Source: Acidobacteriota bacterium
Lineage (GTDB): Bacteria > Acidobacteriota > Thermoanaerobaculia > Multivoradales > Multivoraceae
DNA length: 64,000 nucleotides
Assembly (NCBI GenBank): GCA_003388555.1
Contig: QQVD01000048.1
Coordinates: 186,001 to 250,000, forward strand
Direction: 5' to 3'
In this document: in pieces, positions 1 to 64,000 of the stretch
Layout of the letters: every line of letters starts with the position of its first letter
Numbering within the stretch: position 1 is the stretch's first letter
Position numbers and translations under genes: made by a program
Notes under the pieces: model-generated
The model's database searches: none
What the model saw: the letters and a program-made list of their open reading frames with translations, nothing else
Told to the model about the DNA's origin: nothing

Positions 1-38
1 TCGGATCGAGGGTCTGACCGCGAACGCCAACCTGGTGG

Positions 39-1703
39 TCAGCGCTCCGACGTGCGACGGATCGTCCAGGTCCGGTTGAGCAGGTCGGTGCGCTCGATCT
101 GTGTGCGGCCGCCCGGCCAGCGCACGGTGGCGACCACCTCGCCGTTCCAGCTCCCGAGGCCGAAGTGCAGACGCAGGTCGCTCTGCGACAGGAACGAGCC
201 GCCGCTTTGCACCGTCGCGATCTGCCGTCGCTCTCCTGCGACGATCTCGACCGCGGCGCCGATCGGGAGGCGTTGCGGGTCGACGAGCTCGACCCGGACC
301 CAGTTCGACGCTCCAGTCCTCCGGTTGAGCAACAGGTCTGGCCGGGCGTTGGTGTTGGTGACCAGAAGGTCGAGGCGGCCGTCGTCGTCGACGTCGCCGG
401 TGGCGAGCCCGCGCGAGACCGATGGCCGTTGCCAGGCGGGACCGCCGAGATGGCTCTGGTCGCTGAAGCGGCCGCTGCCGTCGTTGAGCAGGAGCTGGTT
501 CGGCTGGGCGTACTGCAGGCCTGCCTCGAAGACCTCGATGTTGTCGATCGCGTGGCCGTTGACGATCGCCAGGTCGAGGTCACCGTCGTTGTCGGCATCG
601 AAGAAGCGGGCTCCCCAGGCGACGTAGGGATACGACGACTCGGCGATGCCGCTCTTCCGGCTCACGTCGACGAAGGACAGGAATCGCTGAGTCGCGGTCT
701 GGTTGCGATACAGCGTGTTGGTCTCCATCGAGTAGTTGGTGACGAAGAGGTCGGGCTGGAGGTCGCCGTCGTAGTCGCCGATGGCGATTCCCATCCCCGA
801 CTCGGCCCGCCCTACCGAGTTGAGCGCCACGCCGCCGAGCAGGCCGACGTCCTCGAACGAGCCGCGGCCGTCGTTCTGGTATAGGCGGTTCTCGGTGCCG
901 TCGTTGGCGACGTAGATGTCGAGGTCGCCGTCGGCGTCGAGGTCCCAGAGCACGACGCCAAACCCCTTCTCCTCCCTGCCCTGCCGCAGTCCCCGCTCCT
1001 TGGCCAGGTCGACGAAGGTGCCGTCGCCGCGGTTGATGAAGAGCGAGTCGGTCACCCCCTGGAAGGCCGACGGGCGGCAGTAGGCACGCAGGTTGCGGGC
1101 CCGATCGCCGCAGAACGGATTGCGCTCGTAGTGGAAGTCGACGTAGTGGGTCACGTAGAGATCGTGATCGCCGTCGCCGTCGAGGTCGCCGAAGGCGCAG
1201 CTCGCGCTCCAGCGCGCATCGTCCACTCCTGCCTCGGCGGCGGCTTCGCGGAACTTTCCGCCCCCCAGGTTCAGAAGCAGCCGATCGGGACCGAAGTTGG
1301 TCACCATCAGGTCCACCAGGCCGTCGGAGTTCGGGTCGCCGGCGCAGACTCCCATGCCGTAGCCGGTGTCGCCGGTTCCCGAAGCCGCGGTGACGTCGAC
1401 GAAGCGGCCGTCCCGGTTCTCGTAGAGTCGGTTGCGCAGGTCGCGCTCGCCGCGCCAGCCAGGCTGTGGCGCGCCATTCACCAGGTACAGATCGAGGTCA
1501 CCGTCGTGGTCCACGTCGACCAGGCCGCCGCCGCTGGCGGCGGTCTCCGGATAGAACTTCTCTCCCGTGCGGGCGTCGACGTGCACGAAGTCGACGCCGA
1601 GCTCGGCGGTCGCGTCGTGGAACCATGCTTTCCCGGACGTGGTCGCGGCCAGCAGGCCGGACGACAGCACGAGCAGGAGCGGGAGGATGGTGGATCGGAG
1701 CAT
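39..1703 (-). CDS. Secreted CRTAC1-type FG-GAP/VCBS repeat protein with C-terminal ASPIC/UnbV domain
   Basis: Exported 554-residue protein. The chosen ATG gives a clean signal peptide (MLRSTILPLLLVLSSGLLA); a start 13 codons upstream would bury it. Repeated calcium-binding-like loops such as DVDHDGDLDLYLVNG, DLDGDGDHDLYVTHY and DADNDGDLDLAIVNG recur every 50-70 residues, as in integrin-like beta-propellers. The last ~70 residues (LPIGAAVEIVAG through VRWPGG) match the ASPIC/UnbV domain that closes CRTAC1-family proteins. The role is probably extracellular or cell-surface adhesion or ligand binding; no enzymatic motif is visible. It is divergent from the related gene at 1769, with 65 bases between the starts. 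Family assignment is firm; the physiological role is unknown. Confidence 0.85.
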   Translation of the reverse strand: MLRSTILPLLLVLSSGLLAATTSGKAWFHDATAELGVDFVHVDARTGEKFYPETAASGGGLVDVDHDGDLDLYLVNGAPQPGWRGERDLRNRLYENRDGRFVDVTAASGTGDTGYGMGVCAGDPNSDGLVDLMVTNFGPDRLLLNLGGGKFREAAAEAGVDDARWSASCAFGDLDGDGDHDLYVTHYVDFHYERNPFCGDRARNLRAYCRPSAFQGVTDSLFINRGDGTFVDLAKERGLRQGREEKGFGVVLWDLDADGDLDIYVANDGTENRLYQNDGRGSFEDVGLLGGVALNSVGRAESGMGIAIGDYDGDLQPDLFVTNYSMETNTLYRNQTATQRFLSFVDVSRKSGIAESSYPYVAWGARFFDADNDGDLDLAIVNGHAIDNIEVFEAGLQYAQPNQLLLNDGSGRFSDQSHLGGPAWQRPSVSRGLATGDVDDDGRLDLLVTNTNARPDLLLNRRTGASNWVRVELVDPQRLPIGAAVEIVAGERRQIATVQSGGSFLSQSDLRLHFGLGSWNGEVVATVRWPGGRTQIERTDLLNRTWTIRRTSER

Positions 1704-1768
1704 CGCGACCGGGTTGTTTGCGCTGGAAGCCGCAGCGGGCATCGCTGTCCGGTCGGGCAGTCTGTCAG

Positions 1769-4084
1769 ATGACGAGACGCGCCCTGCCTCTGGCAGCGCT
1801 CGGACGGGCAGCCGGCGGGTGTCGGGCCGGCGGCACCGGCCGCGCCACCAGCCCCCGGTTGGCGATCGCCGTCCTCGGCGGACTGGCGTCGCTCACGCTC
1901 GCCTGTTCGGGCAGACCCGAGTCTGGCGCCAGCGGCTCGACGCCGGCGCAGGATCCGCAGACCCGCGAGATGCAGGTACGGATCGAATCGATCGTCTCGA
2001 GGCTACCTCCGGGGCTCGACTTCCTGTCGGAGCGCGAGGACCAAGGTGAGGTCCCCGACACCGACGACCCTCGGCAGCGGCTGCGCTTTCTGGCCCAGCG
2101 GGGCCGCGAGAGGCTGCTGGCGGGAGACACCGAATCCGCGCTGGTGGATCTCTCCGCGGCCGCGGAACAGGCGGGTGATCTCGGCGATGCGGAGCGGCTG
2201 CTGTCGCTGCAGAGGCTGCTCGCACTGGCGAACCTGCGTCTGGGCGAGCAGGACAACTGCCTCGTCGGTACGGCCGAGAGCTGCATCCTGCCGCTGCGCG
2301 GTCACGGAGTGCACGCCGAGCAGCGCGGCGCGGCGCGGGCACTGCCGCTGCTCATCGAGCTCGCGCGTCAGGACCCTCCGGAAGGGTCCTCGCGCTGGTT
2401 GGCCAACCTGGCGGCGATGGCGCTCGGGGATTGGCCCGAGGCGCTGCCCGAGGACCTGCGTTTCCCCGCCACCGCCTTCGCCGACGCGTCGAGCTTCCCG
2501 TTCTTCCCCAATCGAGCCGGCGAGGCGGGCGCCGACGTGCTCGGGCTCTCGGGGAGCGTGGTGGCGGACGACCTCGACGGCGATCGCCGGATCGATCTGG
2601 TGGTGACCTCCTGGGGCCTGCTCGATCCGATCCGCTTCTTCCGCAACTGCGGCGAGTTCGGCCTGGCCTTCTGCGAGGTCAGTCCCGAGACCACCGGGCT
2701 CGGCGGCTTGCCCGGCGGCCTCAACCTGGTGCACGCCGACTACGACAACGACGGCGACGCCGATCTGTTCGTTCTGCGCGGCGCCTGGCTGGGGGACGCC
2801 GGGCAGGTGCCGAACTCCCTGCTGCGCAACGAAGGCGACTGGCGCTTCGTCGACGTCACCGAGTCGGCGGGCCTGCTCTACCTGGTGCCGTCCCAGACCG
2901 CCGCCTGGTCGGATCTCGACCGCGACGGATGGCTGGATCTGATCGTCGGCGTCGAGTCGCCGCCGGGGGCGGAGCCGGTGGCCTCGAAGATCTATCGCAA
3001 CCGCGGTGACGGTGCCTTCGAAGAGGTCGGGCGCGAGGCAGGCCTGCACGCCATCGGGTTCGTCAAGGCAGTCACCGTGGGAGACGTCGACGACGACGGC
3101 TGGCCCGACATCTACCTGTCTCGCTTCGGTGAGCCGAATCAGCTATGGATCAACCGCACCGGGTCGTCTGGAGATCTTGGCTTCGAAGAGCGCTCCGCGG
3201 CCTTCGGCGTCGGCGAGCCGCGCTGGAGCTTCCCGGCCGGCTTCTTCGACGCCGACGGCGACGGCCTGCAGGACCTCTTGGTGCTCCCCTATGCGGCGGA
3301 CTTCGCGACGGCCGGCATCGCGCCGATCCTCGCCCACGAGCTGGGCCTGCCGCACGCCGGAGAGCTGCCGCGGCTCTACCTCAACCAAGGGGGAGCGGGT
3401 TTCCTCGACGTGACGTCGCGCTTCCGGCTCGATCGGCCGCTGCTGGCGATGGGCACCAACGTCGGTGATCTCGACGGCGACGGCAGGCTCGACCTCTATG
3501 TCGGCACCGGCGCCCCGGGGCTCGACACCCTGGTGCCCAACGTGATGCTGCGCGCCACCGAGGGCGGAGTCTTCGAGGACGTCTCCTTCAGTGGCGGCTT
3601 CGCCCACCTGCAGAAGGGACACGGCGTCGCCTTCGCCGACTTCGACGACGACGGCGATCAGGACGTCTACGCGGTGCTGGGGGGCGCCTACAGTGGCGAC
3701 ACAGCGCGCAACGCCCTGTTCGAGAACCCCGGCGGCGAGTCGTCGTGGCTGCGGCTGCGGCTGGTCGGGATGCGCTCGAACCGCTCCGCCATCGGAGCCC
3801 GTGTGTCGGTCCGCTGGCGTGAAGGTGGAGCCGACGGGGCGGCGAGCGTCGAGCGGCTTCTCTCCCGCGTCGTCGGCCCAGGCCTCAGCTTCGGCTCGTC
3901 GCCTCTACGTGTGGAGATCGGACTCGGGAGAGCCGCTTCCGTCGGCGAGCTGGTCGTCGACTGGCCGAGCCCCATGGACGACAGATCCGGGGAGCGTCTC
4001 CGCCAGCGCTTCCGCGACGTGCAGGTCGACACCGCCTACGAGCTCGTCGAGGGCGGCCAGCTGCGTCGCGACGGGTCCGACTGA
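1769..4084 (+). CDS. FG-GAP repeat lipoprotein with N-terminal helical region and UnbV-like C-terminus
   Basis: A 771-residue protein. The open frame extends upstream, but the upstream part is a shadow of the divergent gene; the ATG at 1769 gives an arginine-rich n-region and a lipobox-like LTLAC about 45 residues in, suggesting a lipoprotein. Residues ~80-250 are helical and TPR-like. From ~250 on there are repeated FG-GAP loops (DDLDGDRRIDLVVTSWG, DYDNDGDADLFVLRG, DVDDDGWPDIYLSR, DLDGDGRLDLYVGTG). The C-terminus (IGARVSVRW through ELVVDWPSP) resembles ASPIC/UnbV. It is likely a surface-anchored propeller and paralogue of its divergent neighbour. The start is moderately certain and no strong ribosome-binding site precedes it. 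Confidence 0.8.
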   Translation: MTRRALPLAALGRAAGGCRAGGTGRATSPRLAIAVLGGLASLTLACSGRPESGASGSTPAQDPQTREMQVRIESIVSRLPPGLDFLSEREDQGEVPDTDDPRQRLRFLAQRGRERLLAGDTESALVDLSAAAEQAGDLGDAERLLSLQRLLALANLRLGEQDNCLVGTAESCILPLRGHGVHAEQRGAARALPLLIELARQDPPEGSSRWLANLAAMALGDWPEALPEDLRFPATAFADASSFPFFPNRAGEAGADVLGLSGSVVADDLDGDRRIDLVVTSWGLLDPIRFFRNCGEFGLAFCEVSPETTGLGGLPGGLNLVHADYDNDGDADLFVLRGAWLGDAGQVPNSLLRNEGDWRFVDVTESAGLLYLVPSQTAAWSDLDRDGWLDLIVGVESPPGAEPVASKIYRNRGDGAFEEVGREAGLHAIGFVKAVTVGDVDDDGWPDIYLSRFGEPNQLWINRTGSSGDLGFEERSAAFGVGEPRWSFPAGFFDADGDGLQDLLVLPYAADFATAGIAPILAHELGLPHAGELPRLYLNQGGAGFLDVTSRFRLDRPLLAMGTNVGDLDGDGRLDLYVGTGAPGLDTLVPNVMLRATEGGVFEDVSFSGGFAHLQKGHGVAFADFDDDGDQDVYAVLGGAYSGDTARNALFENPGGESSWLRLRLVGMRSNRSAIGARVSVRWREGGADGAASVERLLSRVVGPGLSFGSSPLRVEIGLGRAASVGELVVDWPSPMDDRSGERLRQRFRDVQVDTAYELVEGGQLRRDGSD

Positions 4085-4109
4085 CGCTGGCGGATTCGGG
4101 CAGCGCGAC

Positions 4110-5465
4110 TCAAGGGTTGCCGACGCCTTGGTCGAGGCCGAGCTGGCGGCGTGCGGCCTGCAGCGCGGGCGTGGTCTCGGGCGCCTGTTCGAGGATCGAC
4201 CGCCAGTCGCGGCTGCCCCGCGCGCGCAGCAGCTCCACCAGCTCGAGCCGCCAGGAGTCCTGCCACGGAGCCAGGTCGACCGCGAGGCGCAGCTCCCGCT
4301 CCGCGGCGTCGAGCTCGTTGCCCCTGGCGAGAGCACGTCCGAGGAGCAGGCGGTAGCGGGCAAAGTGGGGGTCGCCCGAGACGGCGGCTTCGAGGCGTCC
4401 CACGGCGGCCTCGAGCTCGTTGGCCTCGATCTCGAGCAGGGCCAGGCTGGCGATGGCGCCGCGGTGCGTCGGTTCGATCTCGAGGACCTCGCCGAACAGC
4501 TCCTGGGCGAAGCCGCGCAGCCCGACGTCTCCAGCCGCCGTCGCCGCCTCGAGGCGGGCCGCCAAGGGGGCCTCCTGCCCCCACAGCTCGGCGACGCGCG
4601 AGCGCAGCTCGTCGGCGCGGCCGAGCGCGGCCAGCGCCGGGATCTCGAGTCGGAGCAGCTGCCAGGGGCGCTCGCCGAGCAGCTCGCGCAGGGCAGCGCC
4701 CGTCGACAGCGTCTCCTCGGGCGGGATCTGTCCCAGGGTGCCGTCCTCGAACAGCACCCGCAGGTGGCGCTGCACCTCCAGAGCGCGGGCGGCTCGCTCG
4801 CGGTCGCCGCGTCGGAGTGCCTCGGTGGCGAGCAGGTACCAGATCTCGACCTGCAGCGGCTGCGCGGAGAGCGCCTCCTCGCAGCGTTCGAGTGCGTCCG
4901 CGAGCTCCAGCGCCACGGCGGCACGGGCGGCGATCTGCGCTGCCCGCTCACGGTCGGAGTCGGCCACCGAGCCGGACTCCGCCTGCCACCGCTCGAGGAT
5001 GCCGAGAGCTCGCGCCGGATCCTCGCCGACCCAGGACGACGCGAGCTCCATCGTGCAACCGTCGCAAAGCGGATGCTCCAGCAGCGCTCGCGCCTCCTGC
5101 TCCCTCCCGAGCACCTCCAGCGTCGCCGCCAGCCGTCGACGAGCCTCGCTGTCGCCGGGCTCCTTCTCGATGTACGCCGAGAGAAGCTCCGCGCCGGTCG
5201 ACAGGCTCTGCTGGTATCCGCTCAGCCAGGCCAGAGCCTCCGAGCGCAGGAGCTGGGGATCGTCGCTCGCGCTACGCGCCTCGGCGAAGTAGATCCGTGC
5301 GAAATCGGCGCGATCCTCGGCGAGGGCGTTCTCACCCCGCCAGCGGGCCAGCTCCGCCGCAGAGTCGACGGCCGCATCGCCGCAGGCGAGCGCCGCCAGA
5401 CCGACGAGCAGTGCCGAGAGCCCGCGTGCGGCGCCGCGGACCACCAGGTGCCGCCACCGACTCAC
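4110..5465 (-). CDS. TPR-repeat lipoprotein
   Basis: A 451-residue protein with signal sequence and lipobox (LVGLAALAC, Cys about residue 29), so probably lipid-anchored in the envelope. The remainder is Ala/Leu/Glu-rich paired helices of TPR type (for example ARIYFAEARSASDDPQLLRSEALAWLSG, split over two helices, and later LLGRALARGNELDAAERELR). It begins at a GTG that overlaps the stop of the upstream PpiC-like gene as GTGA, indicating translational coupling and membership in the leftward operon 11099 to 4110. TPR arrays usually hold partner proteins; the partner may be another product of this operon. No catalytic motif was seen. Confidence 0.75.
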   Translation of the reverse strand: MSRWRHLVVRGAARGLSALLVGLAALACGDAAVDSAAELARWRGENALAEDRADFARIYFAEARSASDDPQLLRSEALAWLSGYQQSLSTGAELLSAYIEKEPGDSEARRRLAATLEVLGREQEARALLEHPLCDGCTMELASSWVGEDPARALGILERWQAESGSVADSDRERAAQIAARAAVALELADALERCEEALSAQPLQVEIWYLLATEALRRGDRERAARALEVQRHLRVLFEDGTLGQIPPEETLSTGAALRELLGERPWQLLRLEIPALAALGRADELRSRVAELWGQEAPLAARLEAATAAGDVGLRGFAQELFGEVLEIEPTHRGAIASLALLEIEANELEAAVGRLEAAVSGDPHFARYRLLLGRALARGNELDAAERELRLAVDLAPWQDSWRLELVELLRARGSRDWRSILEQAPETTPALQAARRQLGLDQGVGNP

Positions 5466-7177
5466 GGTGCGTCGGGATTCGCGGGGACTTCGCCGGCGCC
5501 CTGCCCGGAGTCCTGCACTGCCGCGAGCAGCTCACCCAACGTCTCGGCCCGCACCTGTCGCACGACGAAACCGAAGCGTTCGCCGAGCTCCTGCCGTAGG
5601 CTGGTTTCGACGCTCTCCCGGTTCTGCTCGAACCAGAGCTGGCGCAGGCGTGACGACGCCTCGACGTAGGAGAGCTGCCGCGGTTCCAGGTAGCGCACGA
5701 TCCTGGCCACGGCGATCTCGTTGCCCATGCGATGAGGCCCCAGCCAGGCTCCCTCCGTCAGCTCGGTGGCCAGCATCTCCTTCAGCTGGGGGGTGGTGCG
5801 CTCGAGCTCTCGGACCGCGGTCTCGGGGAGCGAGACGGTGCGTCCGCCGGCTCCCAGCCGCTCCCAGACCCGATCGACCGTGTCGGGATCGGATTGCTGC
5901 GTGACCGCCGCCAGGAACTCCTGCGGCCGAGCCAGTGAACGCGTCGGCTCGCCCGGCTGGATCGGCCACAGGAAGGCCTGCAGCTCGATGCGGGCATCGG
6001 TCAACAGCTCGTCGCGGCGCTCTGCGTAAAGTGCCTCGAGCTCGTCGGCCGGCGCTTCGGCGACTGCCCGTTCGAACAACGCCTCCTGGGCTGCCCGGGT
6101 GAGTTGAGCGCGTCGCTGCTGTTCTTGCACGACGCTGGCGACATCGGGAGCGGAGCGGGCGAAGGCCGCAGCGAGCACCGACGCCTGGAGGCGATCGATC
6201 CCCTCCTCGGGGCCGCTCCGACGGACCATCTGCACCAGCTCCCGGCCGAGGAAGGCGCGTTCCCCGGTCTCCAGCACCACCGCGTCGGAGTCGATCGCCG
6301 AGAGATCGGGGAGACGGCCCTGGGCGAGCCACTCCGGTAGCTCGATGCCGGTCTCCTCGGCCGCGTCGCGCACCAGCCCGAGCTTCCACTCGGCCCGCTT
6401 GCGCTCCGCCAGCATCTGCGCCAGATCGCTCTGTACCAGTGCCAGCTCGGGCTCGATGGCGGGGTGGATCTGCTCGACGAAGAACACGAAGCAGCCGTTC
6501 GGAGTGCGTACGGGGTGGCTGATCTCGCCCTGATCGAGTGCGAAGACGACCCGCGCCGCCTCGCCGCGCAGCTGCGAGCGTTCGACCGGCCCGACCTGGC
6601 CTCCGATCCGGGCGTTGGCCGATTCGGAGTGCTCGCGCACCAGAGCGGCGAAACTCTCACCGCCGCGGGCCCTCTCTGCGAGCCGCCCGGCCTCGTCGCA
6701 GCGTTCATCGAGCTCAGCCTCCCCTGCGGCGAGGGAGAGCGAGCGGAACACGCGCCGCTCGGGGCTTCGCATCTGCGGCGCGAAGCGCTCGAACTCCGCC
6801 GCGATCTCCTCGCTGGTGAGCTCGAACTCGGCGTTGTGCCGCTGCAGCCAGCGGCGTGCGAGCTGCTGGTCGACGGCCCGCGCCACGTCGAGCTCGAACG
6901 CCTCGGCGCGCGCCGCTTCTTCCGCCTCGGTCGTGTTGGCGAGCACCCGTCCGGAGAAGACCTCGAACAGCCGTTCCTCGAGCCAGGGCTGCAGCGGCTG
7001 GCCGTCGGGTGGGCGACGCTGTTCCGGCGGCAGCGTGCGCAGGTGCCGGTCGAGATCAGCGCTGGTGATCACGCCGTCCTCGTAGCGGGCCAGCTCTCCA
7101 GGCTCCCAGGACGGGCCGCAGGCAGCGAACGCAGCGAGAGCGCAGGCGAGCAGGCCCGCAAGCGCTCGGCGCGTCAA
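5462..7177 (-). CDS. PpiC-type peptidyl-prolyl isomerase lipoprotein (SurA/PrsA-like)
   Basis: A 571-residue envelope foldase. The open frame extends 99 codons upstream but overlaps the sulfatase-fold gene; a TTG at 7177 overlapping that gene's stop (TTGA) places a signal sequence at the N-terminus, with lipobox CALAAFAAC. The region around residues 120-250 has parvulin features: EFERFAPQMRSPERRVFRSL, then SFAALVREHSES, GGQVGPVERSQL, and FALDQGEISHPVRTPNGCFV with EQIHP. A second, degenerate rotamase-like half follows (RIELQAFLWPIQ onward). It probably assists folding of exported proteins from the same operon. The start codon is inferred from overlap and signal peptide. Confidence 0.8.
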   Translation of the reverse strand: MTRRALAGLLACALAAFAACGPSWEPGELARYEDGVITSADLDRHLRTLPPEQRRPPDGQPLQPWLEERLFEVFSGRVLANTTEAEEAARAEAFELDVARAVDQQLARRWLQRHNAEFELTSEEIAAEFERFAPQMRSPERRVFRSLSLAAGEAELDERCDEAGRLAERARGGESFAALVREHSESANARIGGQVGPVERSQLRGEAARVVFALDQGEISHPVRTPNGCFVFFVEQIHPAIEPELALVQSDLAQMLAERKRAEWKLGLVRDAAEETGIELPEWLAQGRLPDLSAIDSDAVVLETGERAFLGRELVQMVRRSGPEEGIDRLQASVLAAAFARSAPDVASVVQEQQRRAQLTRAAQEALFERAVAEAPADELEALYAERRDELLTDARIELQAFLWPIQPGEPTRSLARPQEFLAAVTQQSDPDTVDRVWERLGAGGRTVSLPETAVRELERTTPQLKEMLATELTEGAWLGPHRMGNEIAVARIVRYLEPRQLSYVEASSRLRQLWFEQNRESVETSLRQELGERFGFVVRQVRAETLGELLAAVQDSGQGAGEVPANPDAP

Positions 7178-9282
7178 GGTCCCGCCCCCGCCGTCGCGCG
7201 GCGCAGCTCGCTGAGGAGGCGGCGGCTCGGCTCGTGGCTCGGCGCCAGCGCGGCGGCGCGCGCAACCCTTCGTAGCGCCGACTCGGTGCGTCCGGTGTCG
7301 CGCAGCATCAAACCGTAGTTGAAGTGGGCGAGGGCGAAGAAGGGGCTGCTCTGCAGCACCTCCGTGTACAGCTCCTCCGCCTCGTCGAAGCGCTGCTGGC
7401 GGCTCAGCAGGTTGGCCAGGTAGAGCCGCAGCCAGCGGTCCTCGGGCGCCACCTCGAGCCCTCTCCGGAGCCACTCCTCGGCCTGCTCGACCTCGCCCAG
7501 CTCACGCAGGGCCCAGGCGATCCAGGTGATGGTGCGAACACCCTCCTCAGGGTCTGGGAGTGCTCGCAGGTGGTCGATTCCCTCCTGGTAGCGCTTCGCT
7601 TCGATCAGCAGCACACCGGCCATCTCGAGCAGCTGCTCGGATTCGGGGATCCGCTGCAGACCTCGTTGCGCCCACGCGATCGCCGTTCCGACGTCGCCGG
7701 CGCCGCTGTAGAGCTGGGCCATTCCCTGGTAGGCGGTGGGATTGCCGGGAGAGCGCTCGATCACCTTCTCCCACAGCGCCTTGGCGGCGAGGCGCTGGCC
7801 GGCGATGGTGGCCGCCTTGGCCTGCGAGAAGAGCGCGACGTCGATCACCAGGTCGTGGGGATCGCTGCGTCCCTCGAAGTCGAGGAAGTCGCCCACCGCG
7901 ACGCTCTCTCCGCTCTGCAGGTAGCCCAGCGCCGCGAGCCGCCTCTGGGTCTCGGCGTCGATCTCCTGTTGTGCCGCTCCGGCGCTCGAGGTCTCGTGCT
8001 CGTTCAGGAAGTCGCGCAGCTCACCGCGCAAGGCGGCCGCGACGTCCTGCTGCTCCGCGCGCCGGTCAGCCAGCTCGCGCGGGTCGCTCTCGAGGTCGTA
8101 GAGGCGCTCGCTGGGCCCGTGCACCAACCGCCAGCCACCGCGCATGAAGGCGGCGAGCTGCGCCCAGCCCTGGGTCGTGCGTGGCGCCAGGGTCTCGAAG
8201 TAGGACTCGAAGGCGGCCATCGAGGCCGGGCGACGGCCTTCGTTGCGCAGCAGCGGGACGAGGCTCTCGCCGGCGAGCGGTACGTCGGGCGCGGTCAGGC
8301 CGAGCAGCTCGATCAGGGTCGCGAAGAGCTGCGTCGAGCTCGTCCACTCCTCACTGCGGAGGCCCTCCGGCACGCCCGGCCCGGCGAGGATCGCCGGGAT
8401 GTGCAGCGTCGCCTGGTGGAGCAGGATCGAGTGGGTGAGCTCGCCGTGCTCGCCCAGTGCCTCGCCGTGGTCGGCGGTCACCAGCACGATCGTGTCGTCC
8501 AGCAGCTCCGCCGCCCGCAGGTACTCGAACAGCTTGCCGATCTGGTGGTCGACCGCTGCGATCTCGGCGTCGTAGGGGTCGGCGCGGAAACGCAGGTCGA
8601 AGGGCGGCGCCGGCTGCATCGGCTGGTGCGGATCGAAGAAGTGCAGGAAGGCGAAGAAGGGACGCCCTGGATCGCGCGCCTCGAGGCCGGAGATGGCGGC
8701 CCGCACCACTTCGGCCGCCGGACGCTCGTCGAAGTAGAGGCCGGGCATGTCCCGCTCTCCGCGGTCCTGGTCGAGGAAGTCGTCGTCGTAGAGGTCGAAC
8801 CCCTGATCGATGCCGAAACGCCCGTCGAGGGGGAACGCCGCCGGGAATCCGTAGGTGGCGTAGCCGCGGTCACGTAGCACCTCGGCCAGCATCAGCTCGC
8901 TCTCCGGCACGGTGAAGACGCCGTTGTCGCGCACCGTGTGGGTCGGCGGATAGCGCCCGGTGAACAGGGTCGTGTGCGAGGGCAGGGTGATCGGCACCGG
9001 GGTGAGGTGGCGCTCGAGCACCGCGCCCCGCTCGGCCAGCGCGTCGAGGTGAGGCGTGGTGCCGGCCTGGTAGCCGTAGGCGCCGAGACGGTCGGCGCGG
9101 GTGGTGTCGAGGGTGATCACCAGCAGGTTCGGCGAGCGTCCCGGGGCGCCGCAGGCGAGCGCGGTCGAGAGCGCCAGGGCGGCGAGCGGGAGGCGGCCGA
9201 CGAGGGCGGAACGGTACGACCATGGTTCCGCGCATGGTGTCGGGCCGACCGTGATGCGGTGGTTGCTGGTGCGAATCGACAT
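7174..9282 (-). CDS. Sulfatase-fold (alkaline phosphatase superfamily) lipoprotein with C-terminal TPRs
   Basis: A 702-residue protein with a lipobox (LALSTALAC, Cys44). Residues ~50-410 form an arylsulfatase-type domain: metal-binding LDTTRADRLGAYGY, a nucleophile region TLPSHTTLFTGRYPPTHTVR, DHGEALGEHGE, and a terminal YDLESDPRELADR as in sulfatases. The formylglycine consensus C/S-x-P-S-R is replaced by T99-L-P-S-H, so it is probably not a classical formylglycine sulfatase; threonine nucleophiles occur in phosphodiesterase-type relatives. Residues ~480-700 are TPRs. It is the second gene in a four-gene leftward operon. The ATG at 9282 leaves a long n-region, so a later start is possible. 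Confidence 0.8.
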   Translation of the reverse strand: MSIRTSNHRITVGPTPCAEPWSYRSALVGRLPLAALALSTALACGAPGRSPNLLVITLDTTRADRLGAYGYQAGTTPHLDALAERGAVLERHLTPVPITLPSHTTLFTGRYPPTHTVRDNGVFTVPESELMLAEVLRDRGYATYGFPAAFPLDGRFGIDQGFDLYDDDFLDQDRGERDMPGLYFDERPAAEVVRAAISGLEARDPGRPFFAFLHFFDPHQPMQPAPPFDLRFRADPYDAEIAAVDHQIGKLFEYLRAAELLDDTIVLVTADHGEALGEHGELTHSILLHQATLHIPAILAGPGVPEGLRSEEWTSSTQLFATLIELLGLTAPDVPLAGESLVPLLRNEGRRPASMAAFESYFETLAPRTTQGWAQLAAFMRGGWRLVHGPSERLYDLESDPRELADRRAEQQDVAAALRGELRDFLNEHETSSAGAAQQEIDAETQRRLAALGYLQSGESVAVGDFLDFEGRSDPHDLVIDVALFSQAKAATIAGQRLAAKALWEKVIERSPGNPTAYQGMAQLYSGAGDVGTAIAWAQRGLQRIPESEQLLEMAGVLLIEAKRYQEGIDHLRALPDPEEGVRTITWIAWALRELGEVEQAEEWLRRGLEVAPEDRWLRLYLANLLSRQQRFDEAEELYTEVLQSSPFFALAHFNYGLMLRDTGRTESALRRVARAAALAPSHEPSRRLLSELRRATAGAGP

Positions 9283-9392
9283 GAGCGGGCGATCTTAGCC
9301 TCCCGTCCCGCGAGGGCACTGGTGACACGACGGACTCGGACCGCCTCGGATACAGCCTCGGATACCGACCGGGGAGTGCCGCCGAGAGCTCC

Positions 9393-11099
9393 TCATTCCG
9401 ACGCGAGGGCCCTCGCTCGATCGACGAGAGCCGCCAGCTGCTCGGGCGTCGCCGTCAGCTCGAAGCCGATCTCCTCCAGCACCAGGGTCGAGAGGCGGGC
9501 CCGCAGCCGCCGACGCTCGGTGGCGCGCATCACCTGGCGGGCACGCTCGCGCGCCGCCTCGCCGGTCATGGTCTCGGCCGGCTCGTCGGCGGTGACCTGC
9601 ACCACCCAGAAGAGCCCGTCCTGATGCACCGGCTCACCGACGCCGCCGACCTCGAGGCGGGCGATCGAGTCGAACACCGCCGGGCTGAGGAGGGCAGCCG
9701 CGTCGCGCACGTCGGTCAGCTCCAGCTCCTGGACCGGGTGACCCTCGGCGAGCAGCGCCCCTGCGTCGTCCCACGTCGACTCGCCCGCCGCGAGACCAGC
9801 CGCGAAGGCCTGCAGCTCGTCGAGGAAGACGATCGGGTCCTCGCCGTCCGGCACCGGCGTCGAGAGGTAGCGCGCCGCGATCCGGCGCGTCGTGCGGTAG
9901 GTGTTCTCGGTGAGATGCGCCGTGATCTCGGCTTCGGGGATCGGCTGCAGCCGGGCCTGGACCCGGCGGTCCATCGCAGCGTCGAGGGCGGCGTTGCCGG
10001 CGATGATGTCGAGCCGAGCCTCCTCGTCGCCCTCGAAGGCACCGAGTCGCTGCGCGAGCTGGTAGAGCGCCTCGTCCTCGAGCAGGGTCAGGATCGCCGA
10101 CCCGCTCGCAGGATCGAGCTCAGGATGCAGCGCGGCGAGCTCGCTCCGCTCGATGCGCCAGTCGCCGACGCGTAGCTCCTTCCAGTCCGGGGCGGGCGGG
10201 GAGGGGCGCTGCGCGAGGCTGGCCAGGCGGGTCTCGCGGCAGCGCTGCCTGGCCTCGAGGGCGCGCTCGCGGTGGATCCGTCGCGCCCGACCGAGCGCCG
10301 GCACGATCTCGGCCGGGTGCTTCTGCTCGACCCAGAACAGGTGCACTCCGCCGCGCAGCGGCAGCGGGGCGCTCATCGAGCCTTCGCCGACCTCGAACAG
10401 GACCTCCATGCCGGGCTGCAACCACTCCTCGCGCAGGGTGCCGAGCCGGCCCTGCCGACGCGCGGTGAGAGAGTCCGAGCGCTCCCTGGCGAAGCGGCCG
10501 AACTGCTCGTAGCCGGCGATCTCGCTACGCAGGGCTTCGAGCTCGGCCACTGCCGCGGCGATCTGCTCGGAGGTCTCGGCGCGACGGAAGATGTGCGACA
10601 GGCGGATCCGGCGCGAACGGCTCACCGGCTCGAGCTCGGCGACCAGCTGCTCGACCGTGGGAACGCCGTGCTCGAGCCCGTAGCAGTCGCTCCGCCACGC
10701 GGCGATCGCGGCGCCGCGTCGCGCCGCACGCCCCGCGTGATCGTTCGCAGGATCGGTCAGGGCCCACCGGCGCAGCGCGATCCTCCGCAGCAGGTCGCTG
10801 GCGATGCGCTCTCGCGAATGGCCGGCGTGTTGGCGGAACTGGCGCTCATCGCGACTGAGGTGTCGCAGCTCCGAGAGCAGCTCGCGGGCCTCGAGGCCGC
10901 CGAGAGCCGAACTGGCGAGCACGACGGCGTCGGCGGGTGCGACACGACCGTCGGGGGCGCCCGTCGTCGGCGAAGGTGCGCTGTGCTGGCCGCTCCCGTG
11001 TTGGCCGGGGTGCATCGTCGCCTGCCGGGCTGCCAGCCCGGGCGCGCCGAGGACCAGCAGGGCGACCAGCGGTGCGACCAGCAGGAAGGAGAGCTTCAC
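9393..11099 (-). CDS. Secreted PpiC-like peptidyl-prolyl isomerase, first gene of the leftward envelope operon
   Basis: A 568-residue protein. The GTG start at 11099 gives an immediate signal peptide (KLSFLLVAPLVALLVLG); an in-frame ATG at 11165 would add 22 polar residues. Residues ~150-290 contain a parvulin-like domain: RIRLSHIFRRAETSEQ, then RQGRLGTLREEWLQPGMEVL and LRGGVHLFWVEQKHPAEIVP. A second similar half follows (RIAARYLSTPVPDGEDPIVF to GGVGEPVHQDGLFWVVQV), so the architecture parallels the isomerase at 5462-7177. It probably acts on exported proteins. It precedes the sulfatase-fold gene by ~110 bases. PpiC membership rests on motif reading, and the second half is divergent. Confidence 0.7.
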   Translation of the reverse strand: MKLSFLLVAPLVALLVLGAPGLAARQATMHPGQHGSGQHSAPSPTTGAPDGRVAPADAVVLASSALGGLEARELLSELRHLSRDERQFRQHAGHSRERIASDLLRRIALRRWALTDPANDHAGRAARRGAAIAAWRSDCYGLEHGVPTVEQLVAELEPVSRSRRIRLSHIFRRAETSEQIAAAVAELEALRSEIAGYEQFGRFARERSDSLTARRQGRLGTLREEWLQPGMEVLFEVGEGSMSAPLPLRGGVHLFWVEQKHPAEIVPALGRARRIHRERALEARQRCRETRLASLAQRPSPPAPDWKELRVGDWRIERSELAALHPELDPASGSAILTLLEDEALYQLAQRLGAFEGDEEARLDIIAGNAALDAAMDRRVQARLQPIPEAEITAHLTENTYRTTRRIAARYLSTPVPDGEDPIVFLDELQAFAAGLAAGESTWDDAGALLAEGHPVQELELTDVRDAAALLSPAVFDSIARLEVGGVGEPVHQDGLFWVVQVTADEPAETMTGEAARERARQVMRATERRRLRARLSTLVLEEIGFELTATPEQLAALVDRARALASE

Positions 11100-11308
11100 G
11101 GAGGCCTCGGCCTGGAGCACGAAGGCTCGCCGGCCGGCAGCGGGGCTCTTCTGTCGTCGACACATGGAATCGTCTCTGCACCGGCTGCCCGGCCTTCGCG
11201 GGCGGCTCGCCAGCCGCGCGGTCGTGGGGGAGGCGTCCGCGAGCTCCTCGATCGACCTGGTCGCTTCGATCCGCTGGCAGCCCGGGGGGCGCGCGCTGGA
11301 AACGAGAA

Positions 11309-11336
11309 AGGCCCCGCGCCGGACGGCACGGGGCCT
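11309..11336 (-). terminator. Rho-independent-type terminator after the secreted unknown gene
   Basis: On the minus strand an 8-bp perfect GC-rich stem (AGGCCCCG pairing with CGGGGCCT, 12-nt loop) is followed by a T-rich stretch, TTTCTCGTTT. It lies about 35 bases beyond the stop of the gene at 11373-12158 and therefore separates it from the operon starting at 11099. Confidence 0.75.
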
Positions 11337-11372
11337 CTATCTCGATGGCTCAGGACCGAGTGGTGTCTCGGA

Positions 11373-12158
11373 TCACTCGCCGTCGACGCCGAACGACATC
11401 AGCTCGACCGGCACGGTGTTCGGCGAGGTGACGTTGGCGCGCAGGATGGCGTTGAACGACCCGGCGGCGAAGGCCACGGGCCCGGTGCCGCTGGAGGCGG
11501 TGTAGCCGGCGAACGCCCGTGCGCCCGGCGCGTCGTTGGTCGACAGCCCGATCGTCTCGTTGTCGACCGGGAACGTCGTCGCGCTGTTGAGGCACCAGGC
11601 GCCGAGGAAGAAGGTGTTCGAGAACACGCCAGCGGTGGCGAGCGCGGTCTGGTTGATGGTGTTGAGCACCGGGCTGCTGAACGACGGGCCGCTGTTGGCG
11701 AGCCCGCCGATGTTCACCGAGGCGCGGGCCGAGATCGACGTCGCGTTCAGCGGGTCGGCGGGCTGGAAGAAGAGGCCCGTGTCGGGGAGGCTGTCTTCCA
11801 TGAAGTAGAAGCTGAAGCTGTTCAGGGTGATCGTCGACAGCGCCACGCTGCTGACCCCGAGGCTGAAACGGTTGCCGAAGATCAGGCCAAAACTTGTGGG
11901 CAGGGCGCTGAGGCTGCCGTCGTCGTACTGCATGGTGGCGGTGTCGCGCACCGGGCCGGCGGGAGCTGGTCGCGGGTTGGCGAGGGTCGAGAACTTGGCC
12001 CCGGCGGCGCGGTTCTGTCCCGGCGTCCAGTCGGTGATGCCGGCGGCGCGCAGCTCGGCCTGCTTCTCGGCCGGAAGCTGGCCCAGCGCCGGCGCAGCGA
12101 GCAGGCAGGTCAGGCAGACGACTGCGGCAAGGGTCGTGAAGGAACGGAGACGATGCAT
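11373..12158 (-). CDS. Secreted protein of unknown function ending in a PVELMSF tail
   Basis: A 261-residue protein with a clear Sec signal peptide (RLRSFTTLAAVVCLTCLLAAPALG, in two stretches, cleavage about residue 26). The mature part is rich in Ser, Thr, Ala, Asn and Phe and predicted beta-rich, with little charge and one Cys in GAWCLNS. The last residues read TVPVELMSFGVDGE. I do not recognise the family. The gene stands alone: it has its own terminator downstream and a 607-base gap upstream. It could be a surface or extracellular structural protein. Confidence 0.7.
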   Translation of the reverse strand: MHRLRSFTTLAAVVCLTCLLAAPALGQLPAEKQAELRAAGITDWTPGQNRAAGAKFSTLANPRPAPAGPVRDTATMQYDDGSLSALPTSFGLIFGNRFSLGVSSVALSTITLNSFSFYFMEDSLPDTGLFFQPADPLNATSISARASVNIGGLANSGPSFSSPVLNTINQTALATAGVFSNTFFLGAWCLNSATTFPVDNETIGLSTNDAPGARAFAGYTASSGTGPVAFAAGSFNAILRANVTSPNTVPVELMSFGVDGE

Positions 12159-12765
12159 GCTACTCCCCTCTCGCGGCGCTGGACGCTGTTCGGCATCCCG
12201 TCGCCACTGGATACTACGGACCCGTCGTCTGCACGGGGATCGTTATCGCGATCCCACAGGACTCGAGGCCCAACAGTTGTTCAGAACGAAGGCGAGTCTA
12301 CAGGCTCGAAGAGGATTGTCCAAGCCCGTTCTCGGCCTCGGCCGATCGACGGGGGCGCTCCTCAGCACGTGCATCGAGCGCGCGGGGTGTAGGCGGCGCG
12401 TCAGCGTGCGCCGGGCACTCGTCGGAGGCCCTCCTCCCAGTTCTCGAGGCCGAGCGAGGGCCTACGGGCTCCTGTCCCGAGCTGTGGCTGGACCACCGCC
12501 CCAGCCGCTCACGAACGACGCTTCGTGCCGACGGACGAAGTCCGGCGATCCCAGCGCTCCTGGCCATTGGTCCGAGAACCGAACCGATGCGTTGCGAACG
12601 GAGTCCTCGACGCCGCGGCTCGACGCCGGCACGGGCAACGACGTCGACTGGCGCATGGGCCTTGACGATGGCTCACTTCGGCGAGAATGCGTGCGACGCC
12701 CGGTGGTCGCGGAGACCAGGCAGTGACGAGGCAAGAGCCGGGAGCCGCAGTGGGAGGGAGAGCCG
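12159..12765. other. Intergenic region without a supported gene
   Basis: This 607-base stretch lies between the divergent secreted-protein and amidase genes. Short open frames occur on both strands but have arginine-rich, shadow-like composition and no convincing ribosome-binding sites. It presumably holds both promoters; I could not pick out a confident -35/-10 pair. Confidence 0.5.
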
Positions 12766-14499
12766 ATGCCGCCAGTCGAACGCCGCTACGATCCGACAGC
12801 TCGTTCCGGAGACGGAGCCGGCACCGGCACGAAGCAGGTGGGGGGAGCTGGCTGGAATCGGCGCGCCCTGCTCGGTGCGACCCTCGCCGCCGGCGCGCTC
12901 GCCTGCGGTTCGAAGGTCCGGCCCTCTGACGAGGGCGACGGCGCAACGCCGGAGCCTGTCGCCGATCCGACCGCGTTCGATCTGCTCGAGACCTCGATTG
13001 CCGAGCTAGGCGCCCAGATGCACAGCGGTGAGCGCACCGCGCGCCAGATCACCGAGCTGTATCTCGAGCGCATCGCCCGCCACGACCGCGACGGCGTCGG
13101 GCTGCGTGCGGTGATCGAGACCAACCCCGACGCGCTGGCGATCGCCGAGGGCCTCGACGCCGAACGCGCCGCAGGCCAGGTGCGAGGTCCGCTGCACGGC
13201 ATCCCGATCCTGCTCAAGGACAACATCGACACCGCCGACCGCAACACCACGACCGCCGGCTCGCTGGCGCTCGAGGGATCGATCCCGCGGCGCGACGCCT
13301 ACGTCGCCGCCAGGCTGCGCCAGGCCGGCGCGGTGCTGCTCGGCAAGGCCAACCTCAGCGAGTGGGCCAACTTCCGCTCCACCGAGTCGTCGAGCGGCTG
13401 GAGCGCCCGCGGCGGCCAGTGCCGCAACCCGTACGCCCTCGACCGCAACCCGTGTGGATCGAGCTCCGGTTCCGGCGCCGCGACGTCGGCGAGCTTCTGC
13501 GCCGCCGCCGTCGGCACCGAGACCAACGGCTCGATCGTCTGCCCCTCCTCGGCCTGCGGCATCGTCGGCATCAAGCCGACGGTGGGCCTCGTTTCACGCA
13601 GCGGCATCGTCCCGATCTCGCACACGCAGGACACCGCCGGCCCGATGGCGCGCACCGTCGAGGACGCGGCGACGTTGCTCGGCGCGCTGGTCGGCGTCGA
13701 CCCCGACGATCCGTCGACCCTTCCGGCGGCGGAGCGTGGATCGGGCGACTACCTGGGCCAGCTCGACGCGGGCGGGCTGCGCGGCCGGCGCATCGGCGTC
13801 TGGCGCGATCCGTTCGGCTTCGACCCGCGGGTGGACGCGGCGATGGAGGAGGCTCTGGCGGCGCTGCGGGACGGCGGCGCCGAGGTGATCGACTTCGAGG
13901 GCCTGGCGCCGCGCGAGGAGCTCGGCCGCGCACCGTTCACGGTGCTGCTCTACGAGTTCAAGGCGGGGCTGAACGCCTACCTGGAGAGCCTCGGGCCCGC
14001 TGCCCCGGTGAAGAGCCTCGAAGAGGTGATCGCGTTCAACACCGCCCACGCCGACCGGGAGCTGCAGTACTTCGGTCAGGAGATCCTCGAGTCGGCGCAG
14101 GAGAAGGGATCGCTGGAGGAGGACGAGTATCGCGAGGCGTTGCGCTTGGTGCTGCGCCTGACCCGCGAGGAGGGGATCGACCGGGTGGTCGGCGAGCACC
14201 GGCTCGACGCCATCGCCGCCCCCACCGGCGGCGCCGCCTGGCTGATCGACCTGGTGCACGGCGACTCGTTCGGCGGCGGCAGCTCGTCGCCGGCAGCGAT
14301 CGCCGGCTACCCCAACGTCACCGTGCCGGCCGGCTTCGTGCGCGAGCTGCCGGTGGGGATCTCGTTCTTCGGTCCGGCGTGGAGCGAAGGGGTGCTGCTG
14401 CGGATCGCCTACGCCTTCGAGCAGGCGACGCGGCACCGCCGGGCGCCCACCTACCGGGCGCCGGGGGCGCTGGTCGACGGCGCTGGCGGCAGCGCCTGA
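12766..14499 (+). CDS. Amidase-signature-family hydrolase, exported lipoprotein
   Basis: A 577-residue Ser-Ser-Lys amidase that hydrolyses carboxamide bonds; the substrate is unknown. The ATG follows a strong GGGAGGGAG ribosome-binding site. An N-terminal RRALLGATLAAGALAC suggests a lipoprotein, possibly Tat-exported because of the paired arginines. The triad is visible: Lys151 in HGIPILLKDNID, cis-Ser232 in CGSSSGSG, and the nucleophile Ser256 in GTETNGSIVCPSS; the 24-residue Ser-Ser spacing is typical of the family. Related secreted amidases are often annotated as glutamyl-tRNA amidotransferase A-like, but an exported copy without GatB/C neighbours is unlikely to act in translation. Confidence 0.9.
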   Translation: MPPVERRYDPTARSGDGAGTGTKQVGGAGWNRRALLGATLAAGALACGSKVRPSDEGDGATPEPVADPTAFDLLETSIAELGAQMHSGERTARQITELYLERIARHDRDGVGLRAVIETNPDALAIAEGLDAERAAGQVRGPLHGIPILLKDNIDTADRNTTTAGSLALEGSIPRRDAYVAARLRQAGAVLLGKANLSEWANFRSTESSSGWSARGGQCRNPYALDRNPCGSSSGSGAATSASFCAAAVGTETNGSIVCPSSACGIVGIKPTVGLVSRSGIVPISHTQDTAGPMARTVEDAATLLGALVGVDPDDPSTLPAAERGSGDYLGQLDAGGLRGRRIGVWRDPFGFDPRVDAAMEEALAALRDGGAEVIDFEGLAPREELGRAPFTVLLYEFKAGLNAYLESLGPAAPVKSLEEVIAFNTAHADRELQYFGQEILESAQEKGSLEEDEYREALRLVLRLTREEGIDRVVGEHRLDAIAAPTGGAAWLIDLVHGDSFGGGSSSPAAIAGYPNVTVPAGFVRELPVGISFFGPAWSEGVLLRIAYAFEQATRHRRAPTYRAPGALVDGAGGSA

Positions 14500-14593
14500 T
14501 CCGTCGCGAGTCTCGGCGCCCGTGCGCGTTCGGCTCGGCGCGAGCGGTGCGCGTCCGCCCCGTGTCGAGGCACCGCCGGCGCCGCCTGGCAGG

Positions 14594-17500
14594 CTACGCG
14601 GTGAGCGACTGCGGGTGCAGGTCGTCGATGTCGACGCCGACCAGCTTGGAGACGCCCTTCTCGGCCATGGTGACGCCGTAGAGGCACGACGCCGCCTCCA
14701 TCGTCAGCTTGTTGTGGGTGACGACCAGGAACTGGGTGTCGCGGGCCATCTCGCGCAGGGTGCGCACGAAGCGCAGCACGTTGGCGTCGTCGAGCGGCGC
14801 GTCGACCTCGTCGAGGATGCAGAACGGCGACGGCTTGGTCTGGAACAGCGCGAAGAGCAGGGCGATGGCGGTGAGCGCCTTCTCGCCGCCGGAGAGCAGC
14901 TGGATGTTCTGCAGCCGCTTGCCGGGAGGCCGCGCGACGATCTCGATGCCGGTCTCGATCGGGTCGTCCTCGTCGAGCAGTCGCATGCTCGCCTCGCCGC
15001 CCTGGAAGAGGTTGGCGAAGACCACGCCGAAGGCCTCGTTGACCTCGACGAAGGTGGCGAGGAAACGCTCCTGCGAGGTGGCGTTGATCTCCTCGATCGT
15101 CTTGCGCAGGCTGAGGATCGAGCGCTGCACGTCGGCCCGCTGCTCGCTGAGGGTGCCGAAGCGCTCCTCCTGCTCGGCGTACTCCTCGGCCGCGAGCACG
15201 TTCACTGGGCCCATGCGCTGCAGCTGGTCGCGCTTGTCGGCCAGGTCGCGACGCAGCTCGTCGAGGTCGTCGGGCACGCGGAAGAGCTCGGCCAGGGTCG
15301 GCTCCCGACGCTCCGCCGCCGCGGCCGCCGGGACCACCTCTTCGGACTCTGCGCCGTCTTCGCCGGCCTCGCCGTCTTCGCCGGACCGCGGCACCACGCG
15401 CAGGGCCGGTGACGCCAGGGACGCCGCGGACTCCGCGGCTCCGCCATCGATGGGATGCTCGTCGGTCGGCTCGCCGTTCACCGGCGCCGTCGCGGCCTCC
15501 TCCAGCGCCGCCTGCAGCTCGGCGAGGTCGGGCAGCTCGTCGCGGAACTCCTCACGGTACTCCTCGCGCAGGTGCTCGGCGTCCTGCAGCCTGGACGCCT
15601 GGCGCACCCGCAGCTCGCCGAGCTGGCCGCGGCTCTCGTCGCGCCGGTCGCGCACCGTCTGAACCATCACCTCGAGCTGCTGCACGCTCTCGCGCTGCGC
15701 CGCCAGCTGCTGCTGCGACAGGGCGCGCTGCTGCTCGGCGAGTGAGCGCTGGTCGCCGGCCTCGGCGAGCTCGCGCTCGGCGCCTTCGACCTCGCGCTCG
15801 AGCGCCTCGCTGCGCTCGCCGAGACGCGACTGTTCCTCCTGCCACTGCTCGAGGTAGCGCTCGATCTCGGAGCGCTGCTGCTCGAGACGCTTGCGCTCGC
15901 GCGCCTGCTGCGCCACCCGCTCCTCGAGCAGCCGCAGCTGCGCCTCGCGCTCGCTGCCGGCGTTGCGCTCGGTCTCGCGCGCGGCGCGCGCCGCGGCGAC
16001 TCTCTCCTGCACCTGCTCGAAGGCGGCGTCGAGCTCCTTCTGGGCCTCCTGCGCCTCGGCGAGTCGCTGCTGCAGCTGGGCCTTGTCGGCGCGCAACTGC
16101 TCGAGCTCCTGGCGCCCCTCGACGAGGCGCGACTCGAGCGAGGCGACCTCCTTGCCGAGAGCGGTGCAGCGGTCGCGCGCGTCCTGCCGCCGTGCCACCG
16201 CGACGGCGCGCTCCTGCTGCAGCTGGTTGCGCGCCGTCTGCAGCGCCTCGCTGCGCTCGGCGAGCTCGCTGCGCCGGGTCACCAGCTGGCGCAGCTCCCG
16301 CTCGGTGTGCTCGAGCGATTCCTGCAGCTCGGGCAGCCGGACGGCGATCTTCTCGAGCTCGCGGGCACGCCCCAGCACCCCTGGCCGCGCCTGGTCGCTC
16401 TGCACGTGCAGGGCGCCGTCCTGGGCCCACATCCGCTCGCGGCTGATGAAGGCGACGCCGCGCAGGCGCTGGGCGAAACGGATGGCGTCGGCGGCGGTCT
16501 CGACCAGGAAGGCGGCGGGCAGCGCGTTGGCCAGCTCCGGCGCCAGGCCGAGCGCCTCGCCGAGCTCGCCGACCAGACCCTCCAGCGGCTCGCTGGCAGC
16601 GCCGTTGCCGCCGTCGTTGCCGTTGCCTCCGTTGCCGGCCGGTCGGCGGAAGACGCCGAGCAGCGCCGCGAGCAGCGAGCGGCGACCGGAGACCGTCCGG
16701 GCTGCGCCGAGGCGCGCCCGCAGGTCGTCGGCAGGCTGCGCCACGGGCGCCAGCAGCGTCGCCTGGCGGCCGCTGTCGGCGATCCTGCGGGCGACGTCGA
16801 GTGGCTCTTCGCCGGCCGGCAGCACGACCACGTCCTGCAGGCTCTCGAGGTAGAGGTCGAGCGACCCTTCCCATCCCTGCGGCACCTCGATCATCTGGTC
16901 GAGGAAGCGGGGCTCTCCGATGCCGGCCTGCACGAAGGTCTGGCGCACCTGCTCGCGGCGCTTCTCCTCGGCCTCGCCGAGCTCGCGCAGCAGCCGTTGG
17001 CGCTGCTGCAGCTCGCCGCGTTCACCGCGCAGCTGCTCGAGGCGCGCGGCGGTGCGCTTCTCCTGCTTGAGCGTCTCGTCGAGCTGGCCGGTGGCCTCCC
17101 GGTGCTCCGTCGCCTTGGCCTGCAGCCGCTCTTCGAGGTCGGCGAGCCTTGATTCGGTCTGGGCGAGCTCGGCGCCGGCCGCGGTCGATTCCTCGCGCTT
17201 GCCGCCGAGGTCGGCCTCGGTGCGCTCGAGGCGGTAGACACCCTTCTCCTCTTCGATCTGGGCGCGGTGCAGACGGCCCTGGGCCGAGCTGACCTGGGCG
17301 ACGCCCTGCATCAGAGCGGCGCGGGCGGCCTCCTGCTCGGCCTCGGTGCCGGTCAGCGCCTGCTCCGAGGTGGCGAGCCGCTCGGCGGCGCTGGCCACCG
17401 CTGCGGCGGCCAGGTCGCGCTGCTCCTCCACCGAGGCCGCCTCCTCGACCAGCTGCTTCAGCGCCTGGCTGCGGGTCTCGTCCTCCTCGCGGCGGTGCCG

Positions 17501-18505
17501 CGCCACCTCGTCGCCGCGGCGCAGCCGTTCGGCGATCTCGTCGAGCGTCTGGCGCGAGCCGCGCACGAACTCCTGCCGCCCCTCGATGCGGGCTCCGATC
17601 TCGGCCACCCGCTCGTGATCGCCCGACAGCCGCGCTCCCAGCTCCTCGAGCCGGGTGCGCGCCGCCTTGAGCTCGGCTTCGCGCTGCACCAGCTGCTCGC
17701 CGAGACCCTCCTCCTCGGCCCGCGCGGCGCCGATCTCGCTCTCCATCGAGCCCAGCTGGCTGCACAGCTGCGCCCAGCGGCCGCGCAGGACGACCAGCGC
17801 CAGCTCGCGGATCTCGCCCTCGCGCTCCTTGTAGCGGCGGGCGGCGTTCGACTGGCGCTTCAGCTTGCGCAGCGCCGACTCGATCTCGGAGAGGATGTCG
17901 TCGAGGCGCATGCGGTTGGCCGTCGCCTCCTCGAGCTTGAGCTCGGCGAGACGCTTGCGCGCTTTGTAGCGGGTGATGCCCGCCGCCTCCTCGATCAGCT
18001 TGCGCCGCTCCTGCGGCTTGCCGGAGAGGATCTGGCCGATCTTGCCCTGTTCGATCACCGAGTAGGCGCGCACGCCGAGGCCGGTGTCGGCGAGGATGTC
18101 CTTGATCTCCTTGAGGCGGACGACCTTGTCGTTGAGCCGGTACTGGCTCTCGCCGCTGCGGAAGACGCGGCGCCCGATGATCATCCTGCCGTCCTCGATG
18201 GCGTCGATCGAGGTCAGATCCTCACTGTCCCGGGCGTCGGGGCGCACCTCCAGAGTCAGGCTCACCTCGGCCATGCCGAGCGGCTTGCGGCGGTCGGTGC
18301 CGGAGAAGATGACGTCCTCCATCTTGCCGCCGCGCAGGCTCTTGGCGCTCTGCTCTCCGAGCACCCAGGTGATCGCCTCGGAGAGGTTGCTCTTGCCGCA
18401 GCCGTTGGGGCCGACGATGGCGGTGATGCCGTCGGAGAACTCGGTGCTCACCGGGTCGACGAACGACTTGAACCCGGAGACGTCGATGCGCTGCAACTTG
18501 AACAT
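14594..18505 (-). CDS. smc: Chromosome segregation ATPase SMC
   Basis: A 1303-residue SMC for chromosome condensation and segregation. The start was set at the ATG giving MFKLQRIDVSGFKSFVDP, the conserved SMC N-terminus; the frame extends 29 codons upstream. Walker A is GPNGCGKS at 32-39, followed by long coiled coils, a hinge at about 510-690, and C-terminal signature LLSGGEKALTAIALLFALFQ and Walker B FCILDEVDAPLDD. Two oddities are a Gly/Asn-rich insert in the hinge (about 610-640) and an acidic Pro/Ala-rich segment of about 60 residues (about 1010-1072) before the conserved RMGPVNVLA. A promoter-like element lies just upstream at 18532-18561. scpA and scpB are not adjacent. Confidence 0.95.
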   Translation of the reverse strand: MFKLQRIDVSGFKSFVDPVSTEFSDGITAIVGPNGCGKSNLSEAITWVLGEQSAKSLRGGKMEDVIFSGTDRRKPLGMAEVSLTLEVRPDARDSEDLTSIDAIEDGRMIIGRRVFRSGESQYRLNDKVVRLKEIKDILADTGLGVRAYSVIEQGKIGQILSGKPQERRKLIEEAAGITRYKARKRLAELKLEEATANRMRLDDILSEIESALRKLKRQSNAARRYKEREGEIRELALVVLRGRWAQLCSQLGSMESEIGAARAEEEGLGEQLVQREAELKAARTRLEELGARLSGDHERVAEIGARIEGRQEFVRGSRQTLDEIAERLRRGDEVARHRREEDETRSQALKQLVEEAASVEEQRDLAAAAVASAAERLATSEQALTGTEAEQEAARAALMQGVAQVSSAQGRLHRAQIEEEKGVYRLERTEADLGGKREESTAAGAELAQTESRLADLEERLQAKATEHREATGQLDETLKQEKRTAARLEQLRGERGELQQRQRLLRELGEAEEKRREQVRQTFVQAGIGEPRFLDQMIEVPQGWEGSLDLYLESLQDVVVLPAGEEPLDVARRIADSGRQATLLAPVAQPADDLRARLGAARTVSGRRSLLAALLGVFRRPAGNGGNGNDGGNGAASEPLEGLVGELGEALGLAPELANALPAAFLVETAADAIRFAQRLRGVAFISRERMWAQDGALHVQSDQARPGVLGRARELEKIAVRLPELQESLEHTERELRQLVTRRSELAERSEALQTARNQLQQERAVAVARRQDARDRCTALGKEVASLESRLVEGRQELEQLRADKAQLQQRLAEAQEAQKELDAAFEQVQERVAAARAARETERNAGSEREAQLRLLEERVAQQARERKRLEQQRSEIERYLEQWQEEQSRLGERSEALEREVEGAERELAEAGDQRSLAEQQRALSQQQLAAQRESVQQLEVMVQTVRDRRDESRGQLGELRVRQASRLQDAEHLREEYREEFRDELPDLAELQAALEEAATAPVNGEPTDEHPIDGGAAESAASLASPALRVVPRSGEDGEAGEDGAESEEVVPAAAAAERREPTLAELFRVPDDLDELRRDLADKRDQLQRMGPVNVLAAEEYAEQEERFGTLSEQRADVQRSILSLRKTIEEINATSQERFLATFVEVNEAFGVVFANLFQGGEASMRLLDEDDPIETGIEIVARPPGKRLQNIQLLSGGEKALTAIALLFALFQTKPSPFCILDEVDAPLDDANVLRFVRTLREMARDTQFLVVTHNKLTMEAASCLYGVTMAEKGVSKLVGVDIDDLHPQSLTA

Positions 18506-18864
18506 GCCTGGGGTTTGATCTCCTCCGCGGCAGAGTAGCAAGCTGCGCGAGTGGAGCACAACGGATTGCGGGCCTTGACTTGTGACCCACAAGATGTTGG
18601 GTAGAGGGCCGCCCTGTCCGCGTCCCTCTGGGCTCTGTTGCCGACAGCCGTGGAACTACCTGAATCGGGGCGACTTGCCAGCGGTCCCGCCCCCGTCACA
18701 ACCGCCGCGGCCGCCGCGGCCATTTCCCTCCGCGGCCTGTGGAAGGTCGCGCACCGCTGCGGAAAAGCTGCGGAGAACGACCGTGTCTCGTCGTTCTGCC
18801 CGCTCTGCCACCCCCCGCCGGGCGCGCCCATGGCTCGTCGGCCGTCGAGGGGAGGCGGGAGGTG
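18506..18864. other. Intergenic region upstream of smc
   Basis: This 359-base stretch between smc and the exosortase H module, both leftward, shows no gene. It contains the candidate smc promoter at its left end and very GC-rich sequence with CCGCGGCC repeats. No clear terminator for the module at 18865 was seen. Confidence 0.5.
18532..18561 (-). promoter_or_regulatory. Candidate smc promoter with extended -10
   Basis: Reading the minus strand, TTGTGC (18561-18556) is followed after 18 bases by TACTCT (18537-18532), preceded by TGC as in an extended -10. The -10 lies about 27 bases before the smc ATG, leaving a short leader. Confidence 0.4.
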
Positions 18865-19449
18865 CTACGCCCGATCCGCCTGCGACTCGTCTTCGCCGCG
18901 CCGGGTCAGCAGCCGCGAGCCGAAGAAGGCGAACCAGAGCACCAGCGGCCAGGCGAACTTGAACGGCAGGTCGAGCAGGTGCTTGCCGAGTCCCCAGAAG
19001 TTGCGCCCCAGGGCGGAGTAGTTCTCCATCGACCAGTTGCCGAGCTGGGTGGCGTAGGCGAACTGCACCCAGAAGACCATCGACAGCAGGTGGAAGAAGA
19101 CGCTGAAGAGCAGCGCCCAGGCCAGGCGTATCGCCCTCTCGCGCAGCGCAACGCCCGGTACGGCGAGAAACATCGCGGCGAGCAGCAGCACCGGGAAATG
19201 GATGTCGGTCACCCGCAGCGAGTAGACGTGCCCGGTGGAGGTCTGGCCGCGCAGGTCGCCGCGGTAGATCAGGGCGTAGTGCGTCTCGTGCGGCTTCAGC
19301 GTCGTCTGGTCGGGGCTCTCGATCAGACGCACCGCGTTCTCGGTGGCGCGGATCAGGAAGCGGTCGTAGAGCGGCGTCAGCACCAGCCAGACGACGACCA
19401 CCGGCACGAAGGCCAGCAGCAGGTTGCGCAGGAACCGCCGGTAGTTCAT
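18865..19449 (-). CDS. Exosortase-associated multi-pass membrane protein
   Basis: A 194-residue membrane protein directly downstream of exosortase H on the same strand. The ATG at 19449 follows GAGGGGCC and yields MNYRRFLRNLLLAFVPVVV, a first transmembrane helix. A periplasmic stretch (about 28-75) includes ETHYALIYRGDLRG and HVYSLRVTDIHFP; two or three more helices follow (PVLLLAAMFLAVPG, LAWALLFSVFFHLLSMVFW, FKFAWPLVLWFAFFG). XrtH genes in other bacteria commonly have a small membrane partner of this size; assignment as that partner rests on context and topology. The function is unknown, presumably accessory to sorting or processing of CTERM-tagged surface proteins. Confidence 0.65.
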   Translation of the reverse strand: MNYRRFLRNLLLAFVPVVVVWLVLTPLYDRFLIRATENAVRLIESPDQTTLKPHETHYALIYRGDLRGQTSTGHVYSLRVTDIHFPVLLLAAMFLAVPGVALRERAIRLAWALLFSVFFHLLSMVFWVQFAYATQLGNWSMENYSALGRNFWGLGKHLLDLPFKFAWPLVLWFAFFGSRLLTRRGEDESQADRA

Positions 19450-19576
19450 CGCGGCCCCTCGGGCGACGAGACGAAGTCGTTGGAGCTCGCCATGTGGACC
19501 GCCGGGTCGAGTGGGTGGCGCCGACAGTGGCGGCCGTCGGCGCCCTGCGCGCCGGCGCCGCAAGGCGACGCGGAGA

Positions 19577-20161
19577 TCAGGCCTGCTCCGGCGCGCGCCG
19601 CGGCAGCGCGAAGCGGTTCGCCCAGTACATCCAGAGCAGCACGCCGAAGGCGATCACGATGGTCTGCCAGATCACCGTGTGCGAGCTGTCGAAGAGGCTC
19701 GGCAGGTAGGCGCCGGTGAGGAACAGCGCGACCACCCGCACCAGGTTGACCGCCTGGATGGCGAGCACGCCGAGTGCGAGGCCGATGCCCTTGGCGCGCA
19801 GCGAGGCGGGGAAGGCGAGCACCGCGGCGACGAAGATGACGACCGTCTCGAGGCCGTTGCAGCCGTTCTGGATGTCGACAGCGAAACGCTCGCTGAGGAT
19901 CTGGGTGCCGCGCATCGTCACGTCCTGCCCGATGACGTCGAGCGCCCAGCCGGAGAGCTTGGCCACTCCGGCGGTGAACGGCACCACCAGGTGGTCGTTG
20001 ATCGAGTTCAGGGAGAGGGCGACGAAGCCGCCGCTCAGCAGCACCATGAAGACGATCAGGAAGCGGCCTTCCGGGCTGCGCAGGAGGCCGCCGACGCCCT
20101 TGCGATCCACGGGCTCGTCGGAGGCGGTACGGTCCTCGGAACTGTCGGAGGGCTGGGACAT
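19577..20161 (-). CDS. xrtH: Exosortase H-type membrane transpeptidase
   Basis: A 194-residue multi-pass membrane cysteine protease/transpeptidase that recognises C-terminal sorting tails of exported proteins. The conserved exosortase residues are present: catalytic Cys in NGCNGLETVVIF, Arg in AIQAVNLVRVVALF, and His in DSSHTVIWQ. The short length and sequence are closest to the XrtH (IPTLxxWG-CTERM) type from memory. The start was chosen at ATG 20161 (MSQPSDSSEDRT), because in-frame sequence further upstream is low-complexity and unlikely to be coding. It is followed after 127 bases by its membrane partner. No IPTLxxWG-tailed protein is encoded in this window, so substrates lie elsewhere. 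Confidence 0.85.
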   Translation of the reverse strand: MSQPSDSSEDRTASDEPVDRKGVGGLLRSPEGRFLIVFMVLLSGGFVALSLNSINDHLVVPFTAGVAKLSGWALDVIGQDVTMRGTQILSERFAVDIQNGCNGLETVVIFVAAVLAFPASLRAKGIGLALGVLAIQAVNLVRVVALFLTGAYLPSLFDSSHTVIWQTIVIAFGVLLWMYWANRFALPRRAPEQA

Positions 20162-20570
20162 GGGTGATCTCGAGGCGTTCGGTCGAAGCGGCCAGGCGAG
20201 GTGCCCGGACGTGACGTGGTGCTGGGAGTCGAGTCTCTGGTGGAGGGTACGGGAAGTCGGCGCCCGCGGGTAGGTCGCTGCGGCGAACGCACCCCCGGCG
20301 CACGCCCGGGTGTCTGGCGAGCAAGGATCGCGAGCGCACGCTCGCCGGAGGTCGCGGCGCCAGTGCCGGAGCGTCGCCCGACCCGCGCGGCGGAGCAGAT
20401 CACCCGACCGGCGTCGGCCGGCAGCGGCTCCAGCGGCGGCGAGAGTGTAGCAGCGCTGCCTGGCCCGACTCGCCGCTGGCGGGACAGGGTCGAGGCGCGG
20501 CGCGTGGCTGGCCCAGGCTGCGGCGGTGGCCGGGAGAGCGCGTCCGGGCACCGGCCGGGCGGGCGCGTCG

Positions 20571-20584
20571 GGGATCACGATCCC
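20571..20584. promoter_or_regulatory. Palindrome GGGATC-AC-GATCCC upstream of the pyr promoter
   Basis: A perfect 6-bp inverted repeat with a 2-base centre sits 4 bases upstream of the candidate -35 of the pyr operon. It may be an operator; no regulator can be named. Confidence 0.3.
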
Positions 20585-20588
20585 GCCC

Positions 20589-20618
20589 TTGTCATTGTCG
20601 AGCGCCGGGCCTTACCAT
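20589..20618 (+). promoter_or_regulatory. Candidate pyr operon promoter
   Basis: TTGTCA (20589-20594) and TACCAT (20613-20618) are separated by 18 bases, a fair sigma-70-type match. Initiation here would give a leader of about 290 bases before pyrR, long enough for attenuation control. Confidence 0.35.
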
Positions 20619-20916
20619 GCGGCGGCCGCACCAGGCTCGCCGAACCCGCCGACCTCCCACCGCGTCCCAGCCGTGCGCCGCGCTCGTCGGGCGGAAATGC
20701 GGTGCGGGTGGAGCGCAGCGGCTCGGCGCCCGGATCCGCCGCCGCCAGGGGCGCCCTCGCCTCCAGGGGATCTCCGGCGAGCTCCGGGGAGGTCGGCGCC
20801 CAGGGGGCGCAGCTTCGCCGGGTGCGACAGGACGAGACGCCGCGACCTCCGACCAACCCGCGCGGTCGGGACACCCGAAAGCGCGACCCGACCACGCCAC
20901 CCGTCAGGGGGACAGC

Positions 20917-21465
20917 ATGGACCTGGCCGTCAAACGAACGCTCCTCGACGCTTCGCACATGCAGCGGGTGATGCGTCGCATGGCGGGCGAGATCGTCGAG
21001 CGCAACCGCGGCGTCGAGGGCCTGCTGCTCATCGGCATCCGCACCCGCGGCGTGCCGCTGGCCGAGTTCCTGGTGCGTGAGATCGAGCGCATGGAGGGCA
21101 AGAAGCCGGCCTACGGCATCCTCGACATCACCCTCTACCGCGACGACCTGTCGACCATCGCCCCACAGCCGGTGGTCAAAGAGAGTCGCCTGCCCGACGG
21201 CCTCGAGGGGCGACGCGTGGTGCTGTGCGACGACGTGCTGTTCACCGGTCGCACCATCCGTGCCGCGCTCGACGCGCTGATGGACTACGGCCGGCCCAAG
21301 GCGGTGCAGCTCGCGGTGCTGATCGACCGCGGCCATCGCGAGCTGCCGATCCATGCCGACTACGTCGGCGAGACGGTGCGCACCACCACCTCCGAGGTGA
21401 TCAAGGTGCGCTACGCGGCCACCGACGACGGCGAGGAGGACGTGCTGCTGCTCGACCGCGAGTGA
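20917..21465 (+). CDS. pyrR: Bifunctional pyr operon regulator / uracil phosphoribosyltransferase PyrR
   Basis: A 182-residue type I phosphoribosyltransferase that in other bacteria binds pyr mRNA in response to UMP and can convert uracil plus PRPP to UMP. The ATG follows AGGGGGAC; the frame runs 100 codons further upstream but that part has no PyrR similarity. The PRPP loop is VVLCDDVLFTGRTIRAALDA (about 98-117); other PyrR features are RTRGVPLA near 40, DITLYRDDL near 72 and VLIDRGHRELPI near 135. It is the first gene of pyrR-pyrB-pyrC-IMPase, 24 bases before pyrB, so it probably controls its own operon. RNA-binding activity is inferred from the family and the leader. Confidence 0.95.
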   Translation: MDLAVKRTLLDASHMQRVMRRMAGEIVERNRGVEGLLLIGIRTRGVPLAEFLVREIERMEGKKPAYGILDITLYRDDLSTIAPQPVVKESRLPDGLEGRRVVLCDDVLFTGRTIRAALDALMDYGRPKAVQLAVLIDRGHRELPIHADYVGETVRTTTSEVIKVRYAATDDGEEDVLLLDRE

Positions 21466-21489
21466 GCCGGCGCACCCCGGACCTTCCCT

Positions 21490-22418
<929 letters not shown>

Positions 22419-22422
<4 letters not shown>

Positions 22423-23753
22423 GCAGCGTGAGCAGCGTCATCCGCGCGAGCGGCGCGCTGCTGGTGCGCGGTGGCCGCGTCGTCGATCCGTCTCAGGGGA
22501 TCGACGACGAAGTCGACGTGCTGATCGGCGACGACGGCCGGGTCGAGCGTCTCAGCGGGTCGATCCAGGTCGGCGAGGGCGTCGAGGTCCTGGACGCCGC
22601 CGGTCTGGTCGTCTGCCCCGGGCTGCTCGACCTGCACGTGCATCTGCGCGAGCCCGGCCAGGAGTACAAGGAGACGATCGAGAGCGGCAGCCGCGCGGCG
22701 GCGGCGGGCGGCTTCACCACCGTCGCCTGCATGGCCAACACCGTGCCGGTCAACGACTGCCGCTCGGTGACCGAGCACATCGTGCGCGCCGCCCAGCGCT
22801 GCGGACTGGCGCGGGTGCTGCCGGTGGGCGCGATCAGCAAGGGGCTGCGCGGCGAGGAGCTCGCCGAGATGGGCGACCTCGTCTCCGCCGGCGTCGTCGC
22901 CTTCTCCGACGACGGGCGGCCGGTGGAGCACGCCGAGCTGATGCGCCGGGCATTGCTCTACGCGCGCCACTTCGGCCTGCCGGTGGTGCAGCACGCCCAG
23001 GACATGACGGTGACCGGCGACGGGGCGATGCACGAGGGCCCGTCGTCGACCCGCCTCGGGGTGCCTGGTGTGCCGCGCCTGGCCGAGGACCTGATGGTGG
23101 CGCGCGACCTGCTGCTCGCCGAGGAGACCGGCGGCCGCTACCACGTGCAGCACCTCTCGAGCGGCCGCTCGGTGGAGCTGATCCGCGAGGCCAAGGCGCG
23201 CGGCGTGGCGGTGACCTGCGAGGTGACGCCCCACCACCTGCTGCTCACCGACCGGGACGTCGAGGAGAGCGGCCTGGACCCCAACTTCAAGATGAACCCG
23301 CCGCTGCGCGAGAGCGCCGACCGCGACGCCCTGCTCGCCGGGCTGCTCGACGGCACCATCGACTTCATCGCCTCCGACCACGCGCCGCACCACGTCGACG
23401 AGAAGCTGCTCGACTTCGTCGCCTCGCCGTTCGGCATCGTCGGCCTCGAGACCACCGTCTCGCTGCTGCTCGACCGCCTGGTGCACGCCGGCAAGATCGA
23501 GCTGGGCGAGATGATCCGCCTGCTCACCAGCGCGCCGGCGAAGGCCTTCGGGCTCGAGCTCGGCAGCCTGCGCCCCGGCGCCCCGGGCGACGTCACCCTG
23601 CTCGATCTGGAGCGCGAGGTCACCGTCGACCCGGCGCGCTTCCAGAGCAAGTCGCGCAACACCCCGTTCGCCGGCTGGCGACTGCGCGGCGCGCCGGTGG
23701 TCACGGTGCTGGCGGGGCGTCCCATCCGGGTCGAGCCGCGGCCGGAACGTTGA
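22419..23753 (+). CDS. pyrC: Dihydroorotase
   Basis: A 444-residue amidohydrolase that interconverts N-carbamoyl-aspartate and dihydroorotate. A TTG start overlaps the pyrB stop (TTGA). Zinc ligands are visible: His73 and His75 in [22 protein letters not shown] later, and [11 protein letters not shown] with the Asp near the C-terminus, so it appears catalytically intact, unlike the PyrC-like pseudo-enzymes of some pyrB operons. It couples to the following IMPase gene by another TTGA. Type I dihydroorotase (PyrC/AllB-like) length. Confidence 0.95.
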
Positions 23754-24703
23754 GCGACGAGAGCCAGCGCAGGGGCGCGGCGACGTCCTTCGACGACGCG
23801 GCGCTGGTCGAGGCGGTCGGCGCCGGCGCCATGGAGCTGGCCGAGATCGCGGCCGCGGCGGCGCGCGCCGGCGGCGCGCTGCTGGTCGACGCCTTCGCCC
23901 GCCGCGACGAGCTGGTGGTGGAGGTCAAGTCGCGCAACGACTTCGTCTCGCGCGCCGACCGCGACAGCGAGGAGGCCATCGTCGCCGTGCTCCAGCAGCG
24001 CCTCGGCGAGCGCGTCGGCCGCATCCTCGGCGAGGAGGGCGGGGTGCGCGGTGCTGGCGAGCTCGAGTGGATCCTCGATCCGCTCGACGGCACCACCAAC
24101 TTCCTCGAGGGCCTGCCGATCTGGTGCGTCTCAGTGGCGGCACGCTTCCGCGGCGAGCTGGTCGCCGGCGTGGTGCACGAGCCGCTGAGCGGCGCCGTCT
24201 ACCTCGCGGCGCGCGGCGGCGGCGCCTGGCTCGAGAAGGTGACGCCGGATGGGGCGCGGGAGCCAGGGGATGGCGATGCCGGCGCGCAGGCGCCCTCGCG
24301 GGTGCGGCTACGGGTCGGCGACAAGGCGCCGCGCGACGCCTTCCTCAGCACCGGCTTCCCCTTCCGCGCCCACACCGTGATCGACCAGTTCCTCGCCCTC
24401 TTCCGCCTCGCCCTGCTCGGCAGCCGCGCCATCCGCCGCTGCGGCGCCGCGGCGCTCGACCTCGCCCACGTCGCTGCCGGCATCTACGACGGCTTCTTCG
24501 AGTTCCGCCTGTCGCCCTGGGACGTCGCCGCCGCGGCGCTGCTGATCCGCGAGGCCGGCGGCGTCGTCACCGATCTCGACGGCGGCGAGCGCTGGCTCGA
24601 CAGCGGCAACATCCTCGCCGGCAACCCCGAGGTGCACGCCCAGCTGCTCGAGTGGGCCGGCACCGTGACCTCGCAGGAGGCGATCGAGCGGGCGGTGCCG
24701 TGA
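23750..24703 (+). CDS. Inositol-monophosphatase-family phosphatase
   Basis: A 317-residue member of the Li+-sensitive, Mg2+-dependent phosphatase family (myo-inositol-1-phosphatase, SuhB, 3'-phosphoadenosine phosphatase relatives). Metal site residues are visible: EEGG near 100, WILDPLDGTTNFLEGLPIWC near 107-126 and SPWDVAAAALLIREAGG in the C-terminal half. The TTG start overlaps the pyrC stop, giving translational coupling with pyrimidine genes. A polar insert (about 162-185, with GAREPGDGDAGAQAP) is lineage-specific. The substrate is not predictable; co-transcription with pyr genes hints at phosphate-ester or nucleotide metabolism but is not proof. Confidence 0.88.
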   Translation: MSDESQRRGAATSFDDAALVEAVGAGAMELAEIAAAAARAGGALLVDAFARRDELVVEVKSRNDFVSRADRDSEEAIVAVLQQRLGERVGRILGEEGGVRGAGELEWILDPLDGTTNFLEGLPIWCVSVAARFRGELVAGVVHEPLSGAVYLAARGGGAWLEKVTPDGAREPGDGDAGAQAPSRVRLRVGDKAPRDAFLSTGFPFRAHTVIDQFLALFRLALLGSRAIRRCGAAALDLAHVAAGIYDGFFEFRLSPWDVAAAALLIREAGGVVTDLDGGERWLDSGNILAGNPEVHAQLLEWAGTVTSQEAIERAVP

Positions 24704-25345
24704 GTGGGTGGCGGAGGGCCGATGAGCTGGAGAAGCCGTGGGGCCGCGACTTCTCGGCGCGCACAGAATCTCAACGAGCCGGGGCCGTGTCGACGGCGGT
24801 TCGGCGAACCGCGGTATCCGCTGGAGTGGGCGTTCGATGGAAGCCGTGGCTTCTCCCGCATGCTGAGGTGGTCGGTCGATGAGTAGCTCGACGGAGGGCG
24901 ACCTGTCGACGAGACGAGGAGTGAGGCGGCGGAGATCCGGACCACCAAGGCGGTGCCACCTCCTGCGATCGTGAGCCACCGAGGGCGACGGTTGGCACGT
25001 CCGCGCCTCGCTTCGGAGAAGCGCACCCACATCGACATCGCGCTGATCCTCGAGGAAGAGCGCGGGCGGCGGTCGACCTGAGCTGAGGGCAGCCGTTCGG
25101 TGACCGAGAACGACGGGCACCACCAATGCGGCAACACCGCCGCGGTCTCAGAGCCGCTTGCATGAGCCGACGGCTATAATCACGGGTTCGGATCGGCATC
25201 GATCGGGTGCCGTCACCTTTGGAGGCCTGAGGCCTCGGGGTGTACGTGCGCCTGCCGCCTGGCCGCGCTCCAAGGCGCTGCGAAGAGACGCAGGGCAGAG
25301 GACGCCGCGAAGAGACGTAACGCGAAGAGACGTAGCGAAGAAGAC
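24704..25345. other. Intergenic region with TATAAT box and GCGAAGAGACG repeats
   Basis: This ~640-base stretch has no convincing gene on either strand. Its left part (24704-25150) looks like unselected or decayed sequence. The right part carries a perfect TATAAT and four imperfect GCGAAGAGACG repeats before the M23 peptidase gene. Confidence 0.5.
25175..25180 (+). promoter_or_regulatory. Perfect -10 hexamer TATAAT upstream of the M23 peptidase gene
   Basis: TATAAT is conspicuous in this GC-rich background and lies about 170 bases before the peptidase start. No good -35 stands at 16-18 bases, so the promoter call is tentative. Confidence 0.35.
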
Positions 25346-25346
25346 G
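25280..25346 (+). repeat. Four imperfect GCGAAGAGACG repeats
   Basis: GCGAAGAGACG occurs at 25280-25290, 25307-25317 and 25322-25332, and as GCGAAGAAGACG at 25335-25346, where it runs into the peptidase start. The purine-rich last copy could double as the ribosome-binding region. Confidence 0.6.
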
Positions 25347-25348
25347 TG

Positions 25349-26425
25349 ATGAGGATCGTCAGGAAGACGCAGCGCAAGCCGCCGGACGGAGTGGCGCATC
25401 TGGAGATCCAGATCCACCCGGCGGACATCCAGAAGGGGGTGCGTTACCTCTTCCTGACCCGGCGTCAGCTCGTCTTCGCCGGGCTCGCGCTCGGTCTCTA
25501 CCTGCTCTTCCTCGCCCACGCCGCCTGGCGCACGCCGGCGATGATCGGCAGCCTGCTCTCGGTGCGCGAATACCGGGCGCTCGAGGAGACGCGCCAGCAG
25601 CTCGGGCGCAGCCTCGAGGGGGTCAACGAGCGGCTGGTGGCGCTGCGCGAGTTCAACGACTCGCTGCGCCTCAAGATGCGCAAGGTCTATCTCGCCTACG
25701 GGCTCGAGGACCAGGAGTCGATCGGCCAGGGCGGCTATCCGTTCGAGCCCCGCGCGGTGCCCTCTTCGGTCTTCTCCGCGCGTCTCGCCGAGACCGCCGG
25801 TCTCGAGGCCGAGCTGCGCGAGCAGACGCGGGTGCTGGCCACCTTCCTCGACGAGATCCAGACCTTCGAGGCCGATCACCGCGACCAGGTGAGCTCGACG
25901 CCGTCGCTGTCGCCGCTGCAGGGCGACAACTTCGTGCTCACCAGCCCCTACGGCACCCGCACCAATCCGTTCACCAAGGAGAGCGACTTCCACGCCGGCA
26001 TCGATCTGGCAGCGCCGACCGGCACGCCGGTGTACGCACCGGCCGACGGCCGGGTCAACTTCGCCTCGCGCTACAGCGTGCGCCAGAGCGTCGCCTGGTG
26101 GCGCTACGGCAACCTGGTGTCGATCCAGCACGGCGACCGCTTCATCACCCTCTTCGGTCATCTCGACTCGATCGCGGTGAAGGCGGGGCAGGAGGTGCGC
26201 CAGGGCCAGCTCATCGGCACCGTCGGCAACACCGGCTGGAGCACCAACCCCCACCTGCACTACGAGGTGCGGCGGCTGCAGGGGGAGGACGACGACTACC
26301 GTCCGGTCGATCCACGCATCTACATCCTCGATCACCGCTGGCGCGACGAGGAGAGGCTGCTGGTGCGCGCCCGCAGCGCCCCCGACGTCAGCAACTACCA
26401 GCCGCTGCCGCGCCGGATCCGCTGA
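25349..26425 (+). CDS. Membrane-anchored M23 (LytM-type) peptidoglycan endopeptidase
   Basis: A 358-residue protein with a cytoplasmic N-terminus of about 45 residues, one transmembrane helix (LVFAGLALGLYLLFLAHAAW), a coiled coil at about 75-115 and 150-185, and a C-terminal LytM domain. Zinc-site residues are visible in FHAGIDLAAPTGTPVYAPADG (first His and Asp) and HLHYEVRRLQ. It probably cleaves peptide cross-links or activates amidases in the cell wall. ATG 25349 is preceded directly by an in-frame GTG that could also serve. The bactofilin-like gene follows after 179 bases; such pairs are linked to cell-shape control in other bacteria. Confidence 0.9.
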   Translation: MRIVRKTQRKPPDGVAHLEIQIHPADIQKGVRYLFLTRRQLVFAGLALGLYLLFLAHAAWRTPAMIGSLLSVREYRALEETRQQLGRSLEGVNERLVALREFNDSLRLKMRKVYLAYGLEDQESIGQGGYPFEPRAVPSSVFSARLAETAGLEAELREQTRVLATFLDEIQTFEADHRDQVSSTPSLSPLQGDNFVLTSPYGTRTNPFTKESDFHAGIDLAAPTGTPVYAPADGRVNFASRYSVRQSVAWWRYGNLVSIQHGDRFITLFGHLDSIAVKAGQEVRQGQLIGTVGNTGWSTNPHLHYEVRRLQGEDDDYRPVDPRIYILDHRWRDEERLLVRARSAPDVSNYQPLPRRIR

Positions 26426-26604
26426 GCCACGGCTCGCGGCCACCGCGCCGCCGGCGCCGACCCCGCCGCCCTCTGGATCCCGCGGCCCAGGGGGCGCGGC
26501 GTGGCCGCGGAGCGCGGCTTCGACGCGGAGCCGATACAGTCTCTCCAGCCGGGCCGCCGTGCGGCCGCGGCCGTGATCACGATCACCACCGTCGGCGGAG
26601 CAAC

Positions 26605-27387
26605 GTGGCGAGCAGAAGCGGCAACGGGGAAGTCGCCCCGACGATGATCATCCCGAGCGGGACCGAGATCGAGGTCGACGCCCACGGCCAGCTCTCGATC
26701 CGCACTCCCGGCAACCTGGTGATCCAGAACTCGGGTAGCTACGGCACCATCGAGTCGCGCCAGGGATCGATCCGCATCGAGCCCGACGTGCAGGTGGAGG
26801 CGGTGAACATCCGCTGCGCCAAGGTCTGCTACGTGCAGGGCAGCCTCACCGCGTGGAAGGTGCAGGCGCAGTCGATCGAGCTCGAGGAGTCGGCGCGCGC
26901 CCACATCATCCTGCAGGAGACCGACTCGCTGCAGATCGGCCGCGAGGCGCGCCTGGTCGGCAACTTCTCCTCCGAGAAGGAGCTCTTCCTGCTCTTCTCG
27001 CGCTTCGCCGAGCAGATGCGCTCGATGCCGTTCGGCTTCTCGCGCCGTTCCGAGATCGAGCAGGCGAGCCGACCGCGCCTGGAGAGCGTCACGGACGAGC
27101 GGCAGCCCCGGCAGAAGGCCCTCGGCGGCGGCTCCAACGGCCGTCCCGACCAGCTCCCCGACGAGCTCTTCTTCGCCCAGGTGCTGCTCGAGCGTGAGGC
27201 CGAGAAGGCCGGTGGCGGACCGACCTACCGGCGCGTCGTCGAGCAGCTGCTGACCCATCTGCGGGCCGGCGACGTCGAGGCGCTGCGGCGCGATCATGCC
27301 GAGCTCTTCTCGCAGGTCAGCCACAGCTCGGACGACTTCTCGCGCGCCCGCCAGCTGGTGAGCGAGCACTTCGCCTCGGTGGCGTGA
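26605..27387 (+). CDS. Bactofilin-like beta-helical protein with helical C-terminus
   Basis: A 260-residue cytoplasmic protein. Residues ~15-125 are short regular beta-strand repeats (GTEIEVDAHGQLSIRTPG, NLVIQNSGSYGTIESRQGSI, RIEPDVQVEAVNIRCAKVCY), like the right-handed helix of bactofilins. The C-terminal half (VVEQLLTHLRAGDVEALRRD onward) is helical. GTG 26605 with GGAG four bases upstream is used; ATG 26644 (MIIPSGTEIEV) is an alternative. Position after an M23 peptidase gene supports a bactofilin-type shape or polarity scaffold, but similarity is read by eye and the C-terminal extension is unusual for short bactofilins. Confidence 0.6.
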   Translation: MASRSGNGEVAPTMIIPSGTEIEVDAHGQLSIRTPGNLVIQNSGSYGTIESRQGSIRIEPDVQVEAVNIRCAKVCYVQGSLTAWKVQAQSIELEESARAHIILQETDSLQIGREARLVGNFSSEKELFLLFSRFAEQMRSMPFGFSRRSEIEQASRPRLESVTDERQPRQKALGGGSNGRPDQLPDELFFAQVLLEREAEKAGGGPTYRRVVEQLLTHLRAGDVEALRRDHAELFSQVSHSSDDFSRARQLVSEHFASVA

Positions 27388-27454
27388 CCGGGCGCCGACC
27401 GATCCGGCGCCGGCTTCCGGCTCCGTCGTCGTTCTCTTCGTCGTGGAGGAGCAG

Positions 27455-28534
27455 ATGAAGCTCGCCGGATTCCTGTTCAAGGTGCTGCTGCTGATGGCGG
27501 TGGTCGCCGGCATCGCGATCGTGGCCCTGATGTCGCGCGCCGGGCAGTACCGTGACGTCGTGCCGCTCGCCGCCGGCGAGTGCCGCCGTTACTCCGGCGC
27601 CCCGGGCGCCGAGGACCTCGAGGTGCACCGCGAGTCGTCGACCCTGATCATCTCCTCGGACGACCGGCGTGCCGGCGGCGTGGCAGCGGGCGAGCGGGCC
27701 AGCGCCGGTCTCTTCGTGCTCGACCTGGGCCGCGCCGACGCCGAGATCCAGCCCCTGGCGCACGACTTCGCGGGGCCGCTGCGTCCCCACGGCATCCATC
27801 TGGTCGAGGCGGGGGCCGACGGCGTGCTCTTCGTGGTCAACCACGGCGACGGCCACAGCATCGAGATCTTCCGCTTCGGCTCCGGGCCGGGCGGCCCTTC
27901 GGCGCGTCATCTGCGCACGGTGCGAGATCGGCTGCTGATCAGCCCCAACGACGTGGCGGGCCTCGACGAGCGCCGCTTCTACGTCACCAACGACCACGGC
28001 CCTGGCGGCCCGACGCGCCAGCAGCTCGACGACCTGCTCGGTCGGCATCGCGGCTCGGTGGCCTACTGGGACGGGGGGGCGATGCGCCTGGTCGCCGAGG
28101 AGCTCGGCTTCCCCAACGGCGTGGCGCTGAACCCCGAGAACCAGTACCTCTACGTCGCCGAGACCCTCGGCGGTCGGATCAATGTCTACTCGCGGGTGGA
28201 AGAGGGGGAGCGTGAGGGCGATCTCGACGTGGTCAAGCAGCTCGAGATCGACAGTGGCGTCGACAACCTCGAGGTCGACCTCTACGGAGGCCTCTGGGTG
28301 GCGGCCCATCCGCACCTGTGGAGCTTCCTGCGCCATGCGCGCGATGCGTCGGTCGATTCGCCGTCGCAGATCTTCTGGGTCGACCCGGCGGAGGACATGG
28401 AGCCGTGGCTGCGCCCGGTCTGGGTGGACGACGGGGCGCAGCTCTCCGGGGCGTCGGTGGCGGTGCCGTTCGGTGCGCGCTTTGCGATAGGTTCCGTCTT
28501 CGAATCCGACATCCTGATCTGTGACCGCTCGTGA
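27455..28534 (+). CDS. Paraoxonase/SMP-30-like beta-propeller protein, membrane-anchored
   Basis: A 359-residue protein. ATG 27455 follows GGAGGAG and is preferred over an in-frame GTG at 27443. An N-terminal hydrophobic segment (FLFKVLLLMAVVAGIAIVAL) forms a signal anchor. The rest resembles arylesterase/paraoxonase propellers: LRPHGIHLVE, FVVNHGDGHSIEIF, SPNDVAGLDERRFYVTNDHG, GFPNGVALNPENQYLYVAET and GVDNLEVDLYGGLWVAAHPH, with Asn/Asp residues in places where such enzymes bind calcium. It may hydrolyse lactones or esters in the periplasm. It precedes the beta-helix and diheme cytochrome genes on the same strand. Confidence 0.75.
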   Translation: MKLAGFLFKVLLLMAVVAGIAIVALMSRAGQYRDVVPLAAGECRRYSGAPGAEDLEVHRESSTLIISSDDRRAGGVAAGERASAGLFVLDLGRADAEIQPLAHDFAGPLRPHGIHLVEAGADGVLFVVNHGDGHSIEIFRFGSGPGGPSARHLRTVRDRLLISPNDVAGLDERRFYVTNDHGPGGPTRQQLDDLLGRHRGSVAYWDGGAMRLVAEELGFPNGVALNPENQYLYVAETLGGRINVYSRVEEGEREGDLDVVKQLEIDSGVDNLEVDLYGGLWVAAHPHLWSFLRHARDASVDSPSQIFWVDPAEDMEPWLRPVWVDDGAQLSGASVAVPFGARFAIGSVFESDILICDRS

Positions 28535-28699
28535 CGACGGCGCGCTCTTCCTTCAGCTCTGCCCTCAGTCCTCCCGGTAGGCCCGCGGCCCTCGCGAGGC
28601 CGTACACAGCCCCGAACGCGGCTCCCGTCCCGCTGCGCCCCATTGGCGATGGCGGCCGGCGCTGCGGCTGCAGACCCCGCAACGACCCACGAGGTGGCC

Positions 28700-29995
28700 A
28701 TGACTTCGATCCGACCGTTCTCCCTTCGCCGCGGACGTCTCGAGGGGTCTCGCTCCATGCGCTGGCGCGGCGCCGGCCTCGTGCTGGTGCTCGCTGCCGG
28801 GTGCGCACCCTCGGAGGAGGCCGCTGGGCCGATCCAGCCGGGGCCCGACGCCCAGCGCCAGGCGCTCGAGGCCTTCGTCGGCGCCGAGGCCGGTGACGTC
28901 ATCGAGTTCGCCGCCGGACGCTTCAGTTTCGATACCACCCTGTCGCTCGACGTGCCCGGGGTCACCGTGCGCGGCGCTGGCATGGAGCAGACCATCCTCG
29001 ACTTCTCCAACCAGGCGGCGGGCAGCGGCGGCGAAGGGATCCTGGTCACCGCCGACGACTTCACGGTCGAGGATCTGGCGGTGTTCAACTCGCGCTCCGA
29101 CGGGATCAAGGTCGAAGGCACCAGCAACGCCAGCTTCCGCCGCGTCTTCGTCAACTGGGAGGGAGAGCCGTCGACCGAGAACGGCGCCTACGGCCTCTAC
29201 CCGGTGCAGGTCGACGGGGTGCTGATCGAGGACAGCAAGGTGCGCGGCTCCTCCGATGCCGGCATCTACGTCGGTCAGTCGAGCCGCATCGTGGTGCGAC
29301 GCAACGAGACCTGGGAGAACGTCGCCGGCATCGAGATCGAGAACTCGACCGCGGCCGACGTCTACGAGAACCACGCCCACCACAACACAGGCGGCCTGCT
29401 GGTCTTCTCCCTGCCCGAGCTGCCGGTGAAGAACGGGCGCGACATCCGGGTGTGGAACAACCGCGTGGTCGAGAACAACCACCCCAACTTTGGCAAGCCC
29501 GGCGCCATCGTCTCCGAGATCCCGGCCGGCTCGGGGCTGATCCTGATGGCGAGCGACAACGTCGACGTCTACGGCAACGAGTTCCGCGACAACCAGACCG
29601 CAAACGTCAGCATCGTCAGCTACCTGGCGACCGGGCGGCCGTACGAGGACCCGGCCTACGATCCCTTCTCGGAAGGCATCTCCATCCACCACAACACCTT
29701 CGCCGGCGGCGGCGCCCAGCCCGAAGGGAGTCTGGCGGAGCTGGCGGTGCCGCTGATCGGCGCGCCGCTGCCCGACATCGTCTTCGATGGCATCGTCAAC
29801 CCGGAGCGGCTGCAGGACGGCCAGCTGCCGGCGGAGGCGCGCATCTACGTCGAGAACAACGGCGACGCCGACTTCGTCAATCTCGACCTCGGCGTCGCCA
29901 TGGCGGGCGGGCAGCCCAACATCGACCGCGACCTCTCGCGCTACGCCGGTTCGCTGCCGCAGCCACCGGGCGAGGTGGCGCTCGGCGGCCCCTGA
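28700..29995 (+). CDS. Parallel beta-helix repeat lipoprotein (TIGR03805-like)
   Basis: A 431-residue protein with lipobox VLVLAAGCAP, then consecutive right-handed beta-helix turns: VTVRGAGMEQTILDFSN, DFTVEDLAVFNSRSDGIKV, GVLIEDSKVRGSSDAGIYVG, SRIVVRRNETWENVAGIEI. ATG 28700 follows GAGGTGG; a later ATG at 28757 gives a tighter signal peptide, so the start is uncertain. Its stop lies 2 bases before the diheme cytochrome start. This pairing of a beta-helix protein with a TIGR03806/SO2930-like cytochrome is a recurrent two-gene unit, as I recall it. The function is unestablished; beta-helix folds often bind or cleave polysaccharide. Confidence 0.82.
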   Translation: MTSIRPFSLRRGRLEGSRSMRWRGAGLVLVLAAGCAPSEEAAGPIQPGPDAQRQALEAFVGAEAGDVIEFAAGRFSFDTTLSLDVPGVTVRGAGMEQTILDFSNQAAGSGGEGILVTADDFTVEDLAVFNSRSDGIKVEGTSNASFRRVFVNWEGEPSTENGAYGLYPVQVDGVLIEDSKVRGSSDAGIYVGQSSRIVVRRNETWENVAGIEIENSTAADVYENHAHHNTGGLLVFSLPELPVKNGRDIRVWNNRVVENNHPNFGKPGAIVSEIPAGSGLILMASDNVDVYGNEFRDNQTANVSIVSYLATGRPYEDPAYDPFSEGISIHHNTFAGGGAQPEGSLAELAVPLIGAPLPDIVFDGIVNPERLQDGQLPAEARIYVENNGDADFVNLDLGVAMAGGQPNIDRDLSRYAGSLPQPPGEVALGGP

Positions 29996-29997
29996 GG

Positions 29998-31122
29998 ATG
30001 GGCGGCAGGGGGCGGCGCCGCCTGGCGCGCGGGCTCGTCCTGCTGGGCATGCCGACCGCGCTGCTCGGTGCGCTCGTCGGCTGTCGCGGCGGCGACCCGG
30101 CGACCCGCGTCGAACCGCCGTTGAGACTCTCGGAGTACCGGCTGTTCGTTGGCGATCCGGCGGCGCAGCGCCCGGCCGAGGACGTGCTGCTCTACGAGCT
30201 CAACTCGCCGCTCTTCTCCGATCACGCCGACAAGCACCGCTTCGTGCGCCTGCCGCCGGGCGGCGAGATCGGCTACCGCACCGACGACACTCTCGAGATG
30301 CCCGTCGGCACGGTGATCGCCAAGACCTTCTCCTACCGGCGGCAGGACGGCGGCCGCCACCTGCTCGAGACCCGCATCCTGCGCCGCCTGGAGAGCGGCT
30401 GGGAGGCGCTGCCGTACGTCTGGGACGAGGCCCAGCGGGAGGCGCGGCTCGAGATCATCGGCGGCGTGCGCCCGGCGCGGGTGCCGCTGCCGGGCGGCGA
30501 GTGGATCGAGCACGCCTACCGGATCCCCAACCGCAACCAGTGCAAGGGCTGCCACCGTCGACGCGGCGACGAGCTGCTGCCGATCGGCCCGACCGCGGCG
30601 CAGCTCAACCGCGAGGTGGAGTTCGCCGACGGAGCCGAGAACGTGCTCGACCGTTGGCGTCGGCTCGGGGTGCTGGCCGGAGCACCGCCGGCCGCCGAGG
30701 CGCCTCGGGCGGCGGTGTGGAACGACCCGGCCAGCGGCACCCTCGACGAGCGCGCCCGCATCTGGCTCGACGTCAACTGCGCCCACTGCCACAACCCCGA
30801 GGGGCCGGCACGCACCTCGAGCCTCGACCTGCGCGCCGGTCACCGCGACCGGCCGGCGCTCGGCGTCATGAAGACGCCGGTGGCGGCAGGTCGTGGCTCC
30901 GGCGACCGGCTGTACAGCATCGTGCCCGGGGCGCCGGACGAGTCGATCCTGGTCTACCGCCTCGAGTCGCTCGACCCGGGGGCGATGATGCCCGAGCTGG
31001 GGCGCTCCCTGGTCGACCACGAGGCGGTGAGGCTGATCCGCGACTGGATCGTCGCGATGGCTGCGAGCGATGTTCCTGGATCCGAGGTGCCGGCCGCCGC
31101 GTCGCGCTCGGCGGGTCCCTGA
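29998..31122 (+). CDS. Diheme c-type cytochrome lipoprotein (SO2930/HNE_0200-like)
   Basis: A 374-residue lipoprotein (LLGALVGCRGG) with two CxxCH haem sites, CKGCH and CAHCH. Other conserved stretches are YELNSPLFSDHADKHRFVRL, PVGTVIAKTFSY, LETRILRR and YVWDEAQREARL. The start is ATG 29998, two bases after the beta-helix gene's stop, so it is translationally coupled; the frame's upstream extension is a shadow of that gene. It probably transfers electrons in the periplasm, partnered with the beta-helix protein. The last 20 residues are Ala/Ser-rich. Confidence 0.85.
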   Translation: MGGRGRRRLARGLVLLGMPTALLGALVGCRGGDPATRVEPPLRLSEYRLFVGDPAAQRPAEDVLLYELNSPLFSDHADKHRFVRLPPGGEIGYRTDDTLEMPVGTVIAKTFSYRRQDGGRHLLETRILRRLESGWEALPYVWDEAQREARLEIIGGVRPARVPLPGGEWIEHAYRIPNRNQCKGCHRRRGDELLPIGPTAAQLNREVEFADGAENVLDRWRRLGVLAGAPPAAEAPRAAVWNDPASGTLDERARIWLDVNCAHCHNPEGPARTSSLDLRAGHRDRPALGVMKTPVAAGRGSGDRLYSIVPGAPDESILVYRLESLDPGAMMPELGRSLVDHEAVRLIRDWIVAMAASDVPGSEVPAAASRSAGP

Positions 31123-31179
31123 CGGTGACGGCAGGCGCAGTGGTGAGGTCGAGGGGCTGAGGTCCAGGGGGATCCGAGG

Positions 31180-31821
31180 ATGGGGATTCGAGCGGTGATC
31201 TTCGATCTCGGCGGCGTCGTGCTCGGCTCGCCGCTGCACGCCATCGCGCGGCTCGAGGAGGAGCACGGCCTGGAGCGCGACGTGGTGAACCGGCACGTCG
31301 TGGCGAGCGCGCCCGACGGAGCCTGGCACCGCATGGAGCGCGGCGAGGTCGCCGTCGGCGACGCCTTCTTCGCCGAGTTCGACCGCGAGCTCGCCGGCGC
31401 CGGTGCGCCGATCTCGAGCGCGGTGCTGTTCGAGCGCATCGCCGCCGAGGCGCAGCCGCGGCCGATCATGCTGCGGGCGATCGACCGCCTGCGCGAGGCG
31501 GGCTTCAAGGTGGCGGCGCTGACCAACAACTGGAGCGACGAGCGTCCTGGCAGCGACAGCTCGTTCAAGCGCGGCGACCTGCACGCGCGCTTCGAGCTGG
31601 TGGTCGAATCGAGCGTCGTCGGGCTGCGCAAGCCGGACCCGCGCATCTACCGGCTGACCTGCGAGCGCCTGGGCGTCGAACCTGCCGAGGCGGCGTTCCT
31701 CGACGACATCGGCTCGAACCTCAAGAGTGCGCGGGCTCTCGGCCTGACGACGATCAAGGTGGTGACTCCCGAGCAGGCGCTCGAGGAGCTCGAGGACGTC
31801 GTCGGCCTGGCGCTGCGCTGA
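31180..31821 (+). CDS. HAD-superfamily hydrolase
   Basis: A 213-residue HAD protein with motif I FDLGGVV (Asp9), motif II region VAALTNNW, motif III GLRKPDPRIY and motif IV FLDDIGSNL. The acid two residues after the nucleophile is Gly, as in the DxGGV subgroup that includes the epoxide-hydrolase N-domain and ACAD10-like HADs, so activity could be phosphatase or other hydrolase. The helical cap is of subfamily IA type. The start follows GAGG. No functional link to the cytochrome gene before it is evident. Confidence 0.85.
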   Translation: MGIRAVIFDLGGVVLGSPLHAIARLEEEHGLERDVVNRHVVASAPDGAWHRMERGEVAVGDAFFAEFDRELAGAGAPISSAVLFERIAAEAQPRPIMLRAIDRLREAGFKVAALTNNWSDERPGSDSSFKRGDLHARFELVVESSVVGLRKPDPRIYRLTCERLGVEPAEAAFLDDIGSNLKSARALGLTTIKVVTPEQALEELEDVVGLALR

Positions 31822-31856
31822 AGCGGCAGGCGTCGGCGGGCCGCGTCGCAGCCCTG

Positions 31857-32777
31857 CTACAGGGCGCTCGCCTCGCCGGTGGCGACCGGCAGGTCGCGCC
31901 GGCACCACTCGCTCCACGAGCCGACGTAGAGCCGCGGCGCCGGCAGGCCGGCGATCTCCATCGCCAGGGCGAGGTGGCAGGCGGTGACGCCGGAGCCGCA
32001 GCTCACCGCGACGCCACCTGTTGCCTCGCCTGGGCCACCCAGCGCGGCGGTGAGCCACTGGCGCAGCTCGTCGGGGGAGCGGAAGGTGCCGTCGCTGCGC
32101 AGGGCTTCGGCGAACGGCGCGTTGCGCGAGCCGGGGATGTGACCGGTGACCGGATCGAAGGGGTCGCCCTCGCCGCGGAAGCGCTGCGCCGAGCGGGCGT
32201 CGAGCAGTCTCAGCCTCGGCGGCGCTTCGCCGCGCGAGTCGAGATGCTGCAGTTCGCGCCAGCCGATGAGCGTGTCGCTCCAGTCGTCCACGGGGTACGG
32301 AGGGCTCGATCGTGGCGGCGGGGAAGCGGTCGGGCGGGTCGGGATGCCGGCGGCGAGCGCGGCGGGCAGGCCGCCGTCGAGCACCCATGCCCTGCGGTGC
32401 CCGGCGGCGCGCAGCATCCACCAGCAGCGCGCCGCCGCCATCGCGCCGCCGGCGTCGTCGTAGACCACCACGTCGGTCGTGGGCGTGATGCCCCAGTCGC
32501 CGAGCTGGCGCGCCCAGGCCTGCCGCGACGGCAGCGGGTGACGGCCGCCGTCCGCGGGGTCTGCGGTCTCGGCGCTGAGGTGGCGGTCGAGGTCGGCCTC
32601 GCGGGCGCCGCGGAGGTAGTCGCCGCGCTCGCGTGCGGTGGCGGCGGGACGGGCGTCGAGAAGCACCAGGCCGGTCGCGGCGCCGGAGAGGTCGTCGCCC
32701 GGCAGCGCCAGCAGTCGCGACGCGAGGGCCGCCGCGTCGATCAGCGGCGTCGAGTGGTGAGGATCGGCTCCGCCCAT
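31857..32777 (-). CDS. 3-mercaptopyruvate/thiosulfate sulfurtransferase (tandem rhodanese)
   Basis: A 306-residue enzyme with two rhodanese domains; the catalytic loop CGSGVTA is at Cys260 in the C-terminal domain, the form found in mercaptopyruvate and thiosulfate sulfurtransferases. Other motifs are LLDARPAA, DVVVYDDAGGAMAAARCWWM, AWVLDGGLPAAL, LLDARSAQRFRGE and GHIPGSRNAP. ATG 32777 is used; the frame extends 105 codons into the intergenic region with no similarity. It is cytoplasmic with no signal peptide. It diverges from actA across a 382-base gap containing a CRP-like palindrome. Confidence 0.9.
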   Translation of the reverse strand: MGGADPHHSTPLIDAAALASRLLALPGDDLSGAATGLVLLDARPAATARERGDYLRGAREADLDRHLSAETADPADGGRHPLPSRQAWARQLGDWGITPTTDVVVYDDAGGAMAAARCWWMLRAAGHRRAWVLDGGLPAALAAGIPTRPTASPPPRSSPPYPVDDWSDTLIGWRELQHLDSRGEAPPRLRLLDARSAQRFRGEGDPFDPVTGHIPGSRNAPFAEALRSDGTFRSPDELRQWLTAALGGPGEATGGVAVSCGSGVTACHLALAMEIAGLPAPRLYVGSWSEWCRRDLPVATGEASAL

Positions 32778-33159
32778 GGCGAGGTCTCCAGGTGGGCTCC
32801 GGTAGCGGCCCGCGACATCGACGCCGGCGCACCCGCAGGCCGACTCGGGAGGCGGAACTCCTGCCGTGTGAGGGCCTTCGCGGCGCCCGATCGTCACCGG
32901 CCGGGCGACGTCTCCGAGGGCCGTCCGAGCGGCCTCGGTCGAGCTTGTGAATCCTTTCACAAGCGGATACGCTGCGCCCTGCAGTGAGCGATGACCGTTT
33001 CGTGACACAGTCCGACCCACGGTCCGCCAGAGCCCGCGACAGAGTCTCGCGAGAGCGTACTGCCCGCCCGAGCCGCCGCCGGTGAACGCCATCGGCTCGC
33101 GCCGGGTCCGTGCGAGACCGCCTCAGTCCGTATCGATTCGCAGCCACCGAGGTCCACAG
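32778..33159. other. Divergent promoter region between the sulfurtransferase and actA
   Basis: This 382-base gap has no gene. Apart from the palindrome at 32944-32963 I see no confident -35/-10. It must contain the promoter of the large respiratory operon. Confidence 0.5.
32944..32963. promoter_or_regulatory. CRP/FNR-family box CTTGTGAA-TCCT-TTCACAAG
   Basis: A perfect 8-bp inverted repeat with a 4-base spacer containing TGTGA-N6-TCACA, identical to the core of CRP-family operators. It lies 197 bases before actA and 167 bases before the sulfurtransferase start, so either or both could be controlled. Confidence 0.6.
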
Positions 33160-33819
<660 letters not shown>

Positions 33820-33831
33820 GGGGACGAATTG

Positions 33832-36800
33832 ATGGTTGCCAAGGATCTAGACGGCCGCGAGGCCGCCGAGCGCACTCCCGAACCGCGCCAGGAGCGGCCC
33901 ACCAGGGCGGCCGGCGTGACGCTGACGGTGCTCGATGACGACCGGGTCGCGAGCGCCGCCACCACCGTCGACGGCGATCAGCACCGCGAGCCCGAGGGGC
34001 AGCGGATGTGGCGATCGCTCGAGGAGTACGCCGACGCCGAGGCCTTCCGCGAGCGCATCGAGAGCGAGTTCCCCCGCTACGCGCCTTCGGAGTGGGACGA
34101 CGGTCCTTCGCGCCGTGCCTTCCTCAAGCTCGCCGGTGCCTCGATGGGCCTGGCCGGCATGGCCGCCTGCACCCGGCAGCCCAACGAGCGCATCGTCCCC
34201 TACGTCGACCAGCCCGAGTACCTGGTGCCCGGCAAGGCCCAGCACTACGCGACGGCGATGCCGATGGACGGCTACCTGACGCCGCTGCTCGCCGAGAGCC
34301 ACATGGGGCGGCCGACCAAGGTCGCCGGCAACCCCGAGCACCCGCTCACCCAGGGCACCAACGACCTCTTCGCCCAGGCCTCGGTGCTCGATCTCTACGA
34401 CCCGGATCGCTCGGCGAATGTCTCGCGCGGTGGGCGGATCACCCCCTGGGAGACCCTCGTCGCCGAGATCCAGCCCACCCTGCGCGCGCTCGAGGCGCTG
34501 TCGGGGGAGGGGCTACGGATCGTCACCGCGCCGACCAGCTCGCCGACGATGGTGGCGCTGATCGACGCCGTCCGGCAGCGTTTCCCGCAGGCGCGCTGGA
34601 CGCACTACGAGCCGGTGGCGCGCGATGCCGCCCTCGCTGCGTCGAGAGCGGCTTTCGGCGTCGACGTCGAGACCCACTACGACCTCTCGCAGGCCGATGT
34701 CGTGGTGTCGCTCGAGGCCGACTTCCTGAACTCCGGACCCCACCGCCTGCGCATGGCGCGCGACTTCGCGCAGCAGCGTCGCCTGCTCGGCGACAAGCGC
34801 ACGATGAGCCGCTACTACGCGGTCGAGAGCGTGCCGACCGGCTCCAGCTCGCTGGCCGACCACCGCCTGATCGTGCGCCCGGCCGAGCTCGCCGCCTTCG
34901 CCGGCGCCCTGGCGGCGCGGGTGGGCGCCACTGGCGCCGTTGCCGCCGACCTCGCCAGCGCCCCAGGCGCCGAGGAGTGGCTCGCGGCGGTCTCCGAGGA
35001 CCTCATGGCCCACCGCGGACGCTGCGCCGTCATCGCAGGCGACGCCGCCCCGGCCCCGGTGCACGTGCTCGCCCACGCGATCAACGCGGCGCTGGGCAAC
35101 GTCGGCGCCACCGTGCGCTACACCGATCCGGTGATCGCCGAGCCCGAGCTCGGTGGCGCCGTGATCGCCGACCTGGCGCGGGAGATCTCCGAGGGTCAGG
35201 TCGAGGCGCTCTTCCTGCTCGGCGTGAATCCCGTCTACGACGCTCCCGGCGACGTCGACTTCGCCGCCGCGCTCGCCGACGTCCCGCTGTCGCTGCACCT
35301 CGGCCCCAAGGTCGACGAGACCGCGGCGGCGTGCACCTGGCACGTGCCGCAGTCCCACTACCTCGAGGCGTGGGGCGACGGCCGCGCCGCCGACGGCACC
35401 CTGTCGATCGTGCAGCCGCTGATCGAGCCGATGTACGCCAGCAAGTCGGAGCTCGAGGTGCTCGCCATGCTCGCCGGCCAGGCCGAGCTCGACTCCTACG
35501 AGCTGGTGCGCCAGACCTGGCGCAATGCCGGTCTCGAGGCCCAGTGGCAGAAGGTGCTGCACGACGGCTTCGTGATCGACTCGGCGTTGCCGGAGAAGAC
35601 GGTGGCGCTGGCGCCCGACGCCGCGGGCGTCGCGGCGCGCAGCGCCGCCGAGGCCCTGGCGGCCCAGGCCGCCGCGGCGGAAGGCGAGGTCGACCTGCTG
35701 CTACGTCTCGATCCGTCGCTACACGACGGCCGTTTCGCCAACAACGGCTGGCTGCAGGAGATCCCCAAACCGCTGACCAAGGTGGCTTGGGACCAGACGG
35801 TGCAGATCTCCCGGGCGACCGCCGAACGGCTCGGCGTCAGCTTCGGTGACGTGGTCAGGGTCAGCGCCGAGGGCCGCTCGCTGGTCGGGCCGGCCTGGGT
35901 GCAGCCGGGGCAGGCTCCGGAGACCGTGGTGGTGCACTACGGCTACGGCCACACCGCCATCGGCCGCACGGGTGACGGCAACGGTGAGAACGCGCATCGG
36001 CTGCGCGGCAGTGCCGGCACTCCGGCGCGCGCCACGATCGAGAAGACCGGTCGCAGCCAGAAGATCGCCAGCACCCAGGAGCACTACCAGCTCGAGCTGC
36101 AGTCCGAGCAGGCCGAGCGGCGTCACCTGGTGAAGCACGGCACGCTCGCCCACTTCAAGGAGGACGAGCACTTCGTCGAGCACCTCGGCCACCACATCCC
36201 CACCGCGCCGATGTTCGATCGTTGGGAGTATCCCGGCAACTCGTGGGGGATGGCGATCGATCTCGGCCTGTGCACCGGGTGCAACGCGTGCATCGTGGCC
36301 TGCCAGGCGGAGAACAACATCCCGGTGGTCGGTCGCGAGCAGGTGATCGCCGGTCGCGAGATGCACTGGCTGCGCATCGACCGCTACTTCCAGGGCGACC
36401 TCGACGCGCCCAAGGTGCACCACCAGCCGGTCGCCTGCCAGCAGTGCGAGCAGGCGCCGTGCGAGGTGGTCTGCCCGGTCGGGGCCACGGTGCACAACCA
36501 CGAAGGCCTCAACGACATGGTCTACAACCGCTGCATCGGCACGCGGTACTGCTCCAACAACTGCCCCTACAAGGTGCGGCGCTTCAACTTCTTCAAGTAC
36601 CAGGACACCAAGACGCCGGTGCTCAAGCTGCAGCGCAACCCCGACGTGTCGGTGCGCGCCCGCGGCGTGATGGAGAAGTGCACCTACTGCGTGCAGCGCA
36701 TCAACAGGGTGCGGCAGAAGTCCAAGGTCGAGCGTCGACCGATCCGCGACGGCGAGATCAAGACGGCATGCCAGGAGGTCTGCCCGACCCAGGCGATCGT

Positions 36801-37053
36801 CTTCGGCGACATCAACGACGAGACCACGCAGGTGTCGCAGTGGAAGAAGAGCCCGCTGAACTACCAGCTGCTCGAGGAGCTGGCGACCCTGCCGCGCACC
36901 ACCTACCTGGCCAAGATCGACAACCCGAACCCGGCCCTCGACGACGGGCACGGCGGCGGTCACGGTGGCGGGCACTCCGCCGGCGGCGACCACGGTGAAG
37001 GTCACTCCGCGACCGCGGGTGACGACCACTCACAGCCGACCGCCCAGCACTAG
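33832..37053 (+). CDS. actB: Alternative Complex III iron-sulfur subunit ActB
   Basis: A 1073-residue fusion of a molybdopterin-oxidoreductase-like domain (about 90-740; no cofactor expected in ActB) and a ferredoxin-like domain with four cysteine clusters: [47 protein letters not shown] split around its cysteines, and CTYCVQ with [12 protein letters not shown] Tat-like motif [20 protein letters not shown] lies about residue 100. The tail is His/Gly/Asp-rich ([19 protein letters not shown]). It is quinol:electron-acceptor oxidoreductase machinery on the periplasmic side with ActA and ActC. A TTG directly before the ATG is an alternative start. Confidence 0.95.
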
Positions 37054-37064
37054 GAGCGCACGTC

Positions 37065-38452
<1,388 letters not shown>

Positions 38453-38453
<1 letters not shown>

Positions 38454-38998
38454 TGGCCACTCAGCAGAAGGGGCCGCAGCTGCACGGCCTGATGGCCGAG
38501 TTCGCCACTCCCACCGCCCTGGTGGCGGCGGCAGAGGCGACGCGCGATGCCGGCTTCGCCAACTGGAACTGCTACTCGCCCTATCCGGTGGAAGGGGCCT
38601 GGGAGGCGATGGGCCACAAGACGCCGATGTCGAAGCTCACCTTCCTCGGCGGGCTGACCGGAGCGGTCTCGGCGTTCGGCTTCATCACCTGGACCCAGGT
38701 GGTCGATTACGCCTGGAACGTCGGCGGCCGCCCGACCTTCAGCTGGCCGGCGTGGATCCCGCCCACCTTCGAGACCACGATCCTGCTCGCCGGCCTCACC
38801 GCCGGCATCGGCATGCTGGCGGTCAACGGCTTCCCGCAGCCCTACCATCCGGTGTTCAACGTGCCCGAGTTCGTGCGCGCCTCGAACGACCGCTACTTCC
38901 TGGTCATCGAGAGCGCCGATCCGAAGTTCGATCGCGCCGCGACGACGGACTTCCTGCGCGGTCTCGACCCGATCGGAGTGCACGAGGTGGACGAGTGA
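38453..38998 (+). CDS. actD: Alternative Complex III subunit ActD (DUF3341)
   Basis: A 181-residue membrane protein with two helices (about 58-80 and 100-120) and DUF3341-type sequence: GLMAEFATPTALVAAAEATR, WNCYSPYPVEGAWEAMG, FPQPYHPVFNVPEFVRASND and RYFLVIESADPKFD. The reading frame extends far upstream as a shadow of actB and actC; the real start is the ATG overlapping the actC stop. It is structural, with no cofactor motifs, and overlaps actE by one base. Confidence 0.93.
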
Positions 38999-39780
38999 TG
39001 CCCGACCCGCAGACCGCCTCGCCGCGACAGAACGAGGATCTCCCGATGAGGACGTTGATGCAGACCGGCCCCGTCCGGCGAGCGCCGACCGGGCGTCGCG
39101 CACGGCTGGCGGCGTGTGTCGCCGCGGCTCTCGCGCTCGCGGGGTGCCGCCAGGACATGCACGACCAGGCCAAGATCGAGCCCTACGAGGAGAGCGACTT
39201 CTTTGCCGACGGCGTCGGCGGAGCGCGGATCCCTCCCGCCCACACCCTGCCGCGCGGCACGAACTGGGACGACGTCGCCTTCACCAGCGGCTACCACCCG
39301 GACGGCACGATGGTCGCCGAGCTGCCGCTCGAGCTGACCCCCGAGCTGCTCGATCGCGGCGAAGAGCGCTACAACATCTTCTGCTCGCCCTGCCACGCAC
39401 GGACCGGGGCCGGCAACGGCATGATCGTCGAGCGCGGCTTCGCGCAGCCCCCCTCGTACCACGAGCAGCGCCTGCGCGAGATGCCCCTCGGCTACTTCTT
39501 CGACGTCGCCTCGAACGGGTACGGCCTGATGTCCGGCTACAAGGCGCAGATCAAGGCCGCCGACCGCTGGGCGATCGCCGCGTGGATCCGGGTGCTGCAG
39601 CGCAGCCGCAACGCGCCGATCGACGTGCTGTCACCGGAGGAGCGTCAGCAGGTGATCGCCGCCGGCGCGAGCGCGGCGCGACCCGCGGACGAGCCGGCAC
39701 GCCAGGCGGCTTCGGGCGATGAGAACGAGAACCAAGACGACGGCCGGGCGGCCGCGGGGCGCGAGGTCGGAGCACTATGA
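38998..39780 (+). CDS. actE: Alternative Complex III monoheme cytochrome c lipoprotein ActE
   Basis: A 260-residue protein with lipobox ALALAGCRQD and a single CSPCH haem site, with SNGYGLMSGYKAQIKAADRW before the helix that closes the cytochrome fold. It is the likely exit haem from the complex towards the caa3 oxidase. The ATG overlaps the actD stop; an ATG 16 codons further in (39046) gives a shorter n-region. The C-terminus is a low-complexity Ala/Glu/Asp/Asn tail. It overlaps actF by ATGA. Confidence 0.93.
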   Translation: MPDPQTASPRQNEDLPMRTLMQTGPVRRAPTGRRARLAACVAAALALAGCRQDMHDQAKIEPYEESDFFADGVGGARIPPAHTLPRGTNWDDVAFTSGYHPDGTMVAELPLELTPELLDRGEERYNIFCSPCHARTGAGNGMIVERGFAQPPSYHEQRLREMPLGYFFDVASNGYGLMSGYKAQIKAADRWAIAAWIRVLQRSRNAPIDVLSPEERQQVIAAGASAARPADEPARQAASGDENENQDDGRAAAGREVGAL

Positions 39781-40955
39781 GCCAGGTCTACGAAGCGAGT
39801 CGCTACCAGCCGCCGAGCGCGCTGGACGGGGTGCAGACCAAGGCGCTGATCGTCGGCGTCGTGGCGGCGGCGATCAGCATCGCCGGTTTCTTCCTCGATC
39901 GCACCCAGTTCTTCCAGTCCTATCTGGTGGGCTGGATCTTCTGGTTCGTCATCGCCCTCGGCTGCCTCGGTTGGACGATGATCCAGCACCTGACCGGCGG
40001 CCTCTGGGCGCTGGTGCTGCGCCGGGTCCTCGAGGCCGCCGCGCGCACGCTGCCTTTCTTCGGACTTCTCTTCCTGCCCTTCGTGTTCGGGATGGAGGAG
40101 GTGTGGAGCTGGACCCGGCCCGAGGCGGCCAACGACCCGCTGATCCAGGAGAAGGTGGGCTACCTCAACCAGCCCTTCTTCTGGGGTCGGTTCGCCTTCT
40201 ACTTCGTCTTCTGGACCGTGCTCGCCTTCCTGCTCAGCCGCAACTCCGCCAAGCAGGACGAGGGTGACGAGAAGGTCACCGTGCGCATGCGCATGATCAG
40301 CGGACCGGGCATCGTGCTGTTCGTGCTGATCGGCTCCTTCGCCTCGTTCGACTGGCTGATGTCGCTCGAGCCGCACTGGTTCTCGTCGCTGTTCGGCTTC
40401 TACTTCATCTCCAGCACGGCGCTGGCCGCGATGCTCTTCATGATCGTCTGCGCCTGGTGGCTGCACCGGCAGCAGCCGCTGGACGACGTGCTGACCAAGC
40501 GTCACTTCCACGACTACGGCAAGTTCACCCTGGCGCTGGTGATGTTCTGGGCCTACATGACCCTGTCGCAGTTCCTCATCACCTGGTCGGGCCACATCCC
40601 CGAGTTCACCCAGTGGTACGACGCCCGCAACACCGGGGGTTGGAAGTCCTACACCGTGCCGCTCATCGTGCTGCACTTCTTCGTGCCCTTCCTCATCCTG
40701 CTCTCCGCCAGCCTCAAGAAGCAGCCGTCGAAGCTCGTGCTGGTGGCGCTCTACATGCTGGTGATGCGCTTCTTCGACCTCTACTGGCAGGCGGCCCCGA
40801 ACTGGCACGAGACCCTGACCTTCCACTGGCTCGACGTCACCACCCTGGTGGCGGTGGGCGGGCTGTGGCTCTTCGTCTTCGTGCGCGAGCTCAAGCGACG
40901 CGCCCTGCTGCCGGTCGGAGACCCCTACCTGAAGGAGGTTCTCGGCCATGTCTGA
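39777..40955 (+). CDS. actF: Alternative Complex III membrane subunit ActF
   Basis: A 392-residue integral membrane protein with about ten helices, a shortened relative of ActC. Recognisable stretches are YLVGWIFWFVIALGCLGWTM, VEEVWSWT-like MEEVWSWTRPE, YLNQPFFWGRFAFYFVFW and the MSLEPHWFSSLFGFYFISST region. It completes the ActC/ActF membrane pair. Coupled to actE by ATGA and overlapping the next gene by eight bases. Confidence 0.93.
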   Translation: MSQVYEASRYQPPSALDGVQTKALIVGVVAAAISIAGFFLDRTQFFQSYLVGWIFWFVIALGCLGWTMIQHLTGGLWALVLRRVLEAAARTLPFFGLLFLPFVFGMEEVWSWTRPEAANDPLIQEKVGYLNQPFFWGRFAFYFVFWTVLAFLLSRNSAKQDEGDEKVTVRMRMISGPGIVLFVLIGSFASFDWLMSLEPHWFSSLFGFYFISSTALAAMLFMIVCAWWLHRQQPLDDVLTKRHFHDYGKFTLALVMFWAYMTLSQFLITWSGHIPEFTQWYDARNTGGWKSYTVPLIVLHFFVPFLILLSASLKKQPSKLVLVALYMLVMRFFDLYWQAAPNWHETLTFHWLDVTTLVAVGGLWLFVFVRELKRRALLPVGDPYLKEVLGHV

Positions 40956-41493
40956 AACGGGAACCGATCCGGGTTCTGATCTGGGGGCTGGGATGAGCAC
41001 CACATCGACGCAAGCCGACGAGACGAAGAACTTCCTGGGAAGAGAGCTTCCCTACCGCGCGCTCTACGTGGCGGTCATCGCCATCCTCGCGGTCTGCGTC
41101 GTCTTCGCGATCCTGCTGCTGCCGATGGTCCGGGGCTTCGCCTCGTGGTCCGACGCCACACAGGAGCGGGCCCGCACCCGGCCGACGCCGGTGAATACCA
41201 GGCCCGTCGGCCCGCTGCTCCAGTCGAGCCCCGAGGGACAGTTGATCGACTACGACCGCGAGATCGACCGCGAGCTCGCCAGCTACGGTTGGATCGACGA
41301 GAACGGCGGCATCGCCAAGATCCCGCTCGAGCGTGCCCGCGAGCTGATCCTCCAGGAGGGCCTCGGCGGCATCGCCGACGGCGCTTCCGGCTCCGATCAG
41401 AGCGTGCCCTCCGACACCGACCCGGCCGCCACCGATGGCGGCGTCTCCGCTGCCGAGGAGGCGGCGGAGGAAGTGGAGAGCTCCGAACCTTGA
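40948..41493 (+). CDS. One-helix membrane protein of the ACIII-oxidase locus (unknown)
   Basis: A 181-residue protein with a single transmembrane helix (ALYVAVIAILAVCVVFAILLLP, read in two parts) and a periplasmic domain ending in a short conserved-looking motif, YGWIDENGGIAKIPLERA, then an acidic Ala/Ser-rich tail. It has no haem or metal motif. It lies between actF (8-base overlap) and the SCO gene (TTGA overlap). Similar small one-helix proteins with this YGW motif occur in other respiratory loci as far as I recall. It could be an ActG-like or assembly subunit; the function is unknown. Confidence 0.75.
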   Translation: MSETGTDPGSDLGAGMSTTSTQADETKNFLGRELPYRALYVAVIAILAVCVVFAILLLPMVRGFASWSDATQERARTRPTPVNTRPVGPLLQSSPEGQLIDYDREIDRELASYGWIDENGGIAKIPLERARELILQEGLGGIADGASGSDQSVPSDTDPAATDGGVSAAEEAAEEVESSEP

Positions 41494-42401
41494 CCCCCCT
41501 TCGCGGCTCACGCCGCTCCCTGACGCACACGAGCCGGGCGCTCTGTCTGAGCCTCGGCCTGGTCGCGGCGTCGGTCTCCGCCGTGGCGGCGCAGACGCAG
41601 ACGATGGCCGTGTCGCGTCAGAAGGTCACCCCCGATCCGCTGCAGGAGAGCAACCTGCCACGCGAGCTGCGCGATCTCGGGTGGGAGCAGAAGATCGGCG
41701 CGCCGGTGCCGCAGGACCTCGAACTGGTCGACCACACCGGCCAGACGGTGCGCCTCGGCGACCTGATCGGCGAGCGGCCGGTGCTCTTCGCGCCGGTGTA
41801 CTACGAGTGCCCGATGCTCTGCTCGCTGGTGCTCGACGGAGTGGTGCGTGGGCTCAAGCCGCTGGCGTTCCAGCCCGGCGCCGACTTCGACGTCATCGCG
41901 CTGAGCTTCGATCCCGGCGAGTCGGCCGACATGGCCCGGGTGTCTCGGAACACCGCGCTGGCGCGCTATGGCAAGGATCGCGCCGACGGAGAAGATCGAG
42001 CAGCCGGCTGGCACTTCCTGACCGGCGACCAGCAGTCGATCCGGGCGATGATGGACGCGGTCGGCTTCCGCTACCGCTACGAAGAAGAGACCGACGAGTA
42101 CGCCCACGCCGGCGGCGTCGTGCTGCTCACTCCCGAAGGCCGCATCTCGCGCTACTTCTACGGCGTCGACTACGCGCCCAAGGACCTGCGCCTGGGTCTC
42201 GTCGAGGCGAGCCAGAACCAGCTCGGCAGCGTCGTCGACCAGGTGCTGCTGTTCTGTTTCCAGTACGACCCGGAGATCGGCAAGTACAGCGTCCTCACCC
42301 TGCGCATCATCCAGGCGGCCGGTGTGCTCACCGTGCTGCTGCTCGCGGGCTTCGTGATCCGCATGCTGTGGGCGGAGCGCCGCCAGACGGTGACGGCATG
42401 A
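41490..42401 (+). CDS. SCO1/SenC-type copper chaperone for cytochrome oxidase assembly
   Basis: A 303-residue protein with signal peptide (ALCLSLGLVAASVSAVAAQ), thioredoxin-fold SCO domain and an added C-terminal transmembrane helix (AAGVLTVLLLAGFVIRML). The copper-binding cysteines are Cys107 and Cys111 in YYECPMLCSLV and the distal His is in YAHAGGVVLLTP. It delivers copper to the CuA site of CoxB encoded next. The TTG start overlaps the preceding gene's stop; the frame's upstream part is a shadow. The C-terminal anchor is shared by a subset of SCO proteins. Confidence 0.9.
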   Translation: MTPLRGSRRSLTHTSRALCLSLGLVAASVSAVAAQTQTMAVSRQKVTPDPLQESNLPRELRDLGWEQKIGAPVPQDLELVDHTGQTVRLGDLIGERPVLFAPVYYECPMLCSLVLDGVVRGLKPLAFQPGADFDVIALSFDPGESADMARVSRNTALARYGKDRADGEDRAAGWHFLTGDQQSIRAMMDAVGFRYRYEEETDEYAHAGGVVLLTPEGRISRYFYGVDYAPKDLRLGLVEASQNQLGSVVDQVLLFCFQYDPEIGKYSVLTLRIIQAAGVLTVLLLAGFVIRMLWAERRQTVTA

Positions 42402-42482
42402 CGAACAGAGACCAGAGAAACGCCGCGCCGCTCCACGCGATGTCCCTCGCGCGGAGACCCTTCAGCGATTGGAGTACCCCCC

Positions 42483-43535
42483 GTGCTTGAGTTCATCGAC
42501 AAGTACCTCCCGGGATTCCTCGACAACCTGCCGCTGCTTCCGCCCCAGGCATCGACCGTCGCCGGTGACGTCGACCTGCTGACCCTGGTGTGGACCCTCA
42601 TCAGCTTCGCCGTCGGCACGTTGATCGTGGTGGTCATGATCTACCTGGCGGTGCGCTACCGCCGCCGCGCCGTCAACGAGGTGGGCGGCGCCGAAGTGCA
42701 CGCGCCGATGGTCGAGATCGTCTCGATGCTGATCCCGTTCATCATCAGCATGGGCATGTTCGTCTGGGGCACCAAGGTCTTCGTCGACCTCAAGCGCCCG
42801 CCGGCCGACGCGGTCGAGTACTTCGCCTTCGGCAAGCAGTGGATGTGGAAGTTCCAGCATCCCAACGGCCTGCGCGAGATCAACAACTTCACCATCCCGG
42901 TCGACACGCCGATCAAGGTGACGATGACCAGCGAGGACGTCATCCACTCGTTCTTCATCCCGGCTTTCCGGGTCAAGCAGGACGTGGTCCCGGGCCGCTA
43001 CACGACGGTCTGGTTCGAGGCCACGCAGACAGGCCAGTTCCGCCAGCTATGCGCCGAGTACTGCGGCAGCGAGCACTCGTTGATGGGCGGCATCGTGACT
43101 GTGCTGGAGCAGGACGAGTACCAGGCATGGCTCAACGGCGAGCAGTTCGAACGCACCACGACGCCGTCGTCGAGCGGCGAGCAGCTCTTCACGTCGCTGG
43201 CCTGCTCGACCTGCCATCTCAGCGGCGACTCGAACCGCGGCCCGGCGCTGCACGGCCTGCCGGGGAGCGAGGTGCAGCTGGCGTCGGGCGAGACGGTGAT
43301 CGCCGACGACGCCTATCTGCGCGAGTCGATCCTCGAGCCGCGCGCGAAGCTCCGCCAGGGCTATGTGCCGTTGATGCCGACTTTCGAGGGGCAGGTCAGC
43401 GAGGAGCAGCTGCACGACCTGATCGCCTTCATCAAGACCATCGAGCCGGAGTCGAGCTCCCGTGAGGGCTCGGTCCAGGTGGCCGAATCGAACCAGACTC
43501 CCGGTGTGAGCAACGCCGGTGGAGGAGGTCGCTAG
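42483..43535 (+). CDS. coxB: caa3-type cytochrome c oxidase subunit II with fused cytochrome c domain
   Basis: A 350-residue protein with two transmembrane helices (about 32-58 and 75-95), a cupredoxin domain with CuA ligands ([34 protein letters not shown]) and a C-terminal cytochrome c domain ([18 protein letters not shown], distal Met in PLMPTF). GTG start 42483 with GGAG upstream. The fused haem receives electrons from Alternative Complex III. Two bases separate it from coxA. Confidence 0.95.
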
Positions 43536-43537
43536 AC

Positions 43538-45209
<1,672 letters not shown>

Positions 45210-45217
<8 letters not shown>

Positions 45218-45911
45218 CCATGCATCGGGGGTGCTCGCGCACCACTTCCACAGCATCTCGCAACAGCGTGCGGCCCACTCGCTGGGCATGTGGCTGTTCA
45301 TGGCCCAGGAGATCATGTTCTTCGGCGGTCTGTTCACCGCCTACGTGGTCTACCGGGCACTGAACCCGCTCGACTTCGCCGTTGCCAGCTCGGAGCTCGA
45401 CGCCGTGCTCGGAGGCGTCAACACGCTGGTGCTGATCGCCAGCAGCGTGACCATGGCGCTGGCGGTCAAGTACGCCCAGCTCGGGAAGAAGAACATGATC
45501 GTCCTCTTCCTGATCTTCACCTTCCTGTTCGCGTCGACCTTCCTGGTGATCAAGTACTTCGAGTACTCGGCCAAGTTCGAGCACCACACCGTGCCGGGCT
45601 ACGACTTCGATTTCCACGTCCCGGCCGACGTGATCCAGAAGTTCGAGCTGTCGCCCGAACGCATCGCGACGATGGAGAAGCGGGCCGAGGTCTTCTTCTC
45701 GATCTACTTCGCGATGACCGGTCTGCACGGGCTGCACGTCTTCATCGGCATGTGCCTGATCATCTGGCTCATCTTCCCGGCGATGAAGAACAAGTTCAAC
45801 GTCGACTACCACTCGCCGGTCGAGAACTTCGGTCTCTACTGGCACTTCGTCGACCTGGTGTGGATCTTCCTCTTCCCCCTGCTGTATCTGCTCGGCAGGA
45901 ACATCCACTAG
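45210..45911 (+). CDS. coxC: Cytochrome c oxidase subunit III
   Basis: A 233-residue membrane subunit. The TTG at 45210 is preceded by GGGAGG and overlaps the coxA stop; an ATG 12 codons upstream lacks such a site. Five or so helices with [40 protein letters not shown] and [12 protein letters not shown], with the final [20 protein letters not shown] typical of subunit III. It stabilises the oxidase core. coxD follows after 12 bases. Confidence 0.94.
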
Positions 45912-45923
45912 GGGTCAGCATCG

Positions 45924-46391
45924 ATGGCTACGCAAGCGCACACTGGCGACGAGCACCACGACGAAGAGGTGCACATCTCCCCGCACTCCACCTACTACTG
46001 GGTGTTCGGTGCTCTGGTCGTCCTCACCATCCTGACCGTGTGGACGGCGGGTATGGACCTCGGTCCCCTCAACGACGTGGTGGCGCTCGGCATCGCCTTC
46101 ACCAAGGCGAGCCTGGTGGTGCTCTTCTTCATGCACGTGAAGTACAGCAGCCGCCTCATCCAGCTGATCGTCGTCGGCTCCGTGGCCTGGTTGGCGATCA
46201 TGTTCGGGCTCACCATGATCGACTACGTCTCGCGGGAGATGGTCGGCGTCGACCCCGAGGCGGTGCCCAACCCCTACGAGCGCTTCGAGATGCCGGCTGC
46301 GGACAGCGGGCACGGCGGAGACCACGGTGGGGGAGATCACGGCGGGGACGCGGCGCACGCCGAGGCCTCGGCCGGCGACGACTCGCACTGA
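45924..46391 (+). CDS. coxD: Cytochrome c oxidase subunit IV (caa3 type) with His-rich tail
   Basis: A 155-residue protein with three helices and caa3 subunit IV sequence: PHSTYYWVFGALVVLTILTV, GIAFTKASLVVLFFMHVKYS and VGSVAWLAIMFGLTMIDYVS. The last ~30 residues are His/Gly/Asp-rich (HGGDHGGGDHGGDAAHA), resembling the ActB tail of the same locus. It is the last gene of the respiratory operon. A terminator was not identified. Confidence 0.93.
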   Translation: MATQAHTGDEHHDEEVHISPHSTYYWVFGALVVLTILTVWTAGMDLGPLNDVVALGIAFTKASLVVLFFMHVKYSSRLIQLIVVGSVAWLAIMFGLTMIDYVSREMVGVDPEAVPNPYERFEMPAADSGHGGDHGGGDHGGDAAHAEASAGDDSH

Positions 46392-46401
46392 CCGCGGGCC
46401 G

Positions 46402-46430
46402 CTCACCGGCCAGGCCCTCACCGGCCAGGC
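46402..46430 (+). repeat. 14-bp direct repeat CTCACCGGCCAGGC
   Basis: Two exact copies separated by a single base, just after coxD. No known role; possibly simple slippage. Confidence 0.6.
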
Positions 46431-46634
46431 TGCGCTGAGCGTGGAGCGGGCGCGCCGCCGCCGCCCTGCGGTCACCTCGCGCACGAGCGGCAATCCTTTG
46501 GCGACGCCGCCACCGGCGGCGAGCGCCCACGGCGTCCGCGACGGCCGACGCGCTAGAGTGAGCCTCGGGGGCTCGCCGAGCATGAGGACCGTCGACGCGG
46601 AAACAGCAAGATCACGCGCACCGGGACATACCGG

Positions 46635-47405
<771 letters not shown>

Positions 47406-47439
47406 GCGCACCGCGACGGTCCGCGGGCCGGAGGACACG

Positions 47440-49803
47440 GTGAGGGCTTTGCAGCGCAAGCTGCTGCGCGACCTGTGGGCTCAGCGCTCCCAGGTGCTGG
47501 CCATCGCCGCGGTCGTCGCCACCGGCATCTGCCTGCTGTTCGCCGCCCGCTCGACCTTCGGCTCTCTGCAGCACACCCAGGACGAGTACTACGAGCAGGG
47601 GCGTTTCGCCGACGTCTTCGCCTCCATCAAGAGGGCGCCGTGGTGGGTCGCCGAGCGGGCCGCTGAGCTCGACGGCGTCGCCCAGGCGCAGGCCCGGGTC
47701 GTCGTCGCCGTCAACCTCGACGTCGCCGACATGGAGGAGCCCAGCCGCGGCCTGCTGATCTCGCTGCCGGACCGCGGCGAGCCGGTGCTCAACCGGGTGC
47801 TGCTCGACTCCGGACGCTGGGTCGACCCGCTGCGCGACGACGAGGCGATCCTGTCGCTGAAGTTCGCCGAGGCGCACGGCCTCGAGGTCGGCGACCACGT
47901 CGTCGCGGTCATCAACGGCAGGCGCAAGCGACTCGAGGCGGTGGGCATCGGCCAGTCACCGGAGTACGTCTACGCGATCTCGGGAGGCGATCTCTTCCCT
48001 GACCCGCGACGCTTCGGCGTGCTGTGGATGGCGCGGCGTCCGCTCGCCTCGGCTTTCGACATGGAGGGCGGCTTCAACGACCTCTCGCTGCGCCTGCTCC
48101 CCGACGTTCAGCCGCAGGGCGTCATCGCCGAGCTCGACCGCCTGCTCGAGCCCTACGGCGGCCTCGGCGCGATTCCGCGCTCGCAGCAGACCTCGCACTG
48201 GTACCTCACCAACGAGCTGACCCAGCTCGAGAGCACCGGCTACGTCGTGCCGCTGCTCTTCCTCACCGTCGCCGCCTTCCTGCTCAACGTCGTGCTGGTA
48301 CGCCTGGTGGCGGCGCAGCGCGAACAGATCGCTGCGCTCAAGGCGCTGGGCTACTCCAACCGCGCCATCGGCCTGCACTACGTGCAGTGGGGCCTCGGTG
48401 TCTCGGCGCTCGGCGCGGCGCTGGGGCTGCTCGGTGGCATCTGGATGAGCCGCAGCTGGCTGGCCACCTACGAGACCTACTTCAGCTTCCCGCGGCTGAT
48501 CCACCAGATGTCCTGGAACGACTTCGCCCAGGCGGCGGGAGTGAGCGTGGTCGCGTCGATGGTGGGCGCTCTCGGCGCGGTGCGGGCGGCGGTGCGCCTG
48601 GCGCCGGCTGAGGCGATGCGGCCGGCGCCGCCGGCGACCTACCGGCAGACCGCGCTCGAGCGGCTCGCCGAGTGGCTGCAGGCCAGCGTGGCCTGGCGGA
48701 TCATCCTGCGCAATCTCGCCCGCCGTCCGGTGCGATCACTGCTCTCGGTGGTCGGCATCGCCTTCGCCGGCGCCACCCTGGTGCTGGGCAGCTCGCTGGT
48801 GAGCTCGATCACCGAGCTGGCGGCGGTGCTCTTCGACCGCATGCAGCGGCAGGACGTCATGGTCACCTTCAACGAGCCGGCTTCTTCGTCGTCGGCCTTC
48901 GAGTTGACTTCGCTGCCCGGAGTGCGTTCGATGGAGCCGATCCGCACCGTGCCGGCACGCCTTCGCTCCGGCGCCCGCTCGCGCCAGGTCGGAGTGCTCG
49001 GCATGGTCGCCGATCCTCGGTTGTGGCGGGTGCTCGACAGCGAGCGGGGAGCCGTGGCGATGCCCGCCGAGGGCCTGATGCTCTCCTCGATGCTTGCGGA
49101 GATCCTCGGTGTGCGCGCCGGCGACCGGGTCGAGATGGAGGTGCTCGAGGGCCGCAGGCCGGTGCTCGGGGTCGATGTGGCCAGCGTCGTCGACGACTAC
49201 GTCGGCGCCTCGGCCTACATGGAGATCGAAGCCCTGCGCCGGCTGCTCGGCGAGCAGGGGACGACCAGCGGCGCGGTGCTGACCATCGATCCCCTGGCGG
49301 AGTCCGAGCTCTACGCGGCGCTGAAACGCACGCCGCGCGTCGCCGGCGTCGCGCTGCGCTCCGCCACCATCGAGAACTTCGAGACCTTCCTGTCGGACAA
49401 CATCGGCTCGATGATGTTCGCCAACCTGCTCTTCGCCTTCGTGATCGCCTTCGGGGTGATCTACAACACCGCCCGCATCTCGCTCGCCGAGCGGGCGCGC
49501 GAGCTCGCGAGCCTGCGGGTGCTCGGCTTCCGCCGCAGCGAGATCAGCGGCATCCTGCTCGGCGAGCTGGGGCTGCTGACCGCAGCCGGGATCCCGCTCG
49601 GCTTCGGCCTGGGAGTGCTCTTCGTGCTCTGGGCGGTGCGCGCCTTCGAGACCGAGCTCTACCGGATCCCCTACGTTTTCGACACGCGCACTTTCGTGAT
49701 CTCGGCGGTCGCCGTCGTCGGGTCGATGGTGGTGTCGGCGCTGGTGGTGCGGCGGCGCCTGCACGAGCTGGACCTGGTGGCGGTGCTGAAGAGCCGCGAG
49801 TGA
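47440..49803 (+). CDS. FtsX/MacB-type ABC transporter permease with two FtsX domains
   Basis: A 787-residue permease. GTG 47440 follows GGAGG with good spacing; the frame's upstream part overlaps the ATPase gene and is excluded. An N-terminal helix, a periplasmic MacB-like domain, an FtsX domain ([20 protein letters not shown] to about 430), then a second periplasmic domain and a second FtsX domain ([20 protein letters not shown] onward). This duplicated design is common in LolCDE/MacB-like systems carrying both halves on one chain. The substrate is unknown; the neighbouring adaptor suggests export. Confidence 0.9.
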
Positions 49804-49843
49804 GCCCCGCGAGGGGCCAGTGGAGGAGATCGGGGGAACCGAG

Positions 49844-51064
49844 ATGGTGGACGAGCGAGCACGATGGCGACGACGGATCCTCTTCGCGGCCCTGGGGCTC
49901 GGCGTGCTGGTGCTCGCCTACCTGGCGCTGCGACCGGCCGCGGTGGAGGCCGAGTTGGGCGAGGTGACCCGCGGACCGATGGCCGAGATCCTGCGGGAGG
50001 AGGGCGAGGCGCGGGTGCGCGAACGCTTTGCGATCTCGGCCCCGGTCGCCGGCCGGGTGCTGCGCAACGACCTGGAGGTCGGCGATCCGGTGCGCGCCGG
50101 CGACACCGTGCTGGCCACCTTCGTGCCCAGCGCGCCGGTGCCGCTGGACCGGCGCAGCCGCGAGGAGGCCGCGGCGGCTCTCGAGGCGGCCGAGGCGGCG
50201 ATCGGTCGCAACCGCGCCGAGATCGGTAGGCTGCGCGCCGAGCTCGAATTCGCCGAGACCGAGCTGCGCCGCCTGCAGGCGTTGGCCGAGCAGGGCATCG
50301 TCTCCGCCGAGGACCTGCAGCGCCGCGAGCTGGCCCAGAGCTCCGCTCAGGAGGCGCTGCGCGCCGCCGAGTTCGCCGAGCGCTCGGCGCGCAGCGAGCG
50401 ACGACGCGCCCAGGCCAGGCTGATGGCGGCGTCATTCGACGCCGATCTCGGCGAGACGATCGAGATCCTCTCGCCGATCGACGGCGTCGTGCTCTCGTTG
50501 CTGCGCGAGAGCGAAGCCGTGGTGCCGGTGGGAGAGCCACTGGTCGAGGTCGGCGACCCGGCCGATCTCGAGATCGTCGTCGACTACCTGTCGCGCGACG
50601 CGGTGGCGATCGGCCCCGGCCAGAGGGTGCTGATCGAGGAGTGGGGTGGACCCGTTCTCGACGGCGTGGTGCGGATCGTCGAGCCGACCGGTTTCACCAA
50701 GATCTCGGCCCTGGGCGTCGAGGAGCAGCGGGTCAACGTGCGCATCGATCTGCTGCCCCAGGCTCTCGAGGCCGCCGGCGGCCGGCTCGGCGACGGCTAC
50801 CGTGTGGTCGCCGGAGCGGTGGTCTGGGAGTCGTCCGAAGAGCTGCGGATCCCCGTCGGGGCGCTGTTCCGTCGCGGCGACGGCTGGGCCACCTACGGGC
50901 TCGACGACTCGGGCCGCATCGTCGAGCTGGCACTCGAGATCGGCCGACAGAGCTCGGGCACCGGCGGCTTCGCCCAGGTCCTCTCGGGCGTCGAGCAGGG
51001 GCGCGTGGTCGTGCTGCACCCCGGCATGGAGGTGCGTGCGGGTCGCAGGGTGCGCAGCGAGTGA
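49844..51064 (+). CDS. HlyD/MacA-family periplasmic adaptor protein
   Basis: A 406-residue membrane-fusion protein with one N-terminal helix (ILFAALGLGVLVLAYLAL), a barrel-sandwich/lipoyl half (APVAGRVLRNDLEVGDPVRA), a long alpha-hairpin (about 95-205), a second lipoyl half (ILSPIDGVVLSLLRESEAVV) and a beta-barrel domain. ATG 49844 with GGGGGA upstream is preferred over the in-frame GTG at 49820. Encoded 40 bases after the permease, it completes an ATPase-permease-adaptor exporter. No outer-membrane TolC homologue is in the window. Confidence 0.92.
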   Translation: MVDERARWRRRILFAALGLGVLVLAYLALRPAAVEAELGEVTRGPMAEILREEGEARVRERFAISAPVAGRVLRNDLEVGDPVRAGDTVLATFVPSAPVPLDRRSREEAAAALEAAEAAIGRNRAEIGRLRAELEFAETELRRLQALAEQGIVSAEDLQRRELAQSSAQEALRAAEFAERSARSERRRAQARLMAASFDADLGETIEILSPIDGVVLSLLRESEAVVPVGEPLVEVGDPADLEIVVDYLSRDAVAIGPGQRVLIEEWGGPVLDGVVRIVEPTGFTKISALGVEEQRVNVRIDLLPQALEAAGGRLGDGYRVVAGAVVWESSEELRIPVGALFRRGDGWATYGLDDSGRIVELALEIGRQSSGTGGFAQVLSGVEQGRVVVLHPGMEVRAGRRVRSE

Positions 51065-51157
51065 GAGGGCGCACGCCCGCGGCCGGTCGCCGGACAGCCT
51101 GCTACTCTCGCCGAGTCCACGCAGGTCCCGAGTTCGGCCGTCGAGGGGAGCGCTGAC

Positions 51158-51496
51158 TTGCAGAGCGATTCGCACAGCGGGGGAGTGCAGGCGAACGCCG
51201 GTTCCGACGGCCCGGGAGAGCTGCGGCTGTCGAGCGCCGATCGGCGCCGGCTACGCGGCGAGGCGCACGCCCTCAAGCCCGTCGTGCAGCTGGGCCGCGA
51301 CGGCCTCGATGACGGCGTGCTGCATCAGATCGACGCGGCGCTGGACCACCACCAGCTGATCAAGATCCGCTTCGTCAGCGGCCAGGACACCCGCCGCGAG
51401 GTGTCGCGGCAGATCGCCGCCCGACTCGGTTGCGCCCTGGTCGGCATGATCGGCCACGTGGTCATCCTGTTCCGGCCCAAGCACGAAGGCGCCTGA
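51158..51496 (+). CDS. YhbY-type CRM-domain RNA-binding protein
   Basis: A 112-residue protein whose C-terminal ~85 residues are a CRM domain: LRGEAHALKPVVQLGRDG, with HQLIKIRF and GCALVGMIGHVVILFRP later, as in YhbY proteins linked to 50S ribosome assembly. The TTG start follows GAGGGGAG with 7-base spacing. TGCTACTCT at 51100-51108 may be its promoter -10. Confidence 0.9.
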   Translation: MQSDSHSGGVQANAGSDGPGELRLSSADRRRLRGEAHALKPVVQLGRDGLDDGVLHQIDAALDHHQLIKIRFVSGQDTRREVSRQIAARLGCALVGMIGHVVILFRPKHEGA

Positions 51497-51511
51497 CCGC
51501 CGGCCCAGCCG

Positions 51512-52693
51512 TCAGAGCTGCGCCTGCAGCTGCGCCAGGTCGATCTCCCCGGTCACCAGACCGCGGTAGATCTTCCAGTGTCGAGCCGCGGCCTTCTCCC
51601 AGGTCACCGCTGCGGCTCGATCGCGCCCTTCACGTCCGCGCCCGCGGCGTTCCTCCGGCGACTCCTGCATCCGCAGCATGGAGTGGGCCCAGGCCTCGGG
51701 CGAGTCGTTCTCGGGCACGAGCAGCGCCGATCCCAGCTCCTCCAGGGCGCCGCACTCCTCGCCGACGATGGCGGGGATGCCGGCCGCGGCAGCTTCGAGC
51801 ACCGGGATGCCGTACTCGAACTGCTGGGACGGACTGAGCAGGCAGTTGGCGCCGCGATAGAGAGCCGGGAGCAACTCGACCTCGGGCTCCTCGATCAACA
51901 GCAGTCGGCCCTCGAATCCCTCGCGACGCAACAGGTCCATGACCTCGAAGGAAGCGTCCGCGGTGACGCACATCACGATCGGCGGAAGCTCCGCCACCTG
52001 CGACTGGGCTCGGGCCCAGGCCTCCAGCAACATCAGAAGCGCCCCCTGGTTCGCCGACAGGTCGGTGCACAGGAGGTACGGTTCCTCGAGGAACGGGAAG
52101 CGCTGGAACAGCGTCTCGATGCTGGCCGCCTTCGGCGTCTCGCGAAAGCGCGGGTGCACTCCGGGCGGCACCACCGTCAGCTTGTCGGCCAGCCGCTCGC
52201 AGCGCGGGGTCTTGGCGATCGCGGTCTGCACCTGCTGCTTGAGGCGGTTGGAGGTGCAGATGACCCGATTCGCCGCGGCGAGCGAGCGTCGCAGCGGCGC
52301 CGGCAGCCGGCCGCCGCGTGTCGGTTGCATCTGATGCAGGGTCAGCACCCTCGTTGCGGCGCGCGACGGCATCAGCGGCGGCGCCAGGGTGTGGCACACG
52401 TCGAGCCCGAACTGCTGCTCGCCGTCGTTGACGAAACGCTCGACCGCGGGAAAGGAGAGCAGCCGCCAGAGGCCGTTCGACCGGCGCCCGCCGAATGGGG
52501 CGGTGCGCTCGGACAGCTTCTCGTTGCGCAGCAGGAAGGCGAGCGGCGTCGCGTCGTCCTCCTCGCCATGGAGCACGATCAACTCGTCGCGCCCGACGGC
52601 GTGTGCGAGCAGCGACGGCAGCAGCTCGAGGAAGTACGTCGCCGCGCCGCTTCGCTGCGCGAGCACCGAGTTGGTGTCGAGTCCGATGCGCAT
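51512..52693 (-). CDS. Glycosyltransferase, GT4 (GT-B) family
   Basis: A 393-residue enzyme with an N-terminal MRIGLDTNSVLAQRSGAATY, glycine-containing GT-B opening, and a C-terminal nucleotide-sugar domain with the E-x7-E element in EYGIPVLEAAAAG and ECGALEELGSALLV. It transfers a sugar from an NDP-sugar; acceptor unknown. No other sugar genes are adjacent. It ends convergently with yhbY, 15 bases apart, and follows the selenoprotein by 80 bases on the same strand. Confidence 0.88.
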   Translation of the reverse strand: MRIGLDTNSVLAQRSGAATYFLELLPSLLAHAVGRDELIVLHGEEDDATPLAFLLRNEKLSERTAPFGGRRSNGLWRLLSFPAVERFVNDGEQQFGLDVCHTLAPPLMPSRAATRVLTLHQMQPTRGGRLPAPLRRSLAAANRVICTSNRLKQQVQTAIAKTPRCERLADKLTVVPPGVHPRFRETPKAASIETLFQRFPFLEEPYLLCTDLSANQGALLMLLEAWARAQSQVAELPPIVMCVTADASFEVMDLLRREGFEGRLLLIEEPEVELLPALYRGANCLLSPSQQFEYGIPVLEAAAAGIPAIVGEECGALEELGSALLVPENDSPEAWAHSMLRMQESPEERRGRGREGRDRAAAVTWEKAAARHWKIYRGLVTGEIDLAQLQAQL

Positions 52694-52773
52694 TCAGGGT
52701 CTGCCCTCGAGTTCCGGTCTGCCGCTCGCCGGGATCGCAGCGGCCGGCTCGACCATCGAGCTCTGACTCACCA

Positions 52774-53319
52774 TCAACCCACGACTGGCGCGGCGTCCTT
52801 CCCCGCTTCTTCGTCGATCAGCCGCGCCAGGATCTGCTCGACCGAGGTTTCGGCGAGGGCAGCCACCTCGTCGTCGGTGCGGTCCTGGATCGGGTGGGCG
52901 ACGAGCACGGAGCGGTCGGGAGAGCCGAGAGAACGGGCCTGCGCCAGCGCCGCCTCGCGGAACTCCGAGGAGGCGACGAAGACGGCCGGAAGCCCCAGCT
53001 CCTCGAGCTCCGTCGTGTCGTGCACACTGCACGACGTGCACGACCCTCAATCGGCGAGCGCCTCGACGACTGCATGGCAGCGTTCGGCGATCTCGCGCCG
53101 CAGGTCCGGCGGGGCGTTGCGGGTGAAGGTCGGTTTGCGGAAGCGCTCGACCCGTGCGCCCCGCTGTTCGAGTAGCGCCTGCAGGCGGTCGAGGAAGACG
53201 TCGCCGCGTGGCTTGGAGATGTCGAGCAGGCCGACGGTGGTGCCCTCGAGCCCGGCGATCCGCCGAGCTCGCGGCCGCGCGGCGGGCCTGAGCTCGTGGG
53301 TGGGGTCGAGAAGCTGCAT
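52774..53319 (-). CDS. UGSC-family selenoprotein with in-frame TGA (selenocysteine 91)
   Basis: A 181-residue protein read through TGA at 53049-53047. The two halves stand in one frame: upstream MQLLDPTHELRPAARPRARR to CHAVVEALAD, then U91-GSCTSCSVHDTTELEELG, then LPAVFVASSEFREAALAQA to the end. This is the hallmark UGSC-motif arrangement (Sec/Cys-GSC-T-x-x-S-x-HD) that I know from an NCBI UGSC (seleno)protein family. A hairpin directly follows the TGA. No Cys codon occupies the position. The cytoplasmic fold is small alpha/beta; redox chemistry is likely, substrate unknown. It lies 54 bases after the thioredoxin-like fusion gene. Confidence 0.88.
53017..53049 (-). promoter_or_regulatory. Candidate bacterial SECIS hairpin with UGA codon
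   Basis: After the TGA on the minus strand, GTCGTGCA (53035-53028) pairs perfectly with TGCACGAC (53024-53017) around a 3-base GTG loop whose first base is 20 positions after the TGA, in the range expected for bacterial SECIS. A second copy, GTCGTGCAC (53044-53036), can compete for the same 3' arm with a 10-base loop. Confidence 0.7.
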
Positions 53320-53373
53320 CGCGGATGTGGTCCTCGGTTCGTCGACGCGGGTCCTGGCTGGTGAGCCTCGGGC

Positions 53374-54882
53374 TCAGCCGAGCTCTTCGACGGCGCGCGT
53401 CACCGGGATACTACCGGTCGAGCCGCCGACCCAACCACCGAGCACAGCCGAGAAGAGGCCGGCGCCGCCGCCGGCACGGGCGAGCAGGAGTGCGTCGGGA
53501 CGTAGCTTGGGCAGCTTCTCCGGAGCAGGATCGGGAAGGCGATCCTTCGCCACGCCCTCGGCGCAGCCGCCGGCGCCGCGCTCGATCTCCGCCAGCGGCA
53601 GCTGCAAGCGCTCTAGCAGCTCGCCGCGCAGCCGGGCCCGGCTCCAGCCCGCCTGGTCGATCACCCGGCAGTGCTCGGGTGACAGCACCAGCAGCGCGTC
53701 GAAGCCGAGCACCAGCTTCGGATGCGCCACGGAGCGCAGTCCAGCGGCGAGCGACCAGGCGAGCGATTCGGGGGTGCGCGAGAGCTGATCGACGATGCCG
53801 CGTGGGCCCTCGCCGGCGAAGAGGGTGACTGCGGAGCGGCCGGCCTCGACGCCACGCTCCGCCGCCAACGAGCCCCAGGCCGCCGGATCGTCGCGCCAGT
53901 CCTCGTTCTCGGTGAAGCAGAGCGACAGCTTGCCCGGGTTGCCCAGGGTGGCGCGGTCGATGCCGCCCGGGACGACGCCGCCGACGTTGCGCAGCGTCAG
54001 TTGCAGCGCCCTGCCGATGGTCGAGTTGGCGCGGTTGCCCTGGCCGAGGGCATTGACTCCCGAGTTCATGCCGATCCGGCTTGCCACCGGACCGTTGACC
54101 ACCACCACGGGGCCCGAGAAGTAGGTGGTCGCGGCCAGCCCGTGCCAGTTGAACGGTTCGCTGCAAGCCGCCTCGATCGCGGTGAGCACGATCGGCAGGT
54201 ACTCGGGCAGGCAGCCGGCCATCACCGCGTTGATCGCCGCCTTCTCGACCGTACACACGCCGTAGTCGGGCGCCACGCGGGCGAGCACCTCGGCCGGGTC
54301 GCGCCGCGTGCCGCCGAGCATGCGCTGCACGCGCTCCGCGGTCGGGGGGACCACCGGAAGCCCGTCACTCCAGCCGCGCCGGAAGCAGGCCTCGATCGGG
54401 TCCTCCTCGTCGCCGATCTCGACGCTACGGGCCAGGGGCCCGCCGCGGTCGAGAAGAGCCAGCCGCTCGGCGTGGGGCGACTGCAGGTTCAGCGCGCCGC
54501 ATCCGGGCCGCTGCTCCGGCAGCCCTTCCCCGAGGTCCTCGATGCCGGTGAGTCGGCGCCACTCGGCGCGGTTCCACCCCACCGCGCGCCCGACGCTGTC
54601 GCCGCCACGCCGCACCAGCAGGGTCGGCACGGTGTCGACCTCCAGACGATGGGAGAGCAGCAGCTCGTGGTCGAGAGCGGTGGGGATCCCGAGCTCGTCG
54701 AGGAACCCGATCGGGTGATCCTGCGCCACCACCTGGAGCGGCTCCGGAGCCCGCTGCAGCCGCTGCAGCGCGCCGGCGACCAGCGAGCAGGTCGGGCAGT
54801 CGCTCTTGACCACCACCACCCAGCCGTCTGCGAGTGGTTGCGCGTCGCCGGGCTGTGCCGTGGCCGGTGCAGAGGGGCTCAT
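53374..54882 (-). CDS. Thioredoxin-like CPTC domain fused to a large unrecognised domain, UGSC partner
   Basis: A 502-residue protein. Residues ~20-105 resemble a thioredoxin fold: CxxC in SDCPTCSLVAG (Cys29, Cys32) and a cis-Pro at TVPTLLVRR (Pro86). Residues ~150-502 form a domain I do not recognise, with conserved-looking YGVCTVEKAAINAVMAGCLP, FSGPVVVVNGPVASRIGMNS and GVNALGQGNRANSTIG, and a Gly-rich C-terminal GGWVGGSTGSIPVT. No signal peptide. Start MSPSAPATAQ was preferred over ATG 54942. Position immediately upstream of the selenoprotein suggests a redox pair; the biochemical role is inferred only. Confidence 0.7.
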   Translation of the reverse strand: MSPSAPATAQPGDAQPLADGWVVVVKSDCPTCSLVAGALQRLQRAPEPLQVVAQDHPIGFLDELGIPTALDHELLLSHRLEVDTVPTLLVRRGGDSVGRAVGWNRAEWRRLTGIEDLGEGLPEQRPGCGALNLQSPHAERLALLDRGGPLARSVEIGDEEDPIEACFRRGWSDGLPVVPPTAERVQRMLGGTRRDPAEVLARVAPDYGVCTVEKAAINAVMAGCLPEYLPIVLTAIEAACSEPFNWHGLAATTYFSGPVVVVNGPVASRIGMNSGVNALGQGNRANSTIGRALQLTLRNVGGVVPGGIDRATLGNPGKLSLCFTENEDWRDDPAAWGSLAAERGVEAGRSAVTLFAGEGPRGIVDQLSRTPESLAWSLAAGLRSVAHPKLVLGFDALLVLSPEHCRVIDQAGWSRARLRGELLERLQLPLAEIERGAGGCAEGVAKDRLPDPAPEKLPKLRPDALLLARAGGGAGLFSAVLGGWVGGSTGSIPVTRAVEELG

Positions 54883-54976
54883 CGCGGAGCAGGATACAGC
54901 GCTCCACCCGTCGCTGCCGCCCTGGCCGCGCCGGATCTTCATCGAGTACGGCGCCCGCCCACGGCCCGGCTGCCGC

Positions 54977-54982
54977 TATCCT
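54977..54982 (+). promoter_or_regulatory. Possible -10 element (GCTATCCT) before the phosphatase gene
   Basis: TATCCT preceded by GC fits the GCTAnnnT pattern seen elsewhere in the window; about 165 bases before the GTG at 55146. A C-rich tract with CCCCCAACCCCC lies between. Confidence 0.25.
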
Positions 54983-55145
54983 CGGGCCCTCGATCTGACT
55001 CCCGACGACCTCTCAGGCTCCAACCCCTGACCCCCAACCCCCATCCACTGACCCCACCCAGAGCCTCGAGCCACGCCGCGACCTCCCCGAGCTCCGATGT
55101 ACCCCAACGTGCACCCTGCCACCCCTGACCCTCGGCGGAGCTGAC

Positions 55146-55808
55146 GTGACCGAGACCTCCGAGCACGATCGTCGACAGCCAGCGCCCGCAGTCGCCGCCG
55201 CCGCGCGCGTCACCCTCGTTCCGGGCACGGCCCTGCTGCTGGTGCGACACGGCGAGAGCGTCGCCAACGCCGAGCGCCGCTTCACCAGGGACGAGCACGA
55301 GCCGCTCACCGAACAGGGGGTGGCGCAGGCCCGCCGCACGGCGCTGCGCCTGGCCGAGAGTTGCAGTGCGGTGGCCCTCTACTCGAGTCCCTACCGCCGC
55401 GCCCACCACACGGCGCTCGAGATCGGCTCGCGGCTGCGGCTCGAGCCCCGCATCGACCAGCGGCTCTACGAGCAGGGTTTCGGCGAGCTCACCGGGAGGC
55501 CCTACGGCGACTACTTCGGGCGCCACGCGCACGTCGCCGGCGCCGGCCGCTGGCGACTGGCGGCGCCCGGAGGAGAGTCGCTCGAACAGGTCGCCGGCCG
55601 CGTCGGTCCCGCGATCGCCGAGATCGCCTGCCGCCATCCGGGGCAGGCGGTGGTGGTGGTCAGCCACGGAGGCGTCATGGCGGCGCTCCGGCTGTGGGCG
55701 CACGGCGACTTCGAGAGCGCGCCGGTTCCGACCGAGAATGCCGGTGGGTACCGTCTGGTTGTCGGGTCCGGAGGCGCCTGGTTCGGACCTCCCGAGCCAC
55801 TGTTCTGA
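55146..55808 (+). CDS. Histidine phosphatase superfamily (phosphoglycerate-mutase-like) protein
   Basis: A 220-residue branch-1 histidine phosphatase. The catalytic RHG motif is LLLVRHGESVANAE (about residues 30-43), with the second Arg region SSPYRRAHHTALEIG and the distal His in VVVVSHGGVMAAL. GTG start with GGAG upstream. It could act on phosphorylated sugars or small metabolites; family members are highly diverse and the specificity cannot be read from sequence. It is monocistronic, 242 bases before the binding-protein gene. Confidence 0.9.
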   Translation: MTETSEHDRRQPAPAVAAAARVTLVPGTALLLVRHGESVANAERRFTRDEHEPLTEQGVAQARRTALRLAESCSAVALYSSPYRRAHHTALEIGSRLRLEPRIDQRLYEQGFGELTGRPYGDYFGRHAHVAGAGRWRLAAPGGESLEQVAGRVGPAIAEIACRHPGQAVVVVSHGGVMAALRLWAHGDFESAPVPTENAGGYRLVVGSGGAWFGPPEPLF

Positions 55809-56050
55809 AGCCACCCGCCGCAGGGTCGCAGCGAGCCCTCGGTTCCTTGACAGTCTGGCGGGTCTCCCATAGAACTGACGGCTCCCGCGCCAGTTCACTC
55901 CCTCGCGACCAGAGTCCGGCCGAACCCCTCTCGGCCGCCGTCTTCCAGGACCTCCAGGCTCCCACCCCCGCAGCGCCACGCGGCCCCCGACACCGGAAGA
56001 GATCGAGTAGGGATCGCAGCCGCCGCCGACGCGCCGCCAACCTGCCACGG

Positions 56051-57304
56051 ATGACCATGATGAAGATCAAGCGCTCCCTCCAGACCGTCGCCACTGTGGC
56101 CCTCGCCGGCCTCGCGCTCGCTTGCCCGAGCTCCGACGAGGCGAAGAAGATCGGCGTCGTGCTGCCCCTCTCCGGCGAGGACGTGACCTACGGCGAGTCG
56201 ATCCGCGAAGGCCTCGAGCTCGGGCTCGACGAGGTCAACGCGCGCTCGGAGGTGCCGGTGCAGTTCACCATCGACGTGCAGGACTCCAAGTCCTCGCCCG
56301 AGGGGGCCGCCGAGGCCTACCGGGTGGCCGCGAGCGAAGCGATCGCGGTGATCGGCGGAGCGACCTCGCCGGAGGCGCTCGCCCTCGCGCCGCTCGCCGA
56401 TTCCGACCAGAAGGTGCTGCTCTCGCCGACCGCTTCGAGCCCCGAGCTGAGTCGCGTCTCGCAGTGGTTCTACCGCATCTTCCCGAGCTCCGAGGCCGAG
56501 GCGGTGGCCATGTCCCGCTTCCTCAACGACAAGACCTGGCTGCAGCCTGAGGTCGCGGTCGCGTTGATCGCCGACGAGCCTTACGGCCGCGGTGCGGCGG
56601 ACAGTCTCGGCGAGGTGCTGGATGGCGGCTTCGACGCAGAGGTGACCTTCCCCGCGGGCACCGCCGACCTCACCGCGCAGATCGACGAGGTGCTGGCCGC
56701 CTTCCCTCAGCGCGACGACCCGGAGAAGGCGCGGGTGGTCTTCGTCGCCGCCCGAGGTGGCGACCTGTTTCGGGCCATCAGCGGCCTGCGCACCGCCGGA
56801 TTCAACGCCAACCACCACTGGGTCTTCGCCACCTCGGCGCTGGCCAGCCCCTTCGTGATGAGCAACCTCGGGGTCGACGCCAACCGCGTCTTCTTCGCCC
56901 AGGGAGCCTTCGACGTCGAGTCGGAAGAGGAGCCGATGAAGAGCTTCGTCGCGGCCTACGAGCTGCGCTACGGACGCAAGCCGGACCTCTACGCCGCCCA
57001 CGGCTACGACGCCATCCACGTCCTCGGTCAGGCGAGCATCGAGGCCCCCAACGTCCAGTTCCCCTCCGACATCCTCACCGGCATGCGCTCGATCAGCAAC
57101 TACCAGGGCGCCACCGGAAACATCCAGTTCCGCGAGAGCGGCGACGTGCAGAAGTTCGCCCGCATGTTCTATGTCGACGACGGCGAGATCGTCGACTACC
57201 AGGAGTGGGAAGAGGAGCGCCAGAAGGAGCGCGCCGATCGGATGCGGGAGCTGCAGCGTCGCCAGGAGGAGCTGAACCGGCGACTCAACGCAGTCGAGAA
57301 CTGA
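56051..57304 (+). CDS. ABC transporter substrate-binding lipoprotein, Leu/Ile/Val type
   Basis: A 417-residue periplasmic binding protein with a lipobox (LAGLALACP) and type I fold: KKIGVVLPLSGEDVTYGESI, VIGGATSPEALALAPLAD, FYRIFPSSEAEAVAM and GYDAIHVLGQASIEAPNV. ATG 56051 is used; ATGs at 56057 and 56060 are equally possible. The frame extends far upstream as shadow sequence. The last ~35 residues are an Arg/Glu-rich coiled coil, unusual for this family. No permease or ATPase genes are adjacent, so its transporter is elsewhere or it acts as a sensor. Confidence 0.88.
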   Translation: MTMMKIKRSLQTVATVALAGLALACPSSDEAKKIGVVLPLSGEDVTYGESIREGLELGLDEVNARSEVPVQFTIDVQDSKSSPEGAAEAYRVAASEAIAVIGGATSPEALALAPLADSDQKVLLSPTASSPELSRVSQWFYRIFPSSEAEAVAMSRFLNDKTWLQPEVAVALIADEPYGRGAADSLGEVLDGGFDAEVTFPAGTADLTAQIDEVLAAFPQRDDPEKARVVFVAARGGDLFRAISGLRTAGFNANHHWVFATSALASPFVMSNLGVDANRVFFAQGAFDVESEEEPMKSFVAAYELRYGRKPDLYAAHGYDAIHVLGQASIEAPNVQFPSDILTGMRSISNYQGATGNIQFRESGDVQKFARMFYVDDGEIVDYQEWEEERQKERADRMRELQRRQEELNRRLNAVEN

Positions 57305-57468
57305 CGGCTCGGACGGCTGGGTCGTGGCGCTGGGGCAGAGGGCCGACGGCTCCCGGCGCTGCTGGAATCGAGTGCGCCTCGGCGTCGTACCGGATCGCCA
57401 CGGTCGCGGATCGCGTGGCCGTCGGCTCGTCGGGCGGGTCGAACGGTGAGTGACTGGAGGAGCATCCC

Positions 57469-58854
57469 GTGGCGGGAATCGAACGATACGGCAGCTACGT
57501 CCCCTTCTTCCGCCTGACCCGCGCCGCCCTCGGTGGCGGCAAGGGCGAACGCGCCGTCGCCAGCTACGACGAGGACAGCGCCTCGATGGCGGTGGAGGCG
57601 GCCCGCGAGGCGCTGCGGGGCTCAGAGGGTGGCGTCGACACCCTGCTCTTCTCCACCACCAGCCCGCCGTACGCCGAGAAGCTCAACGCCGCCACGGTCG
57701 CCGCGGCGCTGCAGCTCGAGGAAGGCGTCTGCGCGCTCGATCTCGGCGGCTCGTCGCGTACGGGCCTCTCGTCGCTGCTCGCCGCTCTCGATCTGGCCAG
57801 CTCGGGCCGCCGGGTGCTGGCCACGACCGCCGACGTGGTGGTGGGGGCACCGAGCGGTCCGCGCGAGGCCGCCGGCGGCGACGCCGCGGCGGCGTTCGTC
57901 GTCGGCTCCGACGACGGCATCGCGCGGCTGATCGGTCGTGGCGCGACCACCCGTGAGGTGCTCGACGTCTGGCGCACGGAGCAGATGCCCTTCGCCCGTC
58001 AGTGGGAGGATCGTTTCGGTGCCGAGGTCTTCGAGCCGCTGGTGCAGGCCACCGTCGACGAGGCTCTCGAGGACGCGGGCTGCGAGATGAAGGACCTGGC
58101 GCGGGTGGTCGCCGACGGAACCAACCCGAGGGTGCTCAAGTCGTTCGCCAAGAAGGCACGCCTGAGCCCGGAGCAGATCGGCGCCGACCCGTCGATGCGC
58201 ATCGGCCGCGCCGGCGCCGCCGCAGCCGGCCTGGGCCTCGCCGCCGCGCTCGACGAGGCGAAGCCAGGCGACAAGATCCTCGTCTTCTGCGCCGCCGACG
58301 GGGTCGACGCGGCGGTCTTCGAGGTCACCTCGAGCGTCGATCAGGGCCGACCGCGCCACTCGGTCGGCTCCTGGATCGACTCGAAGCGCAGCGACCTCGC
58401 CTACACGTCCTATCTCAAGTGGCGCGAGATCCTGCCGTTCGAGCCACCGCGGCGTCCCGATCCCGATCGCCCCGCGGCGCCGCCGATGCAGCGGGCCGAA
58501 CGCTGGAAGTTCGCCTTCGTCGGGTCGCGCTGCGGCAACTGCGACTCGGTCAACCTGCCGCCGCAGCGGGTCTGCGTGGTCTGCCAGGCGGTCGACCAGA
58601 TGACTGCCGAGCCGTCGGCGGACGCCGAATGCCGCGTCGCCACCTACACCATCGACCGGCTGGCCTACTCGCTGCAGCCGCCGATCGTCGCCGCGGTGGT
58701 AGACTTCACCAACGGCGGGCGTTTCAACTGTCAGCTCACCGACGTCGACCCCGACAGCGTCGGCATCGGCGACGAGTTGGAGATGACCTTCCGGCGCTTC
58801 TTCACCGCTGGCGGCGTGCACAACTACTTCTGGAAGGCGCGTCCCAAGCGCTGA
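57469..58854 (+). CDS. HMG-CoA-synthase-like protein fused to a DUF35 (OB/Zn-ribbon) domain
   Basis: A 461-residue fusion. Residues 1-~320 have the thiolase-fold layout of HMG-CoA synthase-like proteins (GIERYGSYVPFFRL at the N-terminus, GGDAAAAFVVGSDDG, DGVDAAVFEVTS). At the nucleophile position, CALDLGGSSRTGLSSL, the cysteine is replaced by Ser95/Ser96, so it may not be catalytic. Residues ~340-461 are a DUF35 domain with a zinc ribbon (CGNCDSVNLPPQRVCVVC) and OB fold. GTG start with GGAGGAG. It is followed by a thiolase gene after 111 bases, echoing archaeal thiolase-DUF35-HMGCS complexes. Confidence 0.8.
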   Translation: MAGIERYGSYVPFFRLTRAALGGGKGERAVASYDEDSASMAVEAAREALRGSEGGVDTLLFSTTSPPYAEKLNAATVAAALQLEEGVCALDLGGSSRTGLSSLLAALDLASSGRRVLATTADVVVGAPSGPREAAGGDAAAAFVVGSDDGIARLIGRGATTREVLDVWRTEQMPFARQWEDRFGAEVFEPLVQATVDEALEDAGCEMKDLARVVADGTNPRVLKSFAKKARLSPEQIGADPSMRIGRAGAAAAGLGLAAALDEAKPGDKILVFCAADGVDAAVFEVTSSVDQGRPRHSVGSWIDSKRSDLAYTSYLKWREILPFEPPRRPDPDRPAAPPMQRAERWKFAFVGSRCGNCDSVNLPPQRVCVVCQAVDQMTAEPSADAECRVATYTIDRLAYSLQPPIVAAVVDFTNGGRFNCQLTDVDPDSVGIGDELEMTFRRFFTAGGVHNYFWKARPKR

Positions 58855-58965
58855 CCGCCGTTGGGCCTCAGGTCGCGCCTGAGCGCGCGGCTCGCCGCCG
58901 CATCATCGGACTCGCACCACCCCTACCGAGCGGTCGGCAGGTGAACCGGGAAAGAGGAGAGCACC

Positions 58966-60141
58966 ATGGCCAGCAAGGGCATCTGTGATCGCGTCGCCAT
59001 CGTCGGAATGGGGTGCACACGATTCGGCGAGCACTGGGACCGCAGCGCCGCCGACCTGCTGGTGGACGCGGCGCAGGAGGCCTACGCCTCCGCCGGAGTC
59101 GAGGCCGACCAGGTCGACGCCTACTGGCTGGGGACCATGGGCAGCGGCATCTCGGGACTCACCGCCGCAGAGCCGCTGAAGATCCAGTACAAGCCGGTGA
59201 CCCGGCTCGAGAACATGTGCGCCACCGGCAGCGAGGCGATCCGCAACGCCGCCTACGCGGTGGCCAGCGGTGCCTACGACCTGGTGGTGGCGATGGGCGT
59301 CGAGAAGCTCAAGGACTCGGGCTACAGCGGGCTGGTCGGCAACGCCCCGCCGGGCGACGGCACCGAGTCGGGAATGACCGCGCCGGCGAACTTCTCGCTG
59401 CTGGCGCCGGCCTACGCCGAGAAGTACGGCGTCGAGCTGGAGACCCTGCGCGACGTGCTCTCGAAGATCGCCTACAAGAACCACTACAACGGCGCCCGCA
59501 ACCAGAAGGCACAGTTCCAGCGCGAGGTGCCGCTCGACGTGATCAACGCCTCGCCGAAGGTCGCCGGCATGCTCGGCATCATGGACTGCTCGGGGGTCAG
59601 CGACGGAGCCGCCGCGGCGGTGATCTGCCGCGCCGAGGACGCACACAAGTACAACGCCAAGCCGATCTTCATCAAGGCGCTGTCGTTCGTCGCCGGGCCT
59701 GCCGAGGGCGCCAAGCGTCAGGACTACGACTTCACCACCTTCCCCGAGGTCGTCGCCAGCGCCAAGGACGCGTACGAGCAGGCCGGCATCGAGGATCCGC
59801 GCGAGCAGATCAGCATGGCCGAGGTGCACGACTGCTTCACCCCGACCGAGCTGGTGCTGATGGAGGACCTCGGGTTCTCGCCGCGCGGCAAGGCCTGGCA
59901 GGACACCCTCGACGGGCGCTTCGATCTCAAGGGGGCGCAGCCGGTCAATCCCGACGGCGGGCTGAAGAGCTTCGGCCACCCGATCGGCGCCAGCGGACTG
60001 CGCATGATGTACGAGATGTGGCTGCAGTTGCGCGGTGAGGCGGGCGAGCGTCAGATCGACTCCCCCAAGCTCGGCCTCACCCACAACCTCGGCGGCGGTC
60101 CGGGACGCGCGGTCAGCTTCGTCTCCGTCGTCGGTCTCTGA
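58966..60141 (+). CDS. Thiolase-family acyl-CoA acetyltransferase
   Basis: A 391-residue thiolase of the SCP2/acetyl-CoA acetyltransferase-like type. The nucleophile Cys85 lies in ENMCATGSEA, the His in SFGHPIGASGLRMM (His338), and the C-terminal NLGGGPGRAVSFV replaces the usual second Cys-Gly motif, as in SCP-x type enzymes. AGGAG precedes the ATG. The pairing with the HMGS-like/DUF35 protein suggests acyl-CoA condensation or thiolytic cleavage (fatty-acid or sterol side chain); substrate unknown. Confidence 0.9.
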   Translation: MASKGICDRVAIVGMGCTRFGEHWDRSAADLLVDAAQEAYASAGVEADQVDAYWLGTMGSGISGLTAAEPLKIQYKPVTRLENMCATGSEAIRNAAYAVASGAYDLVVAMGVEKLKDSGYSGLVGNAPPGDGTESGMTAPANFSLLAPAYAEKYGVELETLRDVLSKIAYKNHYNGARNQKAQFQREVPLDVINASPKVAGMLGIMDCSGVSDGAAAAVICRAEDAHKYNAKPIFIKALSFVAGPAEGAKRQDYDFTTFPEVVASAKDAYEQAGIEDPREQISMAEVHDCFTPTELVLMEDLGFSPRGKAWQDTLDGRFDLKGAQPVNPDGGLKSFGHPIGASGLRMMYEMWLQLRGEAGERQIDSPKLGLTHNLGGGPGRAVSFVSVVGL

Positions 60142-60160
60142 GCCGGCCGCTCCACGACGC

Positions 60161-60625
60161 GTGGAGGAGGGCGCGCCCCTGCCCGGCGACGACTCACGGA
60201 TCCGTCCTCAGCGGCCGCGGCGCGCATCGCCGGAGCCCCCGAGCGACGAGCGTTCGCTCTTCGAGCGGGCCGTCGAGGAGCTGTCGCGACGCGACGCCCG
60301 GACGCTGCAGCGCTACAAGCACGGTGGCCGGATGCCGAGCGAGCGCCCGCTCGCCGGCCCCGCTGCCCGCGGCTCCGGCGAGACGGCCTACTCGCGTCGC
60401 CTCGATCTGCACGGCCGCGATCCGGAGGCGGCGGAGAGCCTGGTCGATCGGCTGCTCGCGGCGGCACCTTCGGGTGACTGGGTGCTGGTGGTCCACGGCC
60501 GCGGCTCCGGGCGCCTGGCGCGCCGCGTCGTCGACCAGCTCGATCGCGACCCCCGCGTCGCCGAGCACCGCGGCGCGCCACCTCGCCTCGGCGGTGAAGG
60601 AGCGAGGCTGGTGCGCGTAAGATAG
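60161..60625 (+). CDS. Smr-domain protein, MutS2-type nuclease domain, short
   Basis: A 154-residue protein with a C-terminal Smr-like domain: LDLHGRDPEAAESLVDRLLA, then VLVVHGRGSGRLARRVV. The N-terminal ~70 residues are Arg/Pro-rich. GTG 60161 is an estimate, as no strong ribosome-binding site is visible; the frame runs further upstream over the thiolase gene. Smr domains nick nucleic acids, but the function of a standalone copy cannot be stated. Confidence 0.7.
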   Translation: MEEGAPLPGDDSRIRPQRPRRASPEPPSDERSLFERAVEELSRRDARTLQRYKHGGRMPSERPLAGPAARGSGETAYSRRLDLHGRDPEAAESLVDRLLAAAPSGDWVLVVHGRGSGRLARRVVDQLDRDPRVAEHRGAPPRLGGEGARLVRVR

Positions 60626-60689
60626 GCCGACGGCTCCTCCGGGCGGGTGACGTTCCTCGCCGCGGTCGGATGGTGCCGAGAGGACCGAC

Positions 60690-61421
60690 GTGCAGGAGAC
60701 GCGAGTCACCAGGCGACAGGATGCGGACAGGCCCGTGGAGCGCGCCGCTCCCCGGGAAGCACGGTCGTTGCTCCTCGGCGGGGCAGCGCACGAGCTCAAC
60801 AACATCTTCGCCCAGACCCTCCTGCTCGCCGAGGTGCTCGCCACCGCCGACCTCGATCCCGAGCTGGCCGGCATGCTCGAGAGCCTGCAGAGATCCGTGC
60901 AGAGAGGCATCAACGTGGTCGGGCGGCTGGTGGAGCAGAGCCATCTCGCGCCGGGCGAGCCGATCCGTCTCGATCCCCGGCACCTGGTGTCGGCGGTGCA
61001 CAAGCGCTCGGAGGGCCTGATCGGCGAGGACGTGCTGATCAGCCACCGCTATCCCGAGACGGTGTTCGACATCCAGGTCGAGCCCCAGGGCCTGCTCGAT
61101 ACCATCCTCGAGTTGTGCCGCGCGACCGCCGTGGAGCTGGTGGCGGGCGGCCACCGGCCGCGCGTCGACGTGCTGGTGACGATGCTGGAGGGGTCGCCCG
61201 GTAGGAAGGTCTGCCTCGGCGTCACCGCGCCGCCGTCGCTGATCGTCGAGGGCGGCCTCGAGCCGTGCGACGCCCTGGACCTCGACCGATACCGCGAGCA
61301 CCGGCACGGCGGCCTGCTCGAGGGTCTGAGCGCGGCGGCAGGCCGTCTCGGTGCCAGCTGCCGCGTGATGAGGGAAGGCCCCGGGATCTTCCTGGCACTG
61401 GTGTTCGACGCCATCGAGTGA
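60690..61421 (+). CDS. Histidine-kinase-like dimerisation protein with unrecognisable ATPase
   Basis: A 243-residue protein. Residues ~28-90 form a phospho-accepting helical hairpin: LLGGAAHELNNIFAQTLLLA (His34 in AHELNN), then LESLQRSVQRGINVVGRLVE. The C-terminal ~100 residues have the length of a HATPase fold but show no N box or GxGxG motif. It could be a ChpT-like phosphotransfer protein or a degenerate kinase. GTG start with AGAGGA upstream. No receiver or response regulator gene is adjacent. Confidence 0.6.
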   Translation: MQETRVTRRQDADRPVERAAPREARSLLLGGAAHELNNIFAQTLLLAEVLATADLDPELAGMLESLQRSVQRGINVVGRLVEQSHLAPGEPIRLDPRHLVSAVHKRSEGLIGEDVLISHRYPETVFDIQVEPQGLLDTILELCRATAVELVAGGHRPRVDVLVTMLEGSPGRKVCLGVTAPPSLIVEGGLEPCDALDLDRYREHRHGGLLEGLSAAAGRLGASCRVMREGPGIFLALVFDAIE

Positions 61422-61507
61422 GGTGAGCGGGTGCGGGGTGGCCAGCGGGTCGAAGACGGTCTCCCGCACGCCTCCAGTGTGCCCGGTGGATTTTCAGGGA
61501 GGTGACG

Positions 61508-62302
61508 ATGGCGACGGACGCGGGACTCGCGGTGTTGGACTCCTTTCGACTCGACGGACGGGTGGCGGTGGTCACCGGCGCCTCGTCGGGTCTCGGGGTC
61601 GTGTTCGCCCGTGCCATGAGCGCCGCAGGAGCGGCGGTGGTGGTGGCGGCGCGGCGCGAAGAGCGCCTCCAGGAGCTCGCGGCCCGGCTCGCCGAGGGCG
61701 GCAGGGAGGCGCTGGCGGTGCGCTGTGACGTCACCGATCGTGGCGACGTGGCGCGCCTGTGCGAGCGGACGCTGGAGGAGTTCGGGCGCGTCGACGTGCT
61801 GATCGCCAACGCCGGAGTCTCGGACCCGAAGCCCGCCGAGTCGGAGCCCGAGGAGACCTTCCGCTGGATCGTCGACGTCAACCTGCACGGCGTGTTCTGG
61901 TGCAACCAGAGCTTCGGCGCCGCGATGCTGGGGCAGGACGGCGGCGGTTCGATCGTCAACGTCGCCTCGGTGCTCGGCCTGGTCGGCGGCGGACAGATCC
62001 CACAGGCCTCCTACACCGCGAGCAAGGGCGCGGTGGTGAACATGACCCGCGAGCTCGCGGCGCAGTGGGCGCGTCGCGGCGTGCGGGTCAACGCGCTCGC
62101 CCCAGGGTTCTTCGAGTCCGAGATGACCGAGGAGATGTTCGCCTCCGAGACGGGGCGCAACTGGATCCGCAAGCGCACACCGATGGGTCGTGCCGGCGCC
62201 GAGCACGAGCTCGCGGCTGCGGCGCTCTTCCTCGCCTCCGACGCGTCGAGCTACGTCACCGGGCAGACCCTGGCGGTCGACGGAGGGTGGACCATCGTCT
62301 GA
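61508..62302 (+). CDS. Short-chain dehydrogenase/reductase
   Basis: A 264-residue classical SDR: VVTGASSGLG (nucleotide motif, residues 21-30), NAG in IANAGVSD, catalytic Ser in VNVASVLG and YTASKG, and the C-terminal SSYVTGQTLAVDGG typical of FabG-like enzymes. ATG 61508 follows GGGAGGTGAC; a GTG at 61502 is an alternative. NAD(P)-linked oxidoreductase; nearby thiolase suggests lipid or acyl-CoA metabolism but this is weak. Confidence 0.93.
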   Translation: MATDAGLAVLDSFRLDGRVAVVTGASSGLGVVFARAMSAAGAAVVVAARREERLQELAARLAEGGREALAVRCDVTDRGDVARLCERTLEEFGRVDVLIANAGVSDPKPAESEPEETFRWIVDVNLHGVFWCNQSFGAAMLGQDGGGSIVNVASVLGLVGGGQIPQASYTASKGAVVNMTRELAAQWARRGVRVNALAPGFFESEMTEEMFASETGRNWIRKRTPMGRAGAEHELAAAALFLASDASSYVTGQTLAVDGGWTIV

Positions 62303-62507
62303 GCTTCGCGACGCCCGACGTCGACGGCGGTCGCTGCTGGCGGCACGCCGCGGAAACACGATCGCGGTCGCCGGCGTAGTCGGGGAGACTCGGGACGTGG
62401 CGATCGCAGCGAGGAAGCGCGCTGCCTGTCGCTGCTCCCGCCGGCCAGACATCCCGTCCAGACCCTGTCCACAGCGACGATGCCCGACTGCCAGGCCGCC
62501 ATGAGCC

Positions 62508-63521
62508 ATGAGTGAAGACACCCGATCGAGGAGCGGCTGCTGGCGTTGCGGCTGCTGGGGCTGCCTGGCCGTCGTGGTCGGCGGCATCCTCCTGCTCGTC
62601 GTCATGGGCGTGGCGCAGTACGCCCGCCAGCGCGGCGAAGCGGTGGTCGAGGAAGTCACCAGCGATCGCGCGTTGCCCACCGTCGCAGACCTCGAGGCGC
62701 TGCGTCGCGCCGGCGAGATCGGTGGCCCGACCAGACTGCCCGATGCCGAGGACTCGGCGGGAGTCGCGGTGGGCACGGTCGAGCTCGATCTCGGGCTCGG
62801 CGAGTTCGAGATCGTCGCCGGGCCTCCGGGCTCCGGCGTCGAGGTCAGTGGCACCTACGAGCCCGATGCCTTCAACCTGCGTGAGGAGCTCGAGCAGCGC
62901 GACGACGGCAGCTGGACCTACCGCCTCTCCTTCCGGCCACGTGGCGGCATGCTGGGGATGATGTTCACCGGCGCCGGCAACGACCCGCAGAATCGGCTGC
63001 GCATCTCGCTGCCGCCGGACAAGCCCTTCGATCTGGTCGGCGAATGGGGCGTCGGCGAGGTCCACGCCGAGCTGGGTGGTCTGTGGCTGCGCACGGTCGA
63101 CCTCGAGATCGGCACCGGCGGTCACTCGGTGAGCTTCTCCACCCCCACGGTCCAGCCGGTGGGTGAGGTCCGGCTGCGCAAGTCGATCGGTGAGCTCGAG
63201 GTCGATCAGCTCGGCAACGCCTCGCCTGCCAGCGCGGTGATCACCCAGCGCATCGGCGAGCTGCGCGTCGACCTCGACGGCGCCTGGATCGCCGACGCCG
63301 ACCTCACGCTGCGCAACCGGCTGGGAGAGCTCGACGTCGACGCGCCGCGCGGGGCGCGGATCGAGGTCAGCGGCGAGGCTCAGGGACTGGTCGAGAGGCG
63401 CATCGACCTGCCGGACGAGAGCGCACTTCCCGACGACGCGCCGCTCCTGCGCCTCGACCTCAGCGCGCAGGTCGGCGAGGTGCGGGTCGATCCGCCGCGC
63501 CGGGGAGAGGATGGGGGATAG
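62508..63521 (+). CDS. Toast-rack-type membrane-anchored protein (DUF4097/LiaF-like)
   Basis: A 337-residue protein. A Cys-rich cytoplasmic N-terminus (SGCWRCGCWGCL) is followed by one transmembrane helix (AVVVGGILLLVVMGVA) and repetitive beta strands: VGTVELDLGLGEFEIVAG, GVGEVHAELGGL, SIGELEVDQLGN, RIGELRVDLDG, LGELDVDAPRG, as in toast-rack/LiaF-like domains. The function is unknown; such domains are often found in envelope-stress sensors. Telomere-like repeats begin right after it. Confidence 0.75.
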   Translation: MSEDTRSRSGCWRCGCWGCLAVVVGGILLLVVMGVAQYARQRGEAVVEEVTSDRALPTVADLEALRRAGEIGGPTRLPDAEDSAGVAVGTVELDLGLGEFEIVAGPPGSGVEVSGTYEPDAFNLREELEQRDDGSWTYRLSFRPRGGMLGMMFTGAGNDPQNRLRISLPPDKPFDLVGEWGVGEVHAELGGLWLRTVDLEIGTGGHSVSFSTPTVQPVGEVRLRKSIGELEVDQLGNASPASAVITQRIGELRVDLDGAWIADADLTLRNRLGELDVDAPRGARIEVSGEAQGLVERRIDLPDESALPDDAPLLRLDLSAQVGEVRVDPPRRGEDGG

Positions 63522-63580
63522 GGGTGTAGGGGATGGGGACCGAGGAGAGGGTGTAGGGGTTAGGGGATAGGGGTTGGGGG
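63522..63580 (+). repeat. G-rich heptamer-type array (TTAGGGG-like)
   Basis: Runs of four to five G separated by TTA, ATA or TT, for example GGGGTTAGGGGATAGGGG, starting right after a stop codon. The pattern fits a four-stranded (G-quadruplex-forming) sequence and is the reverse complement of the C-rich array at 63680-63772. Confidence 0.7.
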
Positions 63581-63679
63581 AACAGTGAGGTCGCGGTTCC
63601 GCCGCGATCGTGGCCGATGGTCTGCCGATGCGCTCCTCCGGGAGCGCGGAACGGAAGCGAGACTTTGTACACGGGTCCT

Positions 63680-63772
63680 TGTTCCCTGTTCCCTGTTCCC
63701 TTGCCCCTAACCCCTAACCCCTAACCCCCAACCCCCAACCCCCTGACCCCCAACCCCCAACCCCCAACCCCT
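63680..63772 (+). repeat. C-rich heptamer arrays (TTCCCTG, CCCCTAA, CCCCCAA)
   Basis: Tandem heptamers: TTCCCTG about 2.5 copies at 63681-63699, then CCCCTAA three copies grading into CCCCCAA. A shorter relative with ACCCCCAACCCCC lies at 55025-55050, before another gene. Confidence 0.75.
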
Positions 63773-63876
63773 CCTCTTCCCGGCGAGCGATCGCCCCGAC
63801 TTGCTACTGTCTGCCCCGAAGCCCCGACTGGTCGACGCGGCCCCGTGCCTGCGTCGAGGAGAGAACCTCAGCCCCG

Positions 63877-63966
63877 ATGACGCCGTTCGATTCGAAGGTG
63901 GCTCGAAGGCGCGCCCACCGTGATGCGGTGGGGCTGCAAGCACTCGTCCGGCGAGTGACCCGATGA
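63877..63966 (+). CDS. Possible 29-residue leader ORF
   Basis: ATG 63877 follows a GAGGAGAG about 15 bases away and reads MTPFDSKVARRRAHRDAVGL and nine more codons to a TGA that overlaps ATG 63963 as ATGA. It may be a leader or a chance frame; it is too short for a firm call. Confidence 0.25.
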   Translation: MTPFDSKVARRRAHRDAVGLQALVRRVTR

Positions 63967-64000
63967 GCGACGCGGCTCGGGACGGTGGGATCTTCCTCCA
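63963..64000 (+). CDS. Start of a gene truncated by the window edge
   Basis: ATG 63963 begins MSDAARDGGIFL and runs off the window end. The overlap with the preceding mini-ORF is the only support for the start; no family can be read. Confidence 0.3.
   Translation, partial: MSDAARDGGIFL

Follow-up and report, generated by a model that had tools for sequence, protein, structure and literature searches.

The UGSC gene and its in-frame TGA

The window, that is, the whole 64,000-nt stretch of acidobacterial DNA analysed here, carries on its minus strand a gene for a UGSC-family selenoprotein, preceded on the same strand by a second gene, hereafter the partner. The following features were assigned:

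52774..53319, minus strand: UGSC-family selenoprotein gene, 181 residues plus stop, ATG start at 53319, TGA stop at 52776-52774 (PF24696, NF041046)
53047..53049, minus strand: in-frame TGA read as selenocysteine, residue 91 (conservation of TGA in relatives)
53017..53035, minus strand: SECIS-type hairpin, 8-bp stem, loop GUG (conservation, covariation, energies and the rules of PMC13188914)
53374..54942, minus strand: partner gene, 522 residues as called, 54 nt upstream of the UGSC start codon (linkage and co-occurrence)
54538..54849, minus strand: thioredoxin domain of the partner, about residues 32-135, with CPTC (PDB profile match, VIA-align, alignment)
53389..54438, minus strand: core domain of the partner, about 350 residues (about 169-518; invariant residues in 54 core sequences)

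The list of open reading frames contains two minus-strand frames at the UGSC gene, 53047..53319 (90 residues from ATG) and 52774..53025 (83 residues from GTG), which lie in one frame across the single TGA at 53049-53047. Joined, they give a product of 181 residues that reads ADUGSCTSCSVHD around the TGA. A sequence-only reading had proposed this join at 52774-53319 without stating the strand, and both the join and the coordinates were borne out by the list. It had also called the gene hidden, a fitting word for genes that automatic callers break up, for instance into two hypothetical proteins in Paracoccus ferrooxidans pFER4.

The joined protein matches PF24696 with an E-value of 8.2e-44 (150.2 bits against a gathering score of 25; residues 3-167 on profile positions 2-170 of 172) and NF041046 with 150.7 bits against a cut-off of 125 (residues 26-167), and it possesses the U/C-G-S-C motif at the predicted active site. 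The proposed family membership is thus above the curated cut-offs of both models. The UGSC family itself is well known and was described by 2008; the Global Ocean Sampling selenoproteome contained 255 Sec and 21 Cys forms of the UGSC-containing protein (PMC2398784), and UGSC makes up 8.2% of selenoprotein genes in another report (PMC9402790). The window gene shares with this family the curated-model match, the U-G-S-C motif, the TGA and the SECIS-type hairpin, and shows no difference from it (PMC2398784), so that it adds another member and not another kind. The sequence-only reading regarded the function as not established, in agreement with a 2026 review that places UGSC among the selenoproteins with largely uncharacterized functions (PMC13188914). 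What is added here beyond the known family is a partner rule, a thioredoxin linkage, a suggested homology to PrdB/GrdB and a predicted structure that is not thioredoxin-like.

The UGA at 53049-53047 is almost certainly decoded as selenocysteine by SelA, SelB, SelD and tRNA-Sec with the hairpin just downstream, which makes the product a UGSC-family selenoprotein. In the host assembly (6.8 Mb, 74 contigs), SelA was found above its cut-off, as were tRNA-Sec (70.1 bits against a gathering score of 47), SelB (315 against 242 bits) and SelD (228 against 125 bits). Searches for the latter three at E <= 0.001 also give matches in all 14 control genomes; therefore, the cut-offs decide for these components. 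The machinery that the sequence-only reading had proposed to look for is accordingly present in full. A second UGSC gene of the host genome likewise contains one TGA. Exactly one TGA is found in each of the 36 top-scoring UGSC matches (E <= 1.8e-34) from 297 phylum genomes; weaker matches include copies without TGA. All 31 phylum genomes that have full UGSC also have SelA, compared with 192 of 297 overall (Fisher 1e-6, kinship ignored).

Homologues were compared for Cys or Sec at position 91. TGA stands at the site in 80 of 80 relatives from named genomes; these are the best 80 of at least 556 and hence the closest ones, so the frequency of Cys forms cannot be estimated from them. The 18 UGSC domains on plasmids (L164-L182) have TGA in three cases (Acidovorax and two Paracoccus), TGC or TGT in 13, and have lost the motif in two (Sporomusa and Vibrio). 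Cys forms occur in Arthrobacter, Roseovarius and haloarchaea. Outside support for selenocysteine decoding at this site comes from selenoproteins with the UGSC motif in Geodermatophilaceae, whose tRNA-Sec has the anticodon CUA (PMC5330540).

The hairpin directly after the TGA, which had been put forward in support of recoding, is kept in relatives. Across 81 sequences (12 duplicates, 69 distinct), an 8-bp stem capped by the loop GUG can form from bases +14 to +32; the distance from the TGA is 11 nt to the stem and 19 nt to the loop. Standard pairs are found at five of the eight stem positions in all 69 distinct sequences and at the other three in 68, 67 and 57. The pair +17/+29, in which both bases are third codon positions, is G-C in 50 of these sequences, A-T in 11, G-T in 8 and A-C in none (Fisher 4e-8, kinship ignored). 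Codons +4 to +10 show a relative synonymous entropy of 0-0.26 over the 81 sequences versus 0.54-1.0 at the other conserved codons listed; the exception is His +9 (0.83), which covaries with Ser +5. Ser +7 is always AGT (80 of 80 sequences), although six genes of the window use this codon for just 4 of their 178 Ser residues; GTG is the sole codon for Val +8 (73 of 73), as is GAC for Asp +10 (81 of 81). Compared with the printed rules for bacterial SECIS elements (loop of 3-9 nt, upper stem of 4-16 bp, G in the first two loop positions, UGA-to-loop distance of 16-37 nt, MFE <= -7.5; PMC13188914), the kept hairpin has the loop GUG, 8 bp, 19 nt and, in the 45-nt fold that contains the stem, -17.6 kcal/mol; it agrees with the four printed rules and no difference was seen.

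The folding energy of the window sequence taken alone is unremarkable, with z-scores of -2.78, -1.40 and -0.49 in three stretches; among 2000 synonymous recodings, 70 equal its stability over 36 nt and 428 over 45 nt. The minimum-energy fold is the kept hairpin at 54 and 45 nt, an overlapping hairpin at 36, 66 and 91 nt, and a third one in another fold; in 12 of the 15 folds listed, the kept stem or its upper 6 bp lies within the minimum fold. Averaged over the 81 sequences, the energy is lowest at the TGA (-15.6) among 67 offsets, and -14.9 is reached at +94. Owing to the weak z-scores and the stretch-dependent fold, single-sequence energy was set aside as main evidence. The comparative sequence data, on the other hand, argue strongly for a recoding hairpin. 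The second UGSC gene of the genome differs in that it has no such hairpin by energy (1625 of 2000 synonymous recodings equally stable). Rfam gave no matches at gathering scores over the 64-kb window.

That the TGA is an ordinary stop, produced by a pseudogene or a sequencing error or ending a short product of 90 residues, is scarcely credible. The weak single-sequence energy, the variable minimum-energy shape and the division of the genome into 74 contigs would fit such a stop; the invariant TGA of the named relatives, the synonymous constraint and covariation in the hairpin, the complete machinery and the Cys found at the TGA position in organisms such as haloarchaea speak against it.

The genome encodes another protein of this kind. 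At locus L142 (G000:C9:103605-104252), a PrdB-like protein has one in-frame TGA and is likely a further selenoprotein that gene callers would split.

A partner gene and thioredoxin genes beside UGSC

The partner possibly starts near residue 21 of the 522 residues as called. Its N-terminus was found to have a thioredoxin fold with CxxC: the best PDB profile match is a thioredoxin (E 2.7e-4), VIA-align gives Z-scores of 9.5 to 10.3, and Cys49 and Cys52 are invariant in 35 aligned sequences (alignment A3 was drawn from 34 of 71 suitable loci). In the core, only P200, G284, N306, R311 and E345 are invariant across 54 sequences. Searches with the core domain yielded no Pfam or NCBIfam family, no PDB sequence match and no credible fold match, and the Foldseek and VIA-align searches with the partner mostly probed its thioredoxin part. 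A likeness to fumarate hydratase appeared in weak rows with a TM of about 0.2 and was rejected.

A relative of the partner is present in 79 of the 80 named UGSC loci, and in the 80th UGSC begins 33 bases from the contig end. The partner lies on the opposite strand, head to head, in nine of the 79 (L071, L081, L090, L092, L093, L101, L112, L113, L126), and about 3.9 kb from UGSC in L072. In 74 of 79 loci the alignment extends into the CPTC region; among the other five, the locus ends too early in L064 and L116, and in L075, L106 and L109 only the part from about residue 166 onward is matched. When the neighbours were clustered, none of the 45 largest clusters apart from the partner, its overlapping frames and UGSC reached more than 29 loci. 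A MutY-like ORF, named by eye from one example, occurs in 29 loci.

Among the 297 phylum genomes, the core is found in exactly the 31 with full-length UGSC, which belong to 13 genera (kinship ignored; G134 and G151, with weak partial UGSC matches of which one is below the cut-off, were counted as being without full UGSC). Furthermore, UGSC and core share one open frame in plasmid proteins of Sporomusa, Vibrio europaeus and Variovorax boronicumulans. Nine Acidobacteriota genomes (f37/g52) have at least 10-11 UGSC matches each, and in most copies examined UGSC is followed by the core in the same open frame without the thioredoxin part; one copy in L147 has DUF6282 between the two. A fusion of UGSC to a domain named 'Unknown_1' has been reported (PMC2398784), and this domain may be the partner core. 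Linkage, fusion and co-occurrence in the sequence data support the view that UGSC and the partner act as a pair, forming a putative two-protein enzyme whose subunits would bind each other. A search of viral contigs gave 43 pattern matches and no relative.

Nineteen plasmid loci were examined out of 24 partner matches (H2, H15, H19, H22 and H24 were left out). UGSC is present in 18 of them, while Haladaptatus has the core alone. The plasmid partner is mostly the core alone, with thioredoxin genes near it. The order is trxB-trxA-core-UGSC in Arthrobacter and core-UGSC-trxB in Roseovarius; in Variovorax SRS16, trxB lies two genes upstream of core-UGSC, and the acidobacterial locus L147 has trxB-UGSC-DUF6282-core. 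A TrxB-like ORF (E <= 2.7e-20) was found in 10 of the 19 plasmid stretches, four annotated as trxB and the others as FAD-dependent oxidoreductase or not at all; several are kilobases away or on the other strand, and nine stretches have none. No TrxB-like gene was found in the 80 named loci, for which stretches of up to 10 kb on each side, often less, were available. Four haloarchaeal plasmids (L171, L174, L180, L182) carry core-UGSC-core triplets, an arrangement that suggests a complex of two core paralogues.

The plasmid neighbours are of catabolic type, including CoA transferases, TTT or TRAP solute-binding proteins, lyases and amidohydrolases, and L147 has catabolic-type surroundings as well. 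DUF6282 recurs in four haloarchaeal plasmid regions (one without UGSC) and in L147, and phosphosulfolactate synthase in two plasmid regions. The neighbours differ between loci and gave no clue to the substrate. In the window, the neighbours (a glycosyltransferase, a histidine-phosphatase-type protein, a periplasmic binding protein and thiolase-type enzymes) have no evident link to the UGSC pair as pathway partners. On the other strand, 56039-60138 encodes a periplasmic binding protein, an ACP-synthase-III-like protein with a ChsH2-type OB fold and a thiolase according to Pfam; similar ORFs, named by eye, cluster in 10 to 13 loci.

Plasmid pFER4 of Paracoccus ferrooxidans (L168) carries the TGA-type UGSC and the core, with selA, selB, trxB, TusA, DsrE and cysteine desulfurase within about 10 kb, a set that is possibly a mobile Sec cassette. 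On p2-T1 of Acidovorax sp. T1 (L164), an IncP plasmid typed as conjugative, TGA-type UGSC and core have IS1071 and ISPps1 transposase genes within 10 kb, and SelA was not found on the plasmid. The proximity of the pFER4 pair to selA, selB, cysteine desulfurase, TusA and DsrE could be taken to mean that UGSC serves selenium storage or regulation and is not an enzyme, a reading we regard as highly improbable given that pFER4 is alone in this among 16 gene-annotated plasmid regions (three further regions have no gene table).

Predicted fold of UGSC and its possible relation to PrdB/GrdB

An AlphaFold2 model of UGSC with Cys in place of Sec (pLDDT 88, pTM 0.83) repeats a strand-helix unit five times and is predicted to have a doubly wound alpha/beta fold. 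Helix 92-107, which follows the fourth strand (83-89), has the Sec position at its start. A 'Trx-like fold' has been stated for UGSC in print (PMC2398784, PMC13188914). Of the 50 matches each listed by Foldseek and VIA-align for the model, some are lumazine synthase, PurE, receiver and TIR domains, and none is a thioredoxin, GrdB or PrdB entry. The top VIA-align row, 8s7v_H, was discarded because of its rmsd of 15.0 despite a Z-score of 12.0, and the best hit of a PDB profile search was unrelated (E 0.32).

These data bear on the view taken in the literature, in which UGSC would be a general thiol-disulfide redox protein or peroxidase of thioredoxin-like fold, with the partner as its reductant and target. 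The UxxC motif suits such a role, and a peroxidase activity of GrdB is reported in the title of a cited paper. We nevertheless consider it unlikely, as the model differs and thioredoxins are absent from the matches listed, an argument that is not exclusive; in addition, the always-present core of 350 residues suggests a more specific task.

Matches to selenoprotein-B-type families were seen at low significance. At E <= 1, 20 members of alignment A1 matched the NCBIfam models GrdF (14), GrdB (13), GrdH (7), 'various selenoprotein B' (6) and PrdB (4), the best match being 3.6e-5 and far below the model cut-offs. The window protein itself scores 11.1 bits with TIGR04483 (cut-off 300) and 12 bits with TIGR01917 (602.2), which places it outside both. 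The Pfam GrdB model was not among the families matched by the 20 members at E <= 1. A profile of 85 non-redundant UGSC domains (71 of 156 were removed as over 75% identical) was then compared by hhalign with 13 PrdB-like proteins of the phylum, giving a probability of 85.6 (E 5.5e-6) over 59 columns with Sec aligned on Sec. The probability is 79.8 with the motif masked, 74.6 for the smaller alignment A1 and only 21.4 for the narrow A4. As controls, eight column shuffles and the reversal gave at most 0.6 and the partner alignment 0.2, and none of 62 other ORF clusters, which include some false frames, exceeded 4.0. One of the 63 clusters scored 99.9 by matching the first 90 UGSC columns; it was taken as the UGSC N-terminal half and serves as a positive control.

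These comparisons are suggestive of a distant homology between UGSC and the Sec region of PrdB/GrdB, although the match spans about 60 columns and a strand-helix-strand unit can recur by chance. With the PrdB/GrdB group (GrdB, GrdF, GrdH; pfam07355, TIGR04483, TIGR01917), UGSC shares the succession of UxxC, a helix and a 'GIP' strand, and the alignment of Sec on Sec extends beyond the motif. In contrast, UGSC lies far below the cut-offs of these models and is shorter, and its partner core is not recognisably PrdA or GrdE; no pyruvoyl-type GrdE/PrdA family was among the matches of 35 partner sequences at E <= 1. Instead of amino-acid-fermenting clostridia, the carriers of UGSC include haloarchaea and genera usually regarded as aerobic. 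Searches of open-licence literature turned up no link of UGSC to Grd/Prd or to the partner as a separate gene.

Proposed reaction of the UGSC pair

In the best reading, to which we assign a probability of a little under 60%, UGSC and its upstream partner would form a two-protein, thioredoxin-fed, Grd/Prd-like reductase of a small carboxylate. The substrate would be held by UGSC together with the core, where Arg311, Asn306 and Glu345 are candidate binding residues. The selenolate of UGSC, placed where the helix following the fourth strand begins, would attack the activated carbon of the carboxylate, and the leaving group would depart. Cys94 or Cys97 could then resolve the selenium adduct to a selenenyl-sulfide, which the CPTC thioredoxin domain of the partner, or elsewhere a separate TrxA with TrxB, would reduce. 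An attack of the selenolate on carbon has been proposed for PrdB (PMC3091704). By analogy, the UGSC pair would follow the same proposed logic as proline reductase, except that the place of the pyruvoyl subunit would be taken by another, unnamed protein, the partner. Glycine reductase provides a likeness on the electron side, as it is fed by thioredoxin and thioredoxin reductase (PMC3091704).

The copies without Sec or Cys count against a Grd/Prd-like reductase. Nine of 25 UGSC domains in L147-L160 (located in L147, L149 and L150) have no UxxC, most of them with a core in the same stretch, and a twin-arginine motif lies upstream of six of these nine and of none of the 16 others. Moreover, the fused UGSC-core proteins of Sporomusa termitida (L169) and Vibrio europaeus (L172), near aconitase X and DUF126, have neither Sec nor Cys. 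Since these paralogues keep the core, part of the family works without either residue, and the scaffold can work otherwise. The same copies would fit a pair that is mainly a lyase- or transferase-type enzyme, where one branch employs Sec or Cys as a nucleophile or ligand and thioredoxin does no more than keep the motif reduced. We hold such a pair to be improbable, given the TrxB/TrxA linkage, the fused thioredoxin with its CxxC invariant in the 35 partners aligned, and the Sec kept in 80 of 80 close relatives, all of which point to redox turnover. Several Sec copies in the genus g52 have ordinary signal peptides by eye, and the enzyme may be periplasmic in this group.

If the Grd/Prd-like reductase is correct, UGSC, core and thioredoxin could constitute a third selenoprotein-B reductase branch beside glycine and proline reductase. 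We put this forward tentatively, at clearly less than even odds. Such a branch would operate outside clostridial fermentation, in Acidobacteriota, Acidimicrobiia, Myxococcota and haloarchaea, and reductively strip small carboxylic acids of an alpha substituent, which could be amino, hydroxyl, sulfur or halogen, with the unnamed core replacing the pyruvoyl subunit. This substrate range is chemically plausible because GrdB-type proteins have been implicated in fluoroacetate reduction (PMC10838667).

UGSC proteins rank among the commonest selenoproteins of aquatic samples (PMC2398784, PMC9402790). The interest of the locus lies in the partner rule and in a testable Grd/Prd-like mechanism. The Cys forms of Arthrobacter, Roseovarius and haloarchaea make first tests possible without selenium, and a constant partner, a likely electron source and a related enzyme class together open the way to a reconstitution experiment with three or four proteins.
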